From the NCBI GenBank assembly GCA_018268605.1, contig JAFDWG010000001.1:1-55122 (forward strand): DNA of 55,122 nt. The letters are read 5' to 3'. Source of the stretch: Actinomycetota bacterium (GTDB lineage: Bacteria; Actinomycetota; Thermoleophilia; Solirubrobacterales; 70-9). Every line of letters starts with the position of its first letter. Positions within the stretch are counted from its first letter, which is position 1. Positions 1 to 55,122 of this stretch are shown piece by piece. The notes under the pieces are model-generated. The model worked only from the letters and a program-made list of their open reading frames with translations. It did no database searches and was not told where the DNA came from. Position numbers and translations under genes: made by a program.

Positions 1-40
1 TCTCGGCCACGGCCCTGGCCGGCTGTGGCCGTGGCCGAGA
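1..40. repeat. Hairpin A with 12-nt loop CTGGCCGGCTGT
   Basis: Positions 1-14 and 27-40 are perfect inverted repeats (14 bp), enclosing a 12-nt loop at 15-26. The same 12-nt loop, reverse-complemented, is the loop of the hairpin at 373-414, whose stem sequence differs. An alternative hairpin, CGAGAC (36-41) with GTCTCG (48-53), competes with the 3' arm. The element may extend upstream of base 1. Confidence 0.75.
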
Positions 41-187
41 CGGCCGGGTCTCGTGGGGAGTGCGGCGGTCCCCTGGGCGTGCGCCGGGGTTCGTCACGTT
101 GGGAGGGACGGATCGGTGACGGGAGTCCCACGGATCCGTCACGAGACCCGCAAGTGGTGACGGAGAGCGTGGGAAGTCCACGCTCCC

Positions 188-209
188 GTGCGTGTTGCAC
201 AACACGCAC
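188..209. repeat. 22-bp perfect palindrome
   Basis: GTGCGTGTTG (188-197), CA, then CAACACGCAC (200-209) form an uninterrupted palindrome. It could be a dimeric-regulator operator or part of a folded RNA. No gene start lies within 200 bp on either strand, which argues against a simple promoter operator. Confidence 0.7.
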
Positions 210-213
210 TTCC

Positions 214-266
214 GCGCTGCGTGTATTTGGTCCCCTATAGGGGCCCCAAGTCACGCAGCGCTTTTT
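214..266 (+). terminator. Intrinsic terminator-like hairpin with T5 tail
   Basis: GCGCTGCGTG (214-223) pairs perfectly with CACGCAGCGC (252-261). Inside, TTGG/CCAA (227-230/246-249) and CCCC/GGGG around TATA (232-243) extend the stem. Five Ts (262-266) follow directly on the + strand. This is the form of a Rho-independent terminator for transcription entering from upstream of the window. There is no matching T-run on the minus strand. Confidence 0.6.
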
Positions 267-274
267 CGGGCCCT

Positions 275-333
275 GGAAGCGGTAAGGGAAGCTTCACGGA
301 AGTCCACGGAAACAGGTGGAAGGCTCGCGGAAG
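275..333. repeat. Six phased GGAAG/GGAAA repeats
   Basis: GGAAG or GGAAA begins at 275, 287, 298, 308, 318 and 329, spacings of 12, 11, 10, 10 and 11 bp, close to one helical turn. Such phasing places the repeats on one DNA face. The function is unknown; they could be protein-binding iterons or a chance purine-rich run. Confidence 0.5.
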
Positions 334-372
334 CGTGGAGTTCCCGACATCTCCTCGACTTCTTGCCAACGC

Positions 373-414
373 CGTCTCATCGCGGTCACAGCCGGCCAGG
401 ACCGCGATGAGACG
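373..414. repeat. Hairpin B with the same loop as hairpin A, inverted
   Basis: Positions 373-387 and 400-414 are perfect 15-bp inverted repeats. The loop 388-399 (ACAGCCGGCCAG) is the exact reverse complement of the loop at 15-26. It lies 29 bp beyond the stop codon of the minus-strand Gfo/Idh gene and may serve as its 3' end structure, although no T-run follows on that strand. Confidence 0.75.
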
Positions 415-443
415 CCCAGGCCACTGGTCGTGGAATCAACCAT

Positions 444-1508
444 CTAGGCCGGAGGTGGTGGCCGGCCGGCGATCTGTCGCGGCTGGTCGTAGGTCAGGCC
501 GACGGCCTCTCGCCAGCGATCGAGTGCGCGCATGTTCTCGAGGCTGTCTGCCCACGACATGCACGGCGACTGGCGCTGTCCGAGATGCTCGGCGACGTGG
601 TCGATCTGGTAAGTCAGAAGTGGCTTCGAGGCCGAGACCCGGACGACCTTCGTCGGCTTCCCCGCCCGGCGGATCCGGATCTCGGAATCCTCCGGCGGAT
701 AATCGGACCAACTCGGACGCACGACCTCCAGATCGCCCTCGGTGCCGAACACCTTGAGGCTGTGCTCCTCGCCGAGCACCATGCCGCAGCTGATGTAGGC
801 ATGGACGTCGCCCTCGAATCGGAGGGTCGCGGCGGCGAAGTGGTCCACGTTCTGGCCCGCGTCGATGTGGGCGGAGGCGGTGAGATCGAGCAGGTGGGCA
901 CCGTCGCCGTCCGCGGCGGCGGCAGCGATCATCCGGGCGGCCGAGAGCGGATAGCACCCGACGTCGAGGATCGAACCCCCGCCGAGGGCGTTCTCGAACA
1001 GTCGCGGCAGGGTATGCGTCTCGACCCCGAAGTACTCCGACGAGGTGATCAGGCGCGGGCGGCCGATCTCTCCGGCGCGGATCGCATCGATCAAGGCCGG
1101 CGTCTGAGGGTGCGTGCGATAGGCAAATGCCTCCATCAGGAACACGTCGTTGCGTTTCGCCGCCGCGACCATCGAGACCGCCTCGGCGTGGTCCATCGCG
1201 ATCGGCTTCTCACAGAGGACGTGCTTTCCGGCGTCCATCGCGGCGATCGACCACTCGGCATGCATGGGATGGGGCGTGGAGACGTACACCACGTCGACCT
1301 CGGGGTTGACCAGCAGCTCCTCGTAGCTTCCGTGCACATCGGGCACCTGGTGGCGCGCGGCGAAGTCCGCCGCCCGCTCCGGCGAGCGACTCGCCACGGC
1401 CGCCGGCCTGCCGGTGGCGGACTCCGCCATCGCCCGCGCGAACCGCTCGGCGATCCACCCGGCCGCCAAGAAGCCCCATCCGACCTGCTCGACCCGCGGC
1501 GCAGCCAT
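444..1508 (-). CDS. Gfo/Idh/MocA-family oxidoreductase
   Basis: A 354-aa cytoplasmic NAD(P)-dependent sugar or cyclitol dehydrogenase-type protein. The N-terminal Rossmann part starts at about residue 8 (GWGFLAAGWIAERFA), and the family EKP motif is seen in HVLCEKPIAMDHAEA (about residues 95-109), whose Lys is normally catalytic. The length matches the family (330-390 aa). The ATG at 1508 is preceded by a strong AGGAGGAG ribosome site. Its substrate cannot be told from sequence. It lies 88 bp downstream of the EamA exporter on the same strand, so the two may be cotranscribed. Confidence 0.9.
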   Translation of the reverse strand: MAAPRVEQVGWGFLAAGWIAERFARAMAESATGRPAAVASRSPERAADFAARHQVPDVHGSYEELLVNPEVDVVYVSTPHPMHAEWSIAAMDAGKHVLCEKPIAMDHAEAVSMVAAAKRNDVFLMEAFAYRTHPQTPALIDAIRAGEIGRPRLITSSEYFGVETHTLPRLFENALGGGSILDVGCYPLSAARMIAAAAADGDGAHLLDLTASAHIDAGQNVDHFAAATLRFEGDVHAYISCGMVLGEEHSLKVFGTEGDLEVVRPSWSDYPPEDSEIRIRRAGKPTKVVRVSASKPLLTYQIDHVAEHLGQRQSPCMSWADSLENMRALDRWREAVGLTYDQPRQIAGRPPPPA

Positions 1509-1596
1509 CGCTCCTCCTTTGCGATCCCCGGCTCGTCCAGATGCCGAAGGTCCTCGATGGATCGCACGCTAGAACGCCGGCGCGATGGCGACTGTC

Positions 1597-2445
1597 TCAG
1601 TTCGAACCGATGCTGACCAGGACGACTGCCGTAAGGGCGGCCAGCAGGCCGATCCTCTGGGTGATGATCCAGTGCTCGGCCAGGATGAAGCGGGCGAACA
1701 AGGCCGTCACACCCGGGTAGAGGGAGAAGACCACGACGACGATCGCCAGCTGGCCACCGCTGTTGAAGGCCGCCTGGAGGGCGATGGTGGCGATGCCCAC
1801 ACCAAGCCCCGCGAAGAGGACCGGGGCGAGGCTCGAGCGCCCCAGGGTCGGTCGCTCCGCCAGCAGAGAGCGCAGCGCCAGTGGGATCAGCACCAGCACC
1901 GAGACGACCTGGGTGACGGCGATCGGCCAGGCGCCGGAGGCGTGGCCGGCCTGATCGAGCGCGATGTAGTAGATGCCGCCCCCGATCCCGGCAAGCGAGC
2001 CCCAGATCGCGCCGCTGCTCTTGGCCGCTCCACCCGACGCGGGATGCCAGGAGACGAGTGCGATCGCAGGTATCGCGAGGACGATCCCGGCGGCGCTCAG
2101 TGCCGAGAGGGGATCGCCGCGGACCACCCCGACCAAGATCGGCAGGACGGCGCCGATCAGGCCGGTAAGGGTCGCGACGATGCTCATCCGGCCGACCGCG
2201 AGGCCGTAGTAGAGCAGCGTTACCGCGAACCCGTTGGCCACCCCGGCAGCCGCGCCCCACACCATCACGTGGCCGGTCAGCCCGTCGCCCGATGACAGGA
2301 GCACCGCGACGATCGCCGCCAGCGTCACCAGCGCCTGGACCATCAGCGTCGATACGCGGACGTCCAGCCGGCGAGCGGCCAGACCGGCCGAAAAATCGCC
2401 GGCTCCGAAGCCGAGTGCGGTCACCAGGGCGAAAAGGATCGACAC
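1597..2445 (-). CDS. EamA/DMT-family transporter
   Basis: About 282 aa, very hydrophobic, with roughly ten membrane helices in two EamA repeats. This is a drug/metabolite exporter or permease of the inner membrane with unknown substrate. An upstream ATG at 2622 would add about 60 non-hydrophobic residues and overlap the divergent LLM gene, so I choose GTG at 2445, where the first helix begins (SILFALVTALGFGAGDF). A -10-like TATTCT (2458-2453, minus) ends 7 nt before this GTG, suggesting a leaderless mRNA. A TetR-type half-palindrome (2461-2474) sits just upstream and is shared with the divergent gene. Confidence 0.8.
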   Translation of the reverse strand: MSILFALVTALGFGAGDFSAGLAARRLDVRVSTLMVQALVTLAAIVAVLLSSGDGLTGHVMVWGAAAGVANGFAVTLLYYGLAVGRMSIVATLTGLIGAVLPILVGVVRGDPLSALSAAGIVLAIPAIALVSWHPASGGAAKSSGAIWGSLAGIGGGIYYIALDQAGHASGAWPIAVTQVVSVLVLIPLALRSLLAERPTLGRSSLAPVLFAGLGVGIATIALQAAFNSGGQLAIVVVVFSLYPGVTALFARFILAEHWIITQRIGLLAALTAVVLVSIGSN

Positions 2446-2460
2446 CTCGGGCAGAATATG

Positions 2461-2474
2461 GGCGAACGCTTGCT
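2461..2474. promoter_or_regulatory. Degenerate TetR-type operator (site T1)
   Basis: Read on the minus strand it is AGCAAGCGTTCGCC. The left half matches the operator at 7978-7991 and the right half is degenerate. It lies in the 63-bp divergent gap between the EamA gene and the LLM oxidoreductase gene. Confidence 0.4.
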
Positions 2475-2508
2475 TAGGCCCGTCCTCCCCCGAACGCAGG
2501 AGACCTAG

Positions 2509-3351
2509 ATGGAATTCGGAGCTGCCTACTTCCCCACCTACGACGGCGTGTCGCCCGACATCCTGGCGCAGGTGCTGGAGCAGCGCGGCTGGGACTCCCT
2601 CGCCTTCGCCGACCACACCCATATCCCCGCCGGCCGCGAGAGCGACCCTCCGGGTGGAGGTGAGCTACCGAGGAAATACTGGACCAGCCTCGACCTTTTC
2701 ACCGCGGTGACCGCTGCCGCCGTGTCGACCGCACGGCTGCGGGTCGGGACCGGGGTGTGCCTGGTCGTCCAGCGCGATCCGATCACGACCGCGGGCGAGG
2801 TGGCGAGCATCGACCGGCTCTCCGGCGGTCGCCTCGACTTCGCGATCGGTGCCGGCTGGAATCGTGAGGAGATGAGGAACCACGGCACCGATCCGCGTAC
2901 GCGGATGGCTCTGCTGCGCGAGCGCATCCTCGCGATGAAGCAGATCTGGAGCGAGACCGAGGCCAGCTTCGCGGGCGAGTTCGTCTCCTTCGAGCGCATC
3001 CTCTGCGAGCCGAAGCCGGTGCAGCGCCCTCATCCCCCGATCCTGATCGGGGGCGACGGACCGACCGTGCTCGACCGCGTCGTCGACTACTGCGACGGTT
3101 GGTATCCGGAGTACGTCGGAGACGACTCGATCTTCGCGCGCATCGACGAGCTCCGGCACCGGGCCGATCGGCCCATGCTCGTGCATCTCGGGATGAATGC
3201 CCCGGATCCCCGGGTGATCGAGACGGCCCGCGGCCGGGGCGTCGATCGGATCGTCGTCGAACTGCCCGCCGGGCCCCTCGGCGCCGTCGAGCCCGAGCTC
3301 GAGCGCTGGGAGGCGGCGATCAGCGAGGTCAACGGCGAGTCGGCAGGCTGA
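2509..3351 (+). CDS. LLM-class (F420-dependent type) oxidoreductase
   Basis: A 280-aa TIM-barrel protein of the luciferase-like family. Features include an N-terminal strand MEFGAAYFPTY, GWDSLAFADHTHIP (about 28-41), RLRVGTGVCLVVQRDP (76-91), the SGGRLDFAIGAGWNREEM segment (about 104-121) that shapes the flavin/F420 pocket in this family, and PPILIGGDGP (about 175-184). Sequence style and length fit the TIGR03619-type F420-dependent group better than FMN two-component monooxygenases, but the cofactor is inferred. GCAGGAG precedes the ATG. It is divergent from EamA and ends 2 bp from the convergent SnoaL gene. Confidence 0.85.
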   Translation: MEFGAAYFPTYDGVSPDILAQVLEQRGWDSLAFADHTHIPAGRESDPPGGGELPRKYWTSLDLFTAVTAAAVSTARLRVGTGVCLVVQRDPITTAGEVASIDRLSGGRLDFAIGAGWNREEMRNHGTDPRTRMALLRERILAMKQIWSETEASFAGEFVSFERILCEPKPVQRPHPPILIGGDGPTVLDRVVDYCDGWYPEYVGDDSIFARIDELRHRADRPMLVHLGMNAPDPRVIETARGRGVDRIVVELPAGPLGAVEPELERWEAAISEVNGESAG

Positions 3352-3353
3352 CC

Positions 3354-3761
3354 TCAGTCGATTTCGTCGAAGAAGCTGTCGACTTCGGCGGCGTTGACGT
3401 CGGTGAACCAGCACTCCGGCATCTCGCCGTCGACGATCTTGTAGATGCCGAGCCGTTTGCACATCACCTTGCGATCACCCCTGGTCCACTGCTCGTGCAC
3501 CATCAGGGCGACGCCGTCGTCGCCGGCCATCAGCAGGTCGTTGCCGTGGAACGTCCAGGAGTCGGTGTAGTCCTCGACCCGTTTCACCCAATTCGTGACG
3601 AAATCCGCACGGCTTCGGTATTCCCCGGAGAGCTTCGAGCCACCGCCCATGTGGACGATCATGTCCTCGGCGAAGTAGGAGATGCCGGCATCGACGTCGC
3701 CTCGTGCCCAGGCGGCGTGGTAGTCCTCCAGGGTCTTCAGTACCTCGTCCCTCTTGCTCAC
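3354..3761 (-). CDS. SnoaL-like/NTF2-fold protein (copy 1)
   Basis: About 135 aa, a cone-shaped NTF2-fold protein of the SnoaL type, whose members act as small isomerases, hydrolases or ligand-binding proteins. It is a clear paralogue of the gene at 3953: DYHAAWARGDVDAG...YFAEDMIVHMGG here against EYNDAWKRGDLEAG...YAEDIVVHMGG there. I choose GTG at 3761 because GGAGGG lies 5 nt upstream and the paralogue aligns from there; an ATG at 3926 would add 55 unrelated residues. The two copies are divergent around a TetR-type palindrome (3843-3856). The reaction is unknown. Confidence 0.8.
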   Translation of the reverse strand: MSKRDEVLKTLEDYHAAWARGDVDAGISYFAEDMIVHMGGGSKLSGEYRSRADFVTNWVKRVEDYTDSWTFHGNDLLMAGDDGVALMVHEQWTRGDRKVMCKRLGIYKIVDGEMPECWFTDVNAAEVDSFFDEID

Positions 3762-3842
3762 GGTCCCTCCTCGGTCGACGGACGCGCCGTGGAGCGCTCC
3801 TGGTCTGCAACTACGTCGCGGCTGAGGATACCGTCCCAAGTG

Positions 3843-3856
3843 AGCAAGCGCTTGAC
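3843..3856. promoter_or_regulatory. TetR-type operator (site T2) over a TTGACA -35
   Basis: AGCAAGCGCTTGAC, with a fully symmetric CAAGCGCTTG core (3845-3854). On the + strand its right edge forms a consensus -35 TTGACA (3852-3857), followed 16 bp later by TAAGCG (3874-3879). On the minus strand TATCCT (3830-3825) is a possible -10. A bound repressor would block both divergent SnoaL promoters. Confidence 0.6.
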
Positions 3857-3952
3857 AGGCCGAGGGCGATATGTAAGCGTCGAGGCCCTCGCCGAGGCAC
3901 CAAAGGGTCGTCCTCCGGCCGAGCAACTCCAGAAGTCACGAATGGGACATAA

Positions 3953-4369
3953 ATGAGCGCTTCATCTTCGATCCAGACCCTCAACGAATACAACGACGCG
4001 TGGAAGCGCGGCGACCTCGAGGCGGGGGCGAACTTCTACGCCGAGGACATCGTCGTCCACATGGGTGGCCTGGGGCCGCTTTCGCGCGATTACCGCGGGC
4101 GCGACGACTTTCTCCAGAACTGGGTCGCGAAGGTGGAGGCCTACACCGACTCGTGGGACGTCGAGGGCCAGGAAGTCCTGATCTCGGGTGACGAGGGGGT
4201 CTCGATCGCGGTGAACGTGCACTGGAGCAGGGGGGACCGCAAGGTGACGGCTCGTCGAATCGGCGTCTACCGGATCGTGGACGGCAAGATCGTCGAGTCC
4301 TGGTACGTGGACTCCGATGGCGCCGCGGTCGACGCGTTCTTCGACGAAATCACCCCTGGCGAGAGGTAG
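3953..4369 (+). CDS. SnoaL-like/NTF2-fold protein (copy 2)
   Basis: 138 aa and paralogous to the divergent copy at 3354-3761 over its whole length, including the RGDLEAG and EDIVVHMGG segments and the acidic C-terminal AAVDAFFDEI. In the family, a polar pocket between helices and the curved sheet binds small hydrophobic substrates; no specific catalytic residues can be assigned. No strong ribosome site precedes the ATG (GGGACATAA), so the start is moderately sure. Expression probably comes from the TTGACA promoter overlapped by operator T2. Confidence 0.8.
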   Translation: MSASSSIQTLNEYNDAWKRGDLEAGANFYAEDIVVHMGGLGPLSRDYRGRDDFLQNWVAKVEAYTDSWDVEGQEVLISGDEGVSIAVNVHWSRGDRKVTARRIGVYRIVDGKIVESWYVDSDGAAVDAFFDEITPGER

Positions 4370-4370
4370 G

Positions 4371-4430
4371 CGGTCGGCCGCCGGGCGCCCTCGCCCGTCC
4401 GGCTCCGTAGCCGGCGTCGCGGCCCGACCG
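4371..4430. terminator. Nested GC-rich hairpins
   Basis: CGGTCGG (4371-4377) pairs with CCGACCG (4424-4430), enclosing CCGGCT-CCGT-AGCCGG (4399-4414). It sits just after the SnoaL stop codon. There is no T-run, so it may be a Rho-type or mRNA 3'-end structure rather than a classical terminator. Confidence 0.35.
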
Positions 4431-4484
4431 GCCACGAAGCTTGGGATCGAAAAGGGGTAATGAAATCGGATGGAAGGATCTGCA

Positions 4485-5179
4485 GTGAGTAGAGACGGTA
4501 TCGCCGACAAGGTCGTGATCGTCACCGGTGCCGGTTCCGGCATGGGGCGCGCGATGGTCCAGGAGTTCACCGGCGAAGGAGCGCGGGTCGCCGCCCTCGA
4601 CGTGAGGCTCGAGGCGGCCGAGGAGACGGTGCGCTCGAGTGGGGCGGCCGGGTCGACGTGCTCTGCAACAACGCGGGCATCATGGACGACTTCCTGCCCG
4701 CCCACGAGACCTCGCCGGAGCTGTGGGACCGCGTCTTCGCGGTCAACTCGACCGGGCCCTACCTGATGTCGCGGGCGGTGATCCCGGACATGCTCTCCCG
4801 TTCCTCGGGCGTGATCATCAACACCGTCTCCTTCTCCGGCTTCAGCGCCGCCGGCGGGGGCGCCGCCTACACCGCCTCCAAGCACGCCGCGCTCGGCCTG
4901 ACCCGCCAGCTCACCTTCGACTACGGCAAGCTCGGCATCCGCTGCAACGCGATCTGCCCCGGGGCCACGAAAACCGGCATGACCGAGCTGCAGGCAGGGC
5001 AAGAGATGACGGCCGACATCGAGGCCGAGATCGCCCGTCTGCCGGCAGGACGCTGGGCTCAGCCCTGGGAGATCGCCCGCCTCGCCGTCTACCTCGCCGG
5101 CGACGACGCCGCCTTCATCCACGGCTCTGCGATCCTGATCGACGGTGGCATGTACACCGCGGCCCGCAACCCCCTCTGA
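4485..5179 (+). pseudogene. Short-chain dehydrogenase broken by internal deletion/frameshift
   Basis: The first frame carries the NAD-binding TGAGSGMG motif and runs to about 4640. The rest (LCNNAGIMDDF, the serine region, AYTASK active-site Tyr/Lys, and the end DGGMYTAARNPL) is in another frame. Compared with the intact paralogue at 39904-40677, about 91 nt are missing between the segments equivalent to 'KVEATVAEL' and 'DWSGRIDVLCNNAG', covering beta3-alpha3 and shifting the frame. GTG 4485 has AAGGA upstream; ATG 4470 is an alternative. The right-hand frame could restart at the ATG at 4682 but would lack the cofactor site. A sequencing or assembly error is possible. Confidence 0.75.
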
Positions 5180-5205
5180 GCTGTCCCCTGGGAAAGGAGC
5201 GTCGG

Positions 5206-5352
5206 ATGAAGCGACATCTGGACTGCCCGTGCGGCAAGCACATCGAAGGCGAGGACGAGGACGATCTGGTCAAGAAGGTGGAAGCGCACCTGGTCGAGGA
5301 GCACCCGGATCACCACTACAGCCGCGACGAGATCTTGATGGTCGCCTACTGA
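5206..5352 (+). CDS. DUF1059-like small Cys/His protein
   Basis: 48 aa, starting MKRHLDCPCGKHIEGEDEDDL and followed by an acidic helix and EEHPDHHYSRDEI. Small DUF1059-type proteins have this size, an N-terminal CxCG and a later HxxxxH-like pattern, suggesting metal binding; their function is not known. GGAAAGGAG lies 6 nt before the ATG, a strong ribosome site. It follows the broken SDR by 26 bp and is probably cotranscribed with it. Confidence 0.75.
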   Translation: MKRHLDCPCGKHIEGEDEDDLVKKVEAHLVEEHPDHHYSRDEILMVAY

Positions 5353-5379
5353 TCTGATCCTCGAAGTGGTCGGCCGCGT

Positions 5380-6138
5380 TCAGGGACGTGGAAGCATGGC
5401 GGTCTGACCGCCGTCAACGAAGAGGACCGCGCCGGTGAGGAACTCCGGCGCGTCGGTCACGAGGTAGGCGATCACGTTCGCGATCTCCTCTGGCCGGCCG
5501 AGGCGATGGAGCGGGTTGATCCGGGCGAGGTCCGCCGGCGTCGGCTCGGCGACGCCGGCGGTCATCGGCGTATCGATCCATCCCGGCGCGATGGCGTTCA
5601 CACAGATGCGATCGGCGGCAAGGTCGAGGGCGAGCGATCGGGCGAGCGAGTCGATGCCCGCCTTCGCGGCGCTGTAGTGCGCGGTGCCCGGCTCGGAGCC
5701 GACGCTGTTGACCGAGGAGATCAGCACCACCCTGCCGCCGCCTTGGCTTTTCATCCTCCGCGCGGCCGCGGTCGCGACCAGGAAGCTCCCTCGAAGGACT
5801 ACGTCGAGGCAGTCGTCCCAGGTCGAGGAGTCGATCTCGAGACCCGGTGTGGGCGCGAAGGTTCCCGCCGCGGTCACGGCGACGTCCACCCGGCCCAGTC
5901 GCGCGGCTGCCTCGGCGACCAGCGACTCGCATTCCTCCGGGACGGCGACATCGGTCACGCGGATCTCGATCGCCACCTCGGGATGCGCCGCCGCGACCCG
6001 CCTCTGGACCGCCACCAGCTTCCGCTCGTCGCGCCCGGCGAGCATCAGCGACAGGCCGGCGGCGGCGAGCGCATCGGCGGCGGCGGCTCCGATCCCGGAG
6101 CTGCCGCCGGTTATGACCGCGACCCGGTCGCCGTTCAT
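5380..6138 (-). CDS. Short-chain dehydrogenase/reductase
   Basis: 252 aa, classical SDR. It has a TGGSSGIG cofactor motif (about 10-17), a VTAAGTFAPT NNAG-equivalent, the catalytic segment SSVNSVGS...HYSAAKAGID (Ser, Tyr, Lys), NAIAPGWIDTPM, and a final FVDGGQTAM. The NNAG motif is altered to TAAG. The substrate is unknown. It lies 30 bp behind the VOC gene at 6169-6645, so the two form a likely minus-strand operon under operator T3. Confidence 0.9.
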   Translation of the reverse strand: MNGDRVAVITGGSSGIGAAAADALAAAGLSLMLAGRDERKLVAVQRRVAAAHPEVAIEIRVTDVAVPEECESLVAEAAARLGRVDVAVTAAGTFAPTPGLEIDSSTWDDCLDVVLRGSFLVATAAARRMKSQGGGRVVLISSVNSVGSEPGTAHYSAAKAGIDSLARSLALDLAADRICVNAIAPGWIDTPMTAGVAEPTPADLARINPLHRLGRPEEIANVIAYLVTDAPEFLTGAVLFVDGGQTAMLPRP

Positions 6139-6168
6139 GAAGGGAGTTCGGCGACCGACGGGTCTCGA

Positions 6169-6645
6169 CTAGGAAGCCGAACCTACTCCGAGCGCCTCAT
6201 GGGTGTTATGCGTCCCGGCCTGCATGATCTCGACGGTCACGCCGTCGGGATCGGAGAGGTAGGAGAACCGGATCCCCTCGGAGGGCCCCTCGGTAGGCGC
6301 GATCGAAGGCGGGGCGTTCAGCTCCACCCCGGCCTCTTCGAGCTTGCGGGCCATGGCGTCGATGTCGTCGACCCTGAAGCAGACGTGCGAAGACCCGATG
6401 TCGTTGTTGCTCCGCCCGAAAGGCTTCCCGGTCGGATCGGTGTACTCGAGCAACTCGAGCAGTGCGTTGTCGCCGCGCATCGCGGCGATCCGGACGACGG
6501 CACCGGGGACCTTCACCGATTTCGAGAACGCTTCACCGGAGAGCTCCACCCGGCGCACCTCTTCGAGCCCGAAGAGGCTGTAGAAGGCGATCGACCGCTC
6601 CAGGTCGCTGACGCTGAGCCCGGCGTGGTGAATCTCGACCGACAT
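6169..6645 (-). CDS. VOC (glyoxalase/dioxygenase fold) protein
   Basis: 158 aa with the paired beta-alpha-beta-beta-beta modules of the vicinal oxygen chelate fold. An N-terminal metal-type His occurs in EIHHAGLSVSDLERSIAFY, and SDPDGVTVEIMQ supplies the usual C-terminal Glu. It is a paralogue of the protein at 6745-7203 (NNDIGSSHVCF against NNDVGSAHVCF). The family includes epimerases, dioxygenases and glutathione-dependent enzymes; the reaction here is unknown. GGAAAGGAACGAAT precedes the ATG. Confidence 0.85.
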   Translation of the reverse strand: MSVEIHHAGLSVSDLERSIAFYSLFGLEEVRRVELSGEAFSKSVKVPGAVVRIAAMRGDNALLELLEYTDPTGKPFGRSNNDIGSSHVCFRVDDIDAMARKLEEAGVELNAPPSIAPTEGPSEGIRFSYLSDPDGVTVEIMQAGTHNTHEALGVGSAS

Positions 6646-6696
6646 ATTCGTTCCTTTCCCGTGCAGCGGCGGTTGGCCGCGCCTATCGACCGTTGA

Positions 6697-6710
6697 AGTA
6701 AGCGCTCGCT
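6697..6710. promoter_or_regulatory. TetR-type operator (site T3)
   Basis: AGTAAGCGCTCGCT, two mismatches from AnCAAGnnCTTGnT. It lies 52 bp before the VOC gene start at 6645, downstream of a possible -10 TAGTAT (6719-6714, minus), so a repressor would cover the transcription start. Confidence 0.5.
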
Positions 6711-6744
6711 CGATACTACCAGCGGCCGGCCGGCCGATTTCGGC

Positions 6745-7203
6745 CTATGCCGACGGAACTCCCATCGCTTCAAGGGTCGCGCCGGGCCCGGTGGTGAGGA
6801 TCTCGACGCTGATGCCGTCCGGATCGCGGAGGAAGGCGAAGCTGGTGCCGTCCTCGGGGGTGGTGGGCTCGGCGACCAACGGGAAGCCGGCCTCCTCCAA
6901 CCGCTTCCGGGTCTCGGCCATGTCGTCGATCGTGAAGCAGACGTGGGCGGAGCCGACATCGTTGTTGCCGCGCCCGAACGAGCCGCCGGCGCCCTGCTTG
7001 TACTCGATCAGCTCGACGACGGTGTTGTTGCCGCGAAGCATCACGAACTGGGCCACCGCCCCGGGGACCCCGACGGCCGCCTCGAACTCGTCGCCTTCGA
7101 GGACGAAGCGGGCGGCCTCCTCGAGCCCGAAGAGCTTGTAGAACGCGGCCGAGCGCTCGACGTCACTGACGGTGATTCCGGTGTGGTGGACTTGAACTCC
7201 CAT
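6745..7203 (-). CDS. VOC (glyoxalase/dioxygenase fold) protein
   Basis: 152 aa, paralogous to the adjacent VOC protein. It shows VHHTGITVSDVERSAAFYKLFGLEEAA at the N-terminus, NNDVGSAHVCFTIDDM in the middle and RDPDGISVEILTTG near the end. GGAGGAAGAG lies 8 nt before the ATG. The promoter is well formed: TTGCTC (-35) inside operator T4, a 16-bp spacer, and TATAGA (7231-7226). It is possibly cotranscribed with the VOC gene at 6169, though that gene also has its own operator and promoter. Confidence 0.85.
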   Translation of the reverse strand: MGVQVHHTGITVSDVERSAAFYKLFGLEEAARFVLEGDEFEAAVGVPGAVAQFVMLRGNNTVVELIEYKQGAGGSFGRGNNDVGSAHVCFTIDDMAETRKRLEEAGFPLVAEPTTPEDGTSFAFLRDPDGISVEILTTGPGATLEAMGVPSA

Positions 7204-7248
7204 TGTCTGCTCTTCCTCCAGCGGTTCTATAGGTTCCGAAAACGGCCG

Positions 7249-7262
7249 AGCAAGCGCTCGTC
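7249..7262. promoter_or_regulatory. TetR-type operator (site T4)
   Basis: AGCAAGCGCTCGTC. On the minus strand its reverse complement supplies the -35 TTGCTC, with TATAGA as -10 (7231-7226) after 16 bp, so repressor binding would occlude the -35 of the VOC gene at 7203. Confidence 0.55.
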
Positions 7263-7299
7263 AAACGGCCGACGACGTTAGCAGTCCCAGTAGGGACGG

Positions 7300-7917
7300 C
7301 TAGGCGCTGATCATCTTCAGCGCCAGATCGCCGTAGAGATTGGTGATGTCCCCGTTCTGGTCACGCGACTGGGAGAGCGACCAGCGCGCGATGTCGATGC
7401 AGAGCGAGAGGATCGCGGTCGAGACGCCCTTCACGTTGGGGACCTCGAAGTCACCGGAGGCGACGCCCGCCTCGAGCTCCGCGCGCAGCAGCTTTTCGAC
7501 GTTACGGCGGATCTTGTTCACCTCTTTGAAGCGCTCCGCCGGCAGCGCGGTCAGCTCGTACTGGCTCACCCGCGCGAGCAGGGGATGCTCGACGTGGTAC
7601 CTGGCGAACGCTTCGACGAAGAGGCGGACCCGCTCGGCGGGCCGCGGTGGGGCGTCGTCGAGTGCCTGGCGCACCTGGCTGAGTGCGATCTCGTGGGAGA
7701 TCTTGGTCAGCTCGAAGAGAAGTTCGACCTTCGACGCGTAACGGACGTACACCCCGGCGGGGCTCATTTCGGCGCCCTCGCTGATGTCTCGGGTGGTTGC
7801 CGCGTGGAAGCCCTTTTCCCCGAACTGCTGGAGAGCGGCGGCGAGGAGGCGGCCGGAAGAGTCGGAGTTCGTGATGCCCAGCAGAAGCTTCTCCTCCGGA
7901 CGCGGACGCTCACGCAT
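7300..7917 (-). CDS. TetR-family transcriptional repressor
   Basis: About 205 aa. The N-terminal helix-turn-helix reads FGEKGFHAATTRDISEGAEMSPAGVYVRYASKVELL, followed by an all-helical ligand-binding domain of TetR_C type. I choose ATG 7917 (MRERPRPEEK) because it gives the usual length; upstream ATGs at 7965 and 7998 would place the operator against or inside the gene. It is divergent from the SDR at 8026 across the best-matching palindrome (7978-7991), which suggests that it represses itself and that gene. The same palindrome recurs upstream of neighbouring genes, so it is the candidate master repressor of the left part. The ligand is unknown; an acyl-CoA is plausible from KstR2-type motif similarity. 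Confidence 0.85.
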   Translation of the reverse strand: MRERPRPEEKLLLGITNSDSSGRLLAAALQQFGEKGFHAATTRDISEGAEMSPAGVYVRYASKVELLFELTKISHEIALSQVRQALDDAPPRPAERVRLFVEAFARYHVEHPLLARVSQYELTALPAERFKEVNKIRRNVEKLLRAELEAGVASGDFEVPNVKGVSTAILSLCIDIARWSLSQSRDQNGDITNLYGDLALKMISA

Positions 7918-7977
7918 GCCGCGAAGCCTAGTCACTTTCCCCGATGCGTCGTTCAACCTGACCATTCTAGTTGCGCA

Positions 7978-7991
7978 AGCAAGCGCTTGTT
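7978..7991. promoter_or_regulatory. TetR-type operator (site T5, best match)
   Basis: AGCAAGCGCTTGTT fits AnCAAGnnCTTGnT, the motif published for mycobacterial KstR2, at every fixed position. It overlaps a second palindrome, CTTGTTCGAACAAG (7986-7999). For the + strand SDR gene, TTGTTC (7987-7992) is a -35 and TAGCTT (8010-8015) a -10 with a 17-bp spacer. It lies between the TetR gene and its divergent neighbour. Confidence 0.65.
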
Positions 7992-8025
7992 CGAACAAGG
8001 GCGCTCTGGTAGCTTCGCGGAGCCG

Positions 8026-8793
8026 ATGAGCGACAACGGTTCGACAGTGTCAGGTGGCCGGATGGAAGGACGAGTGGTGATCGTCACCGGCGGCGCGCGC
8101 GGAATGGGAGCCGCCCATTCTGAGCTCTTGGTCGCCGAAGGCGCGCAGGTGGTGCTGAGCGACTTGCGGGAAGATCAAGGCGAGAAGCTGGCGGAGAAGC
8201 TTGGCACGAACGCCCGTTTCCACCGCGCCGACGTGTCGAGTCCCGAGGACTGGGATCGCACCGTCGCCTTCACCGAAGAAGTATTCGGCGCCCCGACCGG
8301 GCTGATCAACAACGCGGGCATCCTCGAGCTCGGCTCGATCGAGGACACGACCCCCGAGCAGTTCCGCCGCTCGACCGACATCATGATGTTCGGCGTGTTC
8401 CTCGGGATGCGCGCGGTGATCCCGGCGATGAAAAGGAGCGGCGGCGGGACGATCGTCAACATCTCCTCGACAGCCGGTCTGACCGCCTATCCGGAGATCA
8501 TCGGGTACGTCGCGGCGAAGTGGGCGGTGCGAGGGATGACCAAGGCTGCCGCGGTCGAGCTCGGGGAGTACGGGATCCGCGTCAACTCGATCCATCCCGG
8601 CGAGGTGGAAACGGACATGATCCTCGGCCAGGAGGGCACCGACGCCGTCGCCGACGTGGACGCCATCCCTCTGCACCGCTTCGCGCAGGCCCCGGAGATC
8701 GCGCGGCTCGCGCTGTTCTTGATGTCCGACGAATCGGGCTACGTGACCGGCGCCGAGCACATCATCGACGGTGGTGCGACCGCTCTGGCGTAA
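8026..8793 (+). CDS. Short-chain dehydrogenase/reductase
   Basis: 255 aa. It has the TGGARGMG cofactor motif, LINNAGILEL, SSTAGLTAY...GYVAAKWAV (Ser/Tyr/Lys), NSIHPGEVETDM and the end IIDGGATAL. The 'Y-xxx-KWAVRGMTKAAA' style is shared with the SDRs at 21843 and 39095. ATG 8026 lies about 10 nt after the -10 TAGCTT, giving a very short or absent leader; ATG 8062 (MEGRVV) is an alternative. It is under operator T5 and divergent from TetR. Confidence 0.9.
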   Translation: MSDNGSTVSGGRMEGRVVIVTGGARGMGAAHSELLVAEGAQVVLSDLREDQGEKLAEKLGTNARFHRADVSSPEDWDRTVAFTEEVFGAPTGLINNAGILELGSIEDTTPEQFRRSTDIMMFGVFLGMRAVIPAMKRSGGGTIVNISSTAGLTAYPEIIGYVAAKWAVRGMTKAAAVELGEYGIRVNSIHPGEVETDMILGQEGTDAVADVDAIPLHRFAQAPEIARLALFLMSDESGYVTGAEHIIDGGATALA

Positions 8794-8816
8794 GGCGTTG
8801 CCCGACGGGTGGCGGC

Positions 8817-9554
8817 TCAGCGCAGGCTGTTGCCCCCATCGACCGTGATCACCTGCCCCTGGATCATCGCTGCCTCGGGCGAGGCGAGGAAGGCGACCGT
8901 CTCGGCGACGTCCTTCAGCTCCAGGCCGCGTCCACTCGGGTTGGCCGCGTTGAGCTCCCGAAGCCGGTCGTCGGCACCCTCGGCGAATACCGCGCGGAAG
9001 GCATCGGTCGGAAGCGGCCCGGCCAGCACGGCGTTGACGCGGACCCCGCGCGGTGCCAGCTCCAGGGCCAGGTAGCGGACCAGGCTCTCGCCGAGAGCCT
9101 TCGGTGCACCGACCGCGGCGTAGTGGGGCAGGGCGGCGCGGCTTCCGCGGCTGGTCAGGTAGAAGACGGTGCTCCCCCGGGTCAGCAGGGGGGAGGCCGC
9201 CTGGGTGAGATAGAGCAGGGCGGAGCCGTTCGTGCTCACCGCCGCCGCGAACCGGTCGGGATCGAGGTCGAGCGAAGGTCCCGACAGCGGGTCGACGGCA
9301 CAGTGGACGAGTTGGTCGAGGCGATCCGTCTGCTCGGCCACGGTGTCGAGCAGGCGCCGACATCCCCCTGGCGTGCTCACGTCCTCACGCACGAGGACGG
9401 GCTCCGACCCCGCCGCCGCCAGCTCCTCCGCCGCCCGCTCGGCCGCGGCGGCGTCGCTGTGGAAGTTGAGAAACGCCTTTCTCCCGGGGGTCGCGAGCCG
9501 CGTCGCGATCGCCAGTCCGATTCCCTTGGTACCGCCGGTCACCAGCAGGGACAT
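8817..9554 (-). CDS. FabL-like SDR (enoyl-ACP/CoA reductase type)
   Basis: 245 aa. It has TGGTKGIG at the N-terminus, but the catalytic segment is HYAAVGAPKALGES, where Tyr and Lys are separated by six residues (Y-x6-K). This is the enoyl reductase arrangement (FabI, FabL) rather than the classical Y-x3-K. The end, AAMIQGQVITVDGGNSL, also resembles Bacillus FabL. I therefore predict reduction of an enoyl thioester, although substrate and cofactor are unproven. GGAGGAGGG precedes the ATG on the minus strand. It is divergent from the decarboxylase-like gene across operator T6. Confidence 0.8.
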   Translation of the reverse strand: MSLLVTGGTKGIGLAIATRLATPGRKAFLNFHSDAAAAERAAEELAAAGSEPVLVREDVSTPGGCRRLLDTVAEQTDRLDQLVHCAVDPLSGPSLDLDPDRFAAAVSTNGSALLYLTQAASPLLTRGSTVFYLTSRGSRAALPHYAAVGAPKALGESLVRYLALELAPRGVRVNAVLAGPLPTDAFRAVFAEGADDRLRELNAANPSGRGLELKDVAETVAFLASPEAAMIQGQVITVDGGNSLR

Positions 9555-9573
9555 CTACCCTCCTCCGCATGTC

Positions 9574-9587
9574 AATGAGCGCTTGCT
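9574..9587. promoter_or_regulatory. TetR-type operator (site T6)
   Basis: On the minus strand AGCAAGCGCTCATT. On the + strand TTGCTT (9583-9588) is a -35 and TAGGTT (9606-9611) a -10 with 17 bp between, the same geometry as site T5. It would control the decarboxylase-P450 operon (start 9670) and probably the divergent FabL-like gene. Confidence 0.55.
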
Positions 9588-9669
9588 TACGATCGTACCC
9601 TCTGGTAGGTTCGACCGCCCGGGCGCTTGATGGGCGCGCCCGCCGAGTCGTGACGGGAAGGAAGACGAG

Positions 9670-10467
9670 ATGCCGTTTGTGACGCCCAAGGACAGGATCG
9701 ACGAGATTCGCGGACGGCTGGACCCGGCCCGGTTCACGCTGGAGGGGGTGGCGGTGGAATTCGAAACCACCGAGAGCTTCGTGGAGGCCGTTCTTCCCCC
9801 GGTGTTCGAGCCCGTCGACAGACCCGTCGGACTGGTTCGCGTCCATCAGATGAGGAGCGGGATGTGCGGTGACTTCAGCGCCTGCACCACCGTCCTGCGC
9901 GCGAAGTACGGCTCGGTGGAAGGGCAGTACTGCCTGGCGATGTTCATCAGCGAGGACATGCCCGTCTCGGTCGGCCGAGAGTTCTGGGGGGAGCCGAAGA
10001 AGATCGGAGTGGGGTCCTTCTTCCGCGACGGCGATCAGGTCGTCGCGGTCGGATCTCGCTATGGCTGCCGGCTGGTGGAGATCGAGGCCGAGTTGGGCGA
10101 GGACGTCGGCCCCCTCACCGCCGATGACAACGCTCTTGAAATCAAGGCCTGGATGTCACCCGACGGCGGCCTGATGGCCCCGCCCGTCGTCTTTGTCCAT
10201 CACGTCAATTCGCGTCTCGACTGGGTCCGTGAGGGCACCGCGAAGGTCGAGCTGCGGAGCGGGGAGGGCGATCCCCTCGGGGAGATCCCGATCGTCGCCA
10301 CCGGTACGGCGCGGCACTACGCCGGTGAGGTCACCTACGAAGCGGGCCCGACGACGCCGATCGAGGACGGTGAGAGCGTGCTTCCCTACATCTACGGCCG
10401 GGCGTACGACGATCTGGCGGCGATGCCCGCTCCGGCGCGATTTCGCGAACAGCCCGCACGGGCCTGA
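9670..10467 (+). CDS. Acetoacetate decarboxylase-family protein
   Basis: 265 aa. The family's Schiff-base lysine pair is present in GREFWGEPKKIG (Lys110/Lys111), and the FxxC-rich segment and beta-cone pattern fit acetoacetate decarboxylases (about 245-265 aa). Members decarboxylate beta-keto acids, but many actinobacterial ones are aldolase/dehydratase-like, so the chemistry is open. GGAAGGAAG precedes the ATG. It is first gene of a probable operon with a SnoaL protein, a P450 and a ferredoxin, consistent with stepwise oxidation and cleavage of a keto compound. Confidence 0.85.
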   Translation: MPFVTPKDRIDEIRGRLDPARFTLEGVAVEFETTESFVEAVLPPVFEPVDRPVGLVRVHQMRSGMCGDFSACTTVLRAKYGSVEGQYCLAMFISEDMPVSVGREFWGEPKKIGVGSFFRDGDQVVAVGSRYGCRLVEIEAELGEDVGPLTADDNALEIKAWMSPDGGLMAPPVVFVHHVNSRLDWVREGTAKVELRSGEGDPLGEIPIVATGTARHYAGEVTYEAGPTTPIEDGESVLPYIYGRAYDDLAAMPAPARFREQPARA

Positions 10468-10486
10468 GGGCTGGCGTGTGACTGGG

Positions 10487-10894
10487 ATGAGCGACCGGGC
10501 GGAGGCCAACAAGAAGCTCATCCTCGACTACTTCGACGCCTGGGCGCGAGGGGACTCGGCCGAGGCCGAAGACTTCTGGGCGGAGGACTTCGTCGGTTTC
10601 CAGGCCGGCCACGGCGTCCTGGCCGGTTATTACCGCGGTCGCCAGGCTTTCCACGACGGCTGGATCCAACGCACGCTCGAGCTCACCGGCGGTCGTTGGA
10701 CCGTGGAGCGCGCCGAGGTGATCCTGGCCGGCGAGGAAGGCGTGGTCGTCATCGCCGACGAGTGGATGGAACGTGACGGCAAGGGCCGGATCGACACCGA
10801 GAAGCTCGTCGTCTACACGATCCGCGACGGCAAGATCCTCACCTGCCGTATGTACGACGGTGACCAGGGCGCGATCGACGATTTCTACTCCTGA
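10487..10894 (+). CDS. SnoaL-like/NTF2-fold protein
   Basis: About 135 aa. DYFDAWARGDSAEAEDFWAEDF matches the start of the two SnoaL proteins at 3.4-4.4 kb, and the ending GDQGAIDDFYS resembles theirs. It is probably a small isomerase, hydrolase or binding protein acting on the same pathway as the flanking decarboxylase-like protein and P450. It begins 19 bp after the upstream stop codon; CTGGGATG provides only a weak ribosome site, so translation may be coupled. Confidence 0.8.
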   Translation: MSDRAEANKKLILDYFDAWARGDSAEAEDFWAEDFVGFQAGHGVLAGYYRGRQAFHDGWIQRTLELTGGRWTVERAEVILAGEEGVVVIADEWMERDGKGRIDTEKLVVYTIRDGKILTCRMYDGDQGAIDDFYS

Positions 10895-10907
10895 CCGAGG
10901 AACGAGC

Positions 10908-12104
10908 ATGCATTACGACCCCTTCAGCTGGAAGATCCAGCAAGACCCCTTTCCGGTCTATGAGTGGCTTCGCGACGAGGCGCCCGTCTACCACGACGAG
11001 AAGAACGACTTCTGGGTGTTGTCGCGGTACGAGGACGTGCAGGCGACGCTTCGTGACAGCGAGGTCTTCCTGAACTGCCACGGCGTCGACGTCGACAAGA
11101 CCGACACGCTGCTCACGCCCGGCAACATGGCCGAAAAAGACGGCGCCGACCACGACGACCTGCGGCGCGCGGTCCAGCCCTGGTTCAGCCCGAAGTCGAT
11201 CAAGCAGAAGCTGGAAGATCCGAGCCGGCAGGAGACGGCCCGGATGGTGGAGAGCTTCCTGGCGCGCGACGAGATCGACATCACCCACGAGCTCGCCTTC
11301 AAGCTGCCGACCTTCGTGATCACGAAGATGTTCGATCTGCCCGAGGAGGATCGCGACCTGCTGCGCTCGTTCATGGCGCCGGTGTTCTCGCGCCTCCCGG
11401 ACGATCCCGAGCCGCCACCGGAGGCGCTCGAGGCAGGCAGGAAGATCGGCGAGTACTTCACCGAGACGGTCGGCCGACGTCGCGAGGGTTGGGTCGACCG
11501 CGGAGAAACGGACCTCCTGGCGTTCATGCTGCGTGCCGAGATGCGCGGCGAGCCGCTGCCCCCCGAGTTGGTGATCGGTACCATCGCCCACTTCTTCCTC
11601 GCCTCCAGCGGGACGACCCAGGACTCGATCAGCAACTCGATCCTCCTGCTCGCCCGCCACCCGGAGGAGCGCCAGAAACTGATCGAGGATCCGTCCCTCA
11701 TACCGGGGGCGGTCGAGGAGTGCATGCGGTTCGAGACCGTGATCCAGAACACCACCCGCCTCTGCGATGAAGACGTCGAGTTGCACGGCGTGACGATCCC
11801 GAAGGGCGCGACCGTGGTCTGCCTGATGGGCTCGGCGAACCGCGACCCCCGCTATTGGGAGGAACCGGAGCGGTTCGACGTCAGCCGCACACCCAGAAGG
11901 CAGCTCGGATTCGCCGACGGTCCCCACCACTGCATCGGCGCGCCGATCGCCCGCTTCGAGGTGCGCCTCTGCATCGAGGAGATGCTCCGCGTGATGCCCG
12001 ACTACCGCGTCGCCCGCCCGCCCGAGCGGGCCGTCTCACACGTCTCGCGCGGCTTCGAGCACGTCTGGATCGACCCGAACGTCAAAACGCCGGCGGTGGT
12101 CTAG
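10908..12104 (+). CDS. Cytochrome P450
   Basis: 398 aa, a soluble bacterial class I P450. Signatures are the K-helix E-x-x-R in VEECMRFE and the haem-binding loop FADGPHHCIGAP with the axial Cys. The I-helix reads HFFLASSGTTQDS: the Thr pair is present, but the usual preceding Asp/Glu is replaced by Gly, which may alter proton delivery. GAGGAACGAGC precedes the ATG. The ferredoxin gene follows with no gap (TAG then ATG), giving its electron donor. A ferredoxin reductase is not in this window. The substrate is unknown. Confidence 0.93.
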   Translation: MHYDPFSWKIQQDPFPVYEWLRDEAPVYHDEKNDFWVLSRYEDVQATLRDSEVFLNCHGVDVDKTDTLLTPGNMAEKDGADHDDLRRAVQPWFSPKSIKQKLEDPSRQETARMVESFLARDEIDITHELAFKLPTFVITKMFDLPEEDRDLLRSFMAPVFSRLPDDPEPPPEALEAGRKIGEYFTETVGRRREGWVDRGETDLLAFMLRAEMRGEPLPPELVIGTIAHFFLASSGTTQDSISNSILLLARHPEERQKLIEDPSLIPGAVEECMRFETVIQNTTRLCDEDVELHGVTIPKGATVVCLMGSANRDPRYWEEPERFDVSRTPRRQLGFADGPHHCIGAPIARFEVRLCIEEMLRVMPDYRVARPPERAVSHVSRGFEHVWIDPNVKTPAVV

Positions 12105-12305
12105 ATGCGACGGCTGAAGGTGGTGGTCGACCTCGATCGATGCGAGGCGCACGGCGAGTGCACCCGGATCGCGCCCGATCTCTTCCGACTCGACGAGGAG
12201 CTGGACCTCCATTGGGAGGAGAATCCCCCGGGTGATCGCTCCGACGACGTGAGATACGCCGTCGAGGCCTGCCCCAGCGAAGCGATCTCCGTCGACGAGG
12301 TATAA
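12105..12305 (+). CDS. 3Fe-4S type ferredoxin (P450 partner)
   Basis: 66 aa. The pattern CEAHGECTRIAPDLF...EACPSEAI gives three cluster cysteines (about 13, 19 and 56), with no Cys at the fourth position. This is the signature of the small 3Fe-4S ferredoxins that serve actinobacterial P450s. Its ATG abuts the P450 stop codon. It presumably delivers electrons to that P450; the reductase must be encoded elsewhere. Confidence 0.9.
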   Translation: MRRLKVVVDLDRCEAHGECTRIAPDLFRLDEELDLHWEENPPGDRSDDVRYAVEACPSEAISVDEV

Positions 12306-12319
12306 AATTGTGACGAGAG

Positions 12320-12334
12320 CATCAGTATCTGATG
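12320..12334. promoter_or_regulatory. Perfect CATCAG-TAT-CTGATG palindrome
   Basis: A 6+3+6 perfect inverted repeat in the 66-bp gap before the hydantoinase A gene. A -10-like TAAAAT (12303-12308) lies just upstream, so the palindrome would sit near the transcription start, where a repressor could act. The candidate binding protein is unknown; the LuxR-PBP protein at 16351 is one possibility. Confidence 0.45.
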
Positions 12335-12371
12335 ATGTAGGGAAACAATAGGAGAGGCTTGCGACGCGTCC

Positions 12372-14465
12372 ATGACGAATGGTGATCAGACATCCTTCCT
12401 GCACGTAACCACCGATGTCGGTGGGACCTTCACCGACGTCGTCGTCGCCGACGGCGCCGGGCAGATGACGATCGGAAAGTCGCCGACCCGGGTCAATGCC
12501 GGGGAAGGAGTCCTCGCGGCGCTCGGAAATGCCGCCGACCAGCTCGGACAGACGGTCGAGGACCTGCTTGGGCGCACCCAGCTGTTCACCTACTCGACCA
12601 CCCGCTCCACCAACGCGATCCTCGAGCGCACCACCGCCAAGACCGCCCTCCTCACGACCGAGGGCTTCCCGGACATCCTCGTCCTGCGAGAAGGCGGTCG
12701 CGAGGACGCTTTCGATTCGGCGACGCCCTACCCCGAGCCGTTCATCCCCCGCGAGCTGACCCGGGAGATCCCCGAGCGGATCAACTCCGAGGGGGAAGTG
12801 GTCCGCGCCATGGATGAGGACGCGCTGGTGGCGACGCTGCGGCAGCTCGCCAAGCTCGAAGTCGAAGCCGTCGCGGTCTGCTTCCTCTGGTCGGTCATGA
12901 ACGACGTCCACGAGCTGCGCGCCGGTGAGCTGATCGAGGAGGTCATGCCGGGGGTCGCCTGGACCCTCTCCCACCGCCTGAATCCGGTGGCGCGCGAGTA
13001 TCGCCGCGCGTCGGCGACGGCGATCGATGCCTCGCTCAAGCCGCTGATGGGCCAGCACTTCAAGGAGGTCGAGGATCGGCTGCGTGGCGCCGGCCTCAGC
13101 GGCGAGTTCATGGTGGCGACGTCGCGCGGCGGCGTCCTGCATGCCGCCGAGGTGAGCGAGCGGCCGATCGACACGGTCAAGTCGGGCCCTTCGATGGCTC
13201 CGGTCGCGGGCATCACCTTCGCAGGCGCCGAGGGGATCGATCGCGACCTGATCGTCTGCGACACCGGCGGCACCAGCTTCGACGTCTCGCTGATCCGCGA
13301 CGCCCGCGTGAGCTTCACCCGGGAGACGTGGCTCGGACGTCCCTTCACCGGCCACCTGACCGGGACGACGTCGGTCGACATCCGCTCGATCGGCGCGGGG
13401 GGCGGCTCCATCGCCTGGATCGACCCGGGCGGCCTGCTCCGTGTGGGACCGCAGAGTGCGGGCGCCGAGCCGGGACCTGCCTGCTACCAGCGGGGCGGGA
13501 CCAAGCCGACGATCACCGACGCGGCCGTCGCCCTCGGATGGATCGATCCCGACACCTTCCTCGGTGGCCGGATGCAGCTGGACGCCGAGGCCGCCCGAAC
13601 CGCGATCCGGACGCTCTCCGACGATCTCGGCCGGCCGGTGGAGTCGACGGCGGAAGCGATCCTCAGCGTCGGCAACGAGCACATGGTGCGGGCCATCCAC
13701 GACATCACCGTCAAGGAGGGTGTCGACCCGCGGGAGTCGATCGTCGTCGCCGGCGGCGGTGCCGCGGGGCTGAATGTGGTCTCCATCGTGCGGGAGCTTG
13801 GTGGTTCGGATGCCCTCGTCCCCCGCGCGGGAGGGGCATTGAGCGCCGTCGGCGCCCAGTTCAGCGACGTCGTCCGCGAATTCGCGGTCAGCTCCTTCCT
13901 CGACACCGGCCACTTCGACATCGACACCGCCAACGCGGCGCTCGAGCGCCTCGACGCCGCCGCCGCCGAGTTCGGTGCGGGTCTGCGGTCGCGCGGCATC
14001 GAGTCGTACGAGATCGAGCGTTTCGTCGACGCTCGTTACAAGCATCAGGTCTGGGATCTCGAAATGCAGCTTCCCTTCGAGCGCTTCAAGGGCGAGGAGG
14101 AGATCGAGGCATTGCGGGAGACCTTCGACGCCACGCATCTGAGGGTCTTCGCCGTCACCGAGCCCGACGCGCGTATCGAGTGCCTCACCTGGAAGGCGCG
14201 GGTCAGCGCCTCGGTCGGCAACTCGGACGGCGTCGGCGGCTCGGCGTCGACCAACGGCGCGAAGGGGATGCCGACGCCGCGCATGCGCAAGACCTACATG
14301 AACGCCGCATTCAGGGACACCGCCGTCTATGACGGCTCCCAACTCCCGCCGGGAGCGAAGATCGAAGGACCGGCGATCATCGAGGAGCCGACCAGCACCC
14401 TGGTCGTCCCGCTCGGCGCGAAGGCGACGTTGACCAACGGCAACAGCTACTACCTGGAGGTCTGA
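12372..14465 (+). CDS. hyuA: Hydantoinase/oxoprolinase subunit A
   Basis: 697 aa, HyuA/acetone-carboxylase-beta family, an ASKHA-fold ATPase that activates a cyclic amide or carbonyl substrate at the cost of ATP. The N-terminal TTDVGGTFTDVVVAD and the central VCDTGGTSFDVSLI are the phosphate-binding loops. GAGGGSIAWID and VAGGGAAGLN also match family blocks. The length is normal. It is followed 3 nt later by hyuB, its obligate partner. Family members include 5-oxoprolinase, ATP-dependent N-methylhydantoinase and acetone carboxylase, so the exact substrate is open. Translation from ATG 12372 has only a distant AGGAGAGG. Confidence 0.92.
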   Translation: MTNGDQTSFLHVTTDVGGTFTDVVVADGAGQMTIGKSPTRVNAGEGVLAALGNAADQLGQTVEDLLGRTQLFTYSTTRSTNAILERTTAKTALLTTEGFPDILVLREGGREDAFDSATPYPEPFIPRELTREIPERINSEGEVVRAMDEDALVATLRQLAKLEVEAVAVCFLWSVMNDVHELRAGELIEEVMPGVAWTLSHRLNPVAREYRRASATAIDASLKPLMGQHFKEVEDRLRGAGLSGEFMVATSRGGVLHAAEVSERPIDTVKSGPSMAPVAGITFAGAEGIDRDLIVCDTGGTSFDVSLIRDARVSFTRETWLGRPFTGHLTGTTSVDIRSIGAGGGSIAWIDPGGLLRVGPQSAGAEPGPACYQRGGTKPTITDAAVALGWIDPDTFLGGRMQLDAEAARTAIRTLSDDLGRPVESTAEAILSVGNEHMVRAIHDITVKEGVDPRESIVVAGGGAAGLNVVSIVRELGGSDALVPRAGGALSAVGAQFSDVVREFAVSSFLDTGHFDIDTANAALERLDAAAAEFGAGLRSRGIESYEIERFVDARYKHQVWDLEMQLPFERFKGEEEIEALRETFDATHLRVFAVTEPDARIECLTWKARVSASVGNSDGVGGSASTNGAKGMPTPRMRKTYMNAAFRDTAVYDGSQLPPGAKIEGPAIIEEPTSTLVVPLGAKATLTNGNSYYLEV

Positions 14466-14467
14466 GC

Positions 14468-16261
14468 ATGTCCACCCTGGAGACTCCGGCGCAGGCCGAG
14501 GGCGAACGTCTCGACGGCGTCCTGATGGCGATCATCGCCAACCGGTTCAACGCTGTCGTCCGCGAGATGACGAGCACCTTGCTGCGCGCGGGGCGCTCGG
14601 CGGTGCTCACCATCGCGCGTGATTTCTCCTGCTCGATCGTGACCTCCGAGGACGAGCTGCTGGCCGCCACCGAGGGGATCCCGGTCCACGTGTTCGGTGC
14701 GCACCTGCAGTCCGCGCAGCTGAACCGGGTCTATGCCGGCGACATCCACGACGGGGACGCCTTCCTCGACAACGACCCTTACACCGGGAACACGCATCAC
14801 GCGGACCACACCATCCTCGTGCCCGTCTTCCATGAGGGTGAGCACGTGTTCACGGCGGTGGCCAAGGCGCACATGGCCGATCTCGGCAACAGCCAGCCGA
14901 CCCAGTACATGCCGTTCGCGAAAGACATCTACGAAGAGGGTGCGCTGAACTTCCCCTGCATCCGGATCCAGCAGGAACGGCAGGACGTGGCCGAGATCAT
15001 CCGCATGTGTCGGCGCCGGATCCGCGTGCCGGATCAATGGTACGGCGACTACCTCGCCACGCTCGGCGCGGCCCGGACCGGCGAGAGGCGGATCAAGGAG
15101 ATCCTCGACAAGTACGGAGTCCCGTTGATCAGGCAGTTCGTCGGCGAGTGGTTCGACTACTCGGAGAGGATGGCCGCCGACTCGATCAAGACCGTCCCGG
15201 CGGGCGAGTACGTCCGTCACGGGCAGCATGACCGCTTCGGTCCCTATGACCCGATCAAGATCAAGTCCGTGATCAAGGTCGACCCGAAGGCCGAGCGCAT
15301 CGAGGTCGACCTCACCGAGAACCCCGACTGCGTCGAAGCGGGCCTGAACCTGTCGGAGGCGACCACCACCGCCTGCGCGCTGACCGGTGTACTCCACAAC
15401 CTGGATCCGGCGATCCCGAAGAATTCGGGAGCCTTCCGGAGGATCAAGGTGAAACTGCGCGAGAACTGTGTGACCGGGATCCCGCAGCACCCGCGGTCCT
15501 GTTCGGTGGCGACCACCAACGTCGCCGACCGCCTGGTGAACATCACCGGCGCGGCCTTCGAGCAGGCCGGTGAGGAGTGGGGGATCGCCGAGGGTGGGCT
15601 CGGCATGAACATCGGCTACGGGGTCATCTCGGGCGTCGACTTCCGTACCGACGAGCCCTACGTCAACCAGCTCTGTATCGGCAACAACGGGGGCCCGGCC
15701 ACCTTCGAGAACGACGGCTGGCTCACCTACACGCTGCCGGTGGTCTCCGGCCACATGTACCGCGATTCGGTCGAGATCGACGAGCAGAAGTATCCGGTGG
15801 AATTCCACAGCACGAAGCTCGTGGTCGACTCGGGCGGCGCCGGCAGGACGCGCGGCGGGGCGGGGATCGAGATCATCGTCGGTGCCCGCGGCAAGCCGAT
15901 GCGGATCATCTGGTCGGGCGACTGCCACGAAACCCGGCCCAAAGGCGTACACGACGGCCTCGAAGGCGGCGGGCCCAGGACCGCCATCCGCGAGGCCGAC
16001 GGGACCGAGCGCGAGCTCGAGCCGCTCGGCGAGCACGTGGTCGAGCCGGGGACGTTCATCATCGGCCGCGAATGCGGCGGCGGCGGTTTCGGCGACCCGG
16101 TCGACCGTGAGCCGGAGCGCGTCCTCGCCGACGTCCGTGAAAAGTGGATCTCCCCCGAGGCCGCCCGCGAGATCTACCGCGTCGCCCTCGCATACGACGA
16201 GGAGTCGGGGAGGACGGTCCTCGACGAGGAGGGCACCCGGCAACTGAGAGCCGAGGAGTAG
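14468..16261 (+). CDS. hyuB: Hydantoinase/oxoprolinase subunit B
   Basis: 597 aa, the HyuB partner of the preceding HyuA. Family blocks seen are NRFNAVVREMTSTLLRAGRS, ARDFSCSIVT, DNDPYTGNTHHADHTILVPVF with the metal-type His/Asp cluster (about residues 98-118), and the Gly-rich C-terminal GGGGFGDPVDREPE. HyuB carries the active site that receives the activated intermediate. Its spacing from hyuA indicates one operon, which probably continues into the LuxR-PBP gene. Confidence 0.92.
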   Translation: MSTLETPAQAEGERLDGVLMAIIANRFNAVVREMTSTLLRAGRSAVLTIARDFSCSIVTSEDELLAATEGIPVHVFGAHLQSAQLNRVYAGDIHDGDAFLDNDPYTGNTHHADHTILVPVFHEGEHVFTAVAKAHMADLGNSQPTQYMPFAKDIYEEGALNFPCIRIQQERQDVAEIIRMCRRRIRVPDQWYGDYLATLGAARTGERRIKEILDKYGVPLIRQFVGEWFDYSERMAADSIKTVPAGEYVRHGQHDRFGPYDPIKIKSVIKVDPKAERIEVDLTENPDCVEAGLNLSEATTTACALTGVLHNLDPAIPKNSGAFRRIKVKLRENCVTGIPQHPRSCSVATTNVADRLVNITGAAFEQAGEEWGIAEGGLGMNIGYGVISGVDFRTDEPYVNQLCIGNNGGPATFENDGWLTYTLPVVSGHMYRDSVEIDEQKYPVEFHSTKLVVDSGGAGRTRGGAGIEIIVGARGKPMRIIWSGDCHETRPKGVHDGLEGGGPRTAIREADGTERELEPLGEHVVEPGTFIIGRECGGGGFGDPVDREPERVLADVREKWISPEAAREIYRVALAYDEESGRTVLDEEGTRQLRAEE

Positions 16262-16350
16262 GCGGCCAACCTATCGCGATAGCCAAGCGTCCAATTGCGG
16301 ATCCGCCTTCCGGGGCACTTGCAGAAGCCGCCGTCCTCGACGAAGAGTCC

Positions 16351-18078
16351 GTGGTGGTCGATGACCGCGGCAAGGTGTTCGACGAGGCACCACTGCTGCT
16401 CGCCTACGGGCGGGCGGCAGTCGCGTATGACCTCGAGGACGCCCGGTTCCTCTTCGACCATCCGCGGCTCGGGTTTCTCCGGGTCCGGGTCGCCCGTCCG
16501 GCCGACTCGCCGACGGTCCGTGAGGTCAGTGTCCACGCTCCAGGGTCGCTGTTCGAGCTGACAAACCGCGAGATCCAGGTCCTCACCTTGATCGCCGGCG
16601 GGCTCGGCAACCGCGAGATCGGCGAAGCGCTCGGGGCAAAACCGAAGACCGTCGACACGCACGTCGCCCGGCTCTTGGAGAAGCTGGATCAGAGCTCCCG
16701 CGGCGGGGCCGCCGCAGTGGCCGTCGACCGCGGGCTCGTCTGCCTCCCGCTGCCGTCCAACTCGGCGACCTCACTCCTCGGGCTGACCGTCGGCCTGCTC
16801 CACCGCGCAGTCTCGACGAAGGCGTCCACGCCGGCCCTCGTCACGCAACGTGCCGAGCAGTTTCGACGTCCCGTCCGACGCCGGCCGCTGCTGATCGGCC
16901 GCATCCTGCCCACCGACGCCAACCTCGACGACACAGACGACATGCGGCGCGGGGGGGACCTGGCGATCGCCGAGATCAATGCTCGAGGCGGGATCCGGGG
17001 ACGGTTGCTCGAAGACGTCCCGGTACAGGCCGACATCTGGTCGCACGCGTCGATGATGGCGGCGGTCGATGAGCTTGGCGAGCAGGGGGTCGACGCGCTG
17101 GTATTCGGCTACTCGATGGATCGCTCGCAGATCCCGTCGCTGCTCGGACGGGCCGCATCGTTCGGCTTCCCCGTGTTGCATTCCTGCACCTCCTCGAAGG
17201 CGCTCGAGGTCGTACTCGACAACCCCTCCGAGGCCGGTTCGATCTTTCAGCTCTGCGGCGTCGACAGGCTCTATGGGGATCGCTTCGTCAGTTTCGTCTC
17301 CGGCCTCAGGGACAGTGGCCAGTGGACTCCCGGCGGCCGTCGCATCGCCGTCCTCGACGGCTACACCGGGATGTCGGTGTTCTCCGACGAGGCGGCGAAT
17401 GCCGCGCAGGATCGGGGTTGGGATGTTTCCAGGCTCCCTCCTTCGGTCCTCGAGATCGGCGGGCCCGAGATCGCCACCGAACTCGATACCCACGCGCCCG
17501 ATGCGCTCCTCCTGTCGACTTTCCTGGACGAGAGCCTTCTGCTGCGGGTCCTCGAACACGTCCGGGGGTGGGTGCCTCGCCCGCTCGTCTACGCCCTGTA
17601 CACCCCATCCCTCTCCGGATTCATCGAGCGCGCCGGGCCTCTGGCCGATGGGCTGGTCTGGTCCTCGCTGATCGGCCGCTACCACGACCGGATCGGCGGC
17701 GCGTTCTCCACCTCCTTCAAACGGGCCTATGGACGTACTCCAGGTATGTCACAGGCAGGAATCCAGTATGACGCGGTCGGTCTGCTCAGCCGAGCGTGGA
17801 GCCAGGTTTCGCACCCCCGCGATTTCGCCGCCGTCTGTGGGCGGCTGCGCGAGGGCGTCCACCGAGGAGTGGACGGCGTCTACTGGTTCGGCAGCCCGGG
17901 GCAAGGCGTACTCAGCTACCCCGACGAGACTCCGGATCCGTCGATCTCCCAAGCGCACCTCATCTTCCAGATCCAGGATGCCCAACATTGGGTCATCGCG
18001 CCGTCGCCTTTCGCCGAGGCTCCCTTCCGGTCACCGTCGAGCGCATCCGGCCGCATGCCTCCGCCGCGCCCGGAGTAG
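16351..18078 (+). CDS. LuxR-type HTH fused to a type I periplasmic-binding-protein domain
   Basis: About 575 aa. Residues ~70-130 are a LuxR/GerE HTH (LTNREIQVLTLIAGGLGNREIGEALGAKPKTV). Residues ~178-550 are a type I periplasmic-binding fold of the AmiC/UrtA/LivJ class (LLIGRILPT..., GGDLAIAEINARGGIRGR, VDALVFGYSM, RIAVLDGYTG, the DALLLSTF strand). There is no signal peptide or membrane segment, so the binding domain is cytoplasmic and probably acts as the ligand sensor. Start choice is weak: no ATG occurs in frame after hyuB, and GTG 16351 is the first plausible one. Lying between hyuAB and an ABC importer, it likely regulates both. Confidence 0.8.
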   Translation: MVVDDRGKVFDEAPLLLAYGRAAVAYDLEDARFLFDHPRLGFLRVRVARPADSPTVREVSVHAPGSLFELTNREIQVLTLIAGGLGNREIGEALGAKPKTVDTHVARLLEKLDQSSRGGAAAVAVDRGLVCLPLPSNSATSLLGLTVGLLHRAVSTKASTPALVTQRAEQFRRPVRRRPLLIGRILPTDANLDDTDDMRRGGDLAIAEINARGGIRGRLLEDVPVQADIWSHASMMAAVDELGEQGVDALVFGYSMDRSQIPSLLGRAASFGFPVLHSCTSSKALEVVLDNPSEAGSIFQLCGVDRLYGDRFVSFVSGLRDSGQWTPGGRRIAVLDGYTGMSVFSDEAANAAQDRGWDVSRLPPSVLEIGGPEIATELDTHAPDALLLSTFLDESLLLRVLEHVRGWVPRPLVYALYTPSLSGFIERAGPLADGLVWSSLIGRYHDRIGGAFSTSFKRAYGRTPGMSQAGIQYDAVGLLSRAWSQVSHPRDFAAVCGRLREGVHRGVDGVYWFGSPGQGVLSYPDETPDPSISQAHLIFQIQDAQHWVIAPSPFAEAPFRSPSSASGRMPPPRPE

Positions 18079-18198
18079 GTAATTCCACCGATAGATCGAC
18101 CGCACCGCGATCTCTAGGGTGCCCGAAATCGGTTGTCGTCAGCCTCGGCGACGACGTAAGCGGCGCGGCACCGCGCCCAGGGATCAGGAGGAGTATCG

Positions 18199-19278
18199 GT
18201 GGAAATCCGTCGTCTCAACAACAGTCGTTGGGGGCTCATGGCATTCATGGCAGTCCTGGCGTGTAGCTCGGCTATCGCGCTGACGGCCTGCGGAGGCGGT
18301 TCGAGCACCGGCTCCGGTACGTCCTCCGAAGGAGCGTCCGGCGAGACGACTTCCGGATCGTCCGGCGGTGCCGGCGGCTCGGGCTCGACCGAAGGCCTGA
18401 AGGTCGGGATGTTCATGGCGACGCCGACCAACAATTACGTCGTCTCGTTGGAAGACGCCGCGAAAGCGAAGGCGGCCGAATACGGCATGGACCTGACGAT
18501 CATCGGCTCCAACTTCGACGTCCAAGAACAGGTAAATCAGATGCAGCTGGCTCAGCAGCGCGACCAGTTCGAATATTGGATCGTGGCCGCGATCTCCGGT
18601 GACCAGGAGTGCGGTGCCGTCAAAGCGGCGATTGCCGCCGGGATTCCGGTCTACATCTTGACCGGCGAAATCTGTGGCACCGACGGGTCCGACTACGGTG
18701 CGCTCGGATTCGCCGGCGTGCAGACGCCGGAAGCCTACGAAGAGTGGGCTGAATACATCCTCGGAGAAAACGAACCCCAGGAATTCGCAGTCGTCACCGG
18801 ACCGGCGGAAAACGACAACACCCGCTACGCCGAAGAAGCCTTCGCGAAGGCGGAAGAAAAACACCCCGGGTTCGACAACGCCGGGATCCAGAACACCGAC
18901 TACACCACCGGCAAGGCGTTCCAGGTGACCCAGGACATCCTGCAGTCCCATCCCAACCTCGGGTTCATCGCCTCGAACTACGCGGGCATGACCGCCGGCG
19001 TGATCCAGGCGGTCAAGGCGGCGGGCAAGATCGGCAAGGTCAAGATCTACGACCTGCTTGGTGACAAGACCATCACCAAAGCGATCGAAAAGGGGGAAGT
19101 GGCGGCCACGCTGCCGGGCCTTCCCGCCTCCGAGGCAGAACACGCGATCGAAAGCGTCGCCAAAGCTGCCGAAGGCGAAAAGGTCGAACCGAGTTACAAC
19201 CCGCTGGTCGAGTTGAAGATCAAGGGCGGTCCGTTCGTCACCAAGGCGAACGTCGCGGAATTCGAACCGCAGTACTGA
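18199..19278 (+). CDS. ABC sugar-type substrate-binding lipoprotein (RbsB-like)
   Basis: 359 aa. A signal peptide ends in the lipobox LTAC (Cys about 32), followed by a Gly/Ser/Thr-rich linker to about residue 70 and then a type I periplasmic-binding fold (GLKVGMFMATPTNNYVVSLEDAAKAKA). It captures solute outside the membrane for the ATPase and permease downstream. GTG 18199 follows a strong AGGAGGAG. Although the binding fold is sugar-type, such systems also carry other solutes, and the hydantoinase context suggests a cyclic amide. Glu codons are mostly GAA, unlike nearly all neighbours, suggesting high expression. Confidence 0.9.
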   Translation: MEIRRLNNSRWGLMAFMAVLACSSAIALTACGGGSSTGSGTSSEGASGETTSGSSGGAGGSGSTEGLKVGMFMATPTNNYVVSLEDAAKAKAAEYGMDLTIIGSNFDVQEQVNQMQLAQQRDQFEYWIVAAISGDQECGAVKAAIAAGIPVYILTGEICGTDGSDYGALGFAGVQTPEAYEEWAEYILGENEPQEFAVVTGPAENDNTRYAEEAFAKAEEKHPGFDNAGIQNTDYTTGKAFQVTQDILQSHPNLGFIASNYAGMTAGVIQAVKAAGKIGKVKIYDLLGDKTITKAIEKGEVAATLPGLPASEAEHAIESVAKAAEGEKVEPSYNPLVELKIKGGPFVTKANVAEFEPQY

Positions 19279-19282
19279 GTTC

Positions 19283-20848
19283 ATGGTGCCCGAGGCCACA
19301 GTTGCCGATCGCGAGACCGCGGTGCGTTGCACCGCGGTCTCGCGATCTTTCGGCCACACCAAGGCCGTGGTCGATGTCGACCTGAGCGTCCGGCGGGGTG
19401 AGATCCACGCGCTGGTCGGAGCCAACGGCGCCGGCAAGTCGACCCTGCTTGGCATGCTCAGCGGCCGGATCGCACCAAGCGACGGTGACCTCCAGATCTT
19501 CGGTCGCAAGCTCCAGGGCGGAAGACCGCGGGAATCGCGGGCCGCATCGATCGCGATCGTCTATCAGGAGCTGACCATCGTGCCGCTGCTTTCGGCCGCC
19601 GCCAACGTCTTCCTCGGCGAGGAGCTCGGGCACGGCGGTGCGATCGAGGAGCGGCGGATGCAGCGGCGCTTCGCGGAGCTGTGCCGCGAATTCGAAGTGG
19701 AGATCGACGGCACAACGGTCGCCGGCGAGCTGACCGTGGCGACCCAGCAGCTGCTCGAGATCATGCGGGCGGTCCAGCGTCAAACCAAGCTGCTGCTCCT
19801 CGACGAGCCGACGGCATCGCTCTCCCATCGCGAGCGCGACTTCCTGCTCGGCCTGATGCGACGCCTGCGTGACGACGGGGTGACCATCATCTTCGTCAGC
19901 CACAACCTTGACGAGGTCATCGCCGTCAGCGACACGGTCACCGTGATGCGCAACGCGCGGAAGATCGAGACGGCCCCCGTGGGTCGGTGGACCAAATCCG
20001 ACCTCGTCGAAGCGATGACGGGCGAGGCGCCTGCCAGGGTGTCGCGGGAGCGGCGGGCGCCGCGAGGTGAGGTGGTCCTCGAGGCTTCGGACGTGAGCCT
20101 TCCCGGTGCGCTGGTCGACATCTCGCTCGATGTCCGGGCGGGCGAGGTATTGGGTCTGGCCGGCCTGGTCGGCTCGGGTCGCACCAGCCTGCTGCGCTCC
20201 TTGGCCGGACTGGAGCCCGCCTCGTCCGGCACCTTGAAGATCCGCGGGAAGGATCGACCGTGGCCGCGCTCTCCGCGCCAGGCATTGCGCAAGCTCGACA
20301 TCGCGCTGTTGCCGGAGGACCGCAAGGGCCAGGGTCTCGTTCTCGGGATGAGCGTGCCCGACAACGTCACGATGACCGACCTCGGCACTGTCTCCCGCGG
20401 CGGGCTCGTCAACGATCGCGCGCAGTTGGCGAAGGCGCGAGCGTTGATGGAGCCGTTTCGCCTCAACCGCAAGGTCGACCGCTATCCCGTGAGCGAGCTT
20501 TCGGGTGGCGGCCAACAGAAGGTGGTCCTGGCGAAATACCTGAACCAGAACCCGAGCGTGATGCTGGTCGACGAGCCGACCCGCGGTATCGACGTCGCCG
20601 CGAAGGTCGAGGTTCTGAATGCCGTGCGTGAGTTCGCGCAGCGCGGCAAGGCCGTGATCCTCACCAGCTCGGAGATCGAGGAGGTGCTCGACGTGAGCGA
20701 CCGCATCTTGGTGATCGTCGCCGGTCGCGTCGGCGGTGAATTCGAGATGGATTCGGAATCTCCCGGCGTGCGTGACGTCCTCGACCTTGCCTTCGAGTTG
20801 GACGACCCGACAGCACCCGTAACCAGCAGATCCGCGGAGGAATCATGA
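19283..20848 (+). CDS. ABC sugar-type importer ATPase, two domains (RbsA-like)
   Basis: 521 aa with two nucleotide-binding domains. The first has Walker A GANGAGKST and the Walker B region LLLLDEPTASLS. The second has GLVGSGRTS in place of a full Walker A, a signature LSGGGQQKVVLAKYL, and Walker B VMLVDEPTRGID. A degenerate second ATP site is common in this family. The ATG lies 4 nt after the upstream stop codon without a ribosome site. A 19-bp perfect hairpin covers codons 9-22, which could lower its expression relative to the binding protein. It ends in an ATGA overlap with the permease. Confidence 0.92.
   Translation: MVPEATVADRETAVRCTAVSRSFGHTKAVVDVDLSVRRGEIHALVGANGAGKSTLLGMLSGRIAPSDGDLQIFGRKLQGGRPRESRAASIAIVYQELTIVPLLSAAANVFLGEELGHGGAIEERRMQRRFAELCREFEVEIDGTTVAGELTVATQQLLEIMRAVQRQTKLLLLDEPTASLSHRERDFLLGLMRRLRDDGVTIIFVSHNLDEVIAVSDTVTVMRNARKIETAPVGRWTKSDLVEAMTGEAPARVSRERRAPRGEVVLEASDVSLPGALVDISLDVRAGEVLGLAGLVGSGRTSLLRSLAGLEPASSGTLKIRGKDRPWPRSPRQALRKLDIALLPEDRKGQGLVLGMSVPDNVTMTDLGTVSRGGLVNDRAQLAKARALMEPFRLNRKVDRYPVSELSGGGQQKVVLAKYLNQNPSVMLVDEPTRGIDVAAKVEVLNAVREFAQRGKAVILTSSEIEEVLDVSDRILVIVAGRVGGEFEMDSESPGVRDVLDLAFELDDPTAPVTSRSAEES
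19307..19350 (+). terminator. 19-bp perfect hairpin plus TTT inside the ATPase 5' end
   Basis: Positions 19307-19325 pair perfectly with 19329-19347 around a GTT loop, followed by TTTC. It lies 29-69 nt after the binding-protein stop codon and inside the first codons of the ATPase gene. It has the form of an intrinsic attenuator or mRNA-stabilising structure that would keep binding-protein mRNA in excess over ATPase and permease mRNA. Confidence 0.6.
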
Positions 20849-21846
20849 CCAACGGAACTTCAACCGAGACCATTCCGGTAGGCCCGACTCCCGCCGCCGA
20901 CGAGCGGCGTCTCGACGCCGTCCGGGTGGCCCAGAACTACGGGATCTACGCGGTCCTCGTGGTGATCGTGATCGTCGCGACCATCGTCTATTCCGGATTT
21001 CTCTCTCCGGACAACATCAAGCTCGTCCTCAGCCAGAACGCTCCGCTCGGGATCGTCGCCGTCGGCATGACGCTGGTCATCATCGGCGGCGGCTTCGACC
21101 TCTCCGTCGGAGCCATCTTCGCGGTGTCAGGTACCGCCGCGGCAATGATCGCCACCCACCACGGCGCGGCGGAGGGGTTCGTCGTCGGCGTCGCGCTGGG
21201 GCTGGTGTGCGGACTGATCAACGCCATCGTGATCACCCGGTTCCGCGTAAACCCCTTCGTCGCCACCCTGGGGTCGTCCTCGCTGTTCTCCGGTGTGATC
21301 ATGCTGATCTCGAACAGCAACCCGTTCTTCGTCGAAAAGACCAGCTTCACCTGGCTCGGCCAGACCAAGCTGCTCGGCGTCCAGCTGCCGACGATCCTGT
21401 TGGGGATCGTCTTCCTGCTCGGCTGGCTCGTCCTCAATCGCAGCGTCTATGGCCGGCGGGTGCTGGCCGTGGGCGGCAACCCCGAGGCGAGCCGCCTGGC
21501 CGGTGTACGCACGGACCTCGTCCAGGGTGGTACCTACGTGATCAGCGGCCTGTTGGCGGCCTTCGCCGGCGCGATCAGCGCCTCCCAGCTGTCGGTCGGA
21601 CAGGGCACCGCGGGCGGGACGATGGCGCTCCAGTCGATCGCCGTGGTGGTGATCGGCGGAACCTCGTTGCTGGGAGGGGAAGGGAGCATGACCCGGACGG
21701 CGGTCGGCCTCCTGATCCTGGCGACGCTGGACAACATCTTCTTCAGTCTCGCGGTCGACACCAACTGGCAGCTGATCAGTCAGGGGATCATCGTCATCGG
21801 TGCCGTCGCCCTCGATCAGCTCTTCCGTCGGATGAGGACGAAATGA
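20845..21846 (+). CDS. ABC sugar-type importer permease (RbsC-like)
   Basis: 333 aa with 8-10 membrane helices. Family features are the early GFLSPDNIKLVLSQNAPLGIVAVGMT helix, IIGGGFDLSVGAIFAVSG and, near the end, VVVIGGTSLLGGEGSM. It forms the membrane channel with the ATPase upstream, to which it is coupled by an ATGA overlap, and it overlaps the next SDR the same way. Confidence 0.92.
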   Translation: MTNGTSTETIPVGPTPAADERRLDAVRVAQNYGIYAVLVVIVIVATIVYSGFLSPDNIKLVLSQNAPLGIVAVGMTLVIIGGGFDLSVGAIFAVSGTAAAMIATHHGAAEGFVVGVALGLVCGLINAIVITRFRVNPFVATLGSSSLFSGVIMLISNSNPFFVEKTSFTWLGQTKLLGVQLPTILLGIVFLLGWLVLNRSVYGRRVLAVGGNPEASRLAGVRTDLVQGGTYVISGLLAAFAGAISASQLSVGQGTAGGTMALQSIAVVVIGGTSLLGGEGSMTRTAVGLLILATLDNIFFSLAVDTNWQLISQGIIVIGAVALDQLFRRMRTK

Positions 21847-22592
21847 CCGCCGCGAGAGGGGGCACCGGGCGCTTCGAAGGGCGCGTCGCCTTGGTCACGG
21901 GCGCCGCCGCCGGGCAGGGCGCCGCGACCGCGAGGCGCCTGATCGCCGAGGGCGCGGATGTGATCCTCGGCGACATCGAGGAGGGCCGGCAGGTCCGGCG
22001 TCGGACCGATGCCGAGGCCACGGTCGTCTTCGACGTCTGCGAGGAGGACGGATGGCAGCGGTTCGTCGCCGCGGCTTTGGATCGTCACGGACGGATCGAC
22101 GTCTTGATCAACAATGCCGGAGCCTACGAGCCGCGTCCGCTGGAGGAGACCGGCACCGAGCTGGCGATGCGGCTCTTCCGCACCAATCAGCTCGGACCGA
22201 TGCTCGGGATGGCAGCCGTGGCACCGGTGATGCGCCGGACCGGGGGAGGCTCCATCGTCAACATCTCCTCGACCGCGGGCCTGTTGGGAGCGGCCGGCAT
22301 CGCTGCCTACTCTGCGACCAAGTGGGCCCTGCGCGGTCTGTCCAAGGTCGCCGCGGCGGAGCTGGCCGACGATGGCATCCGGGTCAACTGCGTCCTGCCC
22401 GGATTGATAGATACCGCGATGGCCGGGCTGAACCGGCCCGCCTTCAACCGCGCGCAGATCGCGCGGACGCCGCTGCGGCGGATCGGCGCGGCAGAGGAGG
22501 TCGTCGCCGCGACCTGCTTCCTCGCCTCGGACGAAAGCAGCTACGTCACCGGCGCCGAGCTGGTCGTCGACGGAGGAGCCACCGTTGGCTGA
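21843..22592 (+). CDS. Short-chain dehydrogenase/reductase
   Basis: 249 aa. It has TGAAAGQG at the cofactor loop, LINNAGAYEPR, NISSTAGLLGAAGIAAYSATKWALRG (Ser/Tyr/Lys), NCVLPGLIDTAM and the end VVDGGATVG. ATG 21843 overlaps the permease stop codon (ATGA), so it belongs to the transporter operon and probably oxidises or reduces the imported compound or its product. The related SDR at 22585 overlaps its 3' end. Confidence 0.9.
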   Translation: MTAARGGTGRFEGRVALVTGAAAGQGAATARRLIAEGADVILGDIEEGRQVRRRTDAEATVVFDVCEEDGWQRFVAAALDRHGRIDVLINNAGAYEPRPLEETGTELAMRLFRTNQLGPMLGMAAVAPVMRRTGGGSIVNISSTAGLLGAAGIAAYSATKWALRGLSKVAAAELADDGIRVNCVLPGLIDTAMAGLNRPAFNRAQIARTPLRRIGAAEEVVAATCFLASDESSYVTGAELVVDGGATVG

Positions 22593-23328
22593 GCGCGAGG
22601 AGCGGATCGGCCGCCTGCACCGGCAGGTCGCGATCGTGACCGGCGGTGCGAGCGGCATCGGCCGGGCGATCGTCGAGCGTTTCGCCGAAGAGGGCGCCAT
22701 CGTCTACTGCCTCGACCTGGAGGTGGCGGTCCACGAACCGCCCCCGCGGGTCCGCGTGCGGCAGGCCGACGTGTCGCGCGCGTCTGATTGGACCGCGGTC
22801 GTCGAGGAGGCCATGGACGACTACGGCCGTGTCGACGTCCTGGTCAACAACGCGGGCATCGGCACGTGGGAGACGGCGACGGAGCTCTCCGAAGAAACCT
22901 GGCAGCGGGTGATCGACGTCCACCAGAAAGGTTCGTGGCTCGGCTTGCGGGAGGTGTTGCCGAAGATGGTCGCGCAGGGCGGCGGATCGGTCATCAACAT
23001 GTCCTCGATCTGCGGGCTCGTCGCCCGTCCCGAGGCGTTCGCCTATCACGCCGCCAAGGGCGCCCTCACCTCGATGACCCGCAACGCCGCGGTCACCTAT
23101 GCGCCCTCGGCGGTGCGGGTCAACGCGATCGCCCCCGGCTTCATCGTCACTCCACTGACCAACGTTCAGGACGCGGCGATCAACGACGAGTTCATCGCCC
23201 GCACCCCGCTCGGACATGCCGGCAGTCCGCTTGACATCGCCAACGGCGCGCTCTACCTCGCCTCTCACGAGTCACGTTTCGTGACCGGGATAACCCTCGC
23301 CATCGACGGCGGATATCTCGCCCAGTAG
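22585..23328 (+). CDS. Short-chain dehydrogenase/reductase
   Basis: 247 aa. It has TGGASGIG, LVNNAGIGTWE, NMSSICGLVARPEAFAYHAAKGAL (Ser/Tyr/Lys), NAIAPGFIVTPL and AIDGGYLAQ. It starts with TTG inside the end of the previous SDR gene (8-nt overlap); GGAGGAG lies 9-15 nt upstream. It is the second SDR of the importer operon, so the pair may act in succession or on stereoisomers. Confidence 0.88.
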   Translation: MAEREERIGRLHRQVAIVTGGASGIGRAIVERFAEEGAIVYCLDLEVAVHEPPPRVRVRQADVSRASDWTAVVEEAMDDYGRVDVLVNNAGIGTWETATELSEETWQRVIDVHQKGSWLGLREVLPKMVAQGGGSVINMSSICGLVARPEAFAYHAAKGALTSMTRNAAVTYAPSAVRVNAIAPGFIVTPLTNVQDAAINDEFIARTPLGHAGSPLDIANGALYLASHESRFVTGITLAIDGGYLAQ

Positions 23329-23350
23329 AAGCGGAACCGGAGAAGGAGCC

Positions 23351-24460
23351 ATGGCAGAGAGCAAGTTGGGTTTTCCCAGTTACCGGATCGCGTCGGTCGA
23401 CTCGCGCGAGCGCGGGCGGATGATGGGCGAGGAGGCGAAGCAGCGGATCGATGAGTCGCTCGCCGCCTACGAAGAGACGTTCGGGCACTACACCGGACTG
23501 CCGTGGAGCGCGATCAGTCGTATCGGCCTCGAGTTCGCCGTTCCGATCGAGCGCTACGACCGGGAGATCCTGGAGGAGATCGAGGGGCTAGCGGAGGGGT
23601 CCGGTCGCGGTAGCGGCGACCTCCTCGCGCTCAACGCCCGCAGCGAGATCATGTTCGGCCTCAAGGTGAAGACGCCACCGGAGTGCACCGCGTTTTTCGC
23701 CGGGCCGTCCGCGACCGCCGACGGCCATGTGCTCCTCGGCCAGAACTGGGATTGGCGACCGCGGGCGATCGACAGCACCGCTCTGTTCGAGATCGATCAG
23801 GGTCCCGGGCGGCCGGCGTTCGTGATGCTTCCCGAGGCAGGTCTGGTCGGCAAGACCGGCTTCAACGAGTGCGGCGTCGGCGTCACCCTGAACGCGCTGG
23901 TCTCCGATCGGGACCTCGGCGAGCGCGGCGTGCCGATCCATGTCGTGCTCCGCGGGATCCTCAACGCGACCACCCTCGAGGAGGCTTACGCGGCGATCGT
24001 CCGAGCGCGTCGCGGCGCCTCGGCGAACTACACCATCGCGAGCAGAGCCGGCTACGGCCTGGCGGTCGAGGCGGGCCCGGGAGGGATCGAGGCGGTCGAG
24101 GCGATGAGGCCCCAAGACGACCTGCTCGCCCACGCGAATCACTTCGTCTGCGAGTCGAGGCCGAACGATGTCGGCCTCGCGAACTGGCCAGATTCCGTCG
24201 ACCGCTTCGAGCGCCTGCAAGGCCTGCTCGCCGGCTCCCGCGGTGATCTCACGGTGGAGAAGGCGGAGGAGATGCTGGCCGACGAGGCCGGCTATCCGGA
24301 TGCGATCAGCCGGGTCCCGAATGCCGAGGTCCACCCGGTCGAACAGGCGGCGACCGTCTTCTCGATCGTCATGGACCTGACCGCCGGGATCGCCGAGGTT
24401 GCCGGTGGACCGCCGAGTACGTCTTCCTACGCCCGGATCGCCCCCTCTTTCGCACGATGA
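23351..24460 (+). CDS. C45-family amidohydrolase/acyltransferase
   Basis: 369 aa. The block PPECTAFFAGPSATADGHVLLGQNWDW (about 109-135) is typical of the C45/IAT family, whose enzymes cleave themselves at a Cys that becomes the N-terminal nucleophile (here Cys112). LPEAGLVGKTGFNECGVGVTLNAL further on is a second family block. Members hydrolyse or transfer acyl amides, as penicillin acyltransferase does. GAAGGAG precedes the ATG. In the same operon as SDRs, an ABC importer and a NodB-like hydrolase, it probably opens or removes an amide in a nitrogen-containing substrate. Confidence 0.85.
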   Translation: MAESKLGFPSYRIASVDSRERGRMMGEEAKQRIDESLAAYEETFGHYTGLPWSAISRIGLEFAVPIERYDREILEEIEGLAEGSGRGSGDLLALNARSEIMFGLKVKTPPECTAFFAGPSATADGHVLLGQNWDWRPRAIDSTALFEIDQGPGRPAFVMLPEAGLVGKTGFNECGVGVTLNALVSDRDLGERGVPIHVVLRGILNATTLEEAYAAIVRARRGASANYTIASRAGYGLAVEAGPGGIEAVEAMRPQDDLLAHANHFVCESRPNDVGLANWPDSVDRFERLQGLLAGSRGDLTVEKAEEMLADEAGYPDAISRVPNAEVHPVEQAATVFSIVMDLTAGIAEVAGGPPSTSSYARIAPSFAR

Positions 24461-24480
24461 AATCGACCAGGGAGCCGCTA

Positions 24481-25356
24481 ATGGACCAAGCAGACAAGCT
24501 CAGTGTGTGCCTCACCTTCGACTTCGACGGGATGTGCTCCTGGGGTGAGGTGATGAACCAGTACTCGCCGACACCGATGTCGCGCGGTGAGTTCGCCGCC
24601 CGTGTCGCCGTGCCGCGACTCCTCAAGCTGCTCGCGCGGGAGCAGGTGAAGGCGGCGTTCTTCATCCCTGGCCATACGGTCGACACCTTTCCCGAGCTCT
24701 GCGGCCAGATCCTCGATGAGGGCCATGAGATCGGACATCACGGCTACTTCCATGAGGGTCCCGTGAATCTTGATGAAGCGGCGGAGCGCCAGATGCTCGA
24801 GGCCGGCCTGGCGGCGATGGAGCGGCGGTTGGACGGCTATGTGCCGGTCGGGTACCGCTCGCCTGCCTTCGACCTTTCGAACAACACGACCAAGCTGTTG
24901 ATCGAGTACGGGTTCAGGTACGACACGAGCATGATGGCCCAGGACTTCGAGCCTTACTGGTGCAGGACCGGCGACAGCATGCCGCGCGACCGCGCCTACG
25001 AATTCGGCCCTGAGATCGAGCTGGTCGAGGTGCCGGTTTCATGGTCGCTCGACGATTTCATCCAGCTTGAGTTCGTCACCTCGCCAGGCGTCTTCCTCCC
25101 CGGCGCGCACAACCCGAGGGATCTGGAGACGCGCTGGCTCGACGATCTGGACTTCGCTGCCGAGGAAGTTCCGGGTGGCGTCTACACGATGACCTTCCAC
25201 CCCGAGGTGATCGGCCGTGGAGCGCGGATTCGCGTGGTCGAGAACATGATCCGCCGCGCCCGCGAGCGTGGGGCGGAGATCACCACGCCGGCCGTCGTCG
25301 CCGAGCGATGGGCGAAGACTGCGCCGGCGCGCCAGAAAGCGCGCGTCGGCGCCTGA
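24481..25356 (+). CDS. Polysaccharide deacetylase (NodB)-family hydrolase
   Basis: About 291 aa. CLTFDFDGM contains the metal/catalytic Asp pair, IGHHGYFHEGP the metal His motif, VGYRSPAFDLS the family arginine, and TMFHPEVIG the last His. No signal peptide is present, so it acts in the cytoplasm; this fits the PuuE/cyclic-imide-hydrolase-like branch rather than peptidoglycan deacetylases. ATG 24481 has AGGGAG upstream; ATG 24457, in an ATGA overlap with the C45 gene, is an alternative. The context of hydantoinases and an amidohydrolase supports action on a cyclic amide or imide. Confidence 0.85.
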   Translation: MDQADKLSVCLTFDFDGMCSWGEVMNQYSPTPMSRGEFAARVAVPRLLKLLAREQVKAAFFIPGHTVDTFPELCGQILDEGHEIGHHGYFHEGPVNLDEAAERQMLEAGLAAMERRLDGYVPVGYRSPAFDLSNNTTKLLIEYGFRYDTSMMAQDFEPYWCRTGDSMPRDRAYEFGPEIELVEVPVSWSLDDFIQLEFVTSPGVFLPGAHNPRDLETRWLDDLDFAAEEVPGGVYTMTFHPEVIGRGARIRVVENMIRRARERGAEITTPAVVAERWAKTAPARQKARVGA

Positions 25357-25374
25357 TGGACGGGTCGCGGCCGC

Positions 25375-26172
25375 TCAGGAGGCGGTGATGCCACCGTCGA
25401 TCGCCAGCGATATGCCGGTCATGAAATCCGAGGCGCTCGAGGCGAGGAAGATCGCGGCGCCGACGAGGTCCTGGGGCTCTCCCCAGCGGCCCGCCGGCGT
25501 CCGCTCCAAGATCGCGCGGTTCGTGGACTCATCCGCCCGGTAGGGCTCCGTCATCTCGGTCGTGATGAAGCCGGGGCAAAGGGCGTTCACCTGCACACCT
25601 TGCTGGGCCCACTCCACGGCGAGCCCTCGGGTCAGACCGATCATGCCGGTTTTCGAGCTGATGTAGGCCACGTTGTCCGGTCCGGAGATGAGTCCGTAGA
25701 GCGACGCCACGTTGATGACCTTCCCGCCCCCGTCAGCCTTCAACGCACCTGCCGCTTCTCGACACATCAGGAAGCAGGCGGTCAGATTCAGGTCGAGCAC
25801 ATCGCTCCATTGCTCCGTCGAGGTCTCCTCGATCGGAGCCTCGAAATCATTTCCCGCGTTGTTGATCAGGATGTCGATCCCGCCCATGTGCTCGGCGGCC
25901 TTGGCGACCGTGGAGCGGACTTCATCCTCGTTGCTGAGGTCAGCCGCTCGGCAGGCGGCCGCGCCGCCTCTGCCCGAGATATCGGCGACGAGCTGGTCCA
26001 GCTTCTCCGCCGAGCGGGCGACACAGAAGACGTTTGCTCCACATTCCGAGAGAGCGTGAGCGAACTCGTGTCCGATCCCCCTGCTGGCGCCGGTGATCAG
26101 AACGCGTCGCCCTCGTAGGGCGAAACGCTCCATCGGCCCCGGGAGATTCTTGTCCGTTTGCACGTTCCGCAT
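25375..26172 (-). CDS. Short-chain dehydrogenase/reductase
   Basis: 265 aa. It has TGASRGIG, ILINNAGNDFEA, VASLYGLISGPDNVAYISSKTGM (Ser/Tyr/Lys), NALCPGFITTEM and AIDGGITAS. It starts just 1 nt after the stop codon of the SDR at 26174-27079, so the two are one operon under activator site S1. ATG 26133 (MERFALRG) is an alternative start that would remove 13 residues. It converges with the NodB-family gene. Confidence 0.88.
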   Translation of the reverse strand: MRNVQTDKNLPGPMERFALRGRRVLITGASRGIGHEFAHALSECGANVFCVARSAEKLDQLVADISGRGGAAACRAADLSNEDEVRSTVAKAAEHMGGIDILINNAGNDFEAPIEETSTEQWSDVLDLNLTACFLMCREAAGALKADGGGKVINVASLYGLISGPDNVAYISSKTGMIGLTRGLAVEWAQQGVQVNALCPGFITTEMTEPYRADESTNRAILERTPAGRWGEPQDLVGAAIFLASSASDFMTGISLAIDGGITAS

Positions 26173-26173
26173 C

Positions 26174-27079
26174 CTAGGTGGCGTAAGGGTTGTAGCCCTC
26201 GTGCTGGCGCCGCGGGAATCCCTCCGGCTGCACCGGTGCGTGGTTGAAGCCAGGCATCACCATGTGGCCGGCGTCGACGTCGAGCGAGGTGCCGTGGATG
26301 TAGCGGCCCTCGTCGGAGGCGAGGAAGACGGCTGCTTCGGAGATCGCCTCGGGGGGCAGCAACGCGGTGCCCTTGAGGATCGACCAGTGGCGGGCGGCGG
26401 CGAGAGCGTCGTCCTTGTCGGCGCCCTTGAATCCCGCCGCCCACTCGCGATTCATCGGGTTGTCGAGCAGCGGCGTATCGATCACCCCGGGGCAGATGCA
26501 GTTGACGCGGATGTTGTGCGGCCCGAGCTCGATCGCGAAGCACTTCATCAGCCCCATCACGGCATGCTTGGACGCCGTGTAGTGACAGTATTCGGGGAGG
26601 CCCTCATGGCAGTTCATCGAGCCGGTGAGGATGAGTGAGCCGCTTTCGCGCTCGATCATGCTGGGCGCGGTCGACTTGGCCGTCTTCCAGACCCCGGTCT
26701 GGTTGATGGCGATCATGTCGTCCCACTGCTCCTCGGTCATCTCCCAGAATTTGGCCACCCCCTGGATCCCGGCATTGGCGAAGACGATGTCGATCTTGCC
26801 GAACTCCTCGAGCGCCTGGGCGGTGACGGCGTCGAGTTGGTCTTGCTCGCGGACGTCCGCGACCGCAGCGATGCAGCGGCGTCCGAGCCCACGAACATCG
26901 GCCGCGACCGCGTCGAGATCCTCGCGGTCGGCGAGCGGGTAACGGACGGTGCCGAGGTCGGCGCAGAGGTCGATGATCACGATGTCGGCGCCCTCGCGAG
27001 CGAACGTCCGAGCGTGCGCCGCCCCCTGTCCACGGGCGCCGCCCGTGATGTATGCCACCTTGCCGTCGAGCCGTCCCAT
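26174..27079 (-). CDS. Mycofactocin-coupled-type SDR
   Basis: 301 aa. Besides TGGARGQG, FANAGIQG and HYTASKHAV (Tyr/Lys), it has the long insert after beta2 (DLCADLGTVRYPLADREDLDA, beginning about residue 37) that marks the TIGR03971 mycofactocin-coupled SDRs. In those enzymes the NAD is bound non-exchangeably and electrons pass to mycofactocin. GGAGG precedes the ATG. It is first gene of a two-SDR operon, divergent from the SnoaL/ligase/mutase operon. No mycofactocin biosynthesis gene is in the window. Confidence 0.88.
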   Translation of the reverse strand: MGRLDGKVAYITGGARGQGAAHARTFAREGADIVIIDLCADLGTVRYPLADREDLDAVAADVRGLGRRCIAAVADVREQDQLDAVTAQALEEFGKIDIVFANAGIQGVAKFWEMTEEQWDDMIAINQTGVWKTAKSTAPSMIERESGSLILTGSMNCHEGLPEYCHYTASKHAVMGLMKCFAIELGPHNIRVNCICPGVIDTPLLDNPMNREWAAGFKGADKDDALAAARHWSILKGTALLPPEAISEAAVFLASDEGRYIHGTSLDVDAGHMVMPGFNHAPVQPEGFPRRQHEGYNPYAT

Positions 27080-27145
27080 CGATCCTCCGATCCTCGCTTG
27101 GTTTGAAGCGTCGTGCTCCGCTTCGTGGGCGGAGCCCCGGGGCCG

Positions 27146-27189
27146 ATGCTAGGCGTGGTCGGTGGCACCGAATGTGTCATTCGGGGACG
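27146..27189 (-). promoter_or_regulatory. Class II activator promoter S1
   Basis: Inverted repeat at 27173-27189 (minus: CGTCCCCGAATGACACA), then 21 bp, then -10 TAGCAT (27151-27146). The predicted start is about 27139, 60 nt before the SDR gene at 27079. The centre-to-start distance is 42 nt, as in sites S2-S8. Confidence 0.65.
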
Positions 27190-27216
27190 CCCGGCGCGGT
27201 GGCCGGCCCCGAGCGC

Positions 27217-27260
27217 GGTTTCAGAATGAAACAGTCGGATGCGATGTCGTTCCCTACGGT
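27217..27260 (+). promoter_or_regulatory. Class II activator promoter S2
   Basis: Inverted repeat GGTTTCAGAATGAAACA (27217-27233), 21 bp, then -10 TACGGT (27255-27260). The predicted start is about 27267, 50 nt before the NTF2-fold gene. Its centre is 44 bp from that of S1, which fires the opposite way. Confidence 0.65.
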
Positions 27261-27316
27261 GCGAACGGTCGTGATCATCGACCGCGTGCCCGCCCGGGCA
27301 GGCAAAAGGAGGCCGT

Positions 27317-27703
27317 ATGTCTGAAGCATCCGATCGCTCGGAGATCGAGCGCGTCCTGAACCTCTACATCGAAGGGGTGAAGGACGGCGACGCCGCCAAG
27401 CTCGGGGAGGCGTTCCACCCCGACGCGCTGATGTTCGGGGCGATGGGGGGGAAGCGCCTGGACAAGCCGATCGCCGATTGGATCGCGGCGAGCGACGGGG
27501 CTCCCGCCGACACCGACGGCACCTACACGGCGAAGATCACCTCGGTGGAGGCGGTCGAGGACACCGCCATCGCGACGGTCGCGGAGGACGGCTTCAAAGG
27601 GATCTACTCGTTCCTCGACTTCTTCGCCCTCGCCCGTGTCGACGGCGACTGGAAGATCGTCAACAAGACGTTCGCCCACACCGGCGGGGATCTGCCTTCC
27701 TGA
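27317..27703 (+). CDS. NTF2-fold (lumazine-binding/SnoaL-like) protein
   Basis: 128 aa. IERVLNLYIEGVKDGDAAKLGEAFHPDALMFG begins the fold, and YSFLDFFALARVDGDWKIVNKTFAH ends it; this is the pattern of the Lumazine_bd_2/NTF2-like families. It may be a small binding protein or auxiliary enzyme for the acyl-CoA pathway encoded downstream. AAAAGGAGG lies 4 nt before the ATG. The acyl-CoA ligase follows after 10 nt. Confidence 0.8.
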   Translation: MSEASDRSEIERVLNLYIEGVKDGDAAKLGEAFHPDALMFGAMGGKRLDKPIADWIAASDGAPADTDGTYTAKITSVEAVEDTAIATVAEDGFKGIYSFLDFFALARVDGDWKIVNKTFAHTGGDLPS

Positions 27704-27713
27704 GGAGCCGCCG

Positions 27714-29252
27714 ATGTTCGTCTCCCAGATGCTGGCCGGCGCTGTCGCGCGTTGGCCCGATCGGGTCGCGATCGTCGACGAGGCCGGCGAGCTCACCTTC
27801 GCCGAGCTCGCCGGGCGGGTCGGCAGGCTCGTCAACGCCTTGCGGGGGCTGTCGCTCGAACCGGGCGACCGCATCATCGATCTGCAGAAGAACTGGCACA
27901 CCTACATCGAGACCGATCTCGCCTGCGCGATCGCGGGCGTCGTCCGCGTTCCTGTGAACCCCCGGCTCACTGCCGCCGATTGGCGGTACATCGCCGCGGA
28001 CGCCGGCGCGAGGGCGATCTTCTACGGGCCGGAGTTCGCCGAGGCGGCGGAGATCCTGATCGGCGAGGTGGAGAGCCTCGAGGTGGCCGTCGGCACGTCC
28101 GGTGCCGGATCAGGTGAGGATTTCGAGGAGCTCTTGGCGCGAGCTTCGCCATCGCCGGCCACGCGCCTCGAGCAGCCCGCCGAAATCCTCGCGCTGCACT
28201 ATTCGTCCGGCACGACCGGTCGGCCGAAGGGCTGCGTGCGGACCGCCGCCAACCGGTTCGTGGGCACCGCCGACATGATCGCGTCGGTCTGCGAAGGATC
28301 GGTGGGCAGCGACGAGGTGTTCCTCCACGCCGGCCCGCTCACCCATGCGTCGGGGCTCTTCATGCTGCCTTACCTCGCGTCCGGTGCCACCCAGGTGCTC
28401 CTCTCCTCGTTCGACGAGGAGCGAGTGATCGCCGAGATCGAACGTCACCGGGTCACCGCGACGGTGCTGGTGCCGACGATGTTGGAGCGGGTGCTCGCCG
28501 CACTTCCTTCCGGCCGGGCGCCAGACGAGCAGGTCCCGAGCCTGCGACGCATCGCCTACGCGGGCGCGCCGATGGCCCCGGCGCGCATCACCAACGCGCT
28601 CCAGCTGATCGGGCCACGGCTGGTCCAGTTCTATGGCATGGTCGAGGCGATCCCGCCGCTGACCGTCCTTTCGCGTGCCGACCACGTGCACGCCGATCGC
28701 CTGACCGCTGCCGGTCGGCCGGTGCTGGGGGCGGCGATCCGGATCGTCGACGACGATTTCCAGCCAGTTCCCGACGGCGAGTCCGGCGAGCTTCTGGTCG
28801 GCGGCAGCCACGTGATGGCCGGCTACTGGGAAGACGACGACTCGACCGGCAAGACGCTCCGGGACGGGTGGCTGCGGACCGGCGACCTGGCACGGGTCGA
28901 CGCGGACGGCCTGATCCACCTCGGCGACCGTATGGCGGACATGATCATCAGCGGCGGCTACAACGTGATGCCGCGCGAGATCGAGGAGGTGATCGATCGC
29001 GACCCCGACGTCGCCGAGGTGGCAGTGGTCGGAGTGCCCGACGTCGAGTGGGGCGAAGTCGTCACCGCCGTCATCGTCCCGGCTCCAGGCGCCTCACCTT
29101 CCGGCGACGCCATCTCCGCCGCCTGTGCCGCCGCGCTTTCGGGCTTCAAGAAGCCGCGGGCGATCCACTTCGCCGCCGAGCTGCCGAAGGGCTCGACCGG
29201 GAAGATCATGCGCCGTCGCGTGCGTGAGAACCTGGAAGCGGGTGCCGGGTGA
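27714..29252 (+). CDS. AMP-forming acyl-CoA ligase
   Basis: 512 aa, ANL superfamily. Motifs are LHYSSGTTGRPKGC (ATP phosphate loop), FYGMVEA, GWLRTGDLARVDADG, GDRMADMIISGGYNVMPREIEEV and the C-terminal PKGSTGKIMRR with the adenylation Lys. It makes an acyl-CoA from a carboxylic acid and ATP. It overlaps by GTGA the acyl-CoA mutase gene, suggesting that its product is the mutase substrate. The acid is not identifiable from sequence. Confidence 0.92.
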   Translation: MFVSQMLAGAVARWPDRVAIVDEAGELTFAELAGRVGRLVNALRGLSLEPGDRIIDLQKNWHTYIETDLACAIAGVVRVPVNPRLTAADWRYIAADAGARAIFYGPEFAEAAEILIGEVESLEVAVGTSGAGSGEDFEELLARASPSPATRLEQPAEILALHYSSGTTGRPKGCVRTAANRFVGTADMIASVCEGSVGSDEVFLHAGPLTHASGLFMLPYLASGATQVLLSSFDEERVIAEIERHRVTATVLVPTMLERVLAALPSGRAPDEQVPSLRRIAYAGAPMAPARITNALQLIGPRLVQFYGMVEAIPPLTVLSRADHVHADRLTAAGRPVLGAAIRIVDDDFQPVPDGESGELLVGGSHVMAGYWEDDDSTGKTLRDGWLRTGDLARVDADGLIHLGDRMADMIISGGYNVMPREIEEVIDRDPDVAEVAVVGVPDVEWGEVVTAVIVPAPGASPSGDAISAACAAALSGFKKPRAIHFAAELPKGSTGKIMRRRVRENLEAGAG

Positions 29253-30838
29253 GCGATTGGCAGACGCGCTCGGGCTTCGAGCTGGAGCGAACCTTCACCC
29301 CCGAGAGCGTCGCTTCCCGGGGAATCGAGGACCTGGCGGAGTGGGTCGGTGTCCCGGGCGAGCCGCCGTTCACCCGGGGCATCGACCGCGAGGGGTACCG
29401 CCGCCAGCCGTGGATCATCGGCCAGTACGCCGGGTTCGGCACCGCCGACGACGCGAACGCCCGCCTCCGCATGTTGTTGGAGCGGGGGCAGACCGGCCTT
29501 TCGATCGCGCTCGATCTGCCGACCCAGATGGGCTTCGACTCCGATCACGAGCTCGCCCGCGGCGAGGTGGGCAAGATCGGGGTGGCGATCGACAGCCTCG
29601 CCGACATGGAGATGCTGCTCGACGGCATCCCGCTCGAGCGCGTGCGTCAGATCCGTACGACGGCGAACGCGATCGGACCGATCTGGCTGGCGATGATCGT
29701 CGTGCTCGGGGAGCAGCGCGGCTTCGATCCCGGTGCCGTGCGGATCCTGATCCAGAACGACGTGCTCAAGGAGTACATCGCCCGCAGCACCTTCATCTAT
29801 CCCCCCGAGCCCGCGCTTCGGCTGGCGGTGGACACGATCGAGCACTGTGCCCGGCACCTGCCCAGCTGGACGCCGCTGGCGATGAGCGGATACCACATCC
29901 GCGAGACCGGATCGACCGCCGTGCAGGAGCTTGCCTTCACCTTCGCCAACGGGATCGCCTATGCCGACGCGGCCGTCGCCCGGGGGCTCAGCATCGACGA
30001 CTTCGCCCCTCGCCTCTTCACCTTCCTGTCGGCCGGGCACGACCTGCTCGAGGAGGTGGCCAAGTTCCGCGCCGCCCGGCGGGTCTGGTCACGCCTGGTC
30101 GAGGAGCGCTATTCGCCCGCCGACCCAGACAGCGGCGCGCTACGGATCTTCGCCTTCTCGGCGGGCTCGAACCTGACCGCGCAGCAGCCGATGAACAACA
30201 TGGCGCGGGTCACGCTTGCCGCCCTCAGCGCCGTCCTTGGCTCCGCCCAGACCCTGCACACGGCGAGCTTCGACGAGGCTTTCGGCACGCCGACGGTCGA
30301 GGCGGCCCGGGCCGCCTTGGGGACCCAGCAGGTGCTGATGGAAGAGACGAATCTGATCGGGACGGCCGATCCGCTCGGTGGCTCGTGGGCGATCGAGTCG
30401 TTGACCAGCGACATCGAGGAGGCCGTCGGCCAGCAGCTGCGGGAAATCGAGGAGCAGGGGGGAGCCCTGGCTTGCATCGAGAACGGTTGGTTCCGCGCGC
30501 GCCTCGACGACTCCGCCTACGAGGACCAGCTCGCCGTCCAATCTGGCGAGCGCAAGGTCGTCGGGGTGAACGTCCATCGCGATGATTCCGATGCCCTCTC
30601 GCCCGCGGTGTTCGCCACCGATCCGAAGACCGAATCCCAGCAGATCGCCCGCCTCGAAGCCGTTCGCGGCCGCCGTGACCAGGGAGATGTCGAGGCGGCG
30701 CTCGGCCGTCTTCGCGAGGATGCCGCGACTGGGGCGAACGTCGTTCCGGCCACGATCGAGGCAGTGCGCGCCTATGCGACGGTGGGGGAGATCGCCGACG
30801 TTCTGCGCGAGGTCTTCGGCAGCTACGGCAGGGCTTAG
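29249..30838 (+). CDS. Adenosylcobalamin acyl-CoA mutase, large (substrate) subunit
   Basis: 529 aa, the methylmalonyl-CoA mutase catalytic barrel without the C-terminal B12-binding domain. QPWIIGQYAGFGTA, LSIALDLPTQMGFDSD, LIQNDVLKEYIAR and MSGYHIRETG are family blocks. Against the Propionibacterium enzyme, Tyr60 and Arg179 correspond to Tyr89 and Arg207, which favour a methylmalonyl-type dicarboxylic substrate, and His216 to His244. The CoA-contact residues Arg82, Thr85 and Arg87 are Gln53, Ile56 and Gly58 here. A small B12 subunit must exist to make a working enzyme, but none is in the window. GTG start overlaps the ligase gene. Confidence 0.88.
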   Translation: MSDWQTRSGFELERTFTPESVASRGIEDLAEWVGVPGEPPFTRGIDREGYRRQPWIIGQYAGFGTADDANARLRMLLERGQTGLSIALDLPTQMGFDSDHELARGEVGKIGVAIDSLADMEMLLDGIPLERVRQIRTTANAIGPIWLAMIVVLGEQRGFDPGAVRILIQNDVLKEYIARSTFIYPPEPALRLAVDTIEHCARHLPSWTPLAMSGYHIRETGSTAVQELAFTFANGIAYADAAVARGLSIDDFAPRLFTFLSAGHDLLEEVAKFRAARRVWSRLVEERYSPADPDSGALRIFAFSAGSNLTAQQPMNNMARVTLAALSAVLGSAQTLHTASFDEAFGTPTVEAARAALGTQQVLMEETNLIGTADPLGGSWAIESLTSDIEEAVGQQLREIEEQGGALACIENGWFRARLDDSAYEDQLAVQSGERKVVGVNVHRDDSDALSPAVFATDPKTESQQIARLEAVRGRRDQGDVEAALGRLREDAATGANVVPATIEAVRAYATVGEIADVLREVFGSYGRA

Positions 30839-30843
30839 TTGAT

Positions 30844-31773
30844 CTAGAGGGCGACCTCGGATAGGCCCGTCGGTGATCCGTAACGGTCCGCCCAGGTCTG
30901 CTCCACGACGTTGCGGAAGCGTTGGACCCGGCCTGAGGGTGGATCGGGGTGCCGGGTCAAGATCGCGATCTCGCGGACCAGCGGCGGGTCGGCGTCGACG
31001 CCGACCACGTCGGCGGACTCGGCGATCACGCTCTCCGGGAGCAGTCCGTATCCCATCCCGGCTCCGACCAGCTCGAGGATCTGCCAGATGTCGGTAGCCT
31101 CGACGGCCGCTTCGGGATAGGCACCGGCGATCGCGAAGAAGCGCTCGGCCATGCGGGGAGTCTCGCGGTCGCGATCGAAGCCGATGAAGTCTCGTCCCAG
31201 CAGGTCGGCCGCCCGGGCCGGTTCGTAGGCGGCGCGGTCGGCGGCCGGCAGCGCGACCTGGAACCGGTCATGGCCGAGCATCGTCATGCTTACCCCACGC
31301 CGGACCGCGGTCTCGGCGATCACCATGTCGAGTCGGCCGGCGGCGAGAAGATCGGTGAGCCTCTGGGTGTGGTCGGTCACCAGTCGGATCGTCACCGCCG
31401 GGTCCGATTCGCGAAATCGCAGGACCGCCTGGCCGACCCGGCGCGCCAAGGACGGCAGCGAACCGATCCGCAGAACGACGCGGCGTCCGAGTCGGAACTC
31501 CCGCATCTCGGCTTCGGCGGCCTCGGCGTGGGCGAGCAGCCCTTCGGCCCGCGGGAGGAGCGCGGCGCCTGCCGCGGTCAGCTCGATGCGCTGATGATCG
31601 CGGTCGATCAGCTGGACACCGGTCACCCGCTCGAGGGCCTTCAGGTCGTGCGAGACCGCGCCCTGGGTCTTGAACAGGCGATCTGCGGCCGCGGTCAACG
31701 TCCCGGCTTCGACGATCGTGACGAAGGTACGGAGCTGGCGCAGCTGGAGACCCGGGACGGCAATCGGATTCAT
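30844..31773 (-). CDS. LysR-family transcriptional regulator
   Basis: 309 aa, normal for the family. The N-terminal winged HTH LRQLRTFVTIVEAGTLTAAADRLFKTQGAVSHDLKALE is followed by a type II periplasmic-binding-like effector domain. It is divergent from the TPP enzyme gene, the usual arrangement for LysR control of a neighbour. Its 3' end lies 5 bp from the convergent mutase gene. The effector is unknown. Confidence 0.92.
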   Translation of the reverse strand: MNPIAVPGLQLRQLRTFVTIVEAGTLTAAADRLFKTQGAVSHDLKALERVTGVQLIDRDHQRIELTAAGAALLPRAEGLLAHAEAAEAEMREFRLGRRVVLRIGSLPSLARRVGQAVLRFRESDPAVTIRLVTDHTQRLTDLLAAGRLDMVIAETAVRRGVSMTMLGHDRFQVALPAADRAAYEPARAADLLGRDFIGFDRDRETPRMAERFFAIAGAYPEAAVEATDIWQILELVGAGMGYGLLPESVIAESADVVGVDADPPLVREIAILTRHPDPPSGRVQRFRNVVEQTWADRYGSPTGLSEVAL

Positions 31774-31879
31774 GCTCGGACGTGATCAAAGTAGCGCAAT
31801 TCGGGGTCATCAACTTTTCTAATCGCCTCCATCGAGTCTGCGGGTTTCCTCGCCCGACGCTGCCCGGCATGGTTCGCGC
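31774..31879. promoter_or_regulatory. LysR/TPP-enzyme divergent control region
   Basis: A 106-bp gap that is AT-richer than its surroundings. GATCAAAG and TCATCAAC lie about 20 bp apart and might be parts of a LysR site, but no clear T-N11-A dyad stands out. None of the nGTnnC-N5-GnnACn repeats that mark the other right-half promoters is seen here. Confidence 0.35.
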
Positions 31880-33613
31880 ATGAACGCTTTCGGTTCCGCT
31901 CCTGCCGCTCCGCCCAAACTCGCGATCGGCGCCGAGTCTGCCGCGACCCGGCTGGTCGAAGGACTTCACGACGGCGGCGTCTCCGCCGCCTTCGGCCTCG
32001 ATGACCCGCGCGGCTTCTTCGCCGCTCTGCGGAAGTCCGAGGTCGAGGCGAACATCGTCCACGACGAGCGGGCGGGTGGTTTCATGGCCGACGGCTGTTC
32101 GCGCGCGAGCGGCCGACCGGTCGCCTGCTCGGGCATCAGCGGTCCCGGCGCCATCAACCTGGCGCCCCCGCTGCTCGAGGCTTACATGTCGAACATCCCC
32201 TTGGTGGCCGTGGTCGGCGAGTTCCTGCCCGCGGAACGGGGTCGGCGTTGCTTTCAGGAAGCGGCCCACGCCTCGTTCCTCGGCGCAGGCCTGACCAAGG
32301 AGGTGGTCGAGGTGCGGCATGGCTCGGAGGCCTATGCCGGCGCCCGCCACGCCGCCGAAACCGCCGCATCGGGGCGACCCCGCCCGGTGCTGTTGCTGGT
32401 TTCGGACGGCCTCCTCTGGCAAGACGTGGTCGATCCGCCCGAGCGCTCCGTGGCTACTCTCGGAGCGCTCCCGTACTCTGCCTCTCCGGCCGCGGTCCGT
32501 GAGGCCTGCGAGACGCTCACTGCCGCCGAGCGCCCCGTGATCCTCGCGGGGGCGGGCGTCCACGCCTCCGGTGCATATTCCGAGCTGCTGCAGGTCGCGC
32601 GGCGCTTCGGCGCGCCGGTCGCGACCTCGATGAGTGGCAAGGGCGCGATCGCCGAGGACGACCCGGCCGCGCTCGGTGTCGTCGGCTCCTACACCAGCGG
32701 CCATGAAGGGCGAGGCGCATACGCGCTGGACGCCTTGCGCGAGGCGTCTCACGTCCTCGTCGTCGGCTCCGATCTCGATGCCCTTACCGTCGCCGACGGC
32801 GCCTGGCCGCGCCCGGAGACCGAGATCATCAGGATCGATATCGACGCCGAGGAGATCAGGAGCTTCCCCGGCCGTCGCCTGCATGGCGACGCCCGCGCCG
32901 TCCTCGCCCAGATGCTGGCCGAGGCCCCGGATGAGGCGGAGCCAGATCGGGCCGGGTGGCCGGCCGAGAAGACCTCGGAGCTGGCCGAGCTCGACGCCGA
33001 GATCGCCGCCGCGGATCGCAGCCGGGAAGGCGAGGGCGACGTCTGGCCAGGACTGATCATGCAGGAGATCAACGCGCGCATGGGGCTTCGCGACTGGGTC
33101 GTCTCCGATGCCTCCTACAGCTCGTCCTGGGTCCTCGATCGGCTCGTCCAGCGACGGTCCGGACGCCAGGTGCTCGCCCCCCGCGGTGTGGGCACGTTGG
33201 GCTGGGGGCTGGCGGCAGGAATGGGGGTGCGGCGCGCCGCGCCCGACGGAGACGTGACCGTCGTATCGGGCGATGGGGCCCTGTTCTTCGGCCTGCCCGA
33301 GCTGGAGACCGCGGTACGGTGGGGTCTCGATCTCAATCTGATCGTCCTTCGGAACGGTGTCTACGGCTCACAGCGCCAGTCGAACATGTGGGCCCAGCAG
33401 CAGGACTACGAGGACCTCGCCTTCGGTCAAGGGGGGCTCGACCACTGTGCGCTGGCCGTGGCGGCCGGCTGGAGCGCCCTCCGGGTCGGTGACGGGACGG
33501 ATTTCGCCGAGGCCTACGACGAGGCGCGGCACACTGCGGGCCCGACCCTGATGGAGGTCGCCGTCGATGCCGACGCCCGTCCGCCGCTGCTCAAGTTCGA
33601 TCCGGTGCCATGA
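31880..33613 (+). CDS. Thiamine-diphosphate-dependent enzyme (acetolactate synthase-like)
   Basis: 577 aa with the three domains of the family. The N-terminal PYR domain has VHDERAGGFMADGCSRASGRP with the cofactor-activating Glu, the central domain has PVILAGAGVHASGAY, and the PP domain has VVSGDGALFFGLPEL...LRNGVYG (GDG...N motif for Mg-diphosphate). Members include acetolactate synthase, oxalyl-CoA decarboxylase and benzoylformate decarboxylase. It overlaps the next gene by ATGA. Start ATG 31880 has no ribosome site. Confidence 0.88.
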   Translation: MNAFGSAPAAPPKLAIGAESAATRLVEGLHDGGVSAAFGLDDPRGFFAALRKSEVEANIVHDERAGGFMADGCSRASGRPVACSGISGPGAINLAPPLLEAYMSNIPLVAVVGEFLPAERGRRCFQEAAHASFLGAGLTKEVVEVRHGSEAYAGARHAAETAASGRPRPVLLLVSDGLLWQDVVDPPERSVATLGALPYSASPAAVREACETLTAAERPVILAGAGVHASGAYSELLQVARRFGAPVATSMSGKGAIAEDDPAALGVVGSYTSGHEGRGAYALDALREASHVLVVGSDLDALTVADGAWPRPETEIIRIDIDAEEIRSFPGRRLHGDARAVLAQMLAEAPDEAEPDRAGWPAEKTSELAELDAEIAAADRSREGEGDVWPGLIMQEINARMGLRDWVVSDASYSSSWVLDRLVQRRSGRQVLAPRGVGTLGWGLAAGMGVRRAAPDGDVTVVSGDGALFFGLPELETAVRWGLDLNLIVLRNGVYGSQRQSNMWAQQQDYEDLAFGQGGLDHCALAVAAGWSALRVGDGTDFAEAYDEARHTAGPTLMEVAVDADARPPLLKFDPVP

Positions 33614-34404
33614 GCCCCGACCCCGACGGCCGGGCCCGGCCGACGCCCGACGGGCCGATCTCGATCACCAGAGGATCGGACATCGAGGTCCGCGGCAGGC
33701 AGCTTGCAGCCGAGCTGATCGGAAAGGTCGGGTTCACCGAGATGTTCCTGCTCGACCTGGACGGCGAGCTTCCTTCGCCGCAGCGGCGCCGGGTGGTCGA
33801 CACCGTGCTCGTCACCTTGATGGAGCACGGGACCACGCCCAGCTCGCTTGCCTCCCGGCTGACCCTCGAGGGGGCGCCTGAGAGCCTGCAAGGAGCGATC
33901 GCCTCGGGCCTCTTGGCCGTCGGCTCGCGCTTCCTCGGCACGATCGACCAGGTCGCCGCCTGCCTGCAGGCCGTCGTCGCCGCCGGCGGACCGGCCGACG
34001 ATGCGGCGACCGAGGAGGTCGAACGGCTGCGGGCGGCGGGCGAGCGCGTCCCCGGCGTCGGCCACAACCTTCACGCCGAGGTCGACCCGCGGCCGGAGCA
34101 GCTGTTTCGGGTGCTCGAGGAAGAGGGCTTCCGAGGCGCCTACGTCGAGGCCCTGGAAGCGATGCATGGCGCGGCCGAAGGGCAGCTTGGGCGGCCGATG
34201 GTCCTGAACGCCGCCGGGGCGGTCGGGGCCGCGCTGTCGGAGCTCGGCTATCAGCCGGACGAGGTCCGCGGCTTTGCCGTGGTGGCGCGCTGCGCCGGCC
34301 TGTTTGCCCATATCGTCGATGAGCGCCGGCGGCCGATTGCGCGCGAGGTTTGGCAGGGCGTTCACGAGCGCTACAACCATGATGACGCCCAGGGACGGGA
34401 GTAG
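33610..34404 (+). CDS. Citryl-CoA lyase/citrate-synthase-like protein
   Basis: 264 aa, shorter than citrate synthase (about 370-430). It retains the catalytic-core pattern GVGHNLHAEVDPRPEQLF with a His and the DPR, and a C-terminal GLFAHIVDERRRPIAREVW. Citryl-CoA lyases of this length split citryl-CoA-like compounds into acetyl-CoA and an oxo acid. Translationally coupled to a TPP enzyme, it likely cleaves or forms a C-C bond with a keto acid. The substrate is unknown. Confidence 0.8.
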   Translation: MSPDPDGRARPTPDGPISITRGSDIEVRGRQLAAELIGKVGFTEMFLLDLDGELPSPQRRRVVDTVLVTLMEHGTTPSSLASRLTLEGAPESLQGAIASGLLAVGSRFLGTIDQVAACLQAVVAAGGPADDAATEEVERLRAAGERVPGVGHNLHAEVDPRPEQLFRVLEEEGFRGAYVEALEAMHGAAEGQLGRPMVLNAAGAVGAALSELGYQPDEVRGFAVVARCAGLFAHIVDERRRPIAREVWQGVHERYNHDDAQGRE

Positions 34405-34469
34405 AGGGGACCGACGATCGACGGGGCACCAGATCACGCCCTCGCCGGCCGCGATCGCCTGAGGTCGCA

Positions 34470-36287
34470 TCAAAGCTCGAGGCCGAACCCGGCGCGCGTG
34501 TAGGCGGCGATCTTCCGGTACAGCGTCGCTCGACTGATCTGCAGAAGCTCGGCCGCGCGGACGCGGCTTCCGTCGGCCTCGGCGAGGGCCTCGCGGATCT
34601 GCTGCAGCTCAACCTGTTCGAGCCGGGAGAGGGTGACCCGCGCCAGGAGTCGTTGTTGAACCTCGCTCAGGTGCTCGAGGCCGAGTTGCTCGTAAGGACA
34701 GCGGGTCGCGGCGGTGTCGACGAACGCCTTCAGCTGTTTCACGTTTCCGACCCAGTCGTTCTCGATCAGTGCACGGAGGAACGCCGGCGACACGCTCCTG
34801 ACCCCGTGCCTGCCCGACGCCAGGAAGTGGGACACGAGCGGCGGGATGTCCTCGCTGCGGTCGCGCAGCGCCGGCATCGCGATCTCGACGCCTCCCAGCG
34901 CCTGGAGGAGGGGAAGCGTGTCCTCGTCCGGCGGGCGCGAGGTGAGCAGCACAGGGGGGGCGTCGAGGGTCTCGAACAGATCGACGAGGCGTTGGCGTGA
35001 CGGGGGCGCGGCCCGGTCGACATGGATCACGACGACCGCCACGTCTTCGCGCAGCGCCGCCTCGATCGACTCCACGCCGTCCCCGCCGTCGTCGGAGAGC
35101 TCCGGTCCGGAGCCGTCGAGCACGAGGGACCTGGCGGCGAACCTTCCTGCCAGCTCCGTTGCCAGCATCGTCTTACCGGTGCCGGTCTCGCCGGTGATGC
35201 ATGCTGGAAGGCGGCGGCGGACGACCGTCGTGGCGACGTTCAGCGCCCGGTCGAGGGCGGGACTCTTGCCGACCAGGCTTCGAAAGTCATCGGTGCGGCC
35301 CCTGACTCGGACGCCACGATGCGCGGTCGCGATGATCTTCCTCGGCCGCAGGAGGATGACGCTGCCAAGGACATCGCCCGCTTCCACGATCGGCCGGGTC
35401 GAGGCATCGATGATCACGTCCGGTCCCACCGCGAGCTCATGGTCCACCGGGCGCCGCAGTCGCTCCGCCTCGCGGGCATATCCCGCGAGCACCGCGTAGT
35501 CGTCCTGCTCGAGCAGCCTCATCGCGCCCTGGTTCGCGATCGTCGTCTGGTCATCCATCACGACGACGAATTCCTCATCTGGTTTGCCGACCTCGGCAAG
35601 GTAGGCGCTGAGCAGGGCCCGCTCACGGATGGCCAGGTCCTCGGTGAGGCGGCGGCTCATCTCGGCCGCGGCTGCCTCGGTGATCCGAGCGACGAACCGG
35701 GGATCGACTTCGAGCAAGGAGCTCAGCGGCAGCGCCAGGCTGATCAGCCCGCGGACCGAGCGCCGGATGGGATCACGCACCGGGGCTGTGGCGCAGCAAC
35801 TGTCCTGCAGCCCGTCGGCGAAATGCTCCGGGCCCCACACGATCGCGCTGCGGCCCTCTTCGAGTGCCGTCCCGTCGCCGTTCGTGCCCACCTCACCCTC
35901 GGACATCGCGGCGCCGAAGAGCGGATAGGTCCGTTCGGCCCAGCGACGCACGGTGACCTCACCTCTGAAGACTGCAAGGGTGCCCTGTGGGTCCGCGAAC
36001 ATCGCCGCGGCGCCGGTGTCGGCCGACATGCGCTCGAGATCGTCCAGCACCGGGCCGGCGGAGCGCAGCACCTGCTCGTCGATCTGCGGCTCCCGGATCT
36101 CCTCGAAGACCCGCCGCCCTGGATCCACCCTGCAGGCGATGCTCCGCGCCCACGATCGTACGATCACCGGTCGCACAGCCGAGACGTCTGTCGTGTCCGG
36201 ATCGCTGATGAAGCGATCACGAAGGGTGCGGATCCGTTTGGCGTAACCCGGGCTCCATTCGTCGAGTGCCCTTGCTTCTGACGTCAC
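34470..36287 (-). CDS. AcoR-type GAF-AAA-Fis regulator lacking GAFTGA (regulator 1)
   Basis: About 605 aa. An N-terminal GAF-like sensor (GTNGDGTALEEGRS, DSCCATAPVRDP) is followed by a shortened AAA region with Walker A GETGTGKTML but no GAFTGA loop and no Asp-Glu Walker B (VVVIHVDRA), and a C-terminal Fis HTH (DGSRVRAAELLQISRATLYRKI). It therefore should not drive sigma-54. I choose GTG 36287: it aligns with the start of the paralogue at 48832-50643 and lies exactly 42 nt from the centre of operator S3, with CAACAT as -10. That predicts a leaderless, autoregulated mRNA. A longer TTG start at 36347 would run through the operator. Confidence 0.85.
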   Translation of the reverse strand: MTSEARALDEWSPGYAKRIRTLRDRFISDPDTTDVSAVRPVIVRSWARSIACRVDPGRRVFEEIREPQIDEQVLRSAGPVLDDLERMSADTGAAAMFADPQGTLAVFRGEVTVRRWAERTYPLFGAAMSEGEVGTNGDGTALEEGRSAIVWGPEHFADGLQDSCCATAPVRDPIRRSVRGLISLALPLSSLLEVDPRFVARITEAAAAEMSRRLTEDLAIRERALLSAYLAEVGKPDEEFVVVMDDQTTIANQGAMRLLEQDDYAVLAGYAREAERLRRPVDHELAVGPDVIIDASTRPIVEAGDVLGSVILLRPRKIIATAHRGVRVRGRTDDFRSLVGKSPALDRALNVATTVVRRRLPACITGETGTGKTMLATELAGRFAARSLVLDGSGPELSDDGGDGVESIEAALREDVAVVVIHVDRAAPPSRQRLVDLFETLDAPPVLLTSRPPDEDTLPLLQALGGVEIAMPALRDRSEDIPPLVSHFLASGRHGVRSVSPAFLRALIENDWVGNVKQLKAFVDTAATRCPYEQLGLEHLSEVQQRLLARVTLSRLEQVELQQIREALAEADGSRVRAAELLQISRATLYRKIAAYTRAGFGLEL

Positions 36288-36320
36288 AGGTGAATGTTGC
36301 CTCACCGGCCGCGCCTTGCC

Positions 36321-36364
36321 TGTTCCAGATTGAGACGTATGGCTCAATGACCCCCGCTTAGATT
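36321..36364. promoter_or_regulatory. Symmetric class II operator S3 with divergent promoters
   Basis: Inverted repeat TGTTCCAGATTGAGACG (36321-36337), centre 36329. On the + strand -10 TAGATT (36359-36364) gives a start near 36371 for the SDR gene. On the minus strand -10 CAACAT (36299-36294) gives a start at 36287, the GTG of regulator 1. Both starts are 42 nt from the centre. Confidence 0.65.
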
Positions 36365-36429
36365 CGTGCCGCCCCCGGGCCGCCGCACGCCCGACGGCGG
36401 CCGGGACGACGACAAGGAGGACTAGCGGT

Positions 36430-37173
36430 ATGAATCAGGTCAAGGACAAGGTCGCGATCGTCACCGGTGGTGGATCCGGTCAGGGTCGGGCCACGGCCCT
36501 CGCCCTGGCGGCGGGCGGGGCCAAGGTGCTGGCGATCGACGTCGACGAGGCCGGCCTCGCAGGGACGGCGAAGGAGGCTCCCGAGGTGAGGACGCGGCTC
36601 TGCGACGTGAGCAAGGCGGCGGAGGTCGAGGCGGCGGTGGCCGAGGCCGAGGAGGCCTTCGGAGGCCTGCACGCGATGATGAACTGCGCCGCGATCCTGG
36701 TCACCGGCTCATTCGTCGATCACACCGAGGAGATGTGGGACCGCTCCTACGAGGTCAACGTCAAGGGCGTGTTCCTCGGCTGCAAATACGCGGTTCCGGC
36801 GATGCAGCGCAGCGGCGGCGGGTCGATCGTCAACTGGGGCTCGGCCAACTCGATGGTCGCCGAGCACGACAACTCCGCCTACTGCGCCACCAAGGGCGCG
36901 GTGCTGATGCTGACCAAGGCCCTTGCTCTCGAATATGCCAAGGACGACATCCGCGCCAACTGCCTCTGCCCCTCGGCCACCCGCACGCCGATGGTCGACG
37001 GCTTCTTCCCCGAGGGCTTCTACGAGGACAAGGACGCCCAGCGCGAGTACCAGCCGCTGGGTCTGGCGATGCCCGAGGACATCGCCGACGTCGCCGTGTT
37101 CCTCGCCTCGGACGCGTCGCGGATGATGACCGGGTCGGCGGTCATGGTCGACGGGGGATACACGGCGATGTGA
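36430..37173 (+). CDS. Short-chain dehydrogenase/reductase
   Basis: 247 aa. It has TGGGSGQG, a CAA in place of NNAG (MMNCAAILVTGS), NWGSANSMVAEHDNSAYCATKGAV (Ser/Tyr/Lys), NCLCPSATRTPM and VDGGYTAM. AGGAGG precedes the ATG. It is expressed from operator S3, divergent from regulator 1, and is separated by 63 bp and another operator from the hydantoinase B gene. Confidence 0.9.
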   Translation: MNQVKDKVAIVTGGGSGQGRATALALAAGGAKVLAIDVDEAGLAGTAKEAPEVRTRLCDVSKAAEVEAAVAEAEEAFGGLHAMMNCAAILVTGSFVDHTEEMWDRSYEVNVKGVFLGCKYAVPAMQRSGGGSIVNWGSANSMVAEHDNSAYCATKGAVLMLTKALALEYAKDDIRANCLCPSATRTPMVDGFFPEGFYEDKDAQREYQPLGLAMPEDIADVAVFLASDASRMMTGSAVMVDGGYTAM

Positions 37174-37186
37174 ACCCGGCGGACCG

Positions 37187-37230
37187 TGTTTCACTGTGAC
37201 ACATTCGCACGGTTCGTCTCGCTGTAGGTT
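37187..37230 (+). promoter_or_regulatory. Class II activator promoter S4
   Basis: Inverted repeat TGTTTCACTGTGACACA (37187-37203), 21 bp, -10 TAGGTT (37225-37230). The ATG of the hydantoinase B gene at 37237 is 42 nt from the centre, so transcription should begin at the start codon. Confidence 0.7.
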
Positions 37231-37236
37231 CGCCTC

Positions 37237-39108
37237 ATGGTTCGAGGCCAAGCCTCCTCCTCCCTGACGGCGGGGTCGGCCGCGATCGATGAGGTGAACT
37301 TCGCCTCGCGAGCAGTGCCGACCCCGCCGTCTTTCGACCCCGTCCTGCTCTCGGTTCTCGCCAACGCCTTCGACGGCATCGTCCGCGAGATGACCAACGG
37401 TCTCCTGCGCTCCGCCCGTTCGACCGTGATCAACACCGCGCGTGACTTCTCCTGTTCGATCCTCACCGCCGACAACGAGCTGCTGGCCAGCGCCGAGGGC
37501 TGCCCCGTCCACGTCTTCGGCTCCGAGCCGCTCGGCCGCGCGATGCTCGAGCTTCAGGACGACATCCGTCCCGGCGACGCCTTCCTCCACAACGATCCCT
37601 ACCGGGGAAATTCCCATGCCGCCGACCATGCGATCCTGGTGCCCATCTTCGTCGGTGACGAGCACGTATTCACCGGGGTCGCCAAGTCCCATCAGGCCGA
37701 CTGCGGCAACGCGATCCCGACGACCTACTCACCGACCGCTCGCGACGTCTACGAGGAGGGCGCGTTGGTCTTCCCCTGTGTGCGGATCCAGCGCGACTAC
37801 GAGGACGTCGATGACATCGTGCGCATGTGCCGGGCGCGGATCCGGCTGCCGGACCAGTGGTACGGCGACTATCTGGCGACGGTCGGTGCGGCGCGAATCG
37901 CCGAACGGCGGGTGCAGGACCTGTTCGCCAAGCACGGGTCCGAGACCGTCAAGCGCTTCGTCACGGAGTGGTTCGCCTATTCGGAGCGCCTCGTCGCGAG
38001 CATGATCGCTGCGCTTCCGGCCGGGACCATCACCGGCAGGACGGTGCATGACCCGTTCCCTGGCACCGGGGCGGAAGGACTGCCCCTCGCGGCCACCGTG
38101 GCGGTCGAGCCCGAGCGCGGAAAGATCGTCATCGACCTCCGCGACAACCCCGATAACCAGCCCAATGGCCTCAATCTGACCAAAGCCACCTCCACCGCCG
38201 CCGGGCTCGCCGGCGCGATCGGCGCCCTGCCTGACGACGTGCCGACCAATGCCGGCACCTTCCGCCGCTTCGATGTCCTCCTGCGCGAGGGCTGCGTGGT
38301 CGGGATTCCCGAATTCCCGCATTCCTGCTCCTCGGCGACGACCAATCTCGCCGACCGGGTGATCGATCTCGTGCAGGCCGCCTTTGCCCAGATCGGCGAC
38401 GAGTTCGGGCTCGCCGAGGGCTCGGTCGGGCAGGCCCCGGCCAAGGCGGTGATCTCGGGGATCGACGAGCGCAACGGGCGTGGCTACGTGAATCAGATCA
38501 TCGTCGGTGGCACCGGTGGCCCGGCGACGCCGTTCGTCGATGGCTGGCCTACCTACCAGCGTCCGGTGGCCGGCGCGCTCATCTATCACGACAGCGTCGA
38601 GATCGATGAGCAGCGCTACCCGATCGTGATCACCGAGCGGAGCCTGATCCCGGACTCGGGCGGCGCCGGACGTCGCCGCGGCGGCCTGGCGACGAAGGTC
38701 GTGCTCGAGCCCCGCTTCGATCGCCCGGTGACCTTCACCTACGCGTTGGAGGCGCGCCTCAACCCGCCGTACGGGGTCCGCGGCGGAGCCCACGGCGCCC
38801 CCTCGACGGCCTGGATCGAAGATGCCCGGGGGGGCGAGCCGGAGGAGGCGCCGCCGATCGCCAGCCTCGAGCTGCAGCCCGGCACCCGGATCGTCTCGAT
38901 CGCCGCGGGCGGCGGCGGCTACGGGGATCCGCTGGAGCGTGAGCCCGAGGCAGTCGTCGAGGATCTGCTCGAAGGCCGGATCTCGGCGAGCGCCGCGCTC
39001 GATCTGTACGGCGTCGTGGTCGTCGACGGGGCCCTGGACGCGGAGGCAACCGTGCGTGCGCGTGAGCGCTTCAGCACAGAAGAGGAGGTTTCTCTTGGCA
39101 AGGCTTGA
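37237..39108 (+). CDS. hyuB: Hydantoinase/oxoprolinase subunit B without adjacent subunit A
   Basis: 623 aa. It has the HyuB blocks NAFDGIVREMTNGLLRSARS, ARDFSCSILT, HNDPYRGNSHAADHAILVPIF (metal-type cluster) and GGGGYGDPLEREPE. It is clearly related to the HyuB at 14468 but carries about 30 extra N-terminal residues. No hyuA lies beside it, unlike nearly all family members, so it may borrow HyuA from 12372, have a distant partner, or act alone. Leaderless translation from ATG 37237 is predicted. The SDR at 39095 overlaps its end. Confidence 0.9.
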   Translation: MVRGQASSSLTAGSAAIDEVNFASRAVPTPPSFDPVLLSVLANAFDGIVREMTNGLLRSARSTVINTARDFSCSILTADNELLASAEGCPVHVFGSEPLGRAMLELQDDIRPGDAFLHNDPYRGNSHAADHAILVPIFVGDEHVFTGVAKSHQADCGNAIPTTYSPTARDVYEEGALVFPCVRIQRDYEDVDDIVRMCRARIRLPDQWYGDYLATVGAARIAERRVQDLFAKHGSETVKRFVTEWFAYSERLVASMIAALPAGTITGRTVHDPFPGTGAEGLPLAATVAVEPERGKIVIDLRDNPDNQPNGLNLTKATSTAAGLAGAIGALPDDVPTNAGTFRRFDVLLREGCVVGIPEFPHSCSSATTNLADRVIDLVQAAFAQIGDEFGLAEGSVGQAPAKAVISGIDERNGRGYVNQIIVGGTGGPATPFVDGWPTYQRPVAGALIYHDSVEIDEQRYPIVITERSLIPDSGGAGRRRGGLATKVVLEPRFDRPVTFTYALEARLNPPYGVRGGAHGAPSTAWIEDARGGEPEEAPPIASLELQPGTRIVSIAAGGGGYGDPLEREPEAVVEDLLEGRISASAALDLYGVVVVDGALDAEATVRARERFSTEEEVSLGKA

Positions 39109-39904
39109 TGGCAAGAGCGTGTTGATCACCGGAGCGGCCCGCGGACAGGGCGCGGCCCATGCCCGGCGCCTGGTCGAAGAGGGCGCCGGCGTGACGATCG
39201 CCGACCTGCGCGAGGACGAGGGCCGGGCGCTCGCCGAGGAGCTGGGGGAGGCCGCCCGGTTCGCCACCCTCGACGTCACCGATGCCGCCCGCTGGGCGAG
39301 CGCCGTCGAGTCGGCCGTGGCCGCCTTCGGCCGACTGGATGGACTGGTCAACAACGCCGGGATGATCACCGTCCACTCGCTGGAGTCGGCGACCGTGGAG
39401 GAGTGGGACCGGGTCATCGCGGTCAACCAGACCGGGGTCTTCCACGGCATGCGAGCCGTGATCCCGGAGATGAGGAAGGCGGGGTCGGGGTCGATCGTCA
39501 ACATCGCCTCCGTGGTCGCCTGGAGCGGCGCCGCCGACTTCTACTCCTACGCGGTCAGCAAGTGGGCGGTGCGCGGGATGACCAAATCGGCTGCCCTTGA
39601 GCTCGCCGAACCAGGCATCCGCGTCAACACCGTCGCGCCGGGGGAGATCGACACCGAGATGATGACCGACATGGAAGCGCAGGGCGCTGATCCGCCTGAC
39701 CCGAAGGTCGTCCCGCTCGGCCGCTGGGGCGCGGCGGCGGAGGTGTCGAGCGCGATCGTCTTCCTCCTCTCCGATGAGGCGAGCTACGTCACCGGCGCGG
39801 AGATCGGGGTCGACGGCGGCTTGGGAGTCGGACCCGCCGTCGGACCGAATCCGCAGCTGAGGCCACCTCGGGGCACTGCCCCGAACGAAGGAATGGAGAG
39901 TTGA
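39095..39904 (+). CDS. Short-chain dehydrogenase/reductase
   Basis: 269 aa. It has TGAARGQG, LVNNAGMITVHS, IASVVAWSGAADFYSYAVSKWAV (Ser/Tyr/Lys), NTVAPGEIDTEM and GVDGGLGVG, then a Pro-rich tail of about 25 residues. TTG 39095 is preceded by a strong AGAGGAGG and overlaps the hydantoinase B gene by 14 nt. Its stop codon overlaps the next ATG (TGATG). It resembles the SDR at 8026 ('KWAVRGMTK'). Confidence 0.88.
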   Translation: MARLDGKSVLITGAARGQGAAHARRLVEEGAGVTIADLREDEGRALAEELGEAARFATLDVTDAARWASAVESAVAAFGRLDGLVNNAGMITVHSLESATVEEWDRVIAVNQTGVFHGMRAVIPEMRKAGSGSIVNIASVVAWSGAADFYSYAVSKWAVRGMTKSAALELAEPGIRVNTVAPGEIDTEMMTDMEAQGADPPDPKVVPLGRWGAAAEVSSAIVFLLSDEASYVTGAEIGVDGGLGVGPAVGPNPQLRPPRGTAPNEGMES

Positions 39905-40677
39905 TGCAGGACGAACGCGTCGTCGTCGTCACCGGCGGCGGCTCAGGGATGGGCCGCGCGATGGTCCAGGAGTTCGTCGCCCAGGGCGATCGGGTTGCGG
40001 CGGTCGGTCGAACGCGGGAGAAGGTCGAGGCCACCGTGGCCGAACTCGACGATCCCGGTCGGGCACTGGCGATCGAGGCCGACGTCTCCGACCCCGAGGC
40101 GGTGGCGCGCTGCGTCGGTGCCGTGTTGGATTGGAGCGGGCGCATCGACGTGCTCTGCAACAACGCCGGGATCATCGACAGCTATCGCCCGGCCCACGAA
40201 GTCCCACTGGAGGAGTGGGACGAGAACATCGCCGTCAATCTGACCGGCCCCTTCTTGATGGCACGGGCGGTCCTCCCGGACATGCTCAGTCGCTCGGCCG
40301 GGGTGATCATCAACGTCGCATCGACGGCGTCGTTCAGCGCGGCGACCGGCGGCACGGCCTACACCGCCGCCAAGCACGGGGTGCTCGGGCTCACTCGCCA
40401 ACTCACCTTCGACTACGGGAAACTCGGGATCCGCGTCAACGCGATCTGTCCCGGCGCGACGCTGACCGGATTGGCCGAAGCGATGCTGGCCGACCAAGGC
40501 GACGACGTGCCCGACGTCGAGGAGGAGCTGCGCCGTTTTCCCGCCGGACGCTGGTGTGAGCCGCGCGAGATCGCACGCCTGGCCACCTATCTCGCGAGTG
40601 ACGATGCCGCCTTCATCCATGGTTCCCCACTGGTCATCGATGGTGGCTGGCTGACCGCGGCGCGCAACCCGCTGTAG
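39904..40677 (+). CDS. Short-chain dehydrogenase/reductase (intact paralogue of 4485)
   Basis: 257 aa. It has TGGGSGMG, LCNNAGIIDSY, VASTASFSAATGGTAYTAAKHGV (Ser/Tyr/Lys), NAICPGATLTGL and a final DGGWLTAARNPL. The last residues AARNPL and most blocks match the broken SDR at 4485-5179, so the two are recent paralogues. It is coupled to the preceding SDR by a TGATG overlap and closes the S4 operon. Confidence 0.9.
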   Translation: MQDERVVVVTGGGSGMGRAMVQEFVAQGDRVAAVGRTREKVEATVAELDDPGRALAIEADVSDPEAVARCVGAVLDWSGRIDVLCNNAGIIDSYRPAHEVPLEEWDENIAVNLTGPFLMARAVLPDMLSRSAGVIINVASTASFSAATGGTAYTAAKHGVLGLTRQLTFDYGKLGIRVNAICPGATLTGLAEAMLADQGDDVPDVEEELRRFPAGRWCEPREIARLATYLASDDAAFIHGSPLVIDGGWLTAARNPL

Positions 40678-40684
40678 CGCCGCG

Positions 40685-40728
40685 CCTCCCAAATCGGCAC
40701 ATTTGGCGGGGCTGTAAGGCGCCATCAT
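40685..40728 (+). promoter_or_regulatory. Class II activator promoter S5
   Basis: Inverted repeat CCTCCCAAATCGGCACA (40685-40701), 21 bp, -10-like CATCAT (40723-40728). The ATG of the flavin reductase gene at 40735 is 42 nt from the centre, implying a leaderless mRNA. The left arm is the weakest of the eight. Confidence 0.55.
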
Positions 40729-40734
40729 GACCCG

Positions 40735-41241
40735 ATGGCAGCGCCGGCCGGGACCAGGGACATCGATCGGGAGACCTTCCGGTCCATCATGGCCTCCTTC
40801 CCCACCGGGGTGACGGTGGTCACCACCCGTGACGCGGAGGGTGAATTCAAAGGGTTCACCTCCAACGCCGTCACCAGCGTGTCACTGGATCCGCCGCTGC
40901 TGCTCGTCTGCGTGGCGCTGACCAGCGAGACGTTGCCGGTCCTTAGGCAGGCGCGACGCTTCGTCGTCAACTTTCTCAAGCACGGTGAGCATGAGATCTC
41001 GCAACGCTTCGCCGGCAAGGGCGAGGGGAAGTTCGACGGGGTCTCGCATGGGATCAAGGACGGACTGCCGGTTCTCGACGATCACGTGATCGCCCACGCC
41101 GTCTGCACCACCGAGAACGAGATCGAGGCAGGCGATCACATCGTGCTGATCGCGCGGGTCTCGGACGGAGACGTGGTCGCCGAGGGCCCCCAGCCGCTCC
41201 TCTATTACCGCAGCGATTACCCGGCCTGGTCGCCCTCATGA
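40735..41241 (+). CDS. Flavin reductase (two-component monooxygenase partner)
   Basis: 168 aa, flavin-reductase-like split-barrel family. [40 protein letters not shown] and [20 protein letters not shown] are the standard flavin-binding blocks. It uses NAD(P)H to supply reduced flavin to an oxygenase. The likely partner is the LLM monooxygenase at 46891, under a same-type promoter. Its stop codon overlaps the RibBA start (ATGA), so flavin reduction and riboflavin synthesis are coupled. Confidence 0.92.
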
Positions 41242-42470
41242 GCCCCGAGACGACGGTGCCGAAGGCCGTCGCGGCGGCGATCGCCGAGATCCGCAAGGGT
41301 CGCCCGGTGGTCGTGGTCGACGACCCCGAGCGCGAGAACGAGGGAGATCTGATCTTTGCCGCGTCGCTGGCGACGCCTGAGACGGTGGCCTTCTGCGTCC
41401 GCCATACGAGCGGGATCCTCTGCGTCGCCCTCGATGGAGCCGGCTGCGATCGCCTCGATCTGCCGCCGATGGTCGATCGCGGCGACGAGCCGTTGGGCAC
41501 GGCCTTCACGATCTCCGTCGATGCGCGAGAAGGGACGACGACCGGGATCTCGGCGGCCGATCGCGCGGCGACGATCCGGGCGCTCGCCGACCCCGGTACG
41601 CGCCCCGAGGATCTGACCCGCCCGGGCCACGTCTTCCCCCTGCGCGCCCGCGACGGGGGCGTGCTGAAGCGCCCCGGTCACACCGAGGCCGCGGTCGACC
41701 TCGCCTGCCTCGCCGACCTGCCCGCGGCAGGCGTCCTGGCCGAGATCGTCGGCGAGGACGGAGAGATGGCCCGTCTGCCCGAGCTGGCCCGCTTCGCGCG
41801 GCGGCACGGCCTGGCGATCATCACGATCGGCGAACTGAGCGAATACCGTCGCCTCCGCGAACCGACCGTGGTCCGTGCCGCCACCGCCCGCCTGCCGACC
41901 CGCCACGGCCTCTTCACCGCGCATGTGTTCGACGCCCCGGACGGAGAGGAACAACATCTCGCCCTGGTCATGGGCGATGTCGAAAGCGGTGGACCGGTCC
42001 TTGTGCGGGTGCATTCGGAGTGCCTGACGGGCGACGTCCTCAGCTCGATGCGCTGCGATTGCGGTTCGCAGCTCGACCTGGCGTTGGCGAAGATCGGTGC
42101 CGAGCGGCGTGGCGTCCTGGTCTATCTCCGGGGTCATGAGGGTCGGGGCATCGGCCTCAAGCACAAGTTGCGTGCCTATGGCATCCAGGATCTGGGTTAC
42201 GACACGGTCGAAGCCAACCACCGGCTCGGCTTTCCGGCGGACCAGCGCGATTATGGGGCCGGCGCGCAGATCCTTCGTGACCTCGGGGTGAGGTCGTTGC
42301 GGCTGATGACCAACAATCCGGCGAAGTACGTCGGGCTGAGTAGCTACGGAATCGACATCGCCGAACGGGTGCCGCTGGTGATCGCGCCGACCAGCGAGAA
42401 CGCCCATTACCTCCGGGCCAAGCAGGAGAAGCTCGATCACCTGCTCGAGCTGGGAGAGCGATCGGTCTGA
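41238..42470 (+). CDS. ribBA: RibBA: DHBP synthase / GTP cyclohydrolase II
   Basis: 410 aa, bifunctional. The N-terminal DHBP synthase domain has [37 protein letters not shown] and [23 protein letters not shown]. The C-terminal GTP cyclohydrolase II domain has the zinc cysteines in [20 protein letters not shown], the RGHEGRGIG loop and [12 protein letters not shown]. Together they make the first committed compounds of riboflavin synthesis. It is not with rib genes but coupled to a flavin reductase, suggesting a pathway-specific flavin supply. Confidence 0.95.
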
Positions 42471-42488
42471 ATCTGCCTGTCCGCCGGA

Positions 42489-42532
42489 TGTAGCGGATTG
42501 GCACAGTCAGCTTTGTAAGCAAGCGCTACTTT
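42489..42532 (+). promoter_or_regulatory. Class II activator promoter S6 with overlapping TetR-type operator
   Basis: Inverted repeat TGTAGCGGATTGGCACA (42489-42505), 21 bp, -10 TACTTT (42527-42532). A TetR-type palindrome AGCAAGCGCTACTT (42518-42531) covers the -10. The predicted start is about 42539, with a leader of some 67 nt before ATG 42606. Confidence 0.6.
42518..42531. promoter_or_regulatory. TetR-type operator (site T7)
   Basis: AGCAAGCGCTACTT, two mismatches from the site beside the TetR gene at 7.9 kb. It is the only such palindrome seen in the right half, and it overlaps the -10 of promoter S6. Confidence 0.5.
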
Positions 42533-42605
42533 AGCTCGATTAGAGGGGACGACCGGCAATGCCAGTCGGCGGCGATGTAACCGCGGAGGGTACGCGGGAC
42601 TGGTT

Positions 42606-43844
42606 ATGGAGACAGAGAGAGAGGACTGCAGGTCAATGCCGAGCAACTCTGGGAATGGCATCAACGATCTTTTGACCAAAGCGCCGATGAGCCGGCGGGT
42701 ACTACTGAGCCGGACCAGCGCGGCAGCCGCCTTGTTGGCCGCCGGCCCGGTCCTGGCGGCGTGCGGTGGTTCCTCGTCGAGCGGTACCTCGGCAAGTGGT
42801 GGCGGCTCGAGCGCTGCGGGCGGAGAAGTCGGAGGTGAGCTCGACATCTTCGTCTGGCAGGGCTATGACGCGCCGGTTCCGGCGCGGAAGGCCTGGGAAA
42901 AGAAAGAAGGGGTCAACGTCAAGACCTCCTACATCTCCGCCCAGCAGGACATCCTGCCGAAGCTCAAATCGCCCGCCGGCGAAGGCATCGACGTGAGTTT
43001 TGCGAGCCCCTTCCAGATGGAAGTGTTCAAGGAAGCTGAAATCCTTACCCCGATCACCGAAGAAGAAGTTCCCAACCTGAAAAACCTCTTCCCGGTGTTC
43101 AACAACGACATCTACAAGAACGAAGAAGGCGAGTTCCTTGTCGTCCCCTTCAACTTCGGCTGGAACGGGATGGTCTACAACGCCGAAGTCCTCGGCGACC
43201 CGAACAGCTGGGACGTGCTGATGGAACCCGAACTGACCGGGCGGATCGGCCTCTGGGACGACTCGGTGACGACGATGCAGTTCGCCGCCGTGATCCACGG
43301 CTTCGACCCCCAGACCACGACTCCTGAACAGTTCGAAGTGATAAAGCAATGGCTGACCGAACTGCGCCCGCAGGTCAAGATGTTCGCCCCCAGCCTCGGC
43401 GACTACATGACCGCGCTGTCGAACGGCGACATCGACATGGTGCCGAACGGTTGGAACGCCACCAACGTCTTCGTCGAAGGCAACCGGGAAATCAAAACCA
43501 AGATCCCCACCGAAGGCAAGCTCCACGGGGCGCTCGGCTGGGTCGACTGCATGCAGATCCCCTACAAGTGCGACAACCGGGCCACGGCGGCCGCCTGGAT
43601 CAACCAGCTGATCTCGGGCGACCAGGTTTCGGTCGAAACCTACGAAGGCGTAGCCGGGGGGGCCACCTGCGAAAACGTGCCGCCGAAACTTGCCAAAGCG
43701 ACGCGGGATCTGTTCCCATACAACGATCTCAACTCCCTGTTCGAAAAAGAAGCGCCGATCGCACTCGAGTTCCCCCAGGAATCGGACAAGTACGTCACCT
43801 TCGACGAAACCGTCGAAGCATACGAAGAATTCAAAGCGGGCTGA
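42606..43844 (+). CDS. Polyamine-type ABC substrate-binding lipoprotein (PotD/F-like)
   Basis: 412 aa. A twin-arginine-like signal (MSRRVLLSR, starting about residue 28) and lipobox LAAC are followed by a Ser/Gly linker and a type II binding fold: GELDIFVWQGYDAPVPARKAWEKKEGV, then NFGWNGMVYN and ALGWVDCMQIP. This class binds spermidine, putrescine or similar amines outside the membrane. Starts at 42606, 42636 and 42687 are all possible; the last begins right at the signal peptide. Glu codons are almost all GAA after residue 75, unlike the surroundings. A 12-bp hairpin separates it from the permease. Confidence 0.9.
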   Translation: METEREDCRSMPSNSGNGINDLLTKAPMSRRVLLSRTSAAAALLAAGPVLAACGGSSSSGTSASGGGSSAAGGEVGGELDIFVWQGYDAPVPARKAWEKKEGVNVKTSYISAQQDILPKLKSPAGEGIDVSFASPFQMEVFKEAEILTPITEEEVPNLKNLFPVFNNDIYKNEEGEFLVVPFNFGWNGMVYNAEVLGDPNSWDVLMEPELTGRIGLWDDSVTTMQFAAVIHGFDPQTTTPEQFEVIKQWLTELRPQVKMFAPSLGDYMTALSNGDIDMVPNGWNATNVFVEGNREIKTKIPTEGKLHGALGWVDCMQIPYKCDNRATAAAWINQLISGDQVSVETYEGVAGGATCENVPPKLAKATRDLFPYNDLNSLFEKEAPIALEFPQESDKYVTFDETVEAYEEFKAG

Positions 43845-43881
43845 TCTCACTCCTCCTGAATTCTCTCCCGCCCGACCATGG

Positions 43882-43913
43882 GCCTGGAGCGACTGAGGTC
43901 GGTCGCTCCAGGC
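43882..43913. terminator. 12-bp intercistronic hairpin
   Basis: GCCTGGAGCGAC (43882-43893) pairs perfectly with GTCGCTCCAGGC (43902-43913) around an 8-nt loop, between the binding-protein and permease genes. There is no T-run, so it is more likely a stabiliser or partial terminator that keeps binding-protein mRNA in excess. Confidence 0.5.
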
Positions 43914-43953
43914 TTCTGGCCTGGTCGATGCCGACTGCTCCGACGGTGCTGAA

Positions 43954-44823
43954 ATGAACATCAAACGTCGCACGGGCGCCCTGTTGATGACGCCTCTCAC
44001 CGTCATCCTCGTGATGCTGATCCTCGTGCCTGCGGGGATCTTCTTCCTCTATTCGTTCTATGAATTCAAGCTCTATGAAGCGCAGCCGGCGTTCATCCTC
44101 TCCAACTACAGCAAGGTCTTCTCCGATCCCACGTACCGGACGTTTGCCTCGAACACCATCCAGATCAGCGTTCCGGTGACGATCCTCACCGTGACCGCCG
44201 GGTTCGCCCTGGCGTACTACATCGTCGGGTGCAGAAGCCGCAAGCGGACCGTGCTGATCGCGCTCGTGGTCGTCTCGATGCTCGCCAGCTACCTGGCCAG
44301 GATCTACGCGTTGCGCACGCTCTTCGGCGAACACGGGATCATCGGCGGCATCATCGAAGAACTCGGGATCGGTCACGGTGCTCCGGGCTTCCTCCTCTTC
44401 TCGCGGTCGGCGGTGATCATCGGCCAGACCTACTTCCTCCTGCCCTTCGCCACGCTGGTCCTGTTCGCGGGCCTCAGTGGCATCCCGGACGACCTGCGTG
44501 CGGCGGGACGCGATCTGGGGGGAGGTCCGGCCCACGTCTTCCGGAAAGTGACTCTGCCGCTCGCCGGTCCGGCGGTATTGGCGGCGATCGTCTTCGTCTT
44601 CTTCCTCAGCGCCGGCGATTACCTGACGCCGAGCCTCCTCGGCGATCCCAACAGCGTCACGATCGGCAGCGCGATCCAAGAACAGCTGAAGGTGACCGGC
44701 AACTACCCGCTCGGCGCGGCGCTGTCGTTCGTGATGGTCGCGGCGTTCGCGTTGGTCTACCTGATCGTCAGGGTGGCGATGCGAGTCACCGGACTGCTAC
44801 CGGCGAAAGCAGGTAGGGCATGA
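43954..44823 (+). CDS. Polyamine-type ABC permease (PotB-like)
   Basis: 289 aa with about six membrane helices. The EAA loop, which contacts the ATPase, is seen in LSGIPDDLRAAGRDLGGGPAHVFRKVTLPLAGPAVLA. It forms half of the channel with the permease at 44820, to which it is joined by an ATGA overlap. All six of its Glu codons are GAA, continuing the pattern of the binding-protein gene. Confidence 0.92.
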   Translation: MNIKRRTGALLMTPLTVILVMLILVPAGIFFLYSFYEFKLYEAQPAFILSNYSKVFSDPTYRTFASNTIQISVPVTILTVTAGFALAYYIVGCRSRKRTVLIALVVVSMLASYLARIYALRTLFGEHGIIGGIIEELGIGHGAPGFLLFSRSAVIIGQTYFLLPFATLVLFAGLSGIPDDLRAAGRDLGGGPAHVFRKVTLPLAGPAVLAAIVFVFFLSAGDYLTPSLLGDPNSVTIGSAIQEQLKVTGNYPLGAALSFVMVAAFALVYLIVRVAMRVTGLLPAKAGRA

Positions 44824-45650
44824 GGATTCCGCGACCCCGACCGCTGGCGGTCATCGCCACGCTGCTGTTCATCTTCCTCTACGTGCCGATCGTGGTCGTG
44901 GTCCTCTACGCCTTCAACTCCGGCTCCAATCTGAGCTGGCCGCTGCAAGGGTTCTCCCTGCACTGGTTCGAAGTCATCTTCACCGACGAAACGTTCAGCG
45001 AAGCGTTGGAAGAAAGCGCGAGGGTCGCGGTGATCAGCACCGTGATAGCGGCGATCGCCGCTGGGCTCGCAGCTGTGGTCTTCACCCGTCAGCGCTGGTT
45101 CCTGCCGCGGCTGGTCGAGGGGGTTTCTCGCCTGCCGATCATGATCCCGCCGATCCTGATCGGCGTGGCGATGCTGACTGCGATCGGCCTGGCGAAGCTG
45201 CGCCTGTCGATGTGGACGGTGGTCGCCGGCCACCTGATCTACATCATCCCCTACGTCCTGGTGGTGATCGTGGCCAGGCTGAACAACTTCGACGTTCAGC
45301 TGGAGCAGGCGGCCCGTGATCTCGGCGCCGGGCCGGTGAGGTCGCTCTGGTTCGTCACCCTGCCGATCGTCGCCCCCGCTGTCTTGGGTGCGGCACTGCT
45401 CGCGATCGGCCTGTCCTTCGACGAGGTTTTCATCACGAACTTCACCGTCGGGACCGACCCGACCTTGCCGATCTACGTGCTCTCGAAGCTCAGGCGGGTC
45501 GTCGATCCATCTGTGAATGCCGTGGCAACGGTGCTCCTCGTGATCCCCTGGATCGCGCTGGGCCTCTCGGCCCTGATCATGGGACGCTCTTTCCGGGGTC
45601 GGCGGAAGACAAATATTGGCGGCGAGATCGAGGAGGTTGGGAAGGGATGA
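44820..45650 (+). CDS. Polyamine-type ABC permease (PotC-like)
   Basis: 276 aa with about six membrane helices. The ATPase-contact loop reads FDVQLEQAARDLGAGPVRSLWFVTLPIVAPAVLGA. ATGA overlaps join it to both neighbours. The first five Glu codons (to about 45021) are GAA and all later ones GAG, so the GAA-rich tract that starts in the binding protein ends inside this gene. Confidence 0.92.
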   Translation: MRIPRPRPLAVIATLLFIFLYVPIVVVVLYAFNSGSNLSWPLQGFSLHWFEVIFTDETFSEALEESARVAVISTVIAAIAAGLAAVVFTRQRWFLPRLVEGVSRLPIMIPPILIGVAMLTAIGLAKLRLSMWTVVAGHLIYIIPYVLVVIVARLNNFDVQLEQAARDLGAGPVRSLWFVTLPIVAPAVLGAALLAIGLSFDEVFITNFTVGTDPTLPIYVLSKLRRVVDPSVNAVATVLLVIPWIALGLSALIMGRSFRGRRKTNIGGEIEEVGKG

Positions 45651-46783
45651 GCTCCGACAGCATCGGCGACGGCGGCGCCGTCAGCGAGGAGCGGCGCGAC
45701 GTCGGTACGGCGCCGCAGCAAGCGCTGGTGAAGGTCGACAACGTGGTCAAACGCTTCGGCGCGGTAACGGCGCTGAAAGGAGTCTCGCTGGAGATTCCCC
45801 CCAACTCGTTCTTCGCCCTGCTGGGCCCCAGTGGCTGCGGCAAGACCACGCTGCTCAAAATCCTGGCAGGCCTGGAGAGCCCGACCAGCGGCGATGTGCT
45901 GCTCGACGGCGAGGCGATCACCAAGCAGCCGCCCGAGCGCCGTCCGTTCAACCTGGTCTTCCAGAACTACGCCCTGTTCCCGCACCTCAAGGTCGCCAAG
46001 AACCTCGAATTTGGTCCCCGCCGATCCAAGGGCGGCGCTTCCAAGGAGCAGTTGGCCAAAGAGGTCGGCGAGATGCTGCACCTGGTCGGGCTCGAGGGCT
46101 ATGAGGAGCGGATGCCCTCCGAACTCAGCGGTGGGCAGGCTCAGCGGGTCGCTCTCGCGCGGGCGCTGATGAAGAAGCCAAGGCTCCTGCTGCTGGACGA
46201 GCCGATGTCGGCTCTCGACCGCAACGTCAGGTCCTCGGTTCGCGAACAGCTTCTGCGTATCCACAACGAGCTGGGCACGACCTTTGTTCTGGTCACGCAC
46301 GATCAGGAAGAGGCGCTCAGCATGGCGGACACCGTGGCGCTGATGAACCACGGCGTGTTCGAGCAGATCGGGCCGCCGACCACCCTCTACCGACGGCCGG
46401 CGTCACTCTTCGCGGCGCGCTTCATCGGCGCCGGATCGCTGGTGCCGGTCGGGGTCAAGGAGGTGCGGGCGGAGACGGCCACGGTCGATCTGGGCGGTGC
46501 CAGTCTCGAACCGACGAACGTCGATGCCGAGGCCAACTCCCCGGGCCTGCTGATGCTGCGCCCGGAGGAGCTCCAGGTCACCTCACCCGAAGACGGGATC
46601 CTGGCCGGTGAGGTGCTGACCTCGACCTTCCTCGGCAGCGAGGTGGAGATCGCCGTCGCCACCGAGGTCGGCGACCTGAGGATTCGGACGACCACGGTGG
46701 TCGGGATCGGCGACCGGGTCGGCATCAAATGGGACACCAGTGGTGGAGTGTTGTATGCGTCCGACGAACCGAAGAGCGCCTAG
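45647..46783 (+). CDS. Polyamine-type ABC ATPase (PotA-like)
   Basis: 378 aa. Walker A GPSGCGKTT, Q-loop VFQNYALFPH, signature LSGGQAQRVALARAL and Walker B LLLLDEPMSALD are all intact. A C-terminal TOBE domain (about 275-370, with MLRPEELQV) is typical of PotA-type subunits. It powers the importer formed with the binding protein and two permeases upstream. Confidence 0.93.
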   Translation: MSSDSIGDGGAVSEERRDVGTAPQQALVKVDNVVKRFGAVTALKGVSLEIPPNSFFALLGPSGCGKTTLLKILAGLESPTSGDVLLDGEAITKQPPERRPFNLVFQNYALFPHLKVAKNLEFGPRRSKGGASKEQLAKEVGEMLHLVGLEGYEERMPSELSGGQAQRVALARALMKKPRLLLLDEPMSALDRNVRSSVREQLLRIHNELGTTFVLVTHDQEEALSMADTVALMNHGVFEQIGPPTTLYRRPASLFAARFIGAGSLVPVGVKEVRAETATVDLGGASLEPTNVDAEANSPGLLMLRPEELQVTSPEDGILAGEVLTSTFLGSEVEIAVATEVGDLRIRTTTVVGIGDRVGIKWDTSGGVLYASDEPKSA

Positions 46784-46790
46784 CGCTGCT

Positions 46791-46834
46791 TCTCCCAAAT
46801 CGGGACAGTTGCGACCAAGCCTGGCTCGTAACCT
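46791..46834 (+). promoter_or_regulatory. Class II activator promoter S7
   Basis: Inverted repeat TCTCCCAAATCGGGACA (46791-46807), 21 bp, -10 TAACCT (46829-46834). The predicted start is about 46841, 50 nt before the LLM gene, which has GGGAG before its ATG. Confidence 0.65.
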
Positions 46835-46890
46835 GAGGCGCACGGACGAAGTGCTTACGCACTGCACCCTTCGACGATCGGGAGCGTAGT

Positions 46891-48033
46891 ATGGATATTG
46901 GCCTTTTCATGGTTCCGTTCCGCAAGCCGGGAGCGGATTTCAAGCGCGGATTCGACTTCGACATGCAGACGATCCGGTGGGCCGATGAGTATGGCTTGTC
47001 CGAGGTCTGGGTGGCCGAGCACGCGACGTTGGGCTGGGAGCCCGTCTGCTCGCCCGAGCTCTACATGGCGGCGGCGATTCCGCAGACCGAGCGGATCAAG
47101 TTCGGAACCGGGGCCAACGTGATCCCGAACCACAACCCGATCGCGCTGGCGCATCGGCTGATGCAGTTCGACCACATGTCGGAGGGGCGTCTGATGGTGG
47201 GCGTCGGGGCGGGTGCCTACCCGAGCGACTCGCAGATCCACGGGTCGACCGAGCCGCACGAGATGATGCTCGAGGGCCTCGAAATCATGGAAAAGATCTG
47301 GACCGCCGATGGTCCGTTCACCTTCGAGGGGAAGTTCTGGAGCTTCGAGTACCCGGCTTTCGACGACATGTTGCAAGGCCCGTTCTGGAAGCCTTACCAG
47401 CAACCTCACATGCCGATCGCGATGGCGGGCCTGAGCCCGGCATCGGGCACGCTCAAACAGGCGGGCGCGCGCGGATGCCTGCCGATGAGCTTCAACGTCG
47501 GGCGCGATTACCTCGCCGGCCATTGGTACCGCTACGTGGAAGGTGCCGAGAGCGCGGGCCTGCAAGCCGACCGTAACCAGTGGCGGATCGCGCACAACGT
47601 CCTCGTCGCCGACACCGACGAGGAGGCGATGGAGCTCTGCCTGGGCGGAGCGATGGCAGCTGCCTATGACGAGTGGATGCTCCCGGCCTATGGCTCGGCC
47701 AACATGCTGCGGATCATGGCGCCGGAGCTCGAGGACCCGGACAACGTCAGCCCCCAGTGGCTGGCGGAAAACAAGTGGCTGGTCGGCTCGCCTGACACGG
47801 TGATCGAAAAGATGCAGGCCGACCTCGAGGTTTCGGGCGGCTTCGGCTCGATCATCTCGTTCACCTTCGACTACCAGGACAACGTCGAGGGTTGGCGTCG
47901 CCACCTGGAGCTGATGGGCACCGAGGTCGTGCCGAAGATCAAGGACATCGTCCACGCGAATCAGACCCTCGATGAACTGACTCCGCCTGACGAACTGGCG
48001 GCCGCTCCGGTTCAGCCAGGGACCAGAAAGTGA
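46891..48033 (+). CDS. LLM-class flavin monooxygenase (two-component type)
   Basis: 380 aa luciferase-like TIM barrel. MDIGLFMVPFRKPG starts the barrel, YGLSEVWVAEHAT and ERIKFGTGANVIPNHNPIALAHRLMQFDHMSEGRL are family blocks, and GVGAGAYPSD is the flavin-pocket loop. Size and blocks match limonene- and alkanal-type FMNH2 monooxygenases rather than F420 enzymes. It needs reduced flavin, which the reductase at 40735 would supply. The SDR at 48053 follows by 19 bp, as expected for oxidation of an alcohol or ketone intermediate. The substrate is unknown. Confidence 0.9.
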   Translation: MDIGLFMVPFRKPGADFKRGFDFDMQTIRWADEYGLSEVWVAEHATLGWEPVCSPELYMAAAIPQTERIKFGTGANVIPNHNPIALAHRLMQFDHMSEGRLMVGVGAGAYPSDSQIHGSTEPHEMMLEGLEIMEKIWTADGPFTFEGKFWSFEYPAFDDMLQGPFWKPYQQPHMPIAMAGLSPASGTLKQAGARGCLPMSFNVGRDYLAGHWYRYVEGAESAGLQADRNQWRIAHNVLVADTDEEAMELCLGGAMAAAYDEWMLPAYGSANMLRIMAPELEDPDNVSPQWLAENKWLVGSPDTVIEKMQADLEVSGGFGSIISFTFDYQDNVEGWRRHLELMGTEVVPKIKDIVHANQTLDELTPPDELAAAPVQPGTRK

Positions 48034-48052
48034 TCGGAGAGGAACGACTTGC

Positions 48053-48817
48053 ATGGCTGAGGAACGGATGACAGGGAAGGTCGCGATCGTCTCGGGCGCG
48101 GCGCGAGGCCAAGGAGCCTCTCACGCCGAACTGCTCTCGAGGGAAGGTGCCTCCGTGGTGTTGGGTGACATCCTCGACGCCGAGGGTGAGGCCTTCGCCT
48201 CGAAGCTGGCCGGGGACGGGGCGGAGGTGGAGTACGTCCACCTCGACGTCACCAGTCCGGACGATTGGGCCGGGGCCTTGAAGGCTGCCACTTCGAAATG
48301 GGGCCGGGTGGATGCCCTCGTGAACAACGCCGGTATCGGCAGCTACCCGGGCGCCGTCGATTGCTCCGACGAGGAGTGGAGCCGCGTCATCGCGGTCAAT
48401 CAGACCGGCGTCTTCCTCGGCATGCGGACGGTGCTTCCCGCGATGATCGAGCAGAAGTCGGGATCGATCGTGAACATCTCCTCGACCTTCGGCCTGAACG
48501 GCGCCGAGGACGCGTTCGCCTACCAGGCCGCGAAGGGTGCGGTGATCTCGATGTCGAAGGCGGCCGCGGTGAGCTACGGGACCGCGGGGGTGCGCGTCAA
48601 CGCCATCTGCCCAGGGGTCGTCGACACGCCGATGTTGAAGACCGACATCGAAGAGATGGGGGCGGAGGGCATCGACGGGCTGGTCGAGATGCAGGCGATC
48701 AAGCGCTACGGCACGCCCGAGGACATCTCCAAGGCGGTGCTCTACCTGGTCTCGGAGGACTCGAGCTTCGTGACCGGCGCGGTGCTCGTGGTCGACGGCG
48801 GCTACTCGGCCCTCTAG
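48053..48817 (+). CDS. Short-chain dehydrogenase/reductase
   Basis: 254 aa. It has SGAARGQG (Ser replaces the usual Thr), LVNNAGIGSYP, NISSTFGLNGAEDAFAYQAAKGAV (Ser/Tyr/Lys), NAICPGVVDTPM and VVDGGYSAL. GAGAGGAACGACTTGC precedes the ATG. It is cotranscribed with the LLM monooxygenase from promoter S7 and converges on regulator 2. Confidence 0.9.
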   Translation: MAEERMTGKVAIVSGAARGQGASHAELLSREGASVVLGDILDAEGEAFASKLAGDGAEVEYVHLDVTSPDDWAGALKAATSKWGRVDALVNNAGIGSYPGAVDCSDEEWSRVIAVNQTGVFLGMRTVLPAMIEQKSGSIVNISSTFGLNGAEDAFAYQAAKGAVISMSKAAAVSYGTAGVRVNAICPGVVDTPMLKTDIEEMGAEGIDGLVEMQAIKRYGTPEDISKAVLYLVSEDSSFVTGAVLVVDGGYSAL

Positions 48818-48831
48818 CCGACCCGCCTTTC

Positions 48832-50643
48832 CTAGATCTCGAGGCTGAACCCGGCGCAGGTGTAGGCGTCGATCTTGCGGTACAAGGTCGAGCGCCCTAT
48901 CTGCAGAAGCTCGGCGGCACGTACTCGATTGCCTCCTGCTTCCGCGAGCGCCTCGCGGATCTGCTGGAGCTCCACCTCTTCGAGGCGCGACAGGGGGTTG
49001 CGGGCGAGAACCCGACCGTGCGCCTCGCTCAGGTGCTCCATCCCGAGTTCGCTGAAGCTGCATCGTGCGGCCGCCGTGTCGATGAACTCCCTCAGCTGGC
49101 CGACGTTGCCGGTCCAGTCGACCTCGGTGAGCGCCCGCATCAGTGCCGGCGTGACCCGGGCGACTCCATGCTTGCCGGTGGCGAGAAAGTGGGAGACCAG
49201 CAGGGGGACGTCCTCGCGGCGGCTGTTCAGTCGCGGCATTTCGATCGCCACGGCGCCAAGCACCGTGGTGAGGTCCAGCGTCTCGTCGTCAAGTGTCGAG
49301 GTGGTCAGGATCACCGGCGGATCGTCGAATACGGCGAGCCGCTCGATCAGCGCCTCCTTCGCCGGCGACGAGGCGCGATCGGCGTGGACGAGAACTACCG
49401 CCTTGCCGTCCCGCAGCGCTGCCGTGACCGCTTCGACGCCGTCCTCGGCCTTGGCGGAGAAGTTGGCACCGGAGCAATCGAAAGTCTTGGCCTCGTCGGC
49501 GAGGTTCGCCGCGATCGCCGCCGCGAGCATCGCCTTGCCGGTGCCACGATCGCCGCTGATGTAGGCCGGGATCCGCCGTCTGGCCACGGTCGTCGCGACC
49601 TCGAGAGCACGCCGCAGCGCAGGGCTCTTGCCGACCATCGCCTGGAAGTTGTCGTTGCGGCCCGACTCGGTCTGGCGCCGGGTCGCGGGAGCCGGCTTCG
49701 CGGGTTTCAGGCGAATCAGGCTGCCGATCATGTCGCCGGCCTCGGAGATCGGACTGGCCTGGACCCGGAGGGTGGAATCAGCGCCGACGGTGATCTCGCG
49801 CTCGATCGGTGTGGTGCGTTTCTCGGACTCGCGTGCATACCCCGCCAACACGGCATAGTCGCTCTGCTCGAGCACCTGCATCGCACCTTTGCTGGCGATC
49901 GTGGTCCGGTCGTCCATCACGACGACCATCCCGGCTCCGCGTTTGCGGACCTCGGAGAGGTAGGTGCTGAGGAGCGCCTGCTCGCGCATCGCGAGGTGGC
50001 CGGCGAGCAGCCTCGTCACCTCCGCCGCGGCACCCTCGGTGACCAGCGCGACCGATCGCGGATCGACGTCTTCCACGGCTTTCCACGGAAGCGAGAGGGA
50101 GAGGAGCGCGCGGACCGAGCGGCGCATCGGATCACGGATCGGGGCGGTCGTGCAGCAGGTCTCCTGCAGGCCCTCGACGAAGTGCTCCGGACCCCAGACC
50201 TGGATCCCGTGACCCTCTTCGAGCGCGGTTCCGTCGCCGTTGGTCCCGGCATCTCCCTCGGCCATGGCCGCGCCGGTGGTCGGGTAGTACTTTTCGGCCC
50301 AGCGCCGGACGCTGGGCTCGCCGCGAAAGACCGCGAGCGTCCCGCGCGAGTCGGTCAGCGTGATCCCGGCGCCCGTGTCGGCCGACATCCGCTCCAGTTC
50401 GTCAAGTACGGGATCGGCGCAGCGGAGCACCTGCTCATCGAGGTGCGGCTCGCGGATCTCGTCGAACACGGTCATGCCGGGATCGACCTTGAAGGCGATG
50501 CTGCGAATCCACGAGCGGGCGATGACCGGACGCAGCGAGGACAGGTCCGTCGCCTCCGGATCGTCGATGAACCGTTCGTGGAGGGCGCGCAGCTGCTGGC
50601 CACTCTTGCGAGACGAAGCACGGGCTCCCAATGGCGCACCCAT
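48832..50643 (-). CDS. AcoR-type GAF-AAA-Fis regulator lacking GAFTGA (regulator 2)
   Basis: 603 aa, a full-length paralogue of regulator 1. The GAF-like part (GTNGDGTALEEGHG, ETCCTTAPIRDP) and Fis HTH (GGNRVRAAELLQIGRSTLYRKI) are conserved. The AAA region has a damaged Walker A, GDRGTGKAML, with Ala at the Thr/Ser that binds Mg-ATP, no GAFTGA and a weak Walker B (VLVHADRA). It is thus probably an ATP-independent sigma-70-type activator. Three substitutions in the recognition helix relative to regulator 1 may explain the second operator subclass. ATG 50643 lies 7 nt after a TACCCT -10, suggesting a leaderless mRNA. Confidence 0.87.
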   Translation of the reverse strand: MGAPLGARASSRKSGQQLRALHERFIDDPEATDLSSLRPVIARSWIRSIAFKVDPGMTVFDEIREPHLDEQVLRCADPVLDELERMSADTGAGITLTDSRGTLAVFRGEPSVRRWAEKYYPTTGAAMAEGDAGTNGDGTALEEGHGIQVWGPEHFVEGLQETCCTTAPIRDPMRRSVRALLSLSLPWKAVEDVDPRSVALVTEGAAAEVTRLLAGHLAMREQALLSTYLSEVRKRGAGMVVVMDDRTTIASKGAMQVLEQSDYAVLAGYARESEKRTTPIEREITVGADSTLRVQASPISEAGDMIGSLIRLKPAKPAPATRRQTESGRNDNFQAMVGKSPALRRALEVATTVARRRIPAYISGDRGTGKAMLAAAIAANLADEAKTFDCSGANFSAKAEDGVEAVTAALRDGKAVVLVHADRASSPAKEALIERLAVFDDPPVILTTSTLDDETLDLTTVLGAVAIEMPRLNSRREDVPLLVSHFLATGKHGVARVTPALMRALTEVDWTGNVGQLREFIDTAAARCSFSELGMEHLSEAHGRVLARNPLSRLEEVELQQIREALAEAGGNRVRAAELLQIGRSTLYRKIDAYTCAGFSLEI

Positions 50644-50725
50644 CGAGCAAGGGTAGCATCGGGCGGGAGCCGCCCCGGCGCCCGTTTCACACCTTCAGGA
50701 CGCCCCGTGTTCCTTACATTCGGCA

Positions 50726-50769
50726 CGTCTCGAATCGGTACAGTTCTGCCGGCCGCCGAGCCGTAGCCT
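50726..50769 (+). promoter_or_regulatory. Class II activator promoter S8
   Basis: Inverted repeat CGTCTCGAATCGGTACA (50726-50742), 21 bp, -10 TAGCCT (50764-50769). The predicted start is about 50776, 31 nt before the ATG of the SDR relic and followed by a GAGAGGA ribosome site. Confidence 0.65.
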
Positions 50770-50806
50770 CCGCCTTCGAGTCAGTTGACGATCGAGAGGA
50801 ACGTTG

Positions 50807-50948
50807 ATGGCCGGCCGCGTGGCCGGCAGGGTTGCCTGCGACGGTGTTCGCCGACGATGGCATTTCCGTGCTGTTCCTCGCCTCGAAAGAGTCAAGTCTT
50901 GTAACCGGAGCCGTATCGGCGGTGGATGGAGGGTCCCAGGCGGCATGA
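50807..50948 (+). pseudogene. SDR gene relic with both ends left
   Basis: ATG 50807, with GAGAGGA 6 nt upstream, starts MAGRVA, like SDRs of this window. From 50874 another frame reads FLASKESSLVTGAVSAVDGG and ends QAA-stop at 50946-50948, the hallmark SDR C-terminus. The roughly 200 residues between are gone. Its TGA still overlaps the aldehyde dehydrogenase ATG (ATGA), preserving an ancestral coupling. The MAGRVA frame itself runs without stop into the aldehyde dehydrogenase, so a fused longer protein from 50807 is formally possible. Confidence 0.75.
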
Positions 50949-52519
50949 ACACGCTCACCTATCACGACATTTTCGACAGTACGGTCGAGTCCGACATGAG
51001 CACCGCCTTCGAGGCGGCGCTCGGCAAGGCCCGGGGCGATGCTCCCCACGAGGTCGCTCACCGGATCGCCGGTCAGCGTGTCGAGATCGGTGAGCGGTTC
51101 GATCGAGCGGACCCCGCCCGCCCCGACCAGATCGCCAGCCGCGGGTTCGAGGGGGGGCGCGAGGCCGTCGACCGGGCGATCGACGCTGCCCGCACCGCCC
51201 TGCCGGCATGGCGTCGGACTTCCCTGGGGGAGCGGATCGAGGCGATTGCACGCGTCCGTGACGTCGTCGCTCAGCGCGCCTACGAGCTTGCCGCCCTGAG
51301 CGCGCTCGAGACCGGAAAGCCGCGCGCCGACGCGCTGGCCGAAGTGCACGAGTGCACGACCGTGATCGACGTCTACCTCGAGCAGATCCGGGCGACGGGC
51401 GCGATCGGCGTCTCGATGGCGCCGCCACCCGGTGGGCAGGCCGACATCGTCCTCAAGCCCTACGGCGTCTTCGGCGTGATCGCGCCGTTCAACTTCCCCT
51501 TCGCGATCACGATCACGATGGCGATCCCGGCGTTGCTCCTCGGCAACACCGTGGTGCTGAAGCCCTCGGCGATCACGCCCGCCTGCGGCGACGCCATGGC
51601 CGCCGTGATCGAGGCGGCCGAGCTTCCCGTCGGCGTGTTCAACAGCGTCCAAGGTGGCGCCGCCACCGGTGAAGCCCTGACCGATTCGGACGTCGACGGG
51701 ATCGCCTTCACCGGCAGCGCCGACGTCGGCCTCGAGATGGCCGCGCGCCTGCGACGTCCTCCTTACAGTCGGCCTCTGATGGCGGAGATGGGAGGCAAGA
51801 GCCCGACGATCGTCAGCGCCGCGACCGCCGACGTCGCCGCCGCCGCGAAAGCCGTCGCCCGGTCCGCCTTCGGCATGACGGCCCAGAAGTGCAATGCCTG
51901 CTCGCGGGCGATCGTGAGCAGCGAGATCCATGACGATTTCGTCGCCGCCCTGGTCGAGGAGACGAGTCAGATGACGCTCGGCGATCCGATGGATCCGACG
52001 TCGTTCTGTGGGCCGCTGGTCACCGAGGTGGCATTCGCCCGCTTCGGCGAGGTGGTCGAGGAGGCGAAGGCCGGCGGGGCGACGCTTGCCTGTGGGGGCG
52101 GTACCAAAGGCGAGGGCTGGTACCCGGAGCTGACTGTGGCGACCGGCCTCCCCGCCGGCCACCGGTTGCTCCGCGACGAGCTCTTCGTCCCGGTGCTGAC
52201 CGTGCGTCCCTACGACAGCTTCGACGACGCGCTGCGCGAGGCAAATGACGTCCGCTTCGGCCTCTCCTCCGGCCTGTTCAGTGACGACGCCGACGAGCAG
52301 GTCCGTTTTGCCGACGGGATCGAGGCGGGCATCGTCTTCATCAACAACCCAGGCGGCGGGACGACCGGCGTCTGGCCCGGAAGCCAGTCGATGGCCGGAT
52401 GGAAGGCGAGCGGCTCGACCGGCAAGGGCGGATTCGGCCCCTGGTACCTGACCCAGTTCGGGCGGGAGCAGAGCATCACCCGCTTCGGCAGCGCGCTCTC
52501 GCTCGACGTCCAACCCTGA
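50945..52519 (+). CDS. Aldehyde dehydrogenase
   Basis: 524 aa, ALDH superfamily. FNFPFAITITMAIPALLLGNTVVLKPS is the NAD-binding stretch, MAEMGGKSP holds the general-base Glu, and QKCNACSR the catalytic Cys. It oxidises an aldehyde to an acid with NAD(P). ATG 50945 is chosen from the start of the conserved part and the ATGA overlap with the SDR relic. It leads an operon with an Ldh2-type dehydrogenase, an aminotransferase and a second aldehyde dehydrogenase. Confidence 0.92.
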   Translation: MNTLTYHDIFDSTVESDMSTAFEAALGKARGDAPHEVAHRIAGQRVEIGERFDRADPARPDQIASRGFEGGREAVDRAIDAARTALPAWRRTSLGERIEAIARVRDVVAQRAYELAALSALETGKPRADALAEVHECTTVIDVYLEQIRATGAIGVSMAPPPGGQADIVLKPYGVFGVIAPFNFPFAITITMAIPALLLGNTVVLKPSAITPACGDAMAAVIEAAELPVGVFNSVQGGAATGEALTDSDVDGIAFTGSADVGLEMAARLRRPPYSRPLMAEMGGKSPTIVSAATADVAAAAKAVARSAFGMTAQKCNACSRAIVSSEIHDDFVAALVEETSQMTLGDPMDPTSFCGPLVTEVAFARFGEVVEEAKAGGATLACGGGTKGEGWYPELTVATGLPAGHRLLRDELFVPVLTVRPYDSFDDALREANDVRFGLSSGLFSDDADEQVRFADGIEAGIVFINNPGGGTTGVWPGSQSMAGWKASGSTGKGGFGPWYLTQFGREQSITRFGSALSLDVQP

Positions 52520-52553
52520 AGCTCCCGTGACCCCCTGATCGAGAGGCTATGTT

Positions 52554-53633
52554 TTGGCGGACCTGAGCGGCGCTGAGGTGGCGATCGAGATCGGACGCGC
52601 GCAGGACCTCGCGGCCGACATCCTGGGCGCCGTCGGGGCACCGGACGAGGTCGCCCGCGAGGTGGCCGAGCACCTGGTCGACGCCGATCGCTCCGGCCAC
52701 GGGTCGCACGGTGTGGGGCGCCTGCCGTGGTACGTGAAATACGTCCGCGAAGGCGTGGTCCGTCCGCAGGCGACGCCGGAGGTGATCGACGACTCGCCGG
52801 CAACGGTGGTGGACGGGCGCTGGGGGTTCTCACATCCCGCCGCGCGGCTGGCCACCGACCTTGCCTGTGAGCGGGCCCGTGATTCAGGGTTGGCGATGGT
52901 CGGCGTGACCCGCTGCACCCATCTTGGTCGCCTTGGTGCGTACATGGAGCGGGCCGCCGCGGCCGATTGCATCGCGATCGCCTTTCTCGGCGGCCTCGGC
53001 GGCAGCCGGCTCGTCGCTCCCTTCGGGGGCGCGCGCGGGCTGCTCGGCTCGAACCCGCTCGCGGCGGGTTTCCCCAGCGCCTCCGGGATGCCGTTGGTCG
53101 TCGATTTCGCGACCGCCGCGATGCCGATCGGCAAGGTGATGATCGCCGCGCAGGCGGGGAGGCGCCTGCCGAGCCCGGCTCTCATCGATCGCGAGGGGCA
53201 CCCTACCGACGATCCGATGGCGCTCGAGGAAGGCGGTGCGATGCGCGTCTTCGGCGACAACAAGGGGTTCGGCCTTGCCGTCCTGATCGAGCTGCTCGGT
53301 CGGGTTCTGGTCGCGGCGCCCGCGAGCGACGATGATGCCGGCGGGCCCAGCTTCCGGCGGCAGGGCCTCCTCCTGGTCGCGATCGCCGCCGATGCCTTCC
53401 GCGCGCTCTCCGAGGTCCTGGACGACGCCGCGCGGCTGCAGGACGACATTCACGCGGTGGCCGCCGCCGACGGATTCGAGCGGGTCCTCGCCCCGGGGGA
53501 GCCCGAGCATGACTCGCGCGCTCGGCACTCGACCGAGATCGAGATCCCGGCCGGCACCTGGACCGCAATCTGCAAGGTCGCGACGGAAATCGGGCTGCCG
53601 GAGACGGCGCTTCCAGAGGCTCGTTCAACGTAG
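52554..53633 (+). CDS. Ldh2/malate-lactate dehydrogenase family oxidoreductase
   Basis: 359 aa. DRSGHGSHGVGRLPWYVKYVREG (about 44-66) and GSNPLAAGFPSASGMPLVVDFATA (near 165-188) are typical of the Ldh2/YlbC family, which binds NAD(P)H in a non-Rossmann fold and reduces 2-oxo acids or cyclic imines such as delta1-piperideine-2-carboxylate. TTG 52554 follows GAGAGG at 7 nt; the ATG at 52549 is out of frame. With an aminotransferase and aldehyde dehydrogenases around it, action on an amino-acid-derived oxo acid or imine is plausible. Confidence 0.88.
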   Translation: MADLSGAEVAIEIGRAQDLAADILGAVGAPDEVAREVAEHLVDADRSGHGSHGVGRLPWYVKYVREGVVRPQATPEVIDDSPATVVDGRWGFSHPAARLATDLACERARDSGLAMVGVTRCTHLGRLGAYMERAAAADCIAIAFLGGLGGSRLVAPFGGARGLLGSNPLAAGFPSASGMPLVVDFATAAMPIGKVMIAAQAGRRLPSPALIDREGHPTDDPMALEEGGAMRVFGDNKGFGLAVLIELLGRVLVAAPASDDDAGGPSFRRQGLLLVAIAADAFRALSEVLDDAARLQDDIHAVAAADGFERVLAPGEPEHDSRARHSTEIEIPAGTWTAICKVATEIGLPETALPEARST

Positions 53634-53643
53634 GAGGAATCGC

Positions 53644-54867
53644 ATGGCGTCAAGCAGCACCCCATCTCGGGCCCAGGAGCTCTCGCCGCTCCTTCCGGGC
53701 GGCTATACCCGCGGCTCGTTGGTGGTCGGGACGCACTCGCCACAGGCGGCGAAGGGGCATGGGTGTTACGTGATCGACGGGGACGGGCGGGAGCTGATCG
53801 ACCTCAACAACGACTTCACCTCGCTCGTCCACGGCAACGCCCATCCGGCGATCGTCGAGGTTTCGCGTGCCGCGATCGAGGACGGAAGCGCGTTCGGTTT
53901 GCCGACGCACTGGGAGCATGAGCACGCGCAGATCCTGGTCGATCGGATTCCGGGAGCGGAGCAGGTCCGCTACACCTGCTCTGGCACCGAGGCGGTGATG
54001 ACCGCGGTGCGGATCGCGCGCGCGGTGACGGGGCGATCAGGCGTCGTCGCCCTGCGCGACGCCTACCACGGCTACTCGGACTCGGTCATCGGGACCGCGG
54101 GCCCGAAGTCCCGTCGGGGGGTTCCCGTCGGCCTGCTCGACGAGCTCATCCTCGTCGACGTCAACGACATCGCCGCCCTCGAGGCCGCCGTGAGCGAGCG
54201 CCCTGAAGGGCTGGCCGCGATCCTGGTCGACGCGATGCCGAACCGCGCCGGGATGATCGCGGTCACCCCGGAGTTCCTGCAGCGGGTGCGGGAGCTCTGT
54301 GACGAGCACGGGATCCTCTTCATCGACGACGAGGTGATCAACCTCCGCCAAGGACTGCATGGGGTCGCCGCCGAGCGCGGCGTCCTCCCGGACATCGTCG
54401 TGACCGGCAAGATCATCGGCGGCGGCTATCCCGCCGGTGCCGTCCTCAGCAGTCGCGAGATCATGGCCCAGTTCGACCCGGAGCGGTCGGACCCGCTCGA
54501 ACAGGGAGGGACGTTCGCCGCCAACCCGCTGATGCTGCGGGCGGGGGCGGAAGCGCTGCGGCTGTTCGACCGCGAGGCGATCGCCCGGCTGAACGCGCTC
54601 GGCGAGCAGGCGCGCTCCTCGCTTGCCGAGGGTGTCGAGCGGCTCGGCTGGACGGTCCGCGGGGAAGGTTCGCTGTTTCGTCCGATCCCGCCGGATGACC
54701 TGACCGGGCCGGTGACCCGCCGGCTCTTCTGGGCAGCCCACGAGCGCGGTGTCTCGATCACGCCGACCGCCATGTGCGCGCTCTCGACCCCGATGGATGC
54801 CGACGTCGTCGGTCGCGCCGTCGAGGGCCTCGTGGACGCGATCGAGTCGGTTTCCAAGCCGGTCTGA
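53644..54867 (+). CDS. Class III aminotransferase (GSA-aminomutase-like)
   Basis: 407 aa, PLP-dependent fold type I. CSGTEAVMTAVRIARAVTGR binds the phosphate, AYHGYSDS stacks on the cofactor, FIDDEVINLRQG supplies the PLP-pyridine Asp, and VTGKIIGGGYPAG carries the Schiff-base Lys. The sequence is closest in style to glutamate-1-semialdehyde aminomutase-like transaminases, which often act on amines or omega-amino acids in catabolic clusters. AGGAGG precedes the ATG. With aldehyde dehydrogenases on both sides it would turn an amine into an aldehyde for oxidation. Confidence 0.92.
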   Translation: MASSSTPSRAQELSPLLPGGYTRGSLVVGTHSPQAAKGHGCYVIDGDGRELIDLNNDFTSLVHGNAHPAIVEVSRAAIEDGSAFGLPTHWEHEHAQILVDRIPGAEQVRYTCSGTEAVMTAVRIARAVTGRSGVVALRDAYHGYSDSVIGTAGPKSRRGVPVGLLDELILVDVNDIAALEAAVSERPEGLAAILVDAMPNRAGMIAVTPEFLQRVRELCDEHGILFIDDEVINLRQGLHGVAAERGVLPDIVVTGKIIGGGYPAGAVLSSREIMAQFDPERSDPLEQGGTFAANPLMLRAGAEALRLFDREAIARLNALGEQARSSLAEGVERLGWTVRGEGSLFRPIPPDDLTGPVTRRLFWAAHERGVSITPTAMCALSTPMDADVVGRAVEGLVDAIESVSKPV

Positions 54868-54877
54868 GGGGTCGTCG

Positions 54878-55122
54878 ATGACCACCTACGCCGTCGTCGA
54901 CCCGGCGACCGGAGAGACGCTCAAAGAGTTCCCGACGGTCACCGACGCGGAGTTGCGGGCGGCGATCGGGCGAGCCGAGGCGGCGGCGAGGACCTGGGGC
55001 CGCGGCTCGACCGTCGCCGAGCGCGCGGCGCTGATCCGCAAGGTCGCCGAGCTGCACACCGAGCGTCGCCAGGAGCTCGCCGAGATCATCGTCGGCGAGA
55101 TGGGCAAGCCGATCGGGCAGGC
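54878..55122 (+). CDS. Aldehyde dehydrogenase, N-terminal part (cut by window end)
   Basis: Reads MTTYAVVDPATGETLKEFPTVTDAELRAAI at the N-terminus and later AERAALIRKVAELHTERRQEL and EIIVGEMGKPIGQ, typical of the succinate-semialdehyde dehydrogenase (GabD-like) branch. About 81 residues are visible; the catalytic part lies beyond the window. It starts 10 nt after the aminotransferase stop codon, so it should oxidise the aldehyde made by that enzyme. Confidence 0.8.
   Translation, partial: MTTYAVVDPATGETLKEFPTVTDAELRAAIGRAEAAARTWGRGSTVAERAALIRKVAELHTERRQELAEIIVGEMGKPIGQ

Follow-up and report, generated by a model that had tools for sequence, protein, structure and literature searches.

This locus raises the question of what the first letters of the contig belong to, since two long hairpins stand there in a stretch devoid of genes, carrying the same loop on different stems. 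The first-pass annotation had suggested either a repeat family at the borders of a gene-free region or selection on a folded RNA or cruciform. The window, i.e. the whole stretch of 55,122 nt that was analysed, lies on contig C111 of the host MAG (G000; 375 contigs, 3.79 Mb). Window 1-443 is probably one copy of a dispersed, non-coding, non-autonomous repeat whose left end was lost at the contig break. The following features were recognized:

1..48, plus strand: terminal hairpin A, incomplete at the contig start (arms 1-14/27-40; loop CTGGCCGGCTGT at 15-26)
49..213, plus strand: internal module found in other copies, with smaller hairpins and the left half of a central imperfect inverted repeat
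214..261, no strand: inner hairpin GCGCTGCGTG...CCCTATAGGG...CACGCAGCGC (24-nt arms, 83%)
262..372, plus strand: other (right) half of the rod formed by the central inverted repeat, in which GCGTGGAGTTCCC is paired to the region of GGGAAGTCCACGC
373..420, minus strand: terminal hairpin B, of the B1 type (arms 373-387/400-414; inverted loop at 388-399)
421..443, no strand: right border of the element, reaching to the adjoining gene's stop codon
444..1508, minus strand: adjoining ORF, by appearance a putative Gfo/Idh/MocA-like oxidoreductase, its 3' end facing the element

Sequence reading and repeat finding revealed perfect stems of 14 bp in hairpin A and 15 bp in hairpin B, each closing a 12-nt loop, the two loops being exact reverse complements and hence inverted. 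CTGGCCGGCTGT has exactly two matches in the window, at 15-26 (plus strand) and 388-399 (minus strand); 0.39 matches are expected by chance with one mismatch allowed. Thus, the twin hairpins with a common inverted loop were found with arms and loops at the coordinates given in the first-pass annotation. The 14-bp stem of A is correct for the window but is not the real length: intact copies have a 19-bp stem (GGCCGTCTCGGCCACGGCC), and A appears shorter because the contig start cuts into its foot. Likewise, the stretch between A and B is not a separate region bounded by them but the remaining part of the element, with more hairpins (e.g. 214-261). The adjoining gene (444-1508, minus strand) ends about 30 nt past hairpin B. 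The element folds far better than its shuffles, both as DNA (z = -8.0) and as minus-strand RNA (z = -8.3).

Further copies are numerous. CTGGCCGGCTGT occurs 17 times in G000 (reversed control, 0) and 8 times in G006, other relatives being at about chance level. The left flank (AAGGGACGCAAGGG..GCGGCGAGCAC), which in the window copy falls outside the contig, is present in at least 57 copies in G000, 29 forward and 28 reverse, and in this species only. Hairpin A used as a DNA query yielded at least 40 scored copies, and a covariance model (R1) at least 92-100 matches each in G000, G003, G006, G007, G008 and G011. The proposed repeat family is therefore borne out by the left-flank copies and by the model matches in G000 and five sister genomes; the outcome that would have refuted it, no further copies with paired stems, did not occur, the many copies having strongly covarying stems. 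Many contigs of the MAG start or end within a copy (e.g. C15, C87, C109, C144), and its hundreds of contigs, the window start included, are partly due to such breaks.

Reading of the copies revealed a composite layout. The left flank leads into hairpin A, followed by a central inverted repeat that is imperfect and carries one or two inner hairpins at its tip; hairpin B comes next, inverted, and then a right flank that is less well conserved. The repeat is about 250-460 bp long in G000; the inverted ends, A(+)...B(-), lie about 200-800 nt apart in G000 and G006, with distances up to about 800 in G006. No cargo gene was found between A and B in the sampled loci. Window 1-226 shares 91% identity with the copy between ligA and dacB (L020). 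Stems of the inner hairpins in other copies derive from several unrelated families. As these inner hairpins appear to be further units of like style, and solo ones exist, the element appears to be a BIME/BOX-like composite. Several inner-hairpin stem families (window 214-261, L249:13293, L199:981) are common to several species (GTTGATGGGCCGAAAAC, GTACTTTGACC, CTGTTCCTTATGG, GGTGAGTTGA), and the apical loops are often of YAYR type (TATA, TATG, CATA, CACA). A tandem duplication of the left flank, AAGCTGTCGCCCGGAGGGAAGGGATGGGGCC, lies beside hairpin A in G006 (L042:1528-1725).

Both ends share a 12-nt loop tag, CKGGCNGGCTGT. In G000, the A hairpins have one stem, and their loops mostly follow the pattern C[TG]GGC[N]GGCTGT; the B hairpins use two block-swapped stems, ATCGCGGTC and ATGGAGGTC. 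Chimeric B1/B2 hairpins with one arm of each (L117, L139, L010) show that half-hairpins are exchanged. G006 and G007 carry this loop on different stems, one of them the unrelated GCGGATGCCGATCCGACC.... Seventeen distinct terminal hairpins from across the genus could be aligned without gaps. Eleven columns are invariant, seven of them in the loop, and the invariant columns include the loop core GC.GGCTG and the closing C-G. Sixteen of the 18 stem pairs have changed on both sides, and 97.4% of cells are paired (64.9% shuffled, 33-45% slid), a percentage inflated by the choice of the hairpins among sequences with at least 14/18 pairs; the covariation score was 0.869, compared with 0.256 after shuffling and at most 0.158 after sliding. 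Because the hairpins had been chosen partly for pairing, the motif alone was also examined, a test free of this bias. In 1.3 Mb from five genomes, 57 of the 80 GGC.GGCTGT motifs lay within a hairpin of the expected geometry, compared with none of 101 reversed or permuted control motifs. By alignment, covariation and motif-first counts, the conserved loop with compensated stems, noticed originally in two hairpins, is real and genus-wide. Pairing is the only demand on the stems, whose sequences are of several kinds, unrelated or block-swapped. Mismatches in A hairpins, examined as an RNA-versus-DNA test (G.T/T.G 15, A.C/C.A 26), were without clear strand bias.

A second loop tag, CTCCCSGCTGTT (CTCCCCGCTGTT class), was found in all 12 congeners at 1-17 copies per genome (control: 0 in ten). 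Sixteen copies, selected for a stem with at least 19/26 pairs, showed 90% pairing, compared with a mean of 54% and a maximum of 61% in shuffles, and 22 of the 26 stem positions use at least two pair types. The outer arms are merely 53% alike, so that nearly each site has its own stem. Long stems with near-unique outer arms are seen, for example, at L311 (G000 C257:11937), L313, L190:5077, L219:14989, L324 and L331. At nine loci outside the genus the second-tag motif lacks a stem.

The elements accumulate beside stop codons, chiefly between convergent genes. Where both neighbours were present in G000 (n = 43), 28 elements lay between convergent, 15 between co-directional and none between divergent genes, compared with 16, 136 and 43 of the other gene pairs at the same loci (Fisher p = 9e-15 for convergent, 1e-4 for divergent; gene orientations are approximate, from a custom gene caller). 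In 20-kb samples of G000, G006 and G007 (some of those from G006 and G000 chosen for holding the loop), hairpins with stems of at least 15 were present in 38 of the 137 convergent spacers, 25 of the 588 co-directional ones and 1 of the 129 divergent ones. In the G000 sample, 10 of 63 convergent spacers (about 16%) carry a hairpin. Pneumococcal repeats and REPs are also enriched between convergent genes, which has been judged to fit either parasitic mobile DNA or transcribed elements (PMC3049150, PMC3733652).

The repeats are restricted to one genus and mainly to one clade of six species. Apart from the six genomes rich in R1 matches, the model found 13 matches in G010, 2 in G009 and 1 in G005, and a single weak match among 49 other genomes of the family and order. 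DinB identity to the host groups the six rich species together (88-91% vs 75-79%), hence the expansion belongs to one clade. Among 84,980 species genomes, the exact hairpin pattern was found only in the congener SZAS-9 (six stretches) and in one Nocardioidaceae stretch without stem pairing; G006 matches this public Actinomycetota MAG. Searches of phages, plasmids and IMG/VR gave no match with the queries used, and a phage, plasmid or viral origin was rejected on these grounds. Hairpin-rich congeners have genomes of 3.8-4.7 Mb and hairpin-poor ones of 2.4-3.4 Mb.

Orthologous spacers were compared at two sites. The convergent pair dinB|rlpA-like is kept in eleven congeners; its stop-to-stop distance is about 480 nt in G000, compared with 5-22 nt in G006, G011, G007 and G003. 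In G008 this spacer holds a single hairpin of the inner type (L288, L292 and L293 are loci downstream of dinB), and G001 and G004 have in common another single hairpin, GGTTCCTTATGCAC...GTGCAAAAGGAACC. The ligA|dacB spacer is filled in G000 and G006, each with its own type, and contains other palindromic arrays in G007, G001 and G005; the remaining congeners have almost no spacer there. Filled and near-empty orthologous sites, as known for MITEs, indicate that the units are gained or lost whole. Presence and absence alone cannot separate insertion from loss; at dinB|rlpA-like, gain is the simpler reading, given the number of almost empty sister sites. At the outer edges no complementary borders or terminal inverted repeat was found, and no target duplication could be called against the empty sites, which are divergent.

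Hairpins with free stems and a constant loop point to spreading DNA elements that are recognized by the loop, with a putative mobilising enzyme. We consider them probably REP/REPIN-like non-autonomous elements, with the tag in the loop and the stem free, moved in trans by such an enzyme. It would copy and insert the unit and would recognize the extruded hairpin via the loop rather than the stem, by analogy to REPINs, which are thought to depend on RAYTs; purifying selection may then leave copies mainly where two genes end. Inverted, loop-tagged ends on free but pairing stems would be expected of elements whose enzyme recognizes extruded hairpins by their loop. Known movers were searched for in the genomes, the MAGs being incomplete. 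Y1_Tnp (PF01797) was found in 0/12 congeners, the control being positive in 5/14 genomes, and a RAYT-driven REPIN was rejected for this reason. Neither RVT_1 nor IS110 is present in G000, G003, G006, G007 and G011, five of the six rich species, so that a reverse transcriptase or IS110 was rejected as the mover. A single reverse transcriptase gene is present in G010 and G008 only (L296, L297). As a bolder and rather doubtful extension, both tags might belong to a superfamily of mobile hairpins whose only address is the loop tag, about 12 nt long with GCTGT(T) at its end, on stems that are free and even site-unique (CTCCCCGCTGTT class). A hairpin-loop-recognizing enzyme, belonging to none of the known Y1, reverse transcriptase and IS110 groups, would move them, and they would insert at convergent stop-to-stop junctions.

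The main rival is an RNA-level function at gene ends. The hairpins would then be transcribed 3'-UTR structures, serving between convergent genes as bidirectional roadblocks or mRNA 3'-end stabilisers, with an RNA-binding protein on the conserved loop and spread by recombination or occasional duplication. Location at stop codons between convergent genes, the very stable RNA fold of the minus strand (z = -8.3) and a kept loop on a compensated stem, typical of protein-bound RNA hairpins, are all in keeping with such a role. We nevertheless regard it as unlikely, since window 1-700 contains no U-tract terminator or promoter, a clear sense-strand G.U bias is lacking, no Rfam family matches, and only about 16% of the convergent spacers sampled in G000 carry a hairpin, sister species doing with 5-22 nt at dinB. 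An intrinsic terminator as such was rejected, a scan for GC hairpins followed by a U-tract having returned none in window 1-700. A known ncRNA was also rejected, as Rfam gave no match above the gathering score but only microRNA-precursor models far below threshold. On one strand of the window, the A loop is the exact complement of the B loop, and the two could in principle pair together within one transcript as an RNA kissing-loop. However, this complementarity follows from the inverted arrangement, and no covariation of the variable loop position was seen inside elements (A and B equal in 5/15, 5.07 expected), which makes a kissing-loop very improbable.

Convergent junctions are where supercoiling collects, and loops extruded at these positively supercoiled sites might serve as binding sites of gyrase or else of a nucleoid protein or recombinase, making the repeat a BIME-like cruciform or protein-binding element of the chromosome. 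Consistent with this are the single-stranded DNA fold (z = -8) and the precedent of BIMEs and REPs, which have been described as binding sites for several proteins (PMC2817692). Restriction to a clade and variable copy number argue against a general need, and this explanation appears improbable, more so than a 3'-UTR function.

Taken as mobile, loop-addressed DNA, the elements can be compared with known repeats. Pneumococcal BOX, RUP and SPRITE (PMC3049150) are likewise modular, highly folded, confined to few related species and enriched between convergent genes; BOX and RUP are, however, AT-rich with TIRs and target duplications, whereas the present repeats are GC-rich, with no TIR or duplication found, and have end hairpins with a common inverted loop. 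The repetitive hairpin-forming elements of sponge mitochondria (PMC2800124) resemble them in that divergent hairpins repeatedly invade and inflate intergenic regions in some lineages only, but are organellar, with no common loop tag or composite inverted ends shown, and homology is not claimed. With REP, REPIN and BIME sequences (PMC3116915, PMC3733652) they share dispersed extragenic palindromes in high copy, two inverted palindromes forming a unit, mosaic composites and a location near 3' ends and between convergent genes. The repeats are real, abundant and genus-restricted, and their layout is unlike that of described REP classes; they work REPIN- or BOX-like yet fail defining REP features, novelty being judged against open-access papers. 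Hundreds of copies with at least two loop tags within one genus provide an abundant natural covariation set for testing which hairpins, DNA or RNA, are targeted, and a loop-reading enzyme or protein is predicted to exist in this clade. A RAYT is expected for the GTAG class of REPs only, and here no RAYT/Y1 transposase was found in the genus. Described bacterial REPs are read by a tag, GTAG or CGTC, that stays unpaired at the base of a stem of 5-13 bp, with a loop of 4-5 nt in the CGTC class (PMC3733652). Here the conserved address is the 12-nt loop, and the 18-30 bp stem is interchangeable. CGTC in the A and B hairpins of G000 lies inside the paired stem, and it is lost in the B hairpins of G006 (GGGCGCCTC).
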